DNA of 36,503 bases from Chloroflexota bacterium. GTDB lineage: Bacteria; Chloroflexota; Dormibacteria; CF-121. Within the stretch, counting starts at the first letter, position 1. Each line of letters begins with the position of its first letter. Below the pieces are notes generated by a model. That model was not told the origin of the DNA, searched no databases, and saw nothing but the letters and a program-made list of their open reading frames with translations. A program made the translations under genes and the position numbers. The stretch covers positions 1-36,503 of the forward strand of contig VBID01000134.1 of the NCBI GenBank assembly GCA_005880615.1. Direction: 5' to 3'. This document shows, piece after piece, positions 1-36,503 of this stretch.

Positions 1-833
1 TACACCTCGGCGTCGGGCGGGCGATGACCGTAGACCGCCGCTTCGAAGGGGAGCAGCAGCGGCCCCAGTGCGTCCGGACGATCGGCCCGCCGAAACAGCT
101 CTCGCACCGTAAGCGGACTCACCTCCCAGGCCTCTTCCCCGCCCAGGGCCGCCGACACGCCGCCGGCCAGGGCCCGCAGCGCCCCCACGTAATCACCGGC
201 GGCGGCCCGCCGATCGGCGTCGGCAAAGCGATCGGCGGCCAGCTGCCGAGCCGATGCAGCGCCGGCGGCCAGCCGCTGCCGGCGGCGGATCTGGGCATCG
301 CGCAGCACCACGGCCGCGATCACCAGCGCGGCCACCACGAAGGCCAGCAGGAGCAGGCCGATGATCGCCCGGCCGCCGCCGCCAGAGCCGAGTCCCGCCA
401 AGAAATCCAGCACGCGTTGGATCAACCAGGCGGCCGCCGTGTCGATGGGGGACGGGGACGCGCGCATGGCGTCGTAGCGGGGCAGGGCCAGGATGCGGTG
501 CAATTCCCGGCTGGCGCGGGCCGGATCTGACGTATCCGCCGGCGACTTCAGCGCCGCCTCCAGCGCGGTCAACCGGTTATCCGCGTCGGCCAGGTCGGGT
601 GGCTGCCGGCGGAGGTCGGCCAGGATTTCGGGCTGGCTGTCACCCACCGGACCGGCCAGCACGTCCGCCGCGGCCCGGCCGGCTCCAGGATCGTGCTGGC
701 GCTCGCCCTGGATGACCAGTGCGTGGGCCTGGCGCACCGCGTCTTGATACGCGTGCAGGTCGTCCGCACCGGCGGCCGGAATGCCGAGCGCCAGGGCCGC
801 GCCCACCACGGCGAAGAGGGATAGTCGGCTCAG
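1..833 (-). CDS. DUF4129 domain-containing membrane protein, 3' end outside the window
   Basis: The visible 277 codons begin with a hydrophobic signal-like segment (SRLSLFAVVGAALALG), followed by a helical extracytoplasmic part. One membrane segment lies near residues 165-187 (IIGLLLLAFVVAALVIAAVV), and the cytoplasmic tail has the DUF4129 hallmarks LTVRELFRRAD and FEAAVYGHRPPDAEV. The family is of unknown function and often sits with MoxR/DUF58/DUF4350 genes, which would lie left of the window (known context, not seen here). The frame has no ATG, GTG or TTG ahead of the signal segment. The best start is CTG at 833, which overlaps the TGA stop of the upstream gene as CTGA. A GTG at 809 would destroy the signal segment. 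It is the third gene of a minus-strand operon. Identity is well supported, the start is not. Confidence 0.8.
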   Translation of the reverse strand, partial: MSRLSLFAVVGAALALGIPAAGADDLHAYQDAVRQAHALVIQGERQHDPGAGRAAADVLAGPVGDSQPEILADLRRQPPDLADADNRLTALEAALKSPADTSDPARASRELHRILALPRYDAMRASPSPIDTAAAWLIQRVLDFLAGLGSGGGGRAIIGLLLLAFVVAALVIAAVVLRDAQIRRRQRLAAGAASARQLAADRFADADRRAAAGDYVGALRALAGGVSAALGGEEAWEVSPLTVRELFRRADRPDALGPLLLPFEAAVYGHRPPDAEV

Positions 834-1702
834 GCGGCCGAAGGTGGTTGAGCCTGCTGAGCGAGCTGGTCCAGGTCGAGCCCCTCGCGGCGGACGCGAA
901 GGTCGTAATACATCAACGTGATGGCGATGTAGCTGACCGGCAGGACGAGCGCTCCGGTGAGCGAGCCAGTCACCTGGACCAGCGCGCCCCCCAGATCGTC
1001 GCTCAGCCCGGGAACCAGTCCGATGATGGCGCCGCCGGTGGCCCCCAGGATCGCCGACGCGATCGTGGTCATGATCACCACGACGAGGAAGATACCAACT
1101 GTTCGCCACCAGCGACCTGCGACCAGTTGCCAGCTTCGGCCCAGGGCATTGACCGGCCCCAGGTCTTCGGCCAGCAGCGCGGGTGCCCCGACGAGCCAGC
1201 GCACCGCAATCCAGATCACGAACGGAATGGTGATCAACAGGATGCCAGCGAACAGCAGTACGCCTCCCAACAGGGCCACCCCGGCCAGCCCCCAGTAGCG
1301 CTGCAGGGTTCCCTCCAGCGCCCCCACGATGGTCGGGTTCCGCCCCTTGATGATCTGGTTGGCGGTGTAGATGATCACGCCCGCCGTCACTGGGACCAGG
1401 ATCAGCCTGACCAGGCTGGCCAGCAGGCCAATGGCCGGATCCGTTTGCGGCGGAGGCGATTGCGCGACTCCCTGCAGCGCGTCCGGATTGCTCATGTTCT
1501 GGACGACCCTGGTCAACCATCCCCAGCTTCGGTACGAGCCGGAGAGTAGATTCATGACCATCCCCGACAAGGTGACGGCCAGGGCGAGGCCGGCAAACAA
1601 CCCGAACGACCGGCGGTAAATGCGGAAGGTCTCATCGAGGAGCTCGGCCAGCCCCAGCGCCCGCAGGCGAAAGGGGATAGGCGGTGGGGAGGCGCTGACC
1701 AT
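830..1702 (-). CDS. Multi-pass membrane protein, GPDPase membrane-domain-like
   Basis: A 290-residue protein with about six hydrophobic segments and a short cytoplasmic N-terminus. It carries the signature LAELLDETFRIYRRSF near the start, LGRSWQLVAGRWWRT in the middle and YYDLRVRREGLDLD at the C-terminus. These resemble the membrane domain found in some glycerophosphodiester phosphodiesterases, but no catalytic domain is attached and the function is unknown. ATG 1702 is preferred over an upstream TTG (1714) because it aligns with the paralogue's N-terminus. It lies 51 bases downstream of that paralogue, and its stop overlaps the DUF4129 gene. The pair probably arose by tandem duplication. Confidence 0.82.
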   Translation of the reverse strand: MVSASPPPIPFRLRALGLAELLDETFRIYRRSFGLFAGLALAVTLSGMVMNLLSGSYRSWGWLTRVVQNMSNPDALQGVAQSPPPQTDPAIGLLASLVRLILVPVTAGVIIYTANQIIKGRNPTIVGALEGTLQRYWGLAGVALLGGVLLFAGILLITIPFVIWIAVRWLVGAPALLAEDLGPVNALGRSWQLVAGRWWRTVGIFLVVVIMTTIASAILGATGGAIIGLVPGLSDDLGGALVQVTGSLTGALVLPVSYIAITLMYYDLRVRREGLDLDQLAQQAQPPSAA

Positions 1703-1753
1703 CGTCCAGAGCAACCCAAAGGTCCCGGGCGTTCCGCGCTCGATAGGCGGCTC

Positions 1754-2626
1754 TTAACCGACCGGTGACGGACCCGTGGATCCGACCTGCTGCGCCAGCT
1801 GGTCCAGGTCGAAGCTTTCCTTCCGGACCCGCAGGTCGAAGTACATCAGGGTCCAGGCGATGTACTGGATGGGGGCAGCCACCACACCGCCGAGGGAACT
1901 CCCCACCTGGTTGACCGCCAGCCGGGCGTCCTGCGAGAGCCCTGGGATCAGAGCCCCCACGAACTGAAACAACGTCCCGATGATCAGGCCCACGATGTAC
2001 AGCAGCAGGAGGAGGAGCAAAAGAATCCCGCACGTCCGCCACCACTTCCCCTCAAGCAGCGTCCAGCTTCGTCCCAGCGCCCGGATGGGGCCCAGGTTCT
2101 CGGTGAGCATCGCCGGCACGAACAAGACCCAGCGAACATAGATCCAGATAGCCACCGGGATCCCGATGACGGTGATGGAGAGGAGCAGGATGACCACCGC
2201 GTACACGATCGCCGCACCCCAGAGCCCAAAGTAGCGACGCGCGGTCGCGGCCAGCACCGACCCGAACGTCGGCCGGTGCCCGAGCGACACATCGATGGCG
2301 GCGCGCACCGGCGCCCCGTAGCTGAACGGGATCAGGAAGAGGTTCACGATGGCCGCCACCGCCAGCCCAACGAGCAGCGACGTAAACGCCGCCGACTTAA
2401 AGATGGTGGAAGGATCTTGCCGAAACTCAGGCGTGTTGAAGCTCTGGCTGCCGCCCGCGAACGTATACACGCCGAATGCCAGCACGATGAGCAGGGTCGG
2501 AATGGATACTGCCAGCGCGATCCCGATGAACAGGGGAAAGGCTTTCCGATAGATCCGGAACGTCTCGTCCAGCAGCTCGGAGAGGGAAAGGACTCGGAGC
2601 CTCAGGGGCGCGTCGCCCGTCACCAC
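1754..2626 (-). CDS. Multi-pass membrane protein, GPDPase membrane-domain-like (paralogue)
   Basis: A 290-residue integral membrane protein with the same architecture as its downstream neighbour: LSELLDETFRIYRKAF at the N-terminus, LGRSWTLLEGKWWRT in the middle, and YFDLRVRKESFDLDQLAQQ at the end. Hydrophobic stretches include LFIGIALAVSIPTLLIVLAF and ILLLLLLLYIVGLIIG. There is no recognisable active site, so a role in membrane or envelope homeostasis is only inferred from the family and from the neighbouring DUF4129 gene. The start is GTG, with two adjacent GTG codons possible (2626 or 2623). It is the first gene of the minus-strand operon. Upstream lies a 122-base gap with a GC-rich hairpin repeat. 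Confidence 0.82.
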   Translation of the reverse strand: MVTGDAPLRLRVLSLSELLDETFRIYRKAFPLFIGIALAVSIPTLLIVLAFGVYTFAGGSQSFNTPEFRQDPSTIFKSAAFTSLLVGLAVAAIVNLFLIPFSYGAPVRAAIDVSLGHRPTFGSVLAATARRYFGLWGAAIVYAVVILLLSITVIGIPVAIWIYVRWVLFVPAMLTENLGPIRALGRSWTLLEGKWWRTCGILLLLLLLLYIVGLIIGTLFQFVGALIPGLSQDARLAVNQVGSSLGGVVAAPIQYIAWTLMYFDLRVRKESFDLDQLAQQVGSTGPSPVG

Positions 2627-2695
2627 GCGCCCATCATCCGCGATCGTGCCCCGGCATGTCTACGAAAATCGCTCTCCCCCCTTGCGGGACCAGAC

Positions 2696-2732
2696 TCTCC
2701 CTCCCCCTTGCGGGGAGGGCAGGGGAGGGGGT
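2696..2732. repeat. GC-rich intergenic hairpin repeat (REP-like), copy 1
   Basis: CCCTCCCC at 2699-2706 and GGGGAGGG at 2712-2719 form a perfect 8-bp stem with loop CTTGC, followed by an AGGGGAGGGGGT tail. A degraded partial copy (CTCCCCCCTTGCGGGA) lies just before it at 2673. Similar sequences occur near 5295, 18219 and 33192, always beside gene ends. No T-run follows, so it is better called a REP-like repeat than an intrinsic terminator, although it could shield mRNA ends. Confidence 0.6.
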
Positions 2733-2748
2733 CTCGGCTACCTCGTTT

Positions 2749-2973
2749 CTAATTAGAGGAACAGCCGCAGTTGCCGCCGCACCCGCCGCACCCACCGCCG
2801 CTGGAGACCTCGCCGCCGTCACCCGCTTTCAGGCTGGCGAAGGTGGAGAAGACGGCACGGGTGTTGGTGCTCTCGCAGCTGGGGCACACCTGGACAGCGG
2901 TCCGGGTCGAGTAGCTGCCCATCACGTCGAAAAGCTGGCGGCACTCCTGGCAGTTGAACTCGTAGATCGGCAC
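2749..2973 (-). CDS. FmdB-family zinc ribbon protein
   Basis: A 74-residue protein matching the FmdB/CxxC_CxxC regulatory family: MPIYEFNCQEC at the N-terminus and CPSC at residues 30-33 complete a four-Cys zinc ribbon (C8, C11, C30, C33). The tail is a Gly/Cys-rich run (GGGCGGCGGNCGC), common in the family and possibly a second metal-binding patch. The function is unknown and regulatory roles are only presumed. The start is GTG 2973. It is divergent from rsmG with only 11 bases between the two start codons, leaving no room for a conventional promoter and ribosome-binding site in either direction. Confidence 0.88.
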   Translation of the reverse strand: MPIYEFNCQECRQLFDVMGSYSTRTAVQVCPSCESTNTRAVFSTFASLKAGDGGEVSSGGGCGGCGGNCGCSSN

Positions 2974-2984
2974 GCACCTATTGT

Positions 2985-3614
2985 ATGGCGGTGGACGAGC
3001 GGGTGCAGCAATACGCCGAGCTGCTCCTCGATTGGAACCGGCGCCTCAACCTGACCGGGGCTCGCTCGATGGCGGCCCTGGACCCCCACCTGGCCGACGC
3101 CCAGCGCCTGCTCTCTCTCGATTGGTCGGGGGTCAAGTCGGTTATCGACATCGGCAGTGGAGGCGGACTTCCCGCCATCCCGCTGGCCATCCAGCTGCCG
3201 CAGATCCGGTTCACGCTAGTCGAGGCGGATCGGCGCAAGGCCGCGTTCCTCGAGCACGTCGGCGGCACCCTGGCACTCCAGAATGTTGCCGTCCTGGTGG
3301 GGCGGGCGGAAATCCTCGGCCACGACCCCGCCTTTCGAGAACGGTTCGACCGGGCAACGGCTCGGGCGGTGGCGCCGCCGGCCGTCCTTCTCGAGCTGGC
3401 GCTCCCCTTTGTACGGGTGGGAGGGCTGCTGATCGACCAGGTCGGCGAGGTGGATCCGCTGGCCCTGGTCGCGGCCGCCCGGCGGCTGGGTGGTGGAACG
3501 CCGTCGTTACATCGCGTCACGGCGGGGTTAATGCTGCTGGTGGCCAAGGAAAGCCCAACGCCGGCCGAATACCCAAGGCGACCCGGGATCCCGGCACGGC
3601 GTCCGCTGGAGTGA
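2985..3614 (+). CDS. rsmG: 16S rRNA (guanine527-N7)-methyltransferase RsmG (GidB)
   Basis: A 209-residue SAM-dependent enzyme that methylates G527 of 16S rRNA in the small subunit. WNRRLNLTG at 17-25 is the family N-terminal motif, VIDIGSGGGLPAIPLA (53-68) is the SAM-binding motif I, LVEADRRKAAFL (78-89) is motif II, and ATARAVAPP is the conserved downstream block. The end YPRRPGIPARRPL matches the usual RsmG C-terminus. The N-terminus is a little shorter than in E. coli, so the start at ATG 2985, 11 bases from the divergent FmdB start, may be leaderless. Two SH3 protein genes follow 35 bases later and may be co-transcribed. Confidence 0.93.
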   Translation: MAVDERVQQYAELLLDWNRRLNLTGARSMAALDPHLADAQRLLSLDWSGVKSVIDIGSGGGLPAIPLAIQLPQIRFTLVEADRRKAAFLEHVGGTLALQNVAVLVGRAEILGHDPAFRERFDRATARAVAPPAVLLELALPFVRVGGLLIDQVGEVDPLALVAAARRLGGGTPSLHRVTAGLMLLVAKESPTPAEYPRRPGIPARRPLE

Positions 3615-3649
3615 TATCTCTGGAGCCGTCCGGCCGTTGAATACTCGGA

Positions 3650-4369
3650 ATGCTCAGAGCTCTTCCGGTGTTGGGGCTCTCGCTGGTATTGGCGGCCTGC
3701 GCCAGCCTGGCGGCTGCCCCCGATACCCACCCCAGCAGCACGGCTTCAGCCACGCCATCGGCCTCGCCGTTGCCGGCGACCGTCTGGGTCAACGTGCCAT
3801 TGGGGGCCAACCTCCGGGGCGCGCCCGACTCGAACGCCGCCCGGCTGGAGACGCTGGCGCAGGGCGCCAGGGCCGACGTCGTCGGCAAGCGAGATATGGC
3901 CGATGGGTCCAGCTGGTACCAGGTCAAGGCCGCGGACGGGCAGCAGGGCTGGGTGAGCGCCGCGAATGTGGTGACGTCGGCCATCTTCCGGGCGTCGAGC
4001 ACCACCGATGGCTGGACCCTGATGCTGCCGGCGACCTTCAGCACTCGGACCGTCGCCAGTCCCAGCCCGGGCGCCTTCACGGCCGGGCCCGCCGGTGATA
4101 GCGCCCCGCCCTTTGTCAAAGTCCAGGTGGCGGCCAGCCTGGCGGCGCTGCCGCCGGCCACGCCGACTGGCTCCACGTTCGACCACAGCCGCCTGACCGA
4201 AGTCTGGAATTACACAGTCCAGGAAAAGATCTATCGCACGCCCGAGGGTCTGTTCCTGGCGGTGGTACGCGTCCCGGCGCCGAACCGCGCCTACCAGTTC
4301 CTGTTCTGGACCGCGGACAACGACGCCCCCATCGTGACTCAGATCCTGGCCAGCATCGCCCTGAGTTGA
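3650..4369 (+). CDS. Lipoprotein with bacterial SH3 domain
   Basis: A 239-residue secreted protein. The signal peptide ends in a lipobox (VLAAC, Cys17), predicting lipid anchoring outside the membrane. A Ser/Thr/Pro/Ala-rich linker (20-45) leads to an SH3b domain (about 45-110: VWVNVPLGANLRGAP, WYQVKA, GWVSAANVV). The C-terminal 120 residues (DGWTLMLP to FLFWTADNDAPIVTQILASI) are shared with the next gene and belong to no family I can name. SH3b domains often bind cell-wall peptides, so a wall-associated role is inferred. The stop overlaps the next gene's ATG by one base (TGATG), indicating translational coupling. Confidence 0.82.
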   Translation: MLRALPVLGLSLVLAACASLAAAPDTHPSSTASATPSASPLPATVWVNVPLGANLRGAPDSNAARLETLAQGARADVVGKRDMADGSSWYQVKAADGQQGWVSAANVVTSAIFRASSTTDGWTLMLPATFSTRTVASPSPGAFTAGPAGDSAPPFVKVQVAASLAALPPATPTGSTFDHSRLTEVWNYTVQEKIYRTPEGLFLAVVRVPAPNRAYQFLFWTADNDAPIVTQILASIALS

Positions 4370-5286
4370 TGCGCGTCAGGCTGCTCGTCCGCCAGATCAT
4401 GGCCATGCCGGCCCTGCGCCAGACCGTGCCGGCGGTACTGATCGGCGGGCTGACCGGCTTCGCCCTGATCGGGCCGGTCACCCATCTTTTCCCAGGCTGG
4501 GCGGCCACCCCCGAGCCAGTCGCCGGCGCCACCACCCAACCGACTCCCAGCGTAGCCGCCTCCGCCACCCCGGCCAGCTGCTACGTGCACGACGGTCCAG
4601 CCGCGACGTTACCCCAGCCGCTCCCAGCGGCCCCGCCGCCGACCGCGATCTGGGTCAATGCGCCGCTGGGCGTCAACGTGCGCGCGGCTCCAGATGTGAA
4701 CAGCCAGCGCCTGACGGGCCTCGCCCAGGGCACCCGCGCTACCGTGCTTGGCCAGCGCATCGGGGCGGACGGCGCCCTCTGGTACGACGTGCAGCCGCCC
4801 GGCCAACCCGCGGGCTGGGTCAACGGCCGCTATGTGGTGACCACCCAGATCCACACCGCGACCACTGACGAGGGCTGGAGTGTCATGCTCCCCGACGGCT
4901 ACACCCTGACGCGCACCGGGCCTGGTGCCGGTGAAGTGCGGAACACCCAGGTCTCGACCGTGCCATTCCTCGAGATCACGGTCTCCACCCCAAGCAGCCA
5001 GGATCCCGCCCCGGTCCCGGTCGAGCTTCGCCACGACGTCCCGTGGGTGCAGGACCACGTGTCCACGGTCTCGGTCTGGGACTACTCACCCGCGATGAGC
5101 GTGTCGCGGGCCGCCATCGATACGTGTCTGGTGCCCAACGCCGCGGCTCGCGCCGACGGCGGTTGGGCCTGGGTCTCTTCGCTCACGGTGCTGACGCCGA
5201 CCCGCCGGTGTTCCTTCCTGTTCATCAGCGACCGTCAGGTCGATCCAGTGATCACGCAGGTGCTGGCCAGCATCTACGTCGGCTAA
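4369..5286 (+). CDS. Membrane-anchored SH3-domain protein, paralogue of the preceding lipoprotein
   Basis: A 305-residue protein with a single N-terminal membrane segment (about 20-40, AVLIGGLTGFALIGPVTHLF) in place of a lipobox, then a Pro/Ala/Thr-rich linker. An SH3b domain follows (about 88-155: IWVNAPLGVNVRAAPD, WYDVQPPGQPAGWVNG). Its C-terminal domain matches the neighbour's (DEGWSVMLPDGYTL, CSFLFISDRQVDPVITQVLASIYVG). ATG 4369 is chosen over TTG 4366 because it overlaps the previous stop as TGATG. Two Cys residues in the C-terminal domain (TCLVPN, RRCSF) could form a disulfide. The function is unknown; the pair looks like a tandem duplication diverged in membrane anchoring. Confidence 0.8.
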   Translation: MRVRLLVRQIMAMPALRQTVPAVLIGGLTGFALIGPVTHLFPGWAATPEPVAGATTQPTPSVAASATPASCYVHDGPAATLPQPLPAAPPPTAIWVNAPLGVNVRAAPDVNSQRLTGLAQGTRATVLGQRIGADGALWYDVQPPGQPAGWVNGRYVVTTQIHTATTDEGWSVMLPDGYTLTRTGPGAGEVRNTQVSTVPFLEITVSTPSSQDPAPVPVELRHDVPWVQDHVSTVSVWDYSPAMSVSRAAIDTCLVPNAAARADGGWAWVSSLTVLTPTRRCSFLFISDRQVDPVITQVLASIYVG

Positions 5287-5294
5287 CCTCGATT

Positions 5295-5331
5295 CTCCCT
5301 CCGCCTCAGGGGGAGGGTCAGGGTGGGGGTC
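5295..5331. repeat. GC-rich intergenic hairpin repeat (REP-like), copy 2
   Basis: CCCTCC at 5297-5302 pairs with GGAGGG at 5312-5317, followed by TCAGGGTGGGGGTCGC. The form is the same as at 2696. It lies between the convergent ends of the SH3 pair and the methyltransferase gene, in a 180-base gap in which nothing else is clearly recognisable. Confidence 0.5.
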
Positions 5332-5466
5332 GCGCTAGCTCTGAAATCTGCTCGTCGACCGTCGGCTCGCGCGCCACACTCCTCCTCGTCTCACCATGAC
5401 CCAAAATCGGCCCTTGGGGGTCCTCCTCCTGCTTCAGCCGGGCTGCCCCCCTTGTGAGTCGTGCTT

Positions 5467-6246
5467 CTACGCTGGCTTGCGCGCTCGAATCGGATAGCCG
5501 TATGTCCCAAATTGCCGAGCCTTATCCTCTCCACTGGCACCAGCGAAGGAGTCGATGCGAGGACCAAGCTCGACGTCAACGAGCCCAGCGCCTCGGATCA
5601 CCGTATCCCATCCTGCACACGGCAGGGCACCGGCAATTCAACCGGTCCAGAGGTCGATGTCACGAAGAGCGCTCTCCGGAATGGGCTTCTCGATACACAT
5701 ATCGGCGATCATCATCCGTCCGCCTGGCCGCAGGATACGGGCTACCTCGCGACAGACACCGAGTTTGTCCGGACAGAGGTTGAACACGCCATTGCTGATC
5801 ACCACGTCGGCCCAGCCGTCATCCACAGGGGACCTTTCGATATATCCTTCGCGAAATTCGACATTGTCAAAGCCAAACTTCCTGGCCAGGTGGCGACTGC
5901 GTTCGAGCATCTGGGGCGTCATGTCCACCCCGATCACCCGACCCTCTTTGCCAACACAGAGCGCCGCGAAGAAAGAATCCATTCCACCGCCCGAACCCAG
6001 GTCCACCACTCGCTCCCCTGGCCCCGGCGTCTCCCAATGAAAGGGGTTGGCCATGCCGGCGAACGCTTCACAGGCTTCGTCAGCGAGCTGGTCGAGGGTC
6101 GCCTGGTCGTAACCGAGCCGGATCGCGTGCTGACGGCCGGTATGGAAGTGGTAGTTGCCCGCGGGTTTCTCCGCCACATCACGGTACTTCTTCTGAACCT
6201 CGTTGCGAAGTTCCTGCACATCGACGAGATCAAGGATGTCTGTCAT
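5467..6246 (-). CDS. ArsM-like SAM methyltransferase, probable selenoprotein (in-frame TGA at 5640-5638)
   Basis: The first 202 codons encode a class I methyltransferase of the ArsM/UbiE type: VVDLGSGGGMDSFFAA (80-95) binds SAM, GVDMTPQML (106-114) is motif II, ISNGVFNLCPDK and LRPGGRMMIADM follow. The frame then meets TGA directly after DIDLWTG. Reading on in frame gives IAGALPCAGW, VIRGAGLVDVELGP, SFAGASGEDKAR and YGYPIRARKPA, ending at TAG 5469-5467 after 56 codons. This matches the expected C-terminus of the family, where the position after WTG is normally Cys (GCIAGA). A hairpin 12-26 bases past the TGA fits a bacterial SECIS, so TGA is read as Sec203 (259 residues in all). ArsM enzymes use this Cys with one in SNC to hold As(III); here SNC is SNG, so the substrate may not be arsenite. 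It is the last gene of the operon, with an ATGA overlap to the MFS gene. Alternative: a nonsense mutation truncating it at 202 residues. Confidence 0.75.
5612..5626 (-). promoter_or_regulatory. Candidate bacterial SECIS hairpin downstream of the in-frame TGA
   Basis: On the minus strand the bases 12-26 after the TGA read CCTGC-CGTGT-GCAGG: a perfect 5-bp stem with a five-base loop containing GU. In E. coli fdhF the SelB-binding apical loop with its GU lies about 18-23 bases after the UGA; here the GU dinucleotides are at +18/19 and +20/21. ACCG just before the TGA can pair with CGGT at +35 to +38, giving a possible lower stem. The element lies inside coding sequence, as bacterial SECIS elements do. 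It was found by eye; no folding energy was computed. Confidence 0.55.
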
Positions 6247-7562
6247 GCCTCACCCTCCTCCCTCTCATTAGTTCTCCGAAGCGACCGCATGTGGCGGCGG
6301 GCACCAACTCCCGGAGTGGGATGCGTCTCGTACATGCGGACTCCGACGACGGCTGCGCCCAGCGCCGTGATGCCGGCCACCACCCAGATCGCTGCGACCA
6401 ACCCGAAGAGATCGGCGACTACGCCGGACAGGAGGGCGCCCACCACGAATCCAGCGTCGCGCCACAACCGATAGACGCCGACCGCCGATGCTCGCCATGC
6501 CGGATGCGCGACGTCGCCGACTGCCGCCAGCAGCGTGGGATATGCCATCGCGGTCCCAGCGCCGAGGCCGATCGCACCGATGGCCCAGATGGCAAAGCCC
6601 CTTCCGCTGGCGGTCACGGCCAGGGCGGCTGCCTGGACGGCCAGCCCTCCAGCGATCAGCCGCTTGCGGCCGATTCGATCAGACAGCGCGCCCGTGGCCA
6701 GTTGGCCGACGCCCCAGACGAACGGGTAGAGCGCGACCAGCGCCCCGATCGCGGAAAGGGAGAGGCCATGCCGAGCGAAAAGGAGCGGGAACAGTCCCCA
6801 CGCCATCCCGTCGTTGAGGTTATTCGTCAATCCGGCCGCGCAACTGGCGGACAGTGCTCGCTCACTGAAGCTCGTTTCGACGAAGACGTGGCGCATTGTG
6901 ACCGCCGGCTGCAGGTTCCTGCCGTCGTTCGCACGGCCTTCCAAGCGGGCGTGCCCACGCGTTTCGCGCACCAAGAAAGCTGAGAGACCCAATCCGAGGC
7001 CCGCGCAGGCTACCCCGAAGAAGAAGGGTTGCGGGCGAAGTCCGGCATGTTGCGCGACGACCCCGGTGAGGTAGGCGGTCGCGGCCAGCGCCCCATAGCC
7101 GGCAGCTTCGTTGATCCCCATCGCCAGGCCGCGGCGAACCGGACCAACCAGATCGATCTTCATGTTGACCGTCATCGACCACGCGAGTCCCTGATTGATC
7201 CCGAGAAGGACGTTGGCCAGGATCACCCAACCCCAGCGAGGAGCCCAGATCAGCAGCAGCGGTACGGGCACGCCTGCCAGCCAACCCGCAACCAGCACCG
7301 GCTTTCGGCCGAAGCGGTCCGAGAGGGTCCCGGCGATGAAGTTCGTGATCGCCTTCGTCACGCCGAAGGCCACGATGAAGGTCAGCGCCGCCGTGACGGC
7401 GTTGAGCCCGAAGACGCGCGTGGCGAGCAGCGGGAGGACGGTCCGCTCCTGCCCGAGCATGCCGCCGACGAGCGCGTTGACGCCTACAAGAAGGCTGAAT
7501 TGGGCCAGGTTCGCCCGCAGTCCAAGCGTCACCGCTCGCATCCGGGGAGCGGCAGCCGTCAT
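6243..7562 (-). CDS. MFS transporter of the ArsR-rhodanese operon
   Basis: A 439-residue protein with about 12 hydrophobic segments. The major facilitator loop signature appears in both halves (GTLSDRFGRKPVLVAG near 80-95 and GALSDRIGRKRLIAGG near 285-300), along with LLGINQGLAWSM. ATG 7562 is chosen because it overlaps the upstream stop as ATGA, and because the sequence from there (MTAAAPRMRAVTLGLRANL) leads straight into TM1. Its stop overlaps the next gene in the same way. Coupling to an ArsR repressor, sulfur-transfer proteins and two methyltransferases suggests export of a toxic or methylated thiophilic compound. The substrate cannot be read from the sequence. Confidence 0.85.
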   Translation of the reverse strand: MTAAAPRMRAVTLGLRANLAQFSLLVGVNALVGGMLGQERTVLPLLATRVFGLNAVTAALTFIVAFGVTKAITNFIAGTLSDRFGRKPVLVAGWLAGVPVPLLLIWAPRWGWVILANVLLGINQGLAWSMTVNMKIDLVGPVRRGLAMGINEAAGYGALAATAYLTGVVAQHAGLRPQPFFFGVACAGLGLGLSAFLVRETRGHARLEGRANDGRNLQPAVTMRHVFVETSFSERALSASCAAGLTNNLNDGMAWGLFPLLFARHGLSLSAIGALVALYPFVWGVGQLATGALSDRIGRKRLIAGGLAVQAAALAVTASGRGFAIWAIGAIGLGAGTAMAYPTLLAAVGDVAHPAWRASAVGVYRLWRDAGFVVGALLSGVVADLFGLVAAIWVVAGITALGAAVVGVRMYETHPTPGVGARRHMRSLRRTNEREEGEA

Positions 7563-8941
7563 CCGATGGCCATCGGTTGACCGGCCTCTCGCCACGCCTC
7601 GAAACCGCCGTCCATGACCGCCAGATTCTGTCGGCCCTGCCCCTCGAGCAGGCTGGCGGCGGTCATCGCTCGCCCGCCGTGACTGCAGTAGATGGTCACG
7701 GGCCCGGGCGGAATGGCGCCGGCTGAGATCACCACGCTGCCAAGTTCCACGTGGCGGGCCGAAGGAATGTGACCGCCCGCCCACTCGCTCGCCTGACGGA
7801 CATCGAGAGGCGCACCTTGCAAGTCCTCGTTGACCTGCCGAAGGGCGATCACCGACTCCGGCAAGGCCTCCGCGCGCCAGGCGTCCATGCCGCCCTCCAA
7901 TTCGCCGACCAGGTTCTCGTACCCGATCTTCAAGCACTGCTCGACCAGATCCCGCTGGTCCTGGTCGGGCGCGCGCAGGAAGACGAGGGGCCGCTCCGCT
8001 GGCACGATCCAGCCCACCCAGGACGCGAAGGCGGGACGGAGCGCGATGGAGAGCGCGCCGGGGATGTGGCCGCGGGCAAAATCCGCAAAAGGCCGGACGT
8101 CCACCAAGATCGCGCCCGCCGCTCGGTGACGCCGAAGCTCGTCGACCGAGAGCGGCGCGAGCGCCGGCGGCGTCACCCCAAATAGACGCGCACCTCGCTG
8201 GTTCACGATGCGCAGCCGGAGGAAGTAGGGCGGGTACGTCCCGAGACCTTCCAGGAAGGTCCGGACGAAGGCATCCTCGCTGGCCGCACTAAAGAGCGGA
8301 TTCTCGTTGCGCTCTCTGCCTAATGACGTCGTCCGCTGCCCGTCGGCTCCCGCCGAACAGAACGAACCGGCGCCATGGGTCGGGTAAACCGGCAGGTCGT
8401 TAGGAAGGTCGCTGAGACGCTGGTGGGCAGACCGATAGAGGGCGTGCGCTAGCGGTTCGGTCTGTTCCGGCCCGATCAGGTCGGGGCGGGCGGCACCGCC
8501 GGGGAGGACCGCTCCCCCACTGAACAGCAGCAGCGGCTTAGGACCGTCAAGCAGGAGATAGCTGAAGTGCTCCGGCGTATGCCCGGGCGTGGCCAGAGCT
8601 CGTAGTGTCAAGCCGCCAAGGTCGACCTCCTCGCCATCGTCGAGTCCGCGGTGCGCGGCAGCGAGATGCGAGGCGCGCGGGGCGAGGATGTCGGCCCCGA
8701 AGGCGGCCAGCTCACGACTGCCTGAGATGAAATCAGCGTGGAGGTGGGTCTCTGCCGCGAACGCGATCCGGAGGTTGAGCCGTTGTCCGAGCTCGAGATA
8801 GGGCGTCGGATCCCGCGGCGGGTCGACCACCAGCGCCCGACCATCGCCCAGCGGCACCAGGTAGGAGGAGTTTCCGAGCCCCTCGTCGATGAAGGGGACG
8901 AGCTCCGCGCGGTGGGCGGCCTGGACGGCAAGCCCACTCAT
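7559..8941 (-). CDS. Metallo-beta-lactamase-fold protein fused to two rhodanese domains
   Basis: A 460-residue cytoplasmic protein resembling persulfide dioxygenase-rhodanese (CstB-like) enzymes of sulfide and persulfide detoxification. The MBL part (about 1-235) has THLHADF at 65-71, PGHTPEH at 119-125 and PTHGAG at 187-192. The usual HxHxDH ends in Phe here, and the usual metal-ligand Asp of the GD motif is Gly (FSGGAV, 140-145). Rhodanese 1 (about 265-360) has no active-site Cys (FLRAPDQDQ); rhodanese 2 (about 370-455) has YCSHGGRA with the catalytic Cys. Dioxygenase activity is therefore doubtful, while sulfur transfer by domain 2 is plausible. ATG 8941 overlaps the upstream stop, and the stop overlaps the MFS start. 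Confidence 0.85.
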   Translation of the reverse strand: MSGLAVQAAHRAELVPFIDEGLGNSSYLVPLGDGRALVVDPPRDPTPYLELGQRLNLRIAFAAETHLHADFISGSRELAAFGADILAPRASHLAAAHRGLDDGEEVDLGGLTLRALATPGHTPEHFSYLLLDGPKPLLLFSGGAVLPGGAARPDLIGPEQTEPLAHALYRSAHQRLSDLPNDLPVYPTHGAGSFCSAGADGQRTTSLGRERNENPLFSAASEDAFVRTFLEGLGTYPPYFLRLRIVNQRGARLFGVTPPALAPLSVDELRRHRAAGAILVDVRPFADFARGHIPGALSIALRPAFASWVGWIVPAERPLVFLRAPDQDQRDLVEQCLKIGYENLVGELEGGMDAWRAEALPESVIALRQVNEDLQGAPLDVRQASEWAGGHIPSARHVELGSVVISAGAIPPGPVTIYCSHGGRAMTAASLLEGQGRQNLAVMDGGFEAWREAGQPMAIG

Positions 8942-9729
8942 CGGGCCGCCGGCTTGACGCCCCTTACCAGGATGTACCCGAGGTATGGGACCGCCCTGCT
9001 GATGCGCGGCATCAACCAGGCCATCTTGCGCACGTAGGCCGCGTGCGACAGACCACGCACCATGCAGGCGAAGGCATTGACCAGTCCCTCATCCTGGAGG
9101 AAGCCGCGAGGCGTCATCATCTCAAAGGGTCCCGATCGCACCTCGATGGCGGAAAGACCAGCGTCCTGGTAGATCCTCACCCAGCCGTCGAGCTGGTCAA
9201 GCTGCATGCCCGGACACACCTGTCCGAGGAAAATCTCGCGGGCCTCGTCGGTGGGCGGCTGGCGCCAGAAAAACTCGGTGGCCAGCACCATCCCGCCCGG
9301 CCGGCATACCCGGACCAATTCTCTGGCGGCGCGCTGGCGGTCGACGAACATCGTGACCGCTTCGGCGATCACCCGGTCGAACCGACCGTCCGGGAATCGC
9401 AGCCCGAGGATGTCTCCTTGCTCGACCTCGATGTCGCGCTCAAGGCCGGCGCGTCGAACATTGCTCCGGGCTCGCTCGAGCATGAGCGGCGAGATATCGA
9501 CCGCCGTGACCGCGACCCTGAACCGACGCGCCATCTGAATGGCGGTAGTTGCGACTCCGCAGCCGACATCGAGCGCCTTCTGCCCAGCCTGCAAGGCAGC
9601 CAGGCTGAAGAGCTCCTCCGTCGAGCGACGGCCGCCCGGATGGATCACGCGCTTGCCGATGACCGCCAAGAACGTGTACGGGTCCAACGACTTGACGTCG
9701 AGTTTTGGACGGGTCAGCGTCGCTGCCAT
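8938..9729 (-). CDS. Class I SAM-dependent methyltransferase
   Basis: A 263-residue methyltransferase with ALDVGCGVATTAIQMA as SAM motif I, VTAVDISPLMLERAR as motif II, IAEAVTMFVD, and LVRVCRPGGMVLATEFFW. The N-terminal block YTFLAVIGKRVIHPGGRRSTEEL precedes the fold. The substrate is unknown; the operon suggests a small thiol, metalloid or sulfur compound, which is inference only. ATG 9729 has a good ribosome-binding site (GGGAGGT, nine bases upstream) and leaves a 16-base gap to the arsR-rhodanese gene. The frame stays open much further upstream, but that part lies within the previous gene and is not coding. The stop overlaps the MBL gene as ATGA. Confidence 0.85.
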   Translation of the reverse strand: MAATLTRPKLDVKSLDPYTFLAVIGKRVIHPGGRRSTEELFSLAALQAGQKALDVGCGVATTAIQMARRFRVAVTAVDISPLMLERARSNVRRAGLERDIEVEQGDILGLRFPDGRFDRVIAEAVTMFVDRQRAARELVRVCRPGGMVLATEFFWRQPPTDEAREIFLGQVCPGMQLDQLDGWVRIYQDAGLSAIEVRSGPFEMMTPRGFLQDEGLVNAFACMVRGLSHAAYVRKMAWLMPRISRAVPYLGYILVRGVKPAAR

Positions 9730-9745
9730 GTGATTGACCTCCCTC

Positions 9746-10522
9746 TCAGCTGCCGACCACTGGAAGGCCTGCCGCCTTCCACTCCGGCAACCCGTCTTCA
9801 AGCCGTCTGGCACGAAAGCCGGCCTGTTGCAGCACACGGACCGCCTTATGAGCGAACGCACAGTACGGGCCGCGGCAGTACGCCACGGCCTCTTTGTCGC
9901 GGGGCAGTTCGCGGAGTCTTCGGCGGAGCTCCGCCAGCGGGATCGAGATCGCGGGCGGCAGGTGGCCGGCCGCAAACTCCTCCGCGGGCCGGACGTCGAG
10001 CACGATCAGGTCTTCACCCCGCTTCAGCCGGCGGAGCAGCTCGGCTCGAGTGACAGGTTCAAGACTGTCCCGCGCGCCGAGGTAGGCATCAGCCAGCCGG
10101 CCTACCTCCGCACGGTGCTGAGCAGCCACGCTGCGCAGGTTGCGCCAGAGGTCGAACACCTCGGGGTCCCGCAGACCGTAATAGATCCGGTTGCCATCCC
10201 GTCGGCGGCGGACCAGTCCGACCTCCCGGAGTACCTGTAAGTGCTGACTGGTGTTGGCGACCGAAAGCCTCGTCTCGGATGCCAGCCGCTCAACGGTGCG
10301 TTCGCCATTGGCGAGCACATCGACGATCTCCAGTCGCCTGCCGTTTGCCAGCGCCTGCGCCAGACGGGCAAACTCATCGAAGAGGGCAGTCTTGGGTTGG
10401 TGTCCGTCGCGGTCCTGGGACCGCCCCTCCCCATGCCGCGTGGTCACTGCCCTTCGCGCCAGCGCTGGAGGCAGGCTGGGAGCCGGCGACCCCGTCCCAG
10501 CCTGCCGCGGTCTCGCGTTCAC
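9746..10522 (-). CDS. ArsR-family repressor fused to a rhodanese domain
   Basis: A 258-residue protein. An Arg/Gly-rich N-terminus (1-45) leads to an ArsR winged helix-turn-helix (about 48-125: LAQALANGRRLEIVDVL, SVANTSQHLQVLREVGLV, GNRIYYGL). A rhodanese domain (about 155-255) has active site YCRGPYCAFAHKAV with Cys216 and Cys221. These are the only two cysteines, so the classical As(III) site in the recognition helix is absent and any thiol sensing must use the rhodanese domain. The start is GTG 10522, overlapping the upstream TAG as TAGTG; an internal GTG near residue 26 is possible. It is the likely autorepressor of the operon through the dyad near 11010. Confidence 0.86.
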   Translation of the reverse strand: MNARPRQAGTGSPAPSLPPALARRAVTTRHGEGRSQDRDGHQPKTALFDEFARLAQALANGRRLEIVDVLANGERTVERLASETRLSVANTSQHLQVLREVGLVRRRRDGNRIYYGLRDPEVFDLWRNLRSVAAQHRAEVGRLADAYLGARDSLEPVTRAELLRRLKRGEDLIVLDVRPAEEFAAGHLPPAISIPLAELRRRLRELPRDKEAVAYCRGPYCAFAHKAVRVLQQAGFRARRLEDGLPEWKAAGLPVVGS

Positions 10523-10974
10523 TAAACGGCCGACCTTTCCGCTGTGGCTACCCGGGCCAGGTTTTGCAGCGTGTCTTCGATTGTCTTCTCGTTGACGCGC
10601 TGCAGCATCAGGCTGTCTACGGCCTTGCCCAGCGGCCCGCCGGCCAGCTGGTAGTCGATGTCGATGCTGATCTTGCTCCCCTCCCCCTGTGGCTCGAAGG
10701 TCCAGGCGAACGTCCCGGTCATGCCGCCGGAGAACGTCGACTTGATCCGCTGGTGGCGCTCGTGGTCGGTCACGGTGAACTTCTCGTCGAACGTGACGCC
10801 CAGCACCTTGTAGATCACCCGGAACGAGTCGCCGATCCGCCCCGGGCTGCGGTGTACGTCCACCACGTCCTGGACGTTGGGCACGTACTTCGGGAAGTTT
10901 GCAGGGTCGTCCACGATCTCGAACACTTTGTCGACTGGTGCCGCGACGGTCGTGCTCTTGTGTATCTCGGCCAT
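10522..10974 (-). CDS. SRPBCC-family (polyketide cyclase/START-like) protein
   Basis: A 150-residue soluble protein with the SRPBCC helix-grip signature: STTVAAPVDKVFEIVDDPANFPKY at the N-terminus, FAWTFEPQGEGSKISIDIDY in the middle, and a long C-terminal helix. Members bind hydrophobic ligands; the ligand here is unknown. ATG 10974 has an ideal ribosome-binding site (AGGAGGT at 10987-10981, six bases upstream). It is the first gene of the operon, starting about 43 bases after the predicted transcription start, and is coupled to the arsR-rhodanese gene by a TAGTG overlap. Confidence 0.88.
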   Translation of the reverse strand: MAEIHKSTTVAAPVDKVFEIVDDPANFPKYVPNVQDVVDVHRSPGRIGDSFRVIYKVLGVTFDEKFTVTDHERHQRIKSTFSGGMTGTFAWTFEPQGEGSKISIDIDYQLAGGPLGKAVDSLMLQRVNEKTIEDTLQNLARVATAERSAV

Positions 10975-10998
10975 GACCAGACCTCCTCGAACAATTCG

Positions 10999-11052
10999 TT
11001 CAACTACTCAATTGAATGCTTGAATACTAGGGGAAGCCGGTTCCCGTGTCAA
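10999..11052 (-). promoter_or_regulatory. Sigma70-type promoter with ArsR-type operator dyad
   Basis: On the minus strand a perfect -35 TTGACA (11052-11047) is followed after 17 bases by a -10 TAGTAT (11029-11024), predicting transcription from about 11017 into the SRPBCC-arsR operon. A 26-bp imperfect palindrome at 10999-11024 is centred on CAATTG, with outer arms TTCAA/TTGAA. It abuts the -10 and covers the start of transcription, where an ArsR repressor would block initiation. A smaller palindrome GAACAATTCGTTC lies at 10989-11001. The sequences are seen directly; the binding partner is inferred. Confidence 0.7.
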
Positions 11053-11124
11053 GGGGCACGGGTGGGCCTGAGGCGAATCGTGCCCGGTTGGCGGCGGCGA
11101 GCGGATGCTAGCCCGGCGGCTCGA

Positions 11125-11490
11125 TCACACGGCCTGGCCCCAAGAATGGCGCCGGCAGGTGAAGTAAATATGGTTGATGTAGCTCGTTTGCCAGTTCGCC
11201 GGCCGCTGCCGGCTATCTCGGAATGCCAGATACAGCCGAATCAGGATGAAGGCCGCCAGGCCCGCCAGGACGCTGAAGGCGACTCGCTGCGTGAGGGCGA
11301 GGCTCGCCCAGTCGACGGCCAGGGTCGCGTACAGGAACACGACGAGGATCACCACGGCAGCGGCGTAAGCCAGGCGGATCGGAAACCGGCTCTTGGTCGT
11401 GTCCGGCGGACGCATCGCCAAGGCGCCCAACAGCAGGCCAATCCCACCACCGGCCTCGTGAATGCTCAGGAACAGGGTGCGGGTCGTCAT
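11125..11490 (-). CDS. Small membrane protein of unknown function
   Basis: A 121-residue protein with three or four hydrophobic segments: TRTLFLSIHEAGGGIGLLLGAL, LAYAAAVVILVVFLYATLAV and VAFSVLAGLAAFILIRLYLAF. The ending (SYINHIYFTCRRHSWG) is polar and ends abruptly, so the gene may be truncated relative to longer relatives. ATG 11490 has a clear ribosome-binding site (CGGAGGA). It lies upstream of the SRPBCC-arsR promoter and on the same strand, without an obvious link to it. I do not recognise a family. Confidence 0.65.
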   Translation of the reverse strand: MTTRTLFLSIHEAGGGIGLLLGALAMRPPDTTKSRFPIRLAYAAAVVILVVFLYATLAVDWASLALTQRVAFSVLAGLAAFILIRLYLAFRDSRQRPANWQTSYINHIYFTCRRHSWGQAV

Positions 11491-11624
11491 CGTTCGAGTC
11501 CTCCGTTGGAAATCACAGAATTGATAGCAACTTCTACGCTTTGAAACCCACGGAGGACGAGCGGGTATTCCGCGGCTACCCCGTTCTCCCCCCAGAGTGG
11601 TGTCAGCAATCTGTGCGACGGTAG

Positions 11625-12488
11625 TTAGAGGGGCGGCCCCGCGGCCGGGCGCGCCCGCGGTCGGGGGAACTTGGCGATCAGGCCGGCCGCCTCAACCTGG
11701 AAGAGTTCCTCCGGTTCGGGCAGCCCGGCGAGCAGGTAGCGGCCGAGGGCCCGGAAGGCGAGGCCGTCGGCGAGGCTCCCTTCCAGGGCGCTCCGGGCTG
11801 CCGATGAGATCAGGATCTGCCCGCCGTGGGCAGCGGAGCAGACGCGGGCGGCGGTATTGACCGCGATGCCGACGTACCCAGCATCCCCGAGCGTCGGCCG
11901 GCCGGTGTGCAAGCCAATCCGGACCCGGACCTCAAGCTTCTCTGGCCATTCCCGCTTCGCCAGGGATCGCTGGATCGCCAGCGCGGAGGCCAGCGCCCGC
12001 GCCGGTTGCTGGAACACCGCGAAGAACTCGTCGGCCCGGGCGTCAACCTCGTGTCCGCCCACCCGGCGGACATTGGTCCGGATGATCGCCTGCACATCGC
12101 GGAGGAGTTCGGCGTATGCGTCCTCGAGTCGCCGGACCAAGCGCGTCGATCGTTCGATATCGGTGAGCAGGAAGGTGACCATCCCTCGAGGCAGGCTCGC
12201 GATGTCCACGGCGTGCGCCTTGAGCACCCCTTGTTGCCGCTCTTTGCGCAGCTGCCCATCGAAGAAACCCAGCGGGGAGATTCCGTATTTTTTGGCCGCT
12301 CCCAGGAGCCGCTGGCGCGCCCGTTCGCGCGCCGCGTCGTCCTCGAAGCGAACCTGGTCGAAGCGGGCCAGCGCGTTCCGAACGTGCGGCGCGTCATTGA
12401 TCGGCAGCAGCCGGCGTCCCTTCGAGTCGACATACGCAAACGAACTGTCCCGCAGGCGAGCACGTGCCTTCGCGTCGAGAAGTGCCAT
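11625..12488 (-). CDS. Class III adenylate/guanylate cyclase
   Basis: A 287-residue soluble protein. The N-terminal part (about 15-80: DSSFAYVDSKGRRLLPIND, HVRNALARFDQ, RQRLLGAAKKYGI) is a helical module seen in other proteins of this type. The catalytic domain (about 103-265) has TFLLTDIERSTRLV with metal Asp110, ARADEFFAVF with the second metal Asp153, RIGLHTGRP, and VNTAARVCSAAHGGQILIS. Both metal-binding Asp residues are present, so it should make a cyclic nucleotide, though the residue before Asp153 is Ala rather than the usual Gly. ATG 12488 follows a ribosome-binding site (GAAGGAGA) and lies where similarity begins. Confidence 0.87.
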   Translation of the reverse strand: MALLDAKARARLRDSSFAYVDSKGRRLLPINDAPHVRNALARFDQVRFEDDAARERARQRLLGAAKKYGISPLGFFDGQLRKERQQGVLKAHAVDIASLPRGMVTFLLTDIERSTRLVRRLEDAYAELLRDVQAIIRTNVRRVGGHEVDARADEFFAVFQQPARALASALAIQRSLAKREWPEKLEVRVRIGLHTGRPTLGDAGYVGIAVNTAARVCSAAHGGQILISSAARSALEGSLADGLAFRALGRYLLAGLPEPEELFQVEAAGLIAKFPRPRARPAAGPPL

Positions 12489-12593
12489 GGCTTCCAGTCT
12501 CCTTCGAGAACGGCAATTATAGGCAAGCACGGCGGCTTGCGCTCCTGATCGGGGTCGGACGCCCAAATTCGCAGTGCTTGACCGACGTCCTGT

Positions 12594-13052
12594 ATGGGTT
12601 CTATGGTCGGGGCTGTGGTGACTGGCTGGCGGAGCTTCCGAGGCGCTGACTGGATAGCAATGGCTGGGCTGACCCTCGGGGTCTCAGCTCTTTGCATCCT
12701 CGTGTTCCTAATGAACTTTAGCGGGCCGATTGAGACCGCCTTCATGGCTCGCCTGCCCTGTCCGGACTCGTTCACGACCGACCACTGCTTTGCGTCGCAT
12801 CCGGAGTCCTACCGATATGTGCCCGCAGAGATCCGCGGGAAACCGGGCCGCTATATCCCCGTCAACAATCCTGGGGATCTCTTCGGTCTTCTCTTTGTTG
12901 GGTCGATCATTACCGGCCTAGCCGCGGTACTTCTGGGCGCTCTCGCGCTGACGTTCAAGAGTCGCCTGCGCTGGGTGGCTTGGTCAGGCGTTGTCGCTGG
13001 CGGGTTGGTGCTTGCGGCATGGGTGCCGGCGATCAGTAGAGTTGGGGACTGA
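12594..13052 (+). CDS. Membrane protein of unknown function
   Basis: A 152-residue protein with three predicted membrane segments: about 20-42 (WIAMAGLTLGVSALCILVFL), 96-118 (GLLFVGSIITGLAAVLLGAL) and 128-146 (VAWSGVVAGGLVLAAWVPAI). A roughly 50-residue loop between the first two has two Cys (LPCPDS, DHCFAS) and could be disulfide-bonded outside the cell. The reading frame has visibly lower GC than its neighbours. A possible promoter (TTGACC at 12578, TATGGT at 12602) would place the true start at a later ATG such as 12660. I do not recognise it. The 136 bases after its stop hold nothing I can name. Confidence 0.6.
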   Translation: MGSMVGAVVTGWRSFRGADWIAMAGLTLGVSALCILVFLMNFSGPIETAFMARLPCPDSFTTDHCFASHPESYRYVPAEIRGKPGRYIPVNNPGDLFGLLFVGSIITGLAAVLLGALALTFKSRLRWVAWSGVVAGGLVLAAWVPAISRVGD

Positions 13053-13188
13053 CAGCTGTTAAGCGGTCTCGCTGACGAGCCGGGGTTGCCCGCAACGCAG
13101 CGGCCATGACCCACCGCCGGCTAGCCGAGGCCGCCGCCAGAAAACAGGAACTCGCCGCAGGTCAGTCTTCGACCCGGGAAGCCCGGCG

Positions 13189-14679
13189 CTAGACGGCCAG
13201 GGTGGCCTTGATGGCGGCTTCCGCGGCGGCTCGCTCGTCCCAGGGCTGCTTGTCCCGACCGATGAGGATGCTGCGTTCGTGGCCCTTTCCGGCCAGCAGG
13301 ATGGTGTCGCCCCTCTGGGCCCGGGCCATGGCATGGTTGATGCCCGCCTGGCGGTCGACCACACAGCGGTAATCGGTGCCGTCCCGCCAGCCGACGGCGT
13401 GGGCGCCGGCCGCGATCTGGTCGAGGATCGCCTGCGGGTCCTCGTCGCGCGGATCCTCATTGGTGAACACGGCATAGTCGCTCAGCCGGGCGGCGATCTC
13501 GCCCATCCAGGCGCGCTTCTCGACGTCCCGCTCGCCCGCGCTGCCGAAGACGGTGATGAGCTGGCCCGAAGTGAGCGGCCGGAGCTCGCGCAACACCTTC
13601 TCCAGGCTTTGTGGCGTGTGCGCGTAGTCGATGATCACCGTGAACGGCTGGCCCAGATCGACCCGTTCCATCCGCCCGGGCACGCCGGTCACGCGCTCCA
13701 GCCCAGTTCTTATCTGGTCGAGGTTGAGGCCCAGCGCGATCCCGCCGCCCGCCGCCGCCAGGGCGTTGTAGGCGTTCCACCGGCCGGTGAGCTTGAGGTC
13801 CAGGTGCAGCGGGCCCAGGGGGGTGGTCGCCTCCAGCCGCAGCCCTCCGGCTCCGGGCTCGACCCTGGTGGCCTTCAGGTCCGCTTCCAGCTGAACCCCG
13901 TAGCTGAGCCGGTGCGCGATCGGATGCTTCAGGAGATAGGGATAGCTCGGATCATCCCGGTTGAGGACCGCGGTCTTGGGGACCCCCTTTTCGGCTGCCG
14001 CCGCCGTCAGATCGATCAAGCGGGCCTTCGCGTCGCGATACGCCTCCGGCGTGAGGTGAAAGTCGAGATGCTCGTGGGCGATGTTGGTGAAGATGGCAAC
14101 GTCGTACTCGACGCCCAGCACCCGGTCCAGGGCCAGGCCGTGAGAGCTGGTCTCGATGATGGCGTCGCGCATGCCGGCGTCCCGGAATTGTTTCAGCTGC
14201 TGCTGGATCTCCAGCGCCTCCAGCGTCGTCTGTCGCGAGTCGTTCGGGTCCACTCGCGCTCCCGTGCGCAGGTCGACCGTGTTCATGGCGCCGGCCGCGC
14301 GACCGGCCGCCAGCAGCATCTGGTGAATCAGGATGGTGGTGGTGGTCTTGCCGTCGGTCCCGGTGACGCCGACCACCCGCAGGTCGCGGCTGGGATGCCC
14401 GAAGAACGTCGCCGAGACCTGGGCCAGGGCTTTCCGGGTGTCCTCCACCACCACCTGCGGCCAGGCGGTTCCCCGTGGCCGCACCACCAGGGCCGCGGCG
14501 GCCCCGTCGCGGAGGGCGACCTCGACGTAGCGATGACCATCGGTGTGGGTGCCCGGGATGGCCACGAAGAGATCGCCCGGCCGCAGCCGGCGCGAGTCGT
14601 AAGAGATCCCGGTGACCTCGGGATCCGCGGGCGGCGCTTCCAGCACCGATACGCCGGCGAGCAGCTGGCTCAGCTTCAT
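13189..14679 (-). CDS. murE: UDP-N-acetylmuramyl-tripeptide synthetase MurE
   Basis: A 496-residue cytoplasmic ATP-dependent ligase that adds the third amino acid of the peptidoglycan stem to UDP-MurNAc-L-Ala-D-Glu. ISYDSRRLRPGDLFVAIPG (25-43) binds the UDP part. VTGTDGKTTT (105-114) is the ATP loop, with Asp109 where most MurE have Asn. ETSSHGL (176-182), the carbamylated-Lys segment YRDAKARLID (214-223), FGSAGERD (378-385) and LAGKGHE follow. The specificity motif is NEDPRDED (407-414) instead of DNPR of meso-DAP enzymes: Arg411 is kept but Glu replaces Asp, so DAP is likely but not certain. It is divergent from the lipoprotein gene at 14738. Confidence 0.94.
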   Translation of the reverse strand: MKLSQLLAGVSVLEAPPADPEVTGISYDSRRLRPGDLFVAIPGTHTDGHRYVEVALRDGAAAALVVRPRGTAWPQVVVEDTRKALAQVSATFFGHPSRDLRVVGVTGTDGKTTTTILIHQMLLAAGRAAGAMNTVDLRTGARVDPNDSRQTTLEALEIQQQLKQFRDAGMRDAIIETSSHGLALDRVLGVEYDVAIFTNIAHEHLDFHLTPEAYRDAKARLIDLTAAAAEKGVPKTAVLNRDDPSYPYLLKHPIAHRLSYGVQLEADLKATRVEPGAGGLRLEATTPLGPLHLDLKLTGRWNAYNALAAAGGGIALGLNLDQIRTGLERVTGVPGRMERVDLGQPFTVIIDYAHTPQSLEKVLRELRPLTSGQLITVFGSAGERDVEKRAWMGEIAARLSDYAVFTNEDPRDEDPQAILDQIAAGAHAVGWRDGTDYRCVVDRQAGINHAMARAQRGDTILLAGKGHERSILIGRDKQPWDERAAAEAAIKATLAV

Positions 14680-14737
14680 CCGGAGCCATGATAGTCGGCG
14701 CTCTCAGGCGTAACTTCGAGCCGCGGACCGCCGTTCA

Positions 14738-15739
14738 ATGTCCGTGAAGCGCTGGTTGTGGCTGCCTGCCCTCATCCTGGCCGGGTGCGGTTCGGTCGCC
14801 ACCGTCCAGCCATCGGCCTCGCCCAGCGCCGGCGCACTCAGCTGCCGCCTGCCGGTGGCGGTCAACACCGGCAACGGCGAGCAACCCGCCTTCATTCAAT
14901 TCCCACAGTCGCAGCTCAATCCCACCACCCTGCCCTCCTTCAGCGGAGACCAACTCCGTGCCTGGGGCGCGCCGGCGTACGATCAGCCGCTCTCGACCTG
15001 GCTGCCGGTGCCGCCCGCCCACGTTTCGCCGGATGGCACTCGCTACGCCTATTCGTTCGTCGACTGGAGCGGCGGCGGCCGGCCGACGGTCACGCACCTG
15101 CATGTGGTCGACGTTCGCTCGGGCCTCGATCGCGACGTTTATGACAAGGGCGCCTACGATGTCGCGACCTTCACCGACGACGCCATTTATGTCGTGCACC
15201 ACCTCCCGCAGACCGATGCCAGCGACGGGTTGTGGGCCCTGGACCCCGACACCGGAGCCCTCCGTCCCATCACCACAGGCGGGATCGAGTGGAGTGTGGG
15301 TGGAGGTGCCGGCTGGTCGGCTGACCTGGTCCCGGGCGATACGGCTCCTGGAAAGTTCCCGGCCGACCGCCTCCTCCGCCTCGACTTGCGCACCGGCACC
15401 GTGACTCCTTGGTTCACCCGACCGGGCCTGCAGGTCCAGGTCTTCGGCTTCGACTCAGCCGGCCACCCCATGGTGGTGGCGGGTTCGCCGGCCAAGACCG
15501 AGGTGTGGCTGGTCACTGCCGCAAACGCGGGCACCTTGGTCGACTCCGGCCCTGGTTGGGGCGACGCGAACGGGCTCAGTCTGCATTGGCCGCTGGTCAC
15601 CGACCCCCGGGGCGTGTGGATGGCCAGCAACCGCGGCATCTATCTCTACCGGACCGACACCCGTCTGCTGCAGCTCGTCTATCCCTCGACCTCGCCGACG
15701 GGGGCCAAGATCGATTTCGTCTCGGGAGACTGCCGCTAG
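14738..15739 (+). CDS. Lipoprotein, beta-propeller-like
   Basis: A 333-residue secreted lipoprotein: the signal peptide ends in a lipobox ILAGC (Cys17). The rest has repeated WD40/TolB-like blade motifs (VSPDGTRYAYSF, HLHVVDVRSG, GLWALDPDTGALRPIT, LLRLDLRTGTVTPW, GIYLYRTD), suggesting a beta-propeller facing outside. No catalytic residues are evident and the function is unknown. It starts 58 bases from the divergent murE start; FolP-FolK follows after 65 bases on the same strand, so both may share a transcript. Confidence 0.78.
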   Translation: MSVKRWLWLPALILAGCGSVATVQPSASPSAGALSCRLPVAVNTGNGEQPAFIQFPQSQLNPTTLPSFSGDQLRAWGAPAYDQPLSTWLPVPPAHVSPDGTRYAYSFVDWSGGGRPTVTHLHVVDVRSGLDRDVYDKGAYDVATFTDDAIYVVHHLPQTDASDGLWALDPDTGALRPITTGGIEWSVGGGAGWSADLVPGDTAPGKFPADRLLRLDLRTGTVTPWFTRPGLQVQVFGFDSAGHPMVVAGSPAKTEVWLVTAANAGTLVDSGPGWGDANGLSLHWPLVTDPRGVWMASNRGIYLYRTDTRLLQLVYPSTSPTGAKIDFVSGDCR

Positions 15740-15804
15740 CTCCGGCCGGTCGCTAGGGCAGCCGCTGCAGGATCCCCCGGCCAGGCGGTACCCTCCGGAG
15801 CAGG

Positions 15805-17100
15805 ATGAACGCCCTTCCGGCGCCGATCCGAATTGGGGACCGGACCTTTAGCTGGGGCTCCCGCACCTACGTGATGGGGATCGTGAATGTCACCCCGGAT
15901 TCGTTTTCCGGAGATGGCGTGCTGGCGGTCGATGCCGCCGCGGCCCAGGCCCGGCAGATGGAGGCCGAGGGTGCCGACCTGATTGACGTTGGCGGCGAGT
16001 CGACCCGGCCCCAGACCTGGTCGGGCCCGGGCCTGGCCGCCGAAGCCGAGCTGGCCCGGATCTTACCAGTGCTCGAGGCACTGCGCGGCCTTGTGTCCAT
16101 ACCCATATCGATCGACACGTACAAGGCCTCGGTTGCCGAGGTGGCGGTCCGGGCTGGGGCGGCCCTGGTCAACGATGTGTGGGGCCTGCAGCGGGATCCG
16201 GACATGGCTGCCACCGTGGCGGCGCTGGGCGTGCCGGTGGTGATCATGCACAATCAGAAGGGGACCGAATACCGGGAGCTGATCACTGACATCACAGTCG
16301 CACTGCGAGAGGCCATGCACCGCGCAGTGGCGGCCGGCGTCGACGAGGACCGAATCATGGTCGACCCGGGGATCGGGTTCGGGAAAACGCGCGAGCACAA
16401 CCTGGAGATCGTTCAGCGGTTGTCCGAGTTGCGGGTGCTCGGCCGGCCCATCCTGATCGGTCCCTCGCGCAAGTCCTTTATCGGCAAGACGCTGAACACG
16501 ACGGTGGACGATCGACTGGAAGGGACCGCCGCCGCGGTGGCGCTCTCGATCGCCGGCGGGGCGGACCTGGTGCGGGTGCACGATGTCCGGGCCATGGTGC
16601 GGGTGGCCCGCATGACCGATGCCATTGTCCGGCGTCGATCCGTCCGGGTCTATCTGGCGCTGGGGAGCAACCTCGGCGATCGGGCGCAGTTCCTGGCGCG
16701 CGCCCGCGAAGGATTGGCTGGCGCCGGAATTCGGTTGGTGCGGGCCTCCCGCGAGGCGGACACGGCCCCGCTCGGGGTCACCGAACAGCCGCGCTTCCTG
16801 AACCAGGTGCTGGAGGTCGAGACCAGCCTCGCGCCGCCGGCGCTGCTGACCGCGATCAAACAGCTGGAGACGGACCTCGGCCGGATGGCCCGGACTCGCT
16901 GGGGACCTCGGGAGATCGACATCGACATCCTTCTGTATGGGTCGGACGTGGTACAGGACGGAGCGCTCCAGATCCCCCACCCTGAGCTGCCCAACCGGCG
17001 CTTTCTGCTGGAGCTGCTGGCCGAGCTCGATCCCCAGCTGGTCCATCCCGTCACTGGCGAGACGGTGACTGCCATGCTTCAGCGGGTGCCAGCCGCATGA
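15805..17100 (+). CDS. folP-folK: Bifunctional dihydropteroate synthase / 6-hydroxymethyl-7,8-dihydropterin pyrophosphokinase (FolP-FolK fusion)
   Basis: A 431-residue fusion of two consecutive folate-pathway enzymes. FolP (about 20-275) joins pterin pyrophosphate to p-aminobenzoate: GIVNVTPDSFSGDG (25-38), DVGGESTRP (61-69), SIDTYK, NDVWG, VDPGIGFGK, GPSRKSFIG (219-227) and RVHD. FolK (about 281-431) pyrophosphorylates the pterin with ATP: LALGSNLGDR (284-293), TAPLGVTEQPRFLNQV, RTRWGPREIDIDILLYG, and IPHPELPNRRFLL. The order FolP then FolK is the reverse of fungal FolK-FolP fusions, and no FolB part is present. The glycosyltransferase start overlaps its stop as ATGA. Confidence 0.93.
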   Translation: MNALPAPIRIGDRTFSWGSRTYVMGIVNVTPDSFSGDGVLAVDAAAAQARQMEAEGADLIDVGGESTRPQTWSGPGLAAEAELARILPVLEALRGLVSIPISIDTYKASVAEVAVRAGAALVNDVWGLQRDPDMAATVAALGVPVVIMHNQKGTEYRELITDITVALREAMHRAVAAGVDEDRIMVDPGIGFGKTREHNLEIVQRLSELRVLGRPILIGPSRKSFIGKTLNTTVDDRLEGTAAAVALSIAGGADLVRVHDVRAMVRVARMTDAIVRRRSVRVYLALGSNLGDRAQFLARAREGLAGAGIRLVRASREADTAPLGVTEQPRFLNQVLEVETSLAPPALLTAIKQLETDLGRMARTRWGPREIDIDILLYGSDVVQDGALQIPHPELPNRRFLLELLAELDPQLVHPVTGETVTAMLQRVPAA

Positions 17101-18314
17101 CCGAACCCCTGCGCATGGCCTGGCTGGGCCACCAGAGCCGGCGCTCCGGGGATGGCCTGCTGACCTACTCGCGAGAGATGGTGGCGGGCCTCCGGGCTCG
17201 CGGGGTCAAGGTCTTCTTTGTCCACCACGGGGAGACGCCGGCCGCCACGGACGACGGCATGGCGCTCAAGTCCCTCACCGGCAGCCATCGGTACATCATC
17301 TCGTCGCCCCGCACCAAGCGCGCCATCACGGACCTGCTGCAGCGGGAGCGGGTGGAGCTGGTCCACGTCTCGCTGAGCTTCTCGACCACGGTGGACTTCG
17401 GCCTGCCCGACCTCTGCCACGAGCTGGGCTTGCCGGTGACGGCGACCTTCCATGTGCCCTACGACTCTCGGTTCTCCCTCTGGCAGGGGATCAGCAGCGC
17501 CCTGTATCGCGTCTATTCCCAATCCCTGGCCGCCTACGACCGGGTGATCATCTTCTCCACCCAACAGCGCGAGCTGCTCGTCCAGTACGGCGTTCCGGAG
17601 GGCAGCATCGCGGTGGTGCCCAACGGCGTCGACGTCGAGAAATATGCCCCGGGGCAATCCGACTACAAGGAAACCTTGGGCGCCGAGACCCTGGTCGGAT
17701 ACCTCGGCCGCGTCGATCCGGAGAAGAATGTGCTGGCCCTGATCCGCGCCTTCCTCGACGTCGACGTCCACGAGCAGGACATGCTGGTGGTGGTGGGCGG
17801 GGGCGGCGACCGCCGGCGCCTGCAGCGGCGCTTCGGAGGCCCCCGCGTGCTTTTCACCGGACCCGTCATGGATGAGGCCGAACGGATCCGCATCCTGCAG
17901 GCCATGGACGTCTTCGTCCTGCCGTCGGCGGTGGAAGGTCTCTCGCTCTCCCTGCTGGAGGCGATGGCCTGCGAAACGGCCTGTATTGCTACCGACGTCG
18001 GCGGCGATGGTGAGGCGCTGCGCGGGGCCGGCATTGTGCTCGACCCCCGCGAACTGGACGGCCAGCTTCGGCTCAGCCTGCAGACCCTGCTCGAGTATCC
18101 CGACTTCCGGCGCGACCTGGCGCGGCGGGCACGCGCCCGCGCGGTGGACCGCTACAGCCTCAGGCAGAACCTGGATCACCTACTGACCATCTACGAGAGC
18201 CTGCGTGAGCCCACAATCTCCCTGCCACTGGCGGGGAAAGCTCAGACCCTATCGTCTCCTGGCGGCCGACGGGTTGACGAGACGAGCGGGAAAGGGGCTA
18301 CTCGGTCGGGTTGA
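17097..18314 (+). CDS. Family 4 glycosyltransferase
   Basis: A 405-residue GT-B enzyme. The N-terminal acceptor domain (MAWLGHQSRRSGDGLLTYSREMV) is joined to the GT4 donor domain: VVPNGVDVEKYAPG, VGYLGRVDPEKNVLALIRAF, DVFVLPSAVEGLSLSLLEAMAC (the EX7E catalytic motif) and ATDVGGDGEALRG. Sugar donor and acceptor are unknown; lipid or polysaccharide modification is typical of the family. It is translationally coupled to folP-folK (ATGA). The last 34 residues after TIYESLRE are encoded by sequence resembling the REP-like repeats (CTCCCTGCCACTGGCGGGGA at 18218), so the original stop was probably lost. The 3' end overlaps the convergent SnoaL gene by 17 bases. Confidence 0.87.
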   Translation: MTEPLRMAWLGHQSRRSGDGLLTYSREMVAGLRARGVKVFFVHHGETPAATDDGMALKSLTGSHRYIISSPRTKRAITDLLQRERVELVHVSLSFSTTVDFGLPDLCHELGLPVTATFHVPYDSRFSLWQGISSALYRVYSQSLAAYDRVIIFSTQQRELLVQYGVPEGSIAVVPNGVDVEKYAPGQSDYKETLGAETLVGYLGRVDPEKNVLALIRAFLDVDVHEQDMLVVVGGGGDRRRLQRRFGGPRVLFTGPVMDEAERIRILQAMDVFVLPSAVEGLSLSLLEAMACETACIATDVGGDGEALRGAGIVLDPRELDGQLRLSLQTLLEYPDFRRDLARRARARAVDRYSLRQNLDHLLTIYESLREPTISLPLAGKAQTLSSPGGRRVDETSGKGATRSG

Positions 18315-18669
18315 AGACGGCCCAGGACTCCTTGATCCTGCCTGCGTCGTCGAGGTGCAGAATGTGGACGATCCGCCGGCGCCGGCCCTCCTGCTCCGCC
18401 TCGAGGAGGGCCACGCCGTGGTCGTCGCTGACCAGGACGTCGTGAAGATGCCAGGTCGTCTTTACCTCCTGGTTCTGCTTCCGCACCTCATCGAGGATGG
18501 CCGCCTTACCTCGAAATTCACGGCCCCGCATTTGGCTGTGGAAGACGCCGTCGTCGGCCCATCCTTCCTGGACTGAGCCTTCGTAGTCGCCTCGAGCGCT
18601 TAAGTCGTAGCTTTTGCGAATCCGGGCACGCTTCTGCTCATTGGTCACTTTCGTCCCTGCTTCGGCCAT
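18298..18669 (-). CDS. SnoaL/NTF2-like protein
   Basis: A 123-residue soluble protein with the cone-shaped NTF2/SnoaL fold pattern: helix IRKSYDLSARGDYEGSVQEGW, then DDGVFHSQMRGREFRGKAAIL, then a beta-strand run TTWHLHDVLVSDDHGVALLEAE and IVHILHLDDAGRIKESWAVF. Members are isomerases, hydratases or ligand carriers; nothing here fixes a reaction. ATG 18669 follows an AGGAGGA ribosome-binding site. The 97 bases upstream, before the HD-domain gene's stop, hold no other feature I can see. Confidence 0.82.
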   Translation of the reverse strand: MAEAGTKVTNEQKRARIRKSYDLSARGDYEGSVQEGWADDGVFHSQMRGREFRGKAAILDEVRKQNQEVKTTWHLHDVLVSDDHGVALLEAEQEGRRRRIVHILHLDDAGRIKESWAVFNPTE

Positions 18670-18766
18670 AGCTTCCTCCTCGAGCCCGTCGGCTCTCTAT
18701 CTTCGGCAGTCCCTCGGCCGAATATACGCCACTTCCTGGCCTCTGCCGAGTCCGACTACGCCGTTC

Positions 18767-20092
18767 TCAGGCCGCCTGGGAGTCGACCTCGGCCAGCGCA
18801 GCGATCACATCCGCTGCTAGATGATCGCCCGAGGACTGTCGCATGATCCCCAGCGCTCGCTCCTCGCGCATCGCTGGGCGGTAGGGGCGGGCGGCGGTCA
18901 TGGCTTCGAAAACGTCGGCCACGGCGACGATGCGAGCACTCAACCCGAGGGCCTCGGCCGACAGGCCACGAAAATATCCCTTGCCATCGAGACGCTCGTG
19001 GTGGCACGCCGCAATCTCGGCAGCGGCGCTGAACAGCTCGATCTTCTCCAGGATCTGACGGCTTAGCTGCGGGTGCCGCTTGATGATGGCCCAGTCGCCT
19101 GGGCCGAGGGATGCCCGCTTGTCAAGGATGGTGTTCGGAACGCCGAGCTTTCCCAGGTCGTGGAGCAGCGCACCGATACGCACGTCACGGAGCCGGTCGC
19201 CGGCAAGACCGAACCGGTGGGCAAGGCGCCCGCTGATGGTGGCGACCCGCTGCGAGTGCTGCCCGGTCCAGGGGCTCTTGGCGTCGACGATGTCGGCGAA
19301 GGCCGAGGCAATCCGGTCGATGTCCGCGTCGCTGGCGAAGGCGATCGCCTGGTCGGCGTCCGCTGAGAAGACCTGCTCCTTGAGCGAGGGCGCACCCAGT
19401 TCGTCGAGCAGTCCGCCGTCACAGAGCTCGAGCAGCCGCCCGGTGAGGTCCGGATCGTACCAGGTACCGCGCCGCGCGCGGATCACCTCTTTAGCCGCCG
19501 CCGGACCCCGGACGCTGACGAAAATGTCGAGCGCGGCGCAGACCGCGACGATCCGGCTCAGGAGCGGGATGGCGTCCCGGCGGAGACCACGCGGCAACCC
19601 GTGGCCATCCCAGTGCTCGTGCAGGTCCATGATCGCCTGGGCGACTTCATCGGAGCAGCCGATCTTTCGCGCGATACCGGCGCCGCGCTCGCAACGTAGC
19701 TCCTCGACGGCCCGGCGCTCGCGTGTCCCGGACAGCGCCAGCGCGATCAGCCGGCGCAGCTGGAGCGGGAGAGGCTCACTGGGAAGGCTCCGAATGGACA
19801 GATATGCCATGGCGAGCAGGGATCGTCCGGCCACCGCCTGTCGCGCCTTGAGCTCCTGGTCGTCAATGCCGAAGATGCGCGTCACCGCAGCCGCGTTGCT
19901 GGAACAGCCGGCGTCCTTCAGCAACCCGGTGTAGAGAAGGGCGCGACGAGTCTCTCGAGGCAGTCCGATCCGATCCGCCAGTCGCAGGCCCAGGTAACTG
20001 GTCCGCAGGGCATGCCCGGCGCGCTGCCCTTCAGTCAGGTCGAGGGCCACCGACAGCGCGGCGAGGAGCTCCGACGTCCGAAGCTGTCCCAC
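18767..20092 (-). CDS. Tandem HD-domain (HD-GYP-type) phosphohydrolase
   Basis: A 441-residue soluble protein with two HD-GYP-like halves. The first (about 15-190) is degenerate: the HD pair is replaced by KD (LLKDAGCSS), but HEHWDGHGLPRGL is preserved. The second (about 255-430) is complete: HSQRVATIS, LLHDLGKLGVPNTIL, KRHPQLS, HHERLDGKGYFRGL, VADVFEAMTAARPYRP. GYP is GYF here. HD-GYP proteins cleave cyclic-di-GMP or related cyclic dinucleotides; activity of the second half is plausible. The start is GTG 20092. No sensory domain is attached. Confidence 0.85.
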   Translation of the reverse strand: MGQLRTSELLAALSVALDLTEGQRAGHALRTSYLGLRLADRIGLPRETRRALLYTGLLKDAGCSSNAAAVTRIFGIDDQELKARQAVAGRSLLAMAYLSIRSLPSEPLPLQLRRLIALALSGTRERRAVEELRCERGAGIARKIGCSDEVAQAIMDLHEHWDGHGLPRGLRRDAIPLLSRIVAVCAALDIFVSVRGPAAAKEVIRARRGTWYDPDLTGRLLELCDGGLLDELGAPSLKEQVFSADADQAIAFASDADIDRIASAFADIVDAKSPWTGQHSQRVATISGRLAHRFGLAGDRLRDVRIGALLHDLGKLGVPNTILDKRASLGPGDWAIIKRHPQLSRQILEKIELFSAAAEIAACHHERLDGKGYFRGLSAEALGLSARIVAVADVFEAMTAARPYRPAMREERALGIMRQSSGDHLAADVIAALAEVDSQAA

Positions 20093-20134
20093 ATTAAGGA
20101 AACGCGGCCGACTCGGCGAAACTTCGAAGTGCCC

Positions 20135-20515
20135 TCAACTCGGCTGTTCGTGGCGCAGCTTTCGCACTTGAGCTTCAGTCTTGGAGAAAAAATCGGCAAA
20201 AAACGGTTTCGGACCGCTCTCCAGACGCTTTGCCGTCGCGTTCGCAGGGAAACCCGTAATATCGCCCGGCTGCGCGATGCACCCCATCTCGGTCCCGTAT
20301 TCGTCAGTGATTACCGCCCAGCGGAATCCGAGTCGATCAACCAGGTGCTGACCGAAGCAGAGGCCGAGGGCGTTGACGACCGTATTCGGATCCGGTCGCT
20401 CAGGGCTCCGGTCCGATTGCCACTTGACCCAGACTGCATCGAGGGCCTTGGGATCGGGCAGCGTATCGAGTGGCCCGACATATAGTTGATGGAGGACTCG
20501 GCCGCCCTCCTGCAT
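20135..20515 (-). CDS. DUF3806 domain-containing protein, with in-frame TGA in its 5' extension
   Basis: A 126-residue soluble protein with the DUF3806 core: VVNALGLCFGQHLVDRLGF, RWAVITDEYGTEMGC, and a C-terminal helix with FADFFSKTEAQV. The family has no established function. ATG 20515 is preceded by GAGGT at suitable distance. In the same frame upstream lies ATG 20563 with 12 further sense codons (KVQDLNPSEVTW), then TGA (20524-20522), then GQ and the chosen Met. That extension looks like a natural N-terminus of the family, so the gene may carry a nonsense mutation repaired by an internal start. The next 165 bases upstream hold no other gene. Confidence 0.7.
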   Translation of the reverse strand: MQEGGRVLHQLYVGPLDTLPDPKALDAVWVKWQSDRSPERPDPNTVVNALGLCFGQHLVDRLGFRWAVITDEYGTEMGCIAQPGDITGFPANATAKRLESGPKPFFADFFSKTEAQVRKLRHEQPS

Positions 20516-20680
20516 TTGACCTCACCAGGTCACCTCCGAGGGATTAAGGTCCTGGACTTTCATCGATTCACCCGGCCTGCATAACGGCGTTCCTCGGGGA
20601 GGCTGGCTGGTTGAGCTTGGCGGTGCAGCGCGGACGGGTCGAGCTATACCCTCGCTGACCGAGCAAACCAGGGGAAAGGC

Positions 20681-21451
20681 CTAGAGCGGTTCCGCGAACC
20701 GAACCATGCCGCCATCTACGTAATACGTCGAACCGGTCACGTACGACGAGAGATCGGAAGCCAGGAAGAGGGCGACCTGCGCGACTTCTTCCGGCTTTCC
20801 CATCCGGGCCAGCGGGATGATGCGACTGAGTTCCTTCACCTTGGCCGGGTCCTGCAGGGTCTGCAGGTTGATCGGGGTGGCGATGGCCCCAGGGGCGATG
20901 TTGTTGACCCGGATCTTGTAGGCCGCCAGCTCCAGCGCCGCGTTGCGCATCAGCATCCGCAGGCCGCCCTTCGCCGCGCAATACGCGGTGAAACCCGGGA
21001 AGGTCTCGTCCTCGTGGATGGAGGAAATGTTCACGATGGTGCCGCCGCCGTGATCGCGCATCACGCGACCGCACGCCTGGGCGCAGAGGAAGGCGCCCTT
21101 CAGGTCGATGTCGAGCTGCCGGTCCCAGCTGTCTTCTGCGACGTCCAGGATCGGCGCCGGGGACTCGATACCGGCGTTGTTGACCAGCACATCGATGGTG
21201 CCGAACTCCTTGACGGTGCGCTGCACCATGTCATTCACCGCGGCCGCATCGGACACGTCGGCCCTGAGGGCAATGGACCGCGCGCAGCAGGCGGTCAACT
21301 CGGTGGCCAGCGCCCGGGCTTCGGCTTCGAAGCCGAAATAATTCACGACCACGCTGGCCCCGGCCGTCCCAAAGGTCTGGGCGATGGCATGTCCGATCCC
21401 GCTGCCCGCCCCGGTCACGATGGCGACCTTACCGTCGAGCTCTTTCACCAC
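20681..21451 (-). CDS. Short-chain dehydrogenase/reductase (glucose 1-dehydrogenase-like)
   Basis: A 256-residue Rossmann-fold oxidoreductase. TGAGSGIG (13-20) binds NAD(P), NNAG is at 91-94, the catalytic Ser is near 143 (NISSIHED) and the catalytic YCAAK at 157-161. The fourth catalytic position, usually Asn in the N-L-K-G segment, is Asp116 (DIDLKG). The C-terminal YVTGSTYYVDGGM is typical of the glucose-1-dehydrogenase/FabG group, but the substrate cannot be told. The start is one of two adjacent GTG codons (21451 or 21448). It lies 6 bases after the response-regulator gene, so it ends the five-gene operon. Confidence 0.88.
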   Translation of the reverse strand: MVKELDGKVAIVTGAGSGIGHAIAQTFGTAGASVVVNYFGFEAEARALATELTACCARSIALRADVSDAAAVNDMVQRTVKEFGTIDVLVNNAGIESPAPILDVAEDSWDRQLDIDLKGAFLCAQACGRVMRDHGGGTIVNISSIHEDETFPGFTAYCAAKGGLRMLMRNAALELAAYKIRVNNIAPGAIATPINLQTLQDPAKVKELSRIIPLARMGKPEEVAQVALFLASDLSSYVTGSTYYVDGGMVRFAEPL

Positions 21452-21457
21452 GCGGCG

Positions 21458-22168
21458 CTAGGTCGCCTTGCCGGCGCTGGTAAAGCGGTATCCGATGCCG
21501 GGCACGGCGAGGATGAAGAACGGATGGGCGGCGTCCGACTCGATCTTCCTACGGAGGTTGCGGATGTGCACGTCGATCACCCGGGTTTCGATCGGATACT
21601 CGTAGCCCCAGACGTGATTCAGGATCTTCTCTCGGGAGAGCACCTTGCCCGCATTGGAGGCCAGGAAGGCCAGCAGATCGAACTCGGTGTGGGTGAGCAC
21701 CACCTCCTGCGAATCGCGGAAGACCCGCCGCTCATTGAGGTCGATGACCAGGTCCTTGAACTCCAGGCGGCCCTGGTTGATGGCTTCCTCTTCCTGGCGC
21801 GCCTTGCGTAGGTGGGCCGCGATGCGGGCCAGCAGCTCCCGCGTCCGGAATGGTTTGGTGATGTAATCGTCGGCGCCGATCTCCAGGCCCACCACGATGT
21901 CGATCTCCTCCGTCTTAGCGCTCAGGATGATGATTGGGATACGGATGCCGGCCTTGCGAATATCGCGGCACACATCGAAGCCGGAGACGTCCGGTAGCAT
22001 GATGTCCAGCAGCACCAGGTCGGGCTTGCTGACGTCCACCTTGCGCAGGGCTTCGGAACCAGTCTCGGCTTCGATCACCTCATAGCCTTCCTTCTCGCAG
22101 GCCAGGCGAATGGCTTTGCGGATCATCGCCTCGTCGTCCACTACCAGGATCTTTTTGGCGGCTGGCAT
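21458..22168 (-). CDS. OmpR/PhoB-family response regulator
   Basis: A 236-residue DNA-binding response regulator. Receiver domain 6-120: acidic pocket VVDDE (9-13), phospho-acceptor Asp55 (LVLLD), Ser83 and Lys105 (ITKPF). A winged-helix DNA-binding domain (about 133-232) has the motifs TEFDLLAFLASNAGKVLSRE and VIDVHIRNLRRKI, GIGYRF. All phosphorylation residues are intact. ATG 22168 overlaps the kinase stop by one base (TGATG), so the two are made together and form a cognate pair. Its targets cannot be read here; autoregulation of the femAB-containing operon is a reasonable guess. Confidence 0.93.
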   Translation of the reverse strand: MPAAKKILVVDDEAMIRKAIRLACEKEGYEVIEAETGSEALRKVDVSKPDLVLLDIMLPDVSGFDVCRDIRKAGIRIPIIILSAKTEEIDIVVGLEIGADDYITKPFRTRELLARIAAHLRKARQEEEAINQGRLEFKDLVIDLNERRVFRDSQEVVLTHTEFDLLAFLASNAGKVLSREKILNHVWGYEYPIETRVIDVHIRNLRRKIESDAAHPFFILAVPGIGYRFTSAGKAT

Positions 22169-23298
22169 CAGGACGCCGCGACGGCCGCCCGCCGGCGGGC
22201 CCGGTCGGCCTGCACCCGCGGCAGCGAAATGGTGAAGACGCTCCCCTTCCCGTACTGGCTGCGCACGTCCACGTGCCCGCCCAGCATATCGACCAGGCTG
22301 CGGACGATGTAGAGGCCCAGGCCCGTGCCGGGAATGCGACGGACGACGGGGTCCTCCGCGCGGTAGAACTTGTGAAAGACTCGCGGTAGGTCTTCCGACC
22401 GGATGCCAACGCCCTGATCACGGACCCCGAAGTGCACTTGCTCGCGGTCCGCGGTGACCGACAGTTCCACGGGGCTGCCGTCGGGCGAGTACTTGATGGC
22501 GTTGGTCAGGAGGTTGACCAGGATCTGATGCAGCTTCTGCGACTGGCCGAACACCGGCGGCAGTGCTGCCGGGACCGAGCGTCGGAGCGGCCGCTGCTGC
22601 AGCAGGGGCCGCACCTCCTCGCACGCGTGATCGATCACCGGCCCCACCTCGACGCTGGAGAGCTCGATTGACATCCGGCCGGCATCGATCCGGCTGACGT
22701 CCAGCAGGTCGGCGATCAGCCGCTCCATCCGGTTGACCTGGCCGTGCAGGTCCTGCAGCAGTTCGCGCCGCTGCGGTTCGGTCAGGTCGAAGTCGAGCAG
22801 GAGTTCGCTCAATCCTTTGAGCGTGGTGACCGGGGTCTTCAGCTCGTGCGAGGCGGCCAGCATCAACGCATCCTTCGCCTGGATGATTTCCAGCTCGGGG
22901 GTGACGTCATGGATGGCTACCAGCACGGCCGCCACGTCGTTGCCGTCTCGAATGGGCGCCACGCTGTAGGAGACACGGACTGGTTCGTCACTCGTCCGGA
23001 AGCGGAACAGGTAGGCAAAGTGGGTATCGACCGCCTTGCCCTGGCGTAAGGCCCGGCGCAGCGGCCCGTTGGCGGCGCACAGGTTTACGCCCGTCTCCGT
23101 CCGGACTTCCAGGACATCCGCCGCCGGCCGGCCTCTCGCCTCCGCCCGACTCCAGCCGGTCAGGCGCTCGGCGGCGTGGTTCAGGCCGACCACGCTTGAC
23201 TCCCGGTCGACGATGACCAGGGCCTGCAGCGACTGCTCGAAGGCGTTCGATCGCAGGGCTCGGTCGGTGGATCGTCGGGTTCGATCCCCCCTTAACAT
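22168..23298 (-). CDS. PAS-domain sensor histidine kinase
   Basis: A 376-residue kinase with no membrane segment, so the sensor is cytoplasmic. A PAS domain (about 17-135: FEQSLQALVIVDRESSVVGLN, ERLTGWSRAEARGRPAADVL) is followed by HisKA with ASHELKTPVTTLKGL (phospho-His151). A HATPase domain has the N box LVNLLTNAIKYSP (260-272), VRDQGVGI and GTGLGLYIV. Catalytic residues are intact. It starts 3 bases after the upstream FemAB stop and overlaps the response regulator by one base. The ligand or redox signal sensed by the PAS domain is unknown. Confidence 0.92.
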   Translation of the reverse strand: MLRGDRTRRSTDRALRSNAFEQSLQALVIVDRESSVVGLNHAAERLTGWSRAEARGRPAADVLEVRTETGVNLCAANGPLRRALRQGKAVDTHFAYLFRFRTSDEPVRVSYSVAPIRDGNDVAAVLVAIHDVTPELEIIQAKDALMLAASHELKTPVTTLKGLSELLLDFDLTEPQRRELLQDLHGQVNRMERLIADLLDVSRIDAGRMSIELSSVEVGPVIDHACEEVRPLLQQRPLRRSVPAALPPVFGQSQKLHQILVNLLTNAIKYSPDGSPVELSVTADREQVHFGVRDQGVGIRSEDLPRVFHKFYRAEDPVVRRIPGTGLGLYIVRSLVDMLGGHVDVRSQYGKGSVFTISLPRVQADRARRRAAVAAS

Positions 23299-23301
23299 CT
23301 G

Positions 23302-24306
23302 TTAGCCGAGTATAGATCCCGTCAGCCTCGTCTTCAATTTTCTTAACCGCTTCTCCAGGGCCCAGGCCCGCTGCTGCAGAGCTCGCTGGTAGAGGCCGAG
23401 GTAGCGGATGGTCGATCCGCCAAACCCGGTCTTGAAGCGATACAGCCCGAACCAGGGGTGGTCGGGCGCCGGCTCATCCGGGATCCCCCACCAGTCATAC
23501 ACCTCGCAGCCGAGGGCTTTGAAGTCCAGCATGGCCCACCAGTGGAGGAGATAGTTGGGCATCAAGTCCTTGCCGTCATCCGCCGAGCCGCCGAACAAGT
23601 AGTAGGCGGTACGGCCGAACCGGGAGACCAGGATCCCGGCCAGCAGGGTGCCATCGTGCGACGCCAGGTAGAGGCGAGCCCTTTCGGGACCGAAGAGCTC
23701 GAGCAGGGTGCGGTAGTAGTCCGCGCCGGGGAGATGGATGCGCTGCCGGTGGGCGGTGGCGGCGCTCAGTCGCGCAAACGCGGCCACGTCCTGGCTCTGG
23801 ACAATCGTGACCCCCTTGCGCTCGCTGAGCCCCAGGTTGTATCGCGTCTTGGGCTTGAACGACGCCCGCAGTGCCTCGACTTCCGGCCGCAGGTCGAGCA
23901 GGCTGGTGACCTGCGGTTGCACCGGGGTCCCCGGCGACCACCCGGCGGCGGCGAGCCGGGTCGACCAGTCATCGTCGGGCGGCACCTCGGGCTCGAGGCC
24001 CAGCACCAGCGCCCGCCGCGACCGGGCCCGTTGGGTCAGCACGTCGAGACCTTCGGCGCGGCCGGCAGGCACGATGACCGGTCCTCGCGGCACGTAGCCG
24101 ATGGCCCCGCCCGGCAGCAGGGATGCCGTCAGCTGCAGGGAGCACAGGCCGGCCGCGCCATCGTCGAAGCAGAGCCGCTCCACGTGCCAGCCGAAGCGGG
24201 ATTGCAGCTCGCCCCATCGCCAGCTCTGCAGCAAACTGCCGTGGTGCTGCTCCAGCATGCGGTCCCACTCGGCCGCCCCGTCTGACGTGACCTGGGTCGT
24301 CTTCAC
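23302..24306 (-). CDS. FemAB-family peptidoglycan bridge aminoacyltransferase (second copy)
   Basis: A 334-residue protein of the FemAB/FemX group, which use aminoacyl-tRNA to build the interpeptide bridge on lipid II at the inner face of the membrane. Two GNAT-like halves are visible: HHGSLLQSWRWGELQSRFGW and GYVPRGPVI in the first; FKPKTRYNLGLSERKG, YYLFGGSADDGKDLMPNYLL, and YDWWGIPDE with FKTGFGG in the second. GTG 24306 is chosen because it overlaps the upstream stop (GTGA); an in-frame ATG further upstream lies inside the previous gene. The basic tail (EKRLRKLKTRL) resembles those of other members. It differs enough from its neighbour to have its own amino-acid or position specificity. 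Confidence 0.88.
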   Translation of the reverse strand: MKTTQVTSDGAAEWDRMLEQHHGSLLQSWRWGELQSRFGWHVERLCFDDGAAGLCSLQLTASLLPGGAIGYVPRGPVIVPAGRAEGLDVLTQRARSRRALVLGLEPEVPPDDDWSTRLAAAGWSPGTPVQPQVTSLLDLRPEVEALRASFKPKTRYNLGLSERKGVTIVQSQDVAAFARLSAATAHRQRIHLPGADYYRTLLELFGPERARLYLASHDGTLLAGILVSRFGRTAYYLFGGSADDGKDLMPNYLLHWWAMLDFKALGCEVYDWWGIPDEPAPDHPWFGLYRFKTGFGGSTIRYLGLYQRALQQRAWALEKRLRKLKTRLTGSILG

Positions 24307-25322
24307 ACGAATTCCGGCTGCCCGGCCCGGATGAAGCGCTCGCCCAACCGGAGCGCGGCCGCCAGTGGCTGCCGGATGGGCAGGTCGTATAAGCCGATGT
24401 AGCGGATCAGCTCGCCATTGAAGCGCGTCTTGAAGATGTAATAGCCATACCCGGGATGCTCGGGCGTCGGATCCAGCGGCACCCCCCACATGTCATAGCG
24501 GATGCAACCGCGCAGCTGCGCGTCCTGGATCGCCCGCCAGTGCAACAGGTAGCCGGGCTTGAGGTCGCCATCCAGGCGCGTGCCACCGTACAGGTAGGTC
24601 AGCGTGGTGCCGAACACGAGCATCACCGCGCCGGCCACCAGCTCTCCCTGATGGCGCGCCAGATAGACCGCCACTTGGCCGCGCTCCGCGAACGCCCGCA
24701 GCAGGGCTCGATAGTACGAGAGCGGCCGGATGACGAAGTGACGGCGGTCGGCGCTGGCACGCAGCACGTCATAAAACACGTCCATGGCAGCATCGCTGTC
24801 GGAAGCCTCGACGCTGATACCCTGTCGCTCGCCGGCGCGGATGTTCCGTCGGGTGGACTCCTTCATCCGCAGCAGGGCCGCGTCGCCACCGCTGATGTCG
24901 ACCACCCAGGTTGCCTGGTGCTGGATGGCGCGACGGCTGAGTCGGCCACCGAGCTGCGCCATGATGGCGCGGTCCTCGGCGGCGGTCCACGCAGGATCCA
25001 CCTTGAGGACGATACCCCCGTCGTCTTTGAGCGCGGTCTGCAGGGCCGCGAACAGGGCGGGCCACTCCTGTGGGCGGCCGTTCAGCACCGGGCCACGCGG
25101 GGCATAGTGCAGGGCCAACCCACCGGGGAGGGCCCGCCGGAGCACCGAAATCGCGCCGACCGGGAGGCCGGCACCGGCAGTCCATAGGAATCGACGCACA
25201 GACCAGCCGGTGGTGGCCTTGAGCACACCCCATCCCCAGGCCTGGAGGGGCGTACTATCCGACACGGCCGAGACGAATGCATCCCACGTCCCGGCATCGC
25301 GGCACTCAATCAGCGCTGGCAT
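24303..25322 (-). CDS. FemAB-family peptidoglycan bridge aminoacyltransferase (first copy)
   Basis: A 339-residue protein of the same family as the next gene: STPLQAWGWGVLKATTGW, HYAPRGPVL, MKESTRRNIRAGERQG, TYLYGGTRLDGDLKPGYLL, YDMWGVPLDPTPEHPGYG, FKTRFNGELIRYIG. It is expected to add an amino acid to lipid II using charged tRNA. ATG 25322 is the first codon of the operon femAB-femAB-kinase-regulator-SDR. A 114-base gap separates it from the divergent DUF4388 gene and should hold both promoters; I cannot place them firmly. FemAB proteins usually occur where the wall has an interpeptide bridge. Confidence 0.88.
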   Translation of the reverse strand: MPALIECRDAGTWDAFVSAVSDSTPLQAWGWGVLKATTGWSVRRFLWTAGAGLPVGAISVLRRALPGGLALHYAPRGPVLNGRPQEWPALFAALQTALKDDGGIVLKVDPAWTAAEDRAIMAQLGGRLSRRAIQHQATWVVDISGGDAALLRMKESTRRNIRAGERQGISVEASDSDAAMDVFYDVLRASADRRHFVIRPLSYYRALLRAFAERGQVAVYLARHQGELVAGAVMLVFGTTLTYLYGGTRLDGDLKPGYLLHWRAIQDAQLRGCIRYDMWGVPLDPTPEHPGYGYYIFKTRFNGELIRYIGLYDLPIRQPLAAALRLGERFIRAGQPEFV

Positions 25323-25436
25323 GCCCCCAGATTAGTCAGATCGGTTGAATTGGGCCACGCGGGGTCACTCGGGGTTTGCCTGATCTCAATTTGGCCTGTG
25401 CTAACATGGGGAAAATTCCGGGGCGGCGGGAGGCTT

Positions 25437-26882
25437 TTGGACACCAAGGAGCAAACGCCGAAACTCTTCGACAATCGCGGGTCCCTGGAGCAGATGCCGC
25501 TGGCAAATCTCCTGCAGTCGATGCAGGCGCAGCGGGCGACAGGGACGCTACAGGTGCGACAGGGAAGTGAGACCTTTGCGCTCTTCTTCCTTTTCGGCCA
25601 TCTTTTCCATGCCTACGGCGACGGCACCCAAGGCGAAGAAGCGGTCTTTGTGCCGCTGACCTGGCAGCACGGTGACTACACGTTCGATCCCAAGTCCAAG
25701 CTACCGGCCGAGGAGACGATCAAGGCTTCGACGGCCGACATCCTGGCTGAAGCGGAGCGGCGCGGGCTGGCCCCCTCCAACTCCGGTTCCGCCGACCGGG
25801 CAGTGCCAACGATGACGGCCTCGACGCCGACGACCACCGCCAAGGCTCCGACACCGGTGGCGCCCAACAACAGCCCGCCCGCGCCGGCGACCGAGACGTC
25901 GGTCTCGGCCACGGAGCTCTACCCCCTGCCGGTAGGGAGGCTCGTCTACGAATCCTTGAAGACGGCCTTTGTCGATTTCCCCAAGCTGCTTCGCTCCCTG
26001 AGCGCCGACCGGCTCACCGGATATCTGCGATTAACCGGGCAAGCGTCTCGCGGCATGATCCTGTTCTACCAGGGCAGCCTGATCGAAAGCTTCTACGACG
26101 GCGGCGCAGTGGTGACCACCGGCCGCACGGCATTCACGCTCTACAAGAACGACGTGGATCGCGGCGAAGGGACGATGGATGTGATCGATCTCTCGCCCGA
26201 AGTCGTCACCGCCATCTACCAGCTCTTGACCGCGCCCACCATCCTGCAGGGCCTGCTGGCCCGGTTTGTCGATGTGAAGGCGTTGCTCGAGTACCTGCAG
26301 GAAGAGCAGTTGCATGGCAGCCTGCTGGCGCGGGCCCCCGATGAGATGGGGATCATCATGCTGCGGGGCGGCCACCTGCTGGGGGCCTTCACCCGCAGCC
26401 AGCCCCAGCTCTCACCGCAGGCAGATGTCGTCCTCGCGCTGTGCAAGGACCCGCGGACGCGGATCGAGGTCAAAGCCGTGGCCGACCTGGAGGAGCCGTC
26501 ATCGGTCAACCTGGAGGACATGCTGACCAGCCCGGCGATGGCCCACCAGTCCGCCCGGACCGCCCCGTCGCCGCCGCCGGTCGCGCAGAGACCGGCCTAT
26601 GCGCCTGGCCCGCCCGCACCCCAGCACGCACCGCCCCCCGTCCAGGCCGAAACCGATGTGGACTGGGAAGGACTGATGAACCAGCTCTATGCGCTGGCCG
26701 ATGAGTCCCTCGGCAACCGCGCCAAGAAGGTGAAGGAGATGCTGGCGTCAACGGAGCCGCACCTCGACGCCCTGGACCGAACCATCGACCGGATCTCGCA
26801 AACGTCCATCATGTTCGTCGACCCTGCCCGGCTCGCCAACCTGGCCGACCAGATGCGCCAGGTCCTTGAGGCTGAGCGCTAG
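25437..26882 (+). CDS. DUF4388 domain-containing protein
   Basis: A 481-residue soluble protein with two copies of a DUF4388/PATAN-like fold. The first is at about 10-105 (GSLEQMPLANLLQSMQAQRATGTLQV, LFFLFGHLFHAYGD), then a Pro/Thr/Ala-rich linker (about 110-160). The second is at about 170-375 (FPKLLRSLSADRLTGYLRL, GMILFYQGSLIESFYDGG). Another Pro-rich linker leads to a C-terminal helical part (WEGLMNQLYALADESLG, PARLANLADQMRQVLEAE). DUF4388 proteins occur with signalling and motility systems; a scaffold role is inferred. TTG 25437 follows GGGAGG at good spacing. Upstream codons in frame lack family similarity. Confidence 0.82.
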   Translation: MDTKEQTPKLFDNRGSLEQMPLANLLQSMQAQRATGTLQVRQGSETFALFFLFGHLFHAYGDGTQGEEAVFVPLTWQHGDYTFDPKSKLPAEETIKASTADILAEAERRGLAPSNSGSADRAVPTMTASTPTTTAKAPTPVAPNNSPPAPATETSVSATELYPLPVGRLVYESLKTAFVDFPKLLRSLSADRLTGYLRLTGQASRGMILFYQGSLIESFYDGGAVVTTGRTAFTLYKNDVDRGEGTMDVIDLSPEVVTAIYQLLTAPTILQGLLARFVDVKALLEYLQEEQLHGSLLARAPDEMGIIMLRGGHLLGAFTRSQPQLSPQADVVLALCKDPRTRIEVKAVADLEEPSSVNLEDMLTSPAMAHQSARTAPSPPPVAQRPAYAPGPPAPQHAPPPVQAETDVDWEGLMNQLYALADESLGNRAKKVKEMLASTEPHLDALDRTIDRISQTSIMFVDPARLANLADQMRQVLEAER

Positions 26883-26968
26883 CCCGACCTCGAGGGCCAA
26901 CCCCGACTTCAGGCGAGCCCGTTCGGATTTTCGCCATCCGCCCACGGGCGCGAAATTCTAAAGCCGGC

Positions 26969-27164
26969 TAGTGTCCCGGATCGGAAGTTCATTGAGAAAG
27001 TCGCGGCCTCGGCGGCCGGTGCCAAGGCAGGGGTGGCGGAAGGAGGAGCCTATCCGGTGATAGGTGACGACTTTCGCCGGGCCCCCTAACGCCGGCATCA
27101 GCGCCACAGGCGCCCGGCCGCCCAGGCCGATGAATTTCCAACGAATTTCTGATCCGGGACACTA
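26969..27164. mobile_element. MITE of about 192 bp with TA target duplication (IS630/Tc1-mariner type)
   Basis: The ends at 26971 and 27162 form long inverted repeats: both read GTGTCCCGGATC inward, then match at GAA, TTC and TTG with three transitions. A second matched block (GGCC-T-GGCGGCCGG, 14 of 15) lies exactly 34 bases in from each end (27005-27019 and 27114-27128), so the inverted repeats span about 49 bp. Both ends abut TA within CTAG, the target form of IS630-family elements. The interior has no open frame of note, so any movement would need a transposase from elsewhere. It fills nearly all of the 296-base gap between the DUF4388 and lipoprotein genes and ends 14 bases before the latter's ATG. 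Confidence 0.78.
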
Positions 27165-27178
27165 GCTAAGCTCATGCC

Positions 27179-28876
27179 ATGGACGATCGAGGGGTTCCCT
27201 TCCTCCTGGCGACATTTCTGCTGACGGCCGCGCTGGCGGCCTGCTCCGCGGATCCGCCCAAGATCGTCAGCATCGATCCGAGTCGGGGAGCCGGCGATGT
27301 GCCGACCAACCAGGACATCCGGGTCGAGTTCGACCGCCCGATGGACCATGCGTCGGTGGAGGGGCGGTTCGAGCTCAAACCGGCGCTGCCGGGCTGTGCG
27401 GTCTCGGCTCGCTGCCGCTTCGTCTGGAATCGGAACGCGCTGATCTTCACCCACAAAAGCGTGAACCTGGATCCGGCCACCACCTACACGGTGGCCCTGC
27501 ATGGCGGCTACGCCGACCTCAGCGGCCGACACGACAGCTTTGAGCGGTCATGGACGTTTACCACCGAAAGCCGGCCCACCCTGCAGCGCATCGACCCCGG
27601 CAACCGCGCGACCGGCGTCGCACCCGACCGCAATATCCTGCTCAGCTTCAACCGCGCCATGGACCCCACCACGATCCAGGCTGCTGTCCGGATCGACCCC
27701 GATATCCCCTTCCTCCTTCGGCAGCGCCCAGGGGACAGTGCCCAGTTCGACATCGTGCCGCTGGCCCTACTCCAGCCCAACACGCAGTACACGGTATCTA
27801 TCGAAGGCGCGCTGGACATGCATCAGAACGCGATGGTCGGCCGGGTAGAGAGCCGCTTTCGCACCGGGGCCCAGTCGCTGGCCCGCAAGCTCGGCTACCT
27901 GATGGGCGAGCGCGGACAGCCCGCCTTTGGCGTGGCGGTGGTGGATCCGCACCCGGACTCCTTCCTCGAGGAGTCAACTCCCAAGCAGGTGTTCACCCTG
28001 TCCGACACCGAGCGGGCCTCGACGAGCCTCCTGGGGTTCGATTGGGCGCCCGATGGCCAGCAGCTGGTGGTGATCGAGAACACGATTGGCGCCTTGGAGG
28101 GCCGCGTCCTGATCGTGACGGTCGCCACCGGGGAAACCCAGGACCTGCGGGTGGAGGCCAGCTCTGTGTACTGGACGCCGGACGGCACCAGCATCGTCTA
28201 CCTCTCGCGCAACCGCCTGCGCCAGTATCAGCTGGCCGGGGCCCACGACCGGCCGCTGGTGGACGATCTGCCGGTGCGAGCTCCGGTGACCTTTAGCCCG
28301 GATGGAAAATTTCTCGCCTTCGCGGCCGAGGACCCACCCGGCACGCCCCGGCTCTTTATCTACAACCTCGACCTGCGATCCCGGTACCCGCCACCCGGGC
28401 TCACCGATCCGGCCGACCAGCCCTCTTGGTCGGCGGATGGGACCAAGCTCGCCTTCCGACGGATGGCAGCCCAGGGCCCAGAGACCTGGATCTACGACCT
28501 GACGGCCAGCGGCACGGGCACCTACTTCCGAGCGGCCGCCCTGGATGCCCGCGCGATCACCTGGTTGAACGACAACGGGACCATCGTGATCGCGGTCGGC
28601 GATGGCGCGACCAGCATGCTGTATCGGGTCAACATCTTCGCCTCCCAGGAGGCGGGTGGTGTGAGCAAGGTAACCGGGACCGCAGACGCGCCCAACGGCA
28701 GCGCCCCGGACGCGCCCCTCTACGACCGCCGGATCGGCTACGTGGCGACCATCGACGGCGTGCCGCAGATCTGCGTCATGAACGCCGATGGGTCGCGGCC
28801 CCAGCAGCTCACCCGATGGGCGGCCAACTTCCCCTACACCGGTTTCGCTCCCAGCTGGAATCCCGCCGGCCAGTAG
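27179..28876 (+). CDS. Lipoprotein with two Ig-like domains and a TolB-like beta-propeller
   Basis: A 565-residue exported protein. The signal peptide ends in a lipobox AALAAC (Cys22). Two bacterial Ig-like (Big_5-type) domains follow: about 28-112 (IVSIDPSRGAGDVPTNQDIRV, FDRPMD) and 115-213 (LQRIDPGNRATGVAPDRNILL, FNRAMD). The remaining part (about 215-565) has propeller blades of the PD40 type (FDWAPDGQQLVVIE, VTFSPDGKFLAFAAED, PSWSADGTKLAFRRM, ICVMNADGSRPQQLTRW). It is likely an extracellular structural or binding protein. No good ribosome-binding site precedes ATG 27179, and the MITE ends just upstream, so the element probably replaced the native leader. The stop lies 7 bases from the convergent MFS gene's stop. 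Confidence 0.84.
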   Translation: MDDRGVPFLLATFLLTAALAACSADPPKIVSIDPSRGAGDVPTNQDIRVEFDRPMDHASVEGRFELKPALPGCAVSARCRFVWNRNALIFTHKSVNLDPATTYTVALHGGYADLSGRHDSFERSWTFTTESRPTLQRIDPGNRATGVAPDRNILLSFNRAMDPTTIQAAVRIDPDIPFLLRQRPGDSAQFDIVPLALLQPNTQYTVSIEGALDMHQNAMVGRVESRFRTGAQSLARKLGYLMGERGQPAFGVAVVDPHPDSFLEESTPKQVFTLSDTERASTSLLGFDWAPDGQQLVVIENTIGALEGRVLIVTVATGETQDLRVEASSVYWTPDGTSIVYLSRNRLRQYQLAGAHDRPLVDDLPVRAPVTFSPDGKFLAFAAEDPPGTPRLFIYNLDLRSRYPPPGLTDPADQPSWSADGTKLAFRRMAAQGPETWIYDLTASGTGTYFRAAALDARAITWLNDNGTIVIAVGDGATSMLYRVNIFASQEAGGVSKVTGTADAPNGSAPDAPLYDRRIGYVATIDGVPQICVMNADGSRPQQLTRWAANFPYTGFAPSWNPAGQ

Positions 28877-28883
28877 CGCTCGC

Positions 28884-30158
28884 TTAAGCGGCTTTGCTAG
28901 CCGGCTCCTCCCGCCCGGGCGCCACCGACGGCGCCGGCCGGGGGCCTGTTACGGCTTGGGGACGGAGTGCCGCCGCGGCCAGCACCGTGGCCACCAATGC
29001 GGCTCCCATCAGGGCCGCCGATGTCCAGAATGCCAGCCTGGGCTCCACCCCGTACAGCCAGCCTCCGATGGGCGATGCCACGGCGGCCGCCACGCCCGTC
29101 ACCAGGGCAAACAGGCCGTATCCCTTGGCCAGCGCCCGGCTCGGCAGGGCCTCCCCCACCAGGGCGGTCATGACCTGCCGGAAGGACCAGAACGCGCCGC
29201 GCAGGAAGAAGGCGACCGCAATGATGGGGAACGCGCCGGCCGACAGTAACAGAATGGCGGACGCGATGAACGCCGCCTCGAAGCCGAGCACGACCACCAT
29301 GGGCCCCACCGCGCCACGCAACCGGCTGAGGGCGAGGCCGATGAAAACGGACCCGAGATAGAAGACCGCCATCAGCATCCCGATGGTCAGGTCGTCCGCG
29401 TGCAGCACCTCCCGGGCATAGAGGGTGGTGAACGTCCAGGGGATGAAGATGATGACGGTGACCGCTGAGAACAAGGCGACCCCGACCACGTACGGACGAA
29501 ACCGGAGCAGATCACGGTAGGCGACCCGGACGGTGGCATCGGGCGGCAGCGTCTTTCGCGGCAGGTTGGCCACGCAGGCGGCCGCCGCGACGAAGAGGAG
29601 GAAGGCGCCCGCAAACAGCCAGCGAATCCCGATCATCTGGGCCAGCCAGCCGCATGCCACGGTGGCCACGATCAGGCCCAGGGAGAAGGCCGAGACGACG
29701 GTCGTCATCACGAAGCTGATGCGGTCCCTCGGCACCTCCAGCGTCAGGTAGACATTGATCGCCGGCGTATTGCAGACCGCCACCCCCAGGAAGACCGTCC
29801 CGATGGCGGTGAGGCGCCAGTCGGGCGCGAGGGCGAACAGGAGCGGCGCCGGGAGCGTCAATAGCCAGCCCCAGAAGATGGTCCTGCGCAGGTGATACTG
29901 TTCCGCCAGCCAGGTGCCCGGGAGCATGGACAGGGTGCCGAGGACCAGCCCCAGCGCCCCGATCAGGCCGATCTCCACCGCGGTCGCCCCCAGCTGACGC
30001 TGAAAGATGGGGCCGAAGACGACAAAGGGCGCGGTGCCGAGGCCGCTCAGTCCCTGGGCCGCGAAGATTTGCCACCCGCCCCGATCCACCCCCAGCCCCG
30101 GCGCGCGCGGCGTGCGCGGCACCACCGGCGGTTCCGAAGATGGGACGGCCCGGACCAC
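28884..30158 (-). CDS. MFS transporter, third gene of the tetR-mmpL operon
   Basis: A 424-residue protein with about 12 membrane segments. TM1 begins at GWQIFAAQGLSGLGTAPFVV; LLGTLSMLPGTWLAEQYHLRRTIF stands at the loop 2-3 position. A charged central loop (PRKTLPPDATVRVAYRDLLRFRP) separates the halves, and the C-terminal tail is polar. GTG 30158 is the first acceptable start after the mmpL stop; GTG 30125 or 30122 are alternatives, and none has a good ribosome-binding site. The 59-base gap and shared strand suggest co-transcription with tetR-mmpL, which favours drug or lipid export. The substrate is unknown. Confidence 0.82.
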   Translation of the reverse strand: MVRAVPSSEPPVVPRTPRAPGLGVDRGGWQIFAAQGLSGLGTAPFVVFGPIFQRQLGATAVEIGLIGALGLVLGTLSMLPGTWLAEQYHLRRTIFWGWLLTLPAPLLFALAPDWRLTAIGTVFLGVAVCNTPAINVYLTLEVPRDRISFVMTTVVSAFSLGLIVATVACGWLAQMIGIRWLFAGAFLLFVAAAACVANLPRKTLPPDATVRVAYRDLLRFRPYVVGVALFSAVTVIIFIPWTFTTLYAREVLHADDLTIGMLMAVFYLGSVFIGLALSRLRGAVGPMVVVLGFEAAFIASAILLLSAGAFPIIAVAFFLRGAFWSFRQVMTALVGEALPSRALAKGYGLFALVTGVAAAVASPIGGWLYGVEPRLAFWTSAALMGAALVATVLAAAALRPQAVTGPRPAPSVAPGREEPASKAA

Positions 30159-30217
30159 ATCGGTATATCGCGTTGGGTGGATGAAAGTTTGCCGGGCCCC
30201 GGGCCCGTTAGGTTCGG

Positions 30218-32464
30218 TTACGCCGCTTCGGGTGTGGGTTCGAGCGGCTCGCCCAGGTTGGTCCGCCGGTACAGCCGCGTCAACGGCCGAGGTGACCACC
30301 AGTTGGCGGGACCGAGCAGCCGCATGACGGCGGGGACGATCAGCGCCCGGACCAGGGTGGCATCGATAGCGACGGCCAGGGCCAGCCCCAGCCCAATGGA
30401 CTTGATCAGCACCACGTCCGCCAGCCCGAAGGCGGCGAAGACCGCCACCATAATGGCGGCCGCGCCGGTGACCAGCCGGCCGCTTCGCTCGAGGCCCTCC
30501 GCCACCGCATGGGTCGTGTCGGCGGTGCGCCGGTATTCTTCCTGGATCCGGCTGATCAGCATGACCTCGTAGTCCATGGAGAGGCCGAACACGATGCAGA
30601 AGAGGAGGACAGGGACCGAAGGATCGATCGACGAGGCTGTGAAGTTGAGGAGGTGACTGAGGTGGCCCTGTTGGAAGACCCACACCAGCGCTCCAAAAGA
30701 AGCGGAAATCGAGATCACGTTCATGACCACCGCCTTGAGCGGCAACACCAGCGAGCCGGTGAGCAGGAACAGGGCCAGGTAGGTCATCAACACCACGAAG
30801 AGGACGGCGCCGGGGATGCGCTGCAGGATGAAACTGAGCAGGTCGATGTCGTACGCGGTCAGCCCGCCTACCAGGATCTGGCTCCCCGAGGGCGGCTTGA
30901 GGGCGCGAATCGCCCGCACGATGGCCCGAGCCTGATCGCTTTGCGCCCCCTGGCGGGTGCCTACGTTGAGCACGACGATGTCTTTGCCGACGCTCTGGCG
31001 GACGGCATCCTGCACGGACGACGGCGCCTGGGCGGTCGGCCCGCTGAGGAGGGCCTGGTAATCGGTGCGCCCCAGGGCCGGGTCCAGGTTGACCACACTG
31101 GTGACCCGCTCGACGTTGGGAATCGCGGCCAGGCGGCGGCTGAAGTCATACAGATCACCGACCCGGTCAGCGGTGAGGGGCGGCCCTTCGGTGTAACGAA
31201 CGACCACGGTCATGGTGGTCAGGTTGTGCCCCGGGAACTGCTCCATCAGCATCTCGGTCGCCCGGCGCGACTCGGCAGCGGGCGGGAGCATGTTGACGTC
31301 GCCGTTGGCCAGTCGGATGTGGACGAAGGGAGAGGCGATCAGGGCCAGGAGGGCGAGCACCGGAACCAGCACCAGCACCGGCCGGCGCATTACCCAGGTG
31401 GCCACGCCATGCCAGAGCCCGCGCCCGGCGCGCCGGCGGGGCAGGGGCAGCCGCAGCCGGTTGACCCGACCTCCCAGAACCGCCAGCAGTGACGCCAGGA
31501 AGGTGAGGGCATAGAGCACGGCGATGGCAACCACTACCGCGCCAGCCAGTCCCATGGAAGCCAGGAACGAGCCCTGGAAGAAGAGCATCCCGCTGAGGCC
31601 GATGGCCACGGTCAATCCAGAAAACGTCACCGCGCGGCCGGCGGTGGCCATGGTCCGCGCCAGGCTCTCCTCCGCCGAGCGGCCGCCGGCCAGCTCTTCG
31701 CGGAATCGGTTGACCATGAACAGGGAGTAGTCGATGGCCACCCCCAGGCCGATCAGGGTGACGATGTTGGTGGCATAGGTGGATACGTCGGTCACCCGCG
31801 CCAGCAGACCAACGCCGGCCAGCCCGCCCACCACCGCCAGCCCGCCGACGCCCAGCGGCAACAGGGCGGCCACCACCGTGGCGAACACGACCAGTAGTAA
31901 CACCGCGGCCAGGGGCAGCGACACCAGCTCAGCCCGCTGCAGGTCCGCCTTCAGGATGGTGTCGAAGTCGTGGCCGACGGCCAGGTTTCCGGTGGCCAGG
32001 ATCGTCAGCCGGTCGGAATGGACGAGCGCGCGCAGCTGCTCGTAGTACTGGCGCGCCGTGGGGAAGTCATCCTTGACCGAGACGACGGCCAGCATGGCGT
32101 GGCCGTCCCGGGACTGGAGCGCGGCGGCCGCGCTGGGCGGGCTGGAATACGGAGTGCTGACCAGGTCCACCCGGGAGTCGGCCCGTAGTGGGGCAAGGGC
32201 GGAATCCATAGCGGCTCGGAATGCCGGATCCCGCACGGTGAGCGCATCGCTGCGGAAGATCAGGTCGAACGACGACCCGCCCGGTTGCGGCAGTTCCTTG
32301 GCGATCAGGCTGGCGGCTCGCGCGTACTCGAGCCCGGGCTGGCTGGTGTTCTGGAGAGTCCCGCCCTGGCTCAACGCCACGATCGACGCCGTCAGCATGA
32401 GGCCCGAGAAGCCCAGCACCAGCCACCGAAACCAATAGACGAATCGACCCCAGGCCGCGAACAT
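30218..32464 (-). CDS. MMPL-family RND transporter
   Basis: A 748-residue inner-membrane transporter with the MMPL layout: one TM, an extracytoplasmic domain (about 40-175), a block of TMs, a second TM with extracytoplasmic domain (about 365-520), then another TM block. The proton-relay motif is present in both halves: GLGVAIDYSLFMVNRF and FGLSMDYEVMLISRIQEEY. Family members export lipids, glycolipids or drugs. ATG 32464 lies 2 bases after the tetR stop with a GGGAGGGAG ribosome-binding site in the overlap region. The MFS gene follows. Regulation by the TetR protein is very likely. Confidence 0.92.
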   Translation of the reverse strand: MFAAWGRFVYWFRWLVLGFSGLMLTASIVALSQGGTLQNTSQPGLEYARAASLIAKELPQPGGSSFDLIFRSDALTVRDPAFRAAMDSALAPLRADSRVDLVSTPYSSPPSAAAALQSRDGHAMLAVVSVKDDFPTARQYYEQLRALVHSDRLTILATGNLAVGHDFDTILKADLQRAELVSLPLAAVLLLVVFATVVAALLPLGVGGLAVVGGLAGVGLLARVTDVSTYATNIVTLIGLGVAIDYSLFMVNRFREELAGGRSAEESLARTMATAGRAVTFSGLTVAIGLSGMLFFQGSFLASMGLAGAVVVAIAVLYALTFLASLLAVLGGRVNRLRLPLPRRRAGRGLWHGVATWVMRRPVLVLVPVLALLALIASPFVHIRLANGDVNMLPPAAESRRATEMLMEQFPGHNLTTMTVVVRYTEGPPLTADRVGDLYDFSRRLAAIPNVERVTSVVNLDPALGRTDYQALLSGPTAQAPSSVQDAVRQSVGKDIVVLNVGTRQGAQSDQARAIVRAIRALKPPSGSQILVGGLTAYDIDLLSFILQRIPGAVLFVVLMTYLALFLLTGSLVLPLKAVVMNVISISASFGALVWVFQQGHLSHLLNFTASSIDPSVPVLLFCIVFGLSMDYEVMLISRIQEEYRRTADTTHAVAEGLERSGRLVTGAAAIMVAVFAAFGLADVVLIKSIGLGLALAVAIDATLVRALIVPAVMRLLGPANWWSPRPLTRLYRRTNLGEPLEPTPEAA

Positions 32465-32466
32465 CG

Positions 32467-33138
32467 CTACTCCCTCCCCTCGCTGATCCTGGCGGGCACC
32501 GGGACCGCGGCCAGGGTGAACGCCATCTCGGAGAGCGCGTTGATCGCCGCATCCGAATCGAAGTCGGGGTCCATCAACTTCTGCAGGACGATGCCGTTCA
32601 TGGCTCCCCAGACGGCGGCCGCCAGCGCCTCCGGGTCCGAGGCCGGCTTGACCGCCGAAGCCGCCACCACCGCGCGGGCCACCAGCGCGATATCCTCGCG
32701 CCGCTCATTGATGAATCGCGCCACGGCGGCGGCAATGCGTGGGTTGTGCAGCCCCACCCCAAACATGTCGAACACCAGCCGGTGCATGTCCAGAAACCGC
32801 CGCACTTCCTCCTTGGCGAACTGGAAGCCCGCTAGGGCTTGCGACAGGGCCTGCTCCGGGCTGGGCGCCTCGCCTCCCAGCAGGCGGCGCTGCGCGTCCC
32901 ATTCCTGCTTGAGCGGCAGGCAGGCCCGCTCGATGACCGCCACCAGCAAGTCCTCTTTGCTCTCGAAGTAGTAGTGGGCCAGGCCGGGCGCCACCCCGGC
33001 TTCGGCGGCAATGTCCTTCATGGAGGTCTGGTGATACCCCTGCTTCAGCAGGGCACGGTAGGCCGCTTCCACGATCCGATCGCGGGTCTGGTCCCCTCCC
33101 CGGGTGTGGCGCTCCTGGTTGATTGAATGGTCAGTCAA
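32467..33138 (-). CDS. TetR-family transcriptional repressor
   Basis: A 223-residue regulator. The N-terminal HTH (RDRIVEAAYRALLKQGYHQT, SMKDIAAEAGVAPGLAHYYF, ESKEDLLVAVIE) is followed by an all-helical ligand domain (FRR-type helices, FDMFGVGLHNPRI, AVWGAMNGIVLQKL). TTG 33138 is preferred over TTG 33156, since the latter coincides with the predicted -10 element; no ATG or GTG is available ahead of the HTH. A leaderless or near-leaderless mRNA is likely. It heads the tetR-mmpL-MFS operon and should repress it through the dyad that overlaps its own start. Confidence 0.85.
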   Translation of the reverse strand: MTDHSINQERHTRGGDQTRDRIVEAAYRALLKQGYHQTSMKDIAAEAGVAPGLAHYYFESKEDLLVAVIERACLPLKQEWDAQRRLLGGEAPSPEQALSQALAGFQFAKEEVRRFLDMHRLVFDMFGVGLHNPRIAAAVARFINERREDIALVARAVVAASAVKPASDPEALAAAVWGAMNGIVLQKLMDPDFDSDAAINALSEMAFTLAAVPVPARISEGRE

Positions 33139-33179
33139 CTGTGTTTGGTCATTCAATCAAATCCTGGACAGGCTGTCAA
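33121..33179 (-). promoter_or_regulatory. Promoter and TetR operator dyad of the mmpL operon
   Basis: On the minus strand a perfect -35 TTGACA (33179-33174) precedes, by 17 bases, a weak -10 TTGAAT (33156-33151). An inverted repeat spans 33121-33158: GATTGAATG on the plus strand at 33121-33129 and CATTCAATC at 33150-33158, with CA/TG matches further in. The dyad covers the -10 and the likely transcription start, a normal place for TetR control. Repressor identity is inferred from adjacency. Confidence 0.6.
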
Positions 33180-33191
33180 CCTCAGGGTTGG

Positions 33192-33221
33192 TGTTCCCCT
33201 TCCTTCAGGAACGGGAGGGGG
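33192..33221. repeat. GC-rich intergenic hairpin repeat (REP-like), degenerate copy
   Basis: TTCCCCTTCCTTCAGGAACGGGAGGGGGCGG resembles the units at 2696 and 5295 (pyrimidine arm, short loop, AGGG-type purine arm, GGGGG tail). Pairing is imperfect (CCTTCC with GGAACGGG). It lies between the glycosyltransferase stop and the tetR promoter and could end the glycosyltransferase transcript. Confidence 0.35.
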
Positions 33222-33224
33222 CGG

Positions 33225-34538
33225 TTAGCGGCTGACGGCCGGCTGGAGCTCGACTTCCTCGGCCCGGCGGTATTCCTCCAGCAGGCGCTCGACGGTCCGT
33301 TCCCAGCTGAACTGGGTGGCGACCATTCGGCTACGTCGGCTGAAGCAGCGGCGCAACTCGTCGTCCTGGAGCAGCTGGCCAATCCGCTCCGCGTACAGGG
33401 CCGGTTGGTGGCCCGGGATCGTGTAGCCCGTCAGCCCGTCTTTGACGATGGCCGGCAGGCCGCCTACCCGGGCGGCCACCACGGGGGTGCCGCAGGCGGC
33501 GGCCTCCAGCGCCACCAGCCCGAAGGACTCGGTGTACGAGGGAACCACGCAGACGTCCGCCAGGCTCAGGTAGGTGGCCAGCGCGCCCTGCGCCACCGCC
33601 CCCATGAACCGAACGGAGCCGGCGATCCCCAGCCGGGCGGCGAGGGCTTCCAGCCGGCGCCGCTCTCCCCCCTCGGAGCGGCTCTCGACGGCCCCGTTGT
33701 GGCTGTCGTCGCCAATCACGATCAAAGCCATTGGCTGGCTCACCGGGGGCCGGCGTTGCAGGAGCGCGAAGGCTTCCAGCAGCGTCTCCGCGCCTTTGAG
33801 TCGCTCCAACCGGCCAGCAAACAGGATCACCCGCGTGTCGAGCAGGCCCAGCCGGAGCCGCAGCTCCCTGGTGGGTCGCGGTCCAAACATTTTGAGGCTG
33901 ACACCTGGTGGGACCACCGTCAGGTGCGACCAGTCGGCCCCGTACAGGCGAATCAGGTCCTCGGCTTCCGCCATGGTCGAGGCGACCAGCCGGTCGGAAT
34001 CGCGGACCACGGCCTGCTCGACGGCGATCCGATGCTCGGGCTCGGCTAAGGATCCGGCGGCCGCCCGCTCATTCTTGACCCGGGCCAGCGTGTGCGCCGT
34101 GTGAAACCAGGGGACCCGCCACTCTGCCTTCAGCTGCCGCGCCACCCAGCCGGAGAGCCAGTAGTGACTGTGAATCAGCTGGTAGTCCACGCCGCGCCGC
34201 TCCTGCTCCGCCAGGACCGCCTGGGTGAAGGCCGGAAGCAGGTCGAAGAGGTCCTCCTTGGCCGAGGCGGCCGGATCGCCGGCCGGGACGCGCGTTACCC
34301 AGCTGAGATCCGCCAGCCGGACCCGGTCCGGGCCGGTGTCGGTGCGGCGGGTGAACACCTCGGTCGGGACGCCATGCCGGCTCAATTCCTCACAGACGGC
34401 GCGCACGTACACGTTCATCCCGCCGTTCTCCTGCGAGCCCAGGGCCGCAAGCGGCGAGGCATGGACGCTGACGATGGCCAGTGGCCGACGGTCTGTCGTA
34501 GTGCCTCCTGTGACGTTCGGTCGCCGGGCGCTCCTCAC
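33225..34538 (-). CDS. MshA-like family 4 glycosyltransferase
   Basis: A 437-residue GT-B enzyme related to D-inositol-3-phosphate glycosyltransferase (MshA) and sucrose-phosphate-synthase-like proteins. Nucleotide and acceptor elements are ASPLAALGSQENGGMNVYV, VFTRRTDTG, HSHYWLSGWVARQLK and WFHTAHTLARVKNE. The donor domain has VVPPGVSLKMFGP, LFAGRLERLKGAETLLEAF and SYTESFGLVALEAAACGTPVV (EX7E). MshA makes the mycothiol precursor, but the rest of that pathway is not in the window, so only the family is claimed. GTG 34538 follows GAGGA at good spacing; ATG codons at 34637/34634 are possible but would overlap the divergent channel gene. Confidence 0.86.
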   Translation of the reverse strand: MRSARRPNVTGGTTTDRRPLAIVSVHASPLAALGSQENGGMNVYVRAVCEELSRHGVPTEVFTRRTDTGPDRVRLADLSWVTRVPAGDPAASAKEDLFDLLPAFTQAVLAEQERRGVDYQLIHSHYWLSGWVARQLKAEWRVPWFHTAHTLARVKNERAAAGSLAEPEHRIAVEQAVVRDSDRLVASTMAEAEDLIRLYGADWSHLTVVPPGVSLKMFGPRPTRELRLRLGLLDTRVILFAGRLERLKGAETLLEAFALLQRRPPVSQPMALIVIGDDSHNGAVESRSEGGERRRLEALAARLGIAGSVRFMGAVAQGALATYLSLADVCVVPSYTESFGLVALEAAACGTPVVAARVGGLPAIVKDGLTGYTIPGHQPALYAERIGQLLQDDELRRCFSRRSRMVATQFSWERTVERLLEEYRRAEEVELQPAVSR

Positions 34539-34617
34539 ATCGTCCTCGACCAGGCCGCTGCCGGTCAATTCTGGATCGGCGGCAGGGTGGGTACGGGATT
34601 GTGAGGGTCGAGATCGT

Positions 34618-35670
34618 ATGTTACGGTGTGACATCATCTCGGTACCCGGCCGAGCCCCAGGTCAAACCCCCATCCCCGCTCACAGCCCCCTCCGCCGATT
34701 TCGGCTTCCCCTTCTGGCCCTGGCCCTGGTCTTCGCCTACGCCATTGCCGGCTACATGCTGCTGGAACACTGGTCTTTGATCGACGCGCTCTACATGACG
34801 CTGACCACGGTCACCACCATCGGCTACCAGGAGGTCCACCCCCTGGACGACGCCGGCCGCATCTTCAACATGACCGTGATCATCAGCGGGGTGGGCACCA
34901 TGCTGTATACGTTTGGGATCTTCGGCGAGCTGCTCGTCGAGGGACAGATCGCCAGCTACGCTAGGAGGCGTCGAATGGAGCGCCGGGTCGAGAGCCTGAC
35001 CGATCACTACATCGTCTGCGGCTTCGGCCGGATGGGGACCGGCGTGGCCGCGGAATTTACCCAGAGCGGGACGCCATTCGTCGTGGTCGAGGCCAACCCG
35101 GAGCCCCTGACCAGGCTGCGGGCCAGCCAGATCCTGTTCGTCGCGGGGGACGCGGCTTCCGATGAGGCGCTTCTGGAGGCCGGTATCCTGCGAGCCAAGG
35201 GACTGGTCACCGCGGTGGACTCGGACGAGCGCAACGTCTTCATCACCCTGACCGCCCGAGCCCTGAACCCGGCGCTGTTCATCGTGGCCCGGTCCTCCTT
35301 CCAGGACTCAACCGAGAAGCTGCGACGCGCGGGCGCGAACCAGGTGGTCTCCCCCTATCTGATGGGCGCCCATCGGATGGCGGCGCTCGCCATCCATCCG
35401 GTGGCGGTCGATCTGCTGGACACCGTACTGCAGGGCGAGAACATCGACCTGGTGATCGAGGAGCTGCTGGTGCCGTCGGGGTCCCGGCTGCTGGGCACCA
35501 CCCTGGCCGACTCCGGCCTCCGCGCGGTGGGGGCCAACGTGCTCGCCATCCGCAAGCGCAGCGGGCAGCTGCGCCTCAATCCCGCCGACACCCAGGTGCT
35601 CGAAACCGACGACCTGCTGGTAGCCATCGGCACACGCGCGCAAATGCAGGCGGCCGAACGGCTGATCTAA
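34618..35670 (+). CDS. Two-TM potassium channel with RCK (TrkA-N/TrkA-C) domains
   Basis: A 350-residue ion channel subunit. TM1 (about 32-55, LPLLALALVFAYAIAGYMLL) and TM2 (about 85-110) flank a pore loop with TLTTVTTIGYQEVHPLDD. The filter reads TIGYQE, with Gln where the canonical TVGYGD has Gly. An RCK Rossmann domain (about 125-245: YIVCGFGRMGTGVAAEF, VVVEANPE, FVAGDA) and an RCK-C domain (about 270-350) complete it, predicting gating by NAD(H), Ca2+ or another ligand. ATG 34618 places a short hydrophilic N-terminus before TM1. It is divergent from the MshA-like gene. Confidence 0.88.
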   Translation: MLRCDIISVPGRAPGQTPIPAHSPLRRFRLPLLALALVFAYAIAGYMLLEHWSLIDALYMTLTTVTTIGYQEVHPLDDAGRIFNMTVIISGVGTMLYTFGIFGELLVEGQIASYARRRRMERRVESLTDHYIVCGFGRMGTGVAAEFTQSGTPFVVVEANPEPLTRLRASQILFVAGDAASDEALLEAGILRAKGLVTAVDSDERNVFITLTARALNPALFIVARSSFQDSTEKLRRAGANQVVSPYLMGAHRMAALAIHPVAVDLLDTVLQGENIDLVIEELLVPSGSRLLGTTLADSGLRAVGANVLAIRKRSGQLRLNPADTQVLETDDLLVAIGTRAQMQAAERLI

Positions 35671-35684
35671 CCGACCGGCCCCGG

Positions 35685-36503
35685 CTGGTCTTCCTGTTCT
35701 CCGAAACCGGTGCTGGTCATCGGGTGGCGGCCGAGGCCGTGCAAGCCGCCTTCGAGCGAGTGGCCCCGCAGCGCTTCACCCTTGATCTGGAAGACCCGAT
35801 GTCGCGCGAGGCCGGCATCCTGGCCCGCCGGGTGACCGCGCTCTACGGCCCGATCACGCGCCACGCCCCCGCTCTCTGGGCGCTCGGGTACCACGTCACC
35901 AATGCCGCCCCCACGGTACGCACCATTCAGGGCACCCTGGGGCGTGGGCTGCGCCCCCGCATGCGCCAGCTGTTGGATCCGCCGCCAGCGTTGGTGGCCA
36001 GCTTCCATCCCCTGCTCAATCACGTCGCTCTCGATGTCCTTCCCAGGGCGGTCCCGCTGGTCACCGTGATTACCGACTGGATCGACTTCCATCACGCTTG
36101 GACAGACCCGCGCGCGTCGTTTGTCATCTGTCCGTCGGAGCCAGCCATGGCCCTCTGCCGGCAGCGCGGCATCCCCGAGGCTCGGCTGTTCCGGGCCGGC
36201 CTCCCGGTGCATCCCCGGCTCGCGGATGCGATCCGCCGCTACCCCGACCGCCGCAGCGCCCGGCAAGCGCTGAAGCTCCGACCGTATGCGCCCACCGTGC
36301 TACTGGTCGGCGGGGGAGACGGCACGGAGCCGCTCGATCGCTACGCGCGCGCCCTGGCGGCGCTGCCGCTCGACCTGCAGGTGCTCGCCGTGTGCGGGCG
36401 CAACGAGCGACTGGCCCGCCGCCTGCGCGAGGAGAGCCACGCCGGGGTCCACGTTTTCGGCTTCGTGGACAACATGCCGGAGCTCATGCTCGCTTCCGAC
36501 CTG
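35685..36503 (+). CDS. MGDG-synthase-like GT28 glycosyltransferase, 3' end outside the window
   Basis: About 273 codons of a GT-B enzyme resembling monogalactosyldiacylglycerol synthase and processive diacylglycerol glucosyltransferase, which add sugars to membrane lipids. FLFSETGAGHRVAAEAVQAAF is the N-terminal acceptor-binding motif; FHPLLNHVALDVL, VTVITDWIDFHHAW and VICPSEPAMALCRQRGI follow, then VLLVGGGDG of the donor domain and VFGFVDNMPELMLASDL at the edge. The frame has no ATG, GTG or TTG upstream of the conserved motif; CTG 35685, 14 bases after the channel gene's stop, is the only near-cognate choice. A GTG later would remove the GAGH motif. The 3' end and catalytic Glu lie beyond the window. 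Confidence 0.8.
   Translation, partial: MVFLFSETGAGHRVAAEAVQAAFERVAPQRFTLDLEDPMSREAGILARRVTALYGPITRHAPALWALGYHVTNAAPTVRTIQGTLGRGLRPRMRQLLDPPPALVASFHPLLNHVALDVLPRAVPLVTVITDWIDFHHAWTDPRASFVICPSEPAMALCRQRGIPEARLFRAGLPVHPRLADAIRRYPDRRSARQALKLRPYAPTVLLVGGGDGTEPLDRYARALAALPLDLQVLAVCGRNERLARRLREESHAGVHVFGFVDNMPELMLASDL

Follow-up and report, generated by a model that had tools for sequence, protein, structure and literature searches.

What does a methyltransferase gene encode when its reading frame meets a TGA codon and then stays open, and what kind of enzyme would the full product be? The question is raised by a minus-strand locus in the window, that is, the whole stretch of 36,503 nucleotides of a Chloroflexota bacterium analysed here (Table 1). 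Re-reading of the frame from the start ATG at 6246 to the stop TAG at 5469-5467 confirmed that codon 203 is TGA (5640-5638) and that 56 sense codons (IAGALPCAGW ... YGYPIRARKPA) lie between it and the TAG. The motifs, coordinates and codon count given in a preliminary description of this DNA were all right, as was its expectation that automatic annotation would end at 202 residues, the plain ORF ending at the TGA being 202 aa long (5638-6246). In many genomes, a gene caller treating TGA as a stop would lose the last 57 residues of this enzyme, Sec included. We consider that the gene almost certainly encodes a selenoprotein; the codon, a hairpin and the decoding machinery are seen in the sequence, and from them we infer the insertion of Sec itself. 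The explanation that best accounts for the locus as a whole, and which is very likely in our judgement, is that UGA-203 is decoded as Sec in an ArsM-type enzyme whose selenolate would act on a soft atom, within an operon concerned with sulfur or metalloids.

Table 1. Features of the methyltransferase operon and of the predicted Sec codon in the window.
Feature	Position	Strand	Remarks
ArsM-like SAM methyltransferase gene, predicted to contain Sec	5467..6246	-	259 residues with Sec203
In-frame TGA, codon 203, probably read as selenocysteine	5638..5640	-	
SECIS-like hairpin CCTGC-CGTGT-GCAGG	5612..5626	-	loop starts 16 nt after UGA; G at loop position 2
MFS transporter gene	6243..7562	-	TGA stop overlaps the methyltransferase ATG (ATGA); start picked at the ATG overlapping the preceding stop
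Metallo-beta-lactamase (MBL) fold and rhodanese domains	7559..8941	-	ATGA overlaps on both sides
Second SAM methyltransferase	8938..9729	-	263 aa, counted from the chosen ATG; distantly DVU_1556 family-like (75.8 bits, cut-off 155)
ArsR/SmtB regulator with C-terminal rhodanese domain	9746..10522	-	lies 16 nt upstream of the next gene

The Pfam and NCBIfam profiles place the protein among ArsM-type methyltransferases, and the best NCBIfam match is the arsenite methyltransferase NF008823 with 213.4 bits, which is below the cut-off of 263 bits. The AlphaFold model, with Cys standing for Sec, has a mean pLDDT of 96.1, and the closest folds in the PDB are the ArsM structures 4fr0 (best), 5evj and 6cx6. 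The canonical enzymes share the fold and the SAM site with the modelled protein, but their chains have 377-387 residues against 259, and in the alignment Sec203 falls on Cys224, whereas Gly153 and Met65 stand for Cys174 and Cys72; thus Sec is found at the position of residue 224 and no Cys at those of 72 and 174. We take Cys174 of ArsM to be an arsenic binding residue, and both Cys72 and Cys174 presumably have a role in arsenic binding. Residues 72 and 224 have been mutated, according to the titles of PDB entries.

Proteins of this kind are already on record. The selenoprotein lists of two reviews (PMC9312934, PMC13188914) contain an 'arsenite methyltransferase' with one Sec in a UxxG motif, exemplified by WP_011987699.1, for which the latter review cites Fomenko et al. 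2007, and both catalogue fused double selenoproteins as well. The window protein resembles the listed one in having UIAG at the Sec, an ArsM-type methyltransferase and a single domain, a likeness drawn from the description in these lists. Moreover, the N-terminal methyltransferase part with UxxG is shared with three NCBIfam families, NF041537 (ArsM/AhpD), NF041536 (ArsM/DUF2284) and NF047649 (methyltransferase/UXPK-star): residues 3-227 of the window protein align to positions 3-227 of the first and residues 3-229 to positions 3-229 of the second. The scores of 210, 190 and 179 bits lie below the respective cut-offs of 510, 575 and 460, and all three families have a second, fused Sec domain, unlike the window protein, which ends at residue 259. 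When 301 genomes of the phylum were searched with NF041537, the 12 best matches, as fetched, were all of the Gly153 type. On its sequence, the window protein is thus a single-domain addition to an already catalogued kind of UxxG selenoprotein. In the literature searched, no title or abstract was on the loss of the Cys72 and Cys174 equivalents.

The positions of the cysteines were followed in an alignment of 69 rows including the window protein, 39 with Gly153 and 30 with Cys153. None of the 39 Gly153 rows has Cys at position 65, and position 203 is Sec in 28 of them and Cys in 11; the 30 canonical rows have Cys at 153 and at 203 throughout (30/30 each) and at 65 in 27/30, the Leu in the other three being probably an alignment shift. 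In a tree for which four canonical rows served as outgroup, all 39 Gly153 rows fall into one group with full support (100/100), within which 5 Sec/Cys changes are needed, at least 4 of them by well supported branches, when the Cys outgroup is included. A quick tree built on 71 rows is in accord with this, giving a clade of 33 rows (26 Sec, 7 Cys) at a support of 99. HFHTG occurs near the N-terminus in 33/39 clade members, and position 158 is Cys in 23/39. What is added here, as far as aligned sequences can tell, is that a single supported clade, which lacks the Cys72 and Cys174 equivalents, contained all the Sec forms found; in the sample examined, every protein with Sec is without the other two cysteines. 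The preliminary description had called the enzyme ArsM-like and had placed the Sec at the Cys that holds the metalloid or thiol. The fold and the coincidence of Sec203 with Cys224 bear out the likeness to ArsM, but a metalloid-holding role is not established, since 39/39 clade members have residues other than Cys at the counterparts of Cys72 and Cys174. Because the tree needs 5 Sec/Cys changes and one family contains a close natural pair (L110 with Cys, L113 with Sec), it could be tested on such natural pairs what selenium buys a methyltransferase.

Gly153 is not by itself diagnostic of the clade, since the tandem paralogues P0002 and P0003 (from L058 and L050), which the 69-row set does not include, have Gly in SNG and yet group, long-branched, with the canonical rows in the quick tree. 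In L050 and L058 the Cys form is preceded in tandem by a second ArsM-like methyltransferase (L050:5050-5775, L058:4560-5300), which has SNG and WAGC. In addition, the five Actinomycetota Cys forms in the clade (L050, L051, L055, L058 and L059) have all gained another Cys at the equivalent of residue 195, 8 residues upstream of position 203; it is present in 0/28 Sec members. As a general rule, however, compensation of a Sec-to-Cys change by an added Cys 8 residues upstream was rejected, as this Cys is absent in the other 6/11 Cys forms of the clade.

The gene for the predicted selenoprotein is the last of five in the order ArsR-rhodanese, second methyltransferase, MBL-rhodanese, MFS and Sec methyltransferase, with ATGA overlaps from the second methyltransferase on. 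Two adjacent genes for bacterial SH3 domain proteins (3650-5286, plus strand) are convergent with this operon. Of 11 additional loci of the class (two of them from one genome, and some on short contigs), 7 have homologues of ArsR-rhodanese, MFS or MBL-rhodanese close to the Sec gene, in contrast to 1/17 Sec loci outside the class (L053, a Rubrobacter MAG); ArsR-rhodanese alone is near the Cys form in 1/5 Cys loci (L051). In other loci of the phylum, MBL-rhodanese (L116), DsrE (L113) and MFS (L111, L115) are among the neighbours. At L114:1123-2172 (minus strand, genome G205) the frame of the Sec form runs into a C-terminal domain of the sulfurtransferase TusA (38.3 bits, cut-off 28.6). In the other phyla, bar L053, the scan, which covered 20 proteins out of the 70 same-strand neighbours listed, gave unrelated neighbours, with SnoaL, guanylate cyclase, ABC, PadR, TPR regulators and a further methyltransferase.

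Considering these data, we propose that SelB and tRNA-Sec, aided by the hairpin just downstream, insert selenocysteine at UGA-203, and that, because the Cys72 and Cys174 equivalents are gone, Sec203 would occupy the one cysteine-type position kept clade-wide. The selenolate would hold or activate a soft atom (sulfur, selenium or metalloid) beside SAM, the operon, with its ArsR-rhodanese repressor, second methyltransferase, MBL-rhodanese and MFS transporter, would answer to sulfane sulfur or a metalloid, and the methylated product would be exported or lost. Taken jointly, these last proposals on the selenolate, the operon and the product seem to us slightly on the probable side. A narrower version, which is possible although we lean against it, is that the enzyme is a chalcogen methyltransferase, the selenol taking sulfane sulfur, a thiol or selenide for methylation and the operon serving in persulfide or sulfide handling. 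It would agree with the ArsR-rhodanese, MBL-rhodanese and MFS genes of the window, with the recurrence of this cassette in the class and in the Rubrobacter MAG, and with the MBL-rhodanese adjoining L116, the DsrE adjoining L113 and the TusA fused in L114; but the cassette stands at that single Sec locus outside the class, the other neighbours scanned (SnoaL, cyclase, TPR regulators, ABC, PadR and further methyltransferases) do not share this character, and a rhodanese-ArsR could sense metalloids too. It is doubtful whether this can be extended to the multi-phylum clade filed near the arsenite methyltransferases, which would then consist of one-selenol chalcogen methyltransferases with one Sec in place of the three-cysteine arsenic site and with several Sec/Cys switches, mostly where selA was lost.

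Another version makes the protein a true arsenite methyltransferase, in which the selenol, perhaps together with position 158 or HFHTG, would replace the missing cysteines and the substrate would be arsenic or antimony. The ArsM enzymes are indeed the closest solved folds, the top NCBIfam match bears that name, an ArsR-type regulator and an MFS gene are in the same operon, and the reviews file UxxG selenoproteins under that name in their lists. However, this match stays under its cut-off, and Cys is absent from both arsenic-site positions throughout the 39 members of the clade, whereas canonical rows keep Cys174 in 30/30 and Cys72 in 27/30; in addition, position 158 is Cys in 23/39 only, and the sole cysteines of the regulator are the CRGPYC pair (216, 221) within its rhodanese part. 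We therefore regard a true arsenite methyltransferase as rather unlikely. Similarity annotation would name an arsenic enzyme even though two of the arsenic-site cysteine positions are missing; because those two ArsM cysteines are gone and some relatives have sulfur-type neighbours, the label 'arsenite methyltransferase' is unsafe, and the function is one that we infer.

The reading of codon 203 as Sec in this ArsM-type enzyme was examined across relatives. In 61 genomes of the same class, own genome included, 12 copies at least 53% identical, each with one in-frame TGA, were among the matches listed, in 11 genomes; the other copies are 53-88% identical to the window copy, and the loci fetched for 11 of these copies all (11/11) have TGA at codon 203. 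Genome G057 has two copies of the Sec gene, on contigs C51 and C7. The wider genome collection gave 47 loci from several phyla, the nearest match being 88% identical, and in the aligned loci codon 203 is TGA, TGC or TGT with the sole exception of L086 (32% identity, CGC); overall, 28 distinct DNA sequences have TGA there, versus 45 with Cys. The Sec/Cys pair suspected beforehand is thereby supported, and the concern that re-sequencing might turn the TGA into TGC or TGT is answered by its recurrence in independent assemblies. In 10 close orthologues (45 pairs), the stretch following the TGA has a median pN/pS of 0.20 and that preceding it one of 0.18, and the differences after the TGA number 333, 218 and 1169 at codon positions 1, 2 and 3, respectively; past the TAG, the ungapped identity is 24-37% in the three relatives compared. 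By these measures, purifying selection is as strong after the TGA as before it. That the TGA is a real stop, leaving a 202-residue protein or a decaying gene, is what an ordinary gene caller would make of it, but the invariance of the codon in the class, the selection and third-position bias beyond it, the Cys at the same position in paralogues and the presence of sel genes make this very improbable. G058 was rejected as a Sec form, since the one TGA of its matched stretch is accompanied by TGC at the codon-203 site. A paralogue with 41% identity at G039:C16:75129-75653, near the Sec gene, has its own single in-frame TGA.

The bacterial SECIS model, as outlined in PMC13188914, has a loop of 3-9 nt, a stem of 4-16 bp, 16-37 nt and an MFE <= -7.5, and also asks for a G in the first two loop positions. 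The window hairpin falls within it with 5 bp, the loop CGTGT and 16 nt, but its -7.5 kcal/mol is the very limit of the model, so that alone it is borderline. Likewise, the 5-bp helix of the window copy alone has p 0.10 against synonymous recodings, and another fold is preferred by the 39 nt after the UGA. The relatives were scored for a helix with a loop of 3-7 nt starting 14-22 nt after the UGA and with G in the first two loop positions, a geometry that is near the published one but was set after the sequences had been seen; in the five Sec sequences fetched afterwards, on which it was checked, the helix has p 0.002-0.035. A helix with a minimum of 5 bp occurs in 24/28 Sec versus 7/45 Cys sequences (within the clade, 26/28 Sec versus 3/11 Cys members), and p <=0.05 against synonymous recodings is reached by 19/28 and 1/45, respectively. 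The mean helix weight of the 28 Sec sequences is 17.6, while their synonymous recodings have a mean of 10.0 and a maximum of 12.0 in 500 rounds. In the alignment of these 28, from which the structure itself was chosen, the pairs 14-30 and 15-29 show changes on both sides in 8 sequences each, and 91.5% of the pairing cells pair, versus 25-50% with the partner slid; the count of pairs with such two-sided changes (3) is no higher than in shuffles, 321/500 of which reach 3. The folding energy of the 39 nt after the UGA was discarded as a SECIS test, because it separates Sec and Cys forms poorly (mean z -0.95 in 28 Sec and 0.03 in 45 Cys sequences, +0.95 in the window). As a family, the hairpin covaries, is mostly absent from Cys forms and fits the bacterial SECIS model, while the window copy taken alone is weak.

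The search for sel genes proposed in the preliminary description was rewarded in the own genome, where selA (554 bits) and selB (351 bits) are adjacent on contig C198, a tRNA-Sec with anticodon TCA is on contig C83, and selD is found as two pieces at the ends of contigs C237 and C76, not joined. A reading of the TGA as tryptophan or another ordinary residue would also leave the frame open, but it is hardly conceivable with this tRNA-Sec present, with Cys as the alternative residue of the homologues, and with TGA ending all four upstream genes of the operon, from which it follows that TGA also serves as a stop here. Across the clade, selA is above cut-off in 31/33 Sec-form genomes versus 2/9 Cys-form genomes (Fisher p 4e-5, with related genomes treated as independent); in this count G016, G033 and G039, taken to be the genomes of L040, L042 and L041, were each entered once, and two Cys-form plasmid records were left out. 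The remaining two Sec-form genomes have a selA piece at a contig edge. One is G016, the nearest Sec-form relative, in which this piece is the only trace of selA and neither selB nor tRNA-Sec is above cut-off, perhaps because the genome is 87% complete. Although selB is above cut-off in 10/11 Sec-form genomes of the class, it was given up as a marker in favour of selA, being above cut-off in 49/61 genomes of the class, with weaker family matches in all 61. Nor did tRNA-Sec tell the two forms apart, with 6/8 Sec-form and 6/9 Cys-form genomes tested above the cut-off of 47 bits; of the six Cys-form genomes above it, three score 47-54 bits. In G071, the genome of the Cys form L050, tRNA-Sec is matched strongly (72.8 bits) and selA not at all. 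The selD of the own genome has an in-frame TGA of its own (SHGAGUACK), the first piece lying at G000:C237:7627-7887 (L107:7600-7887).
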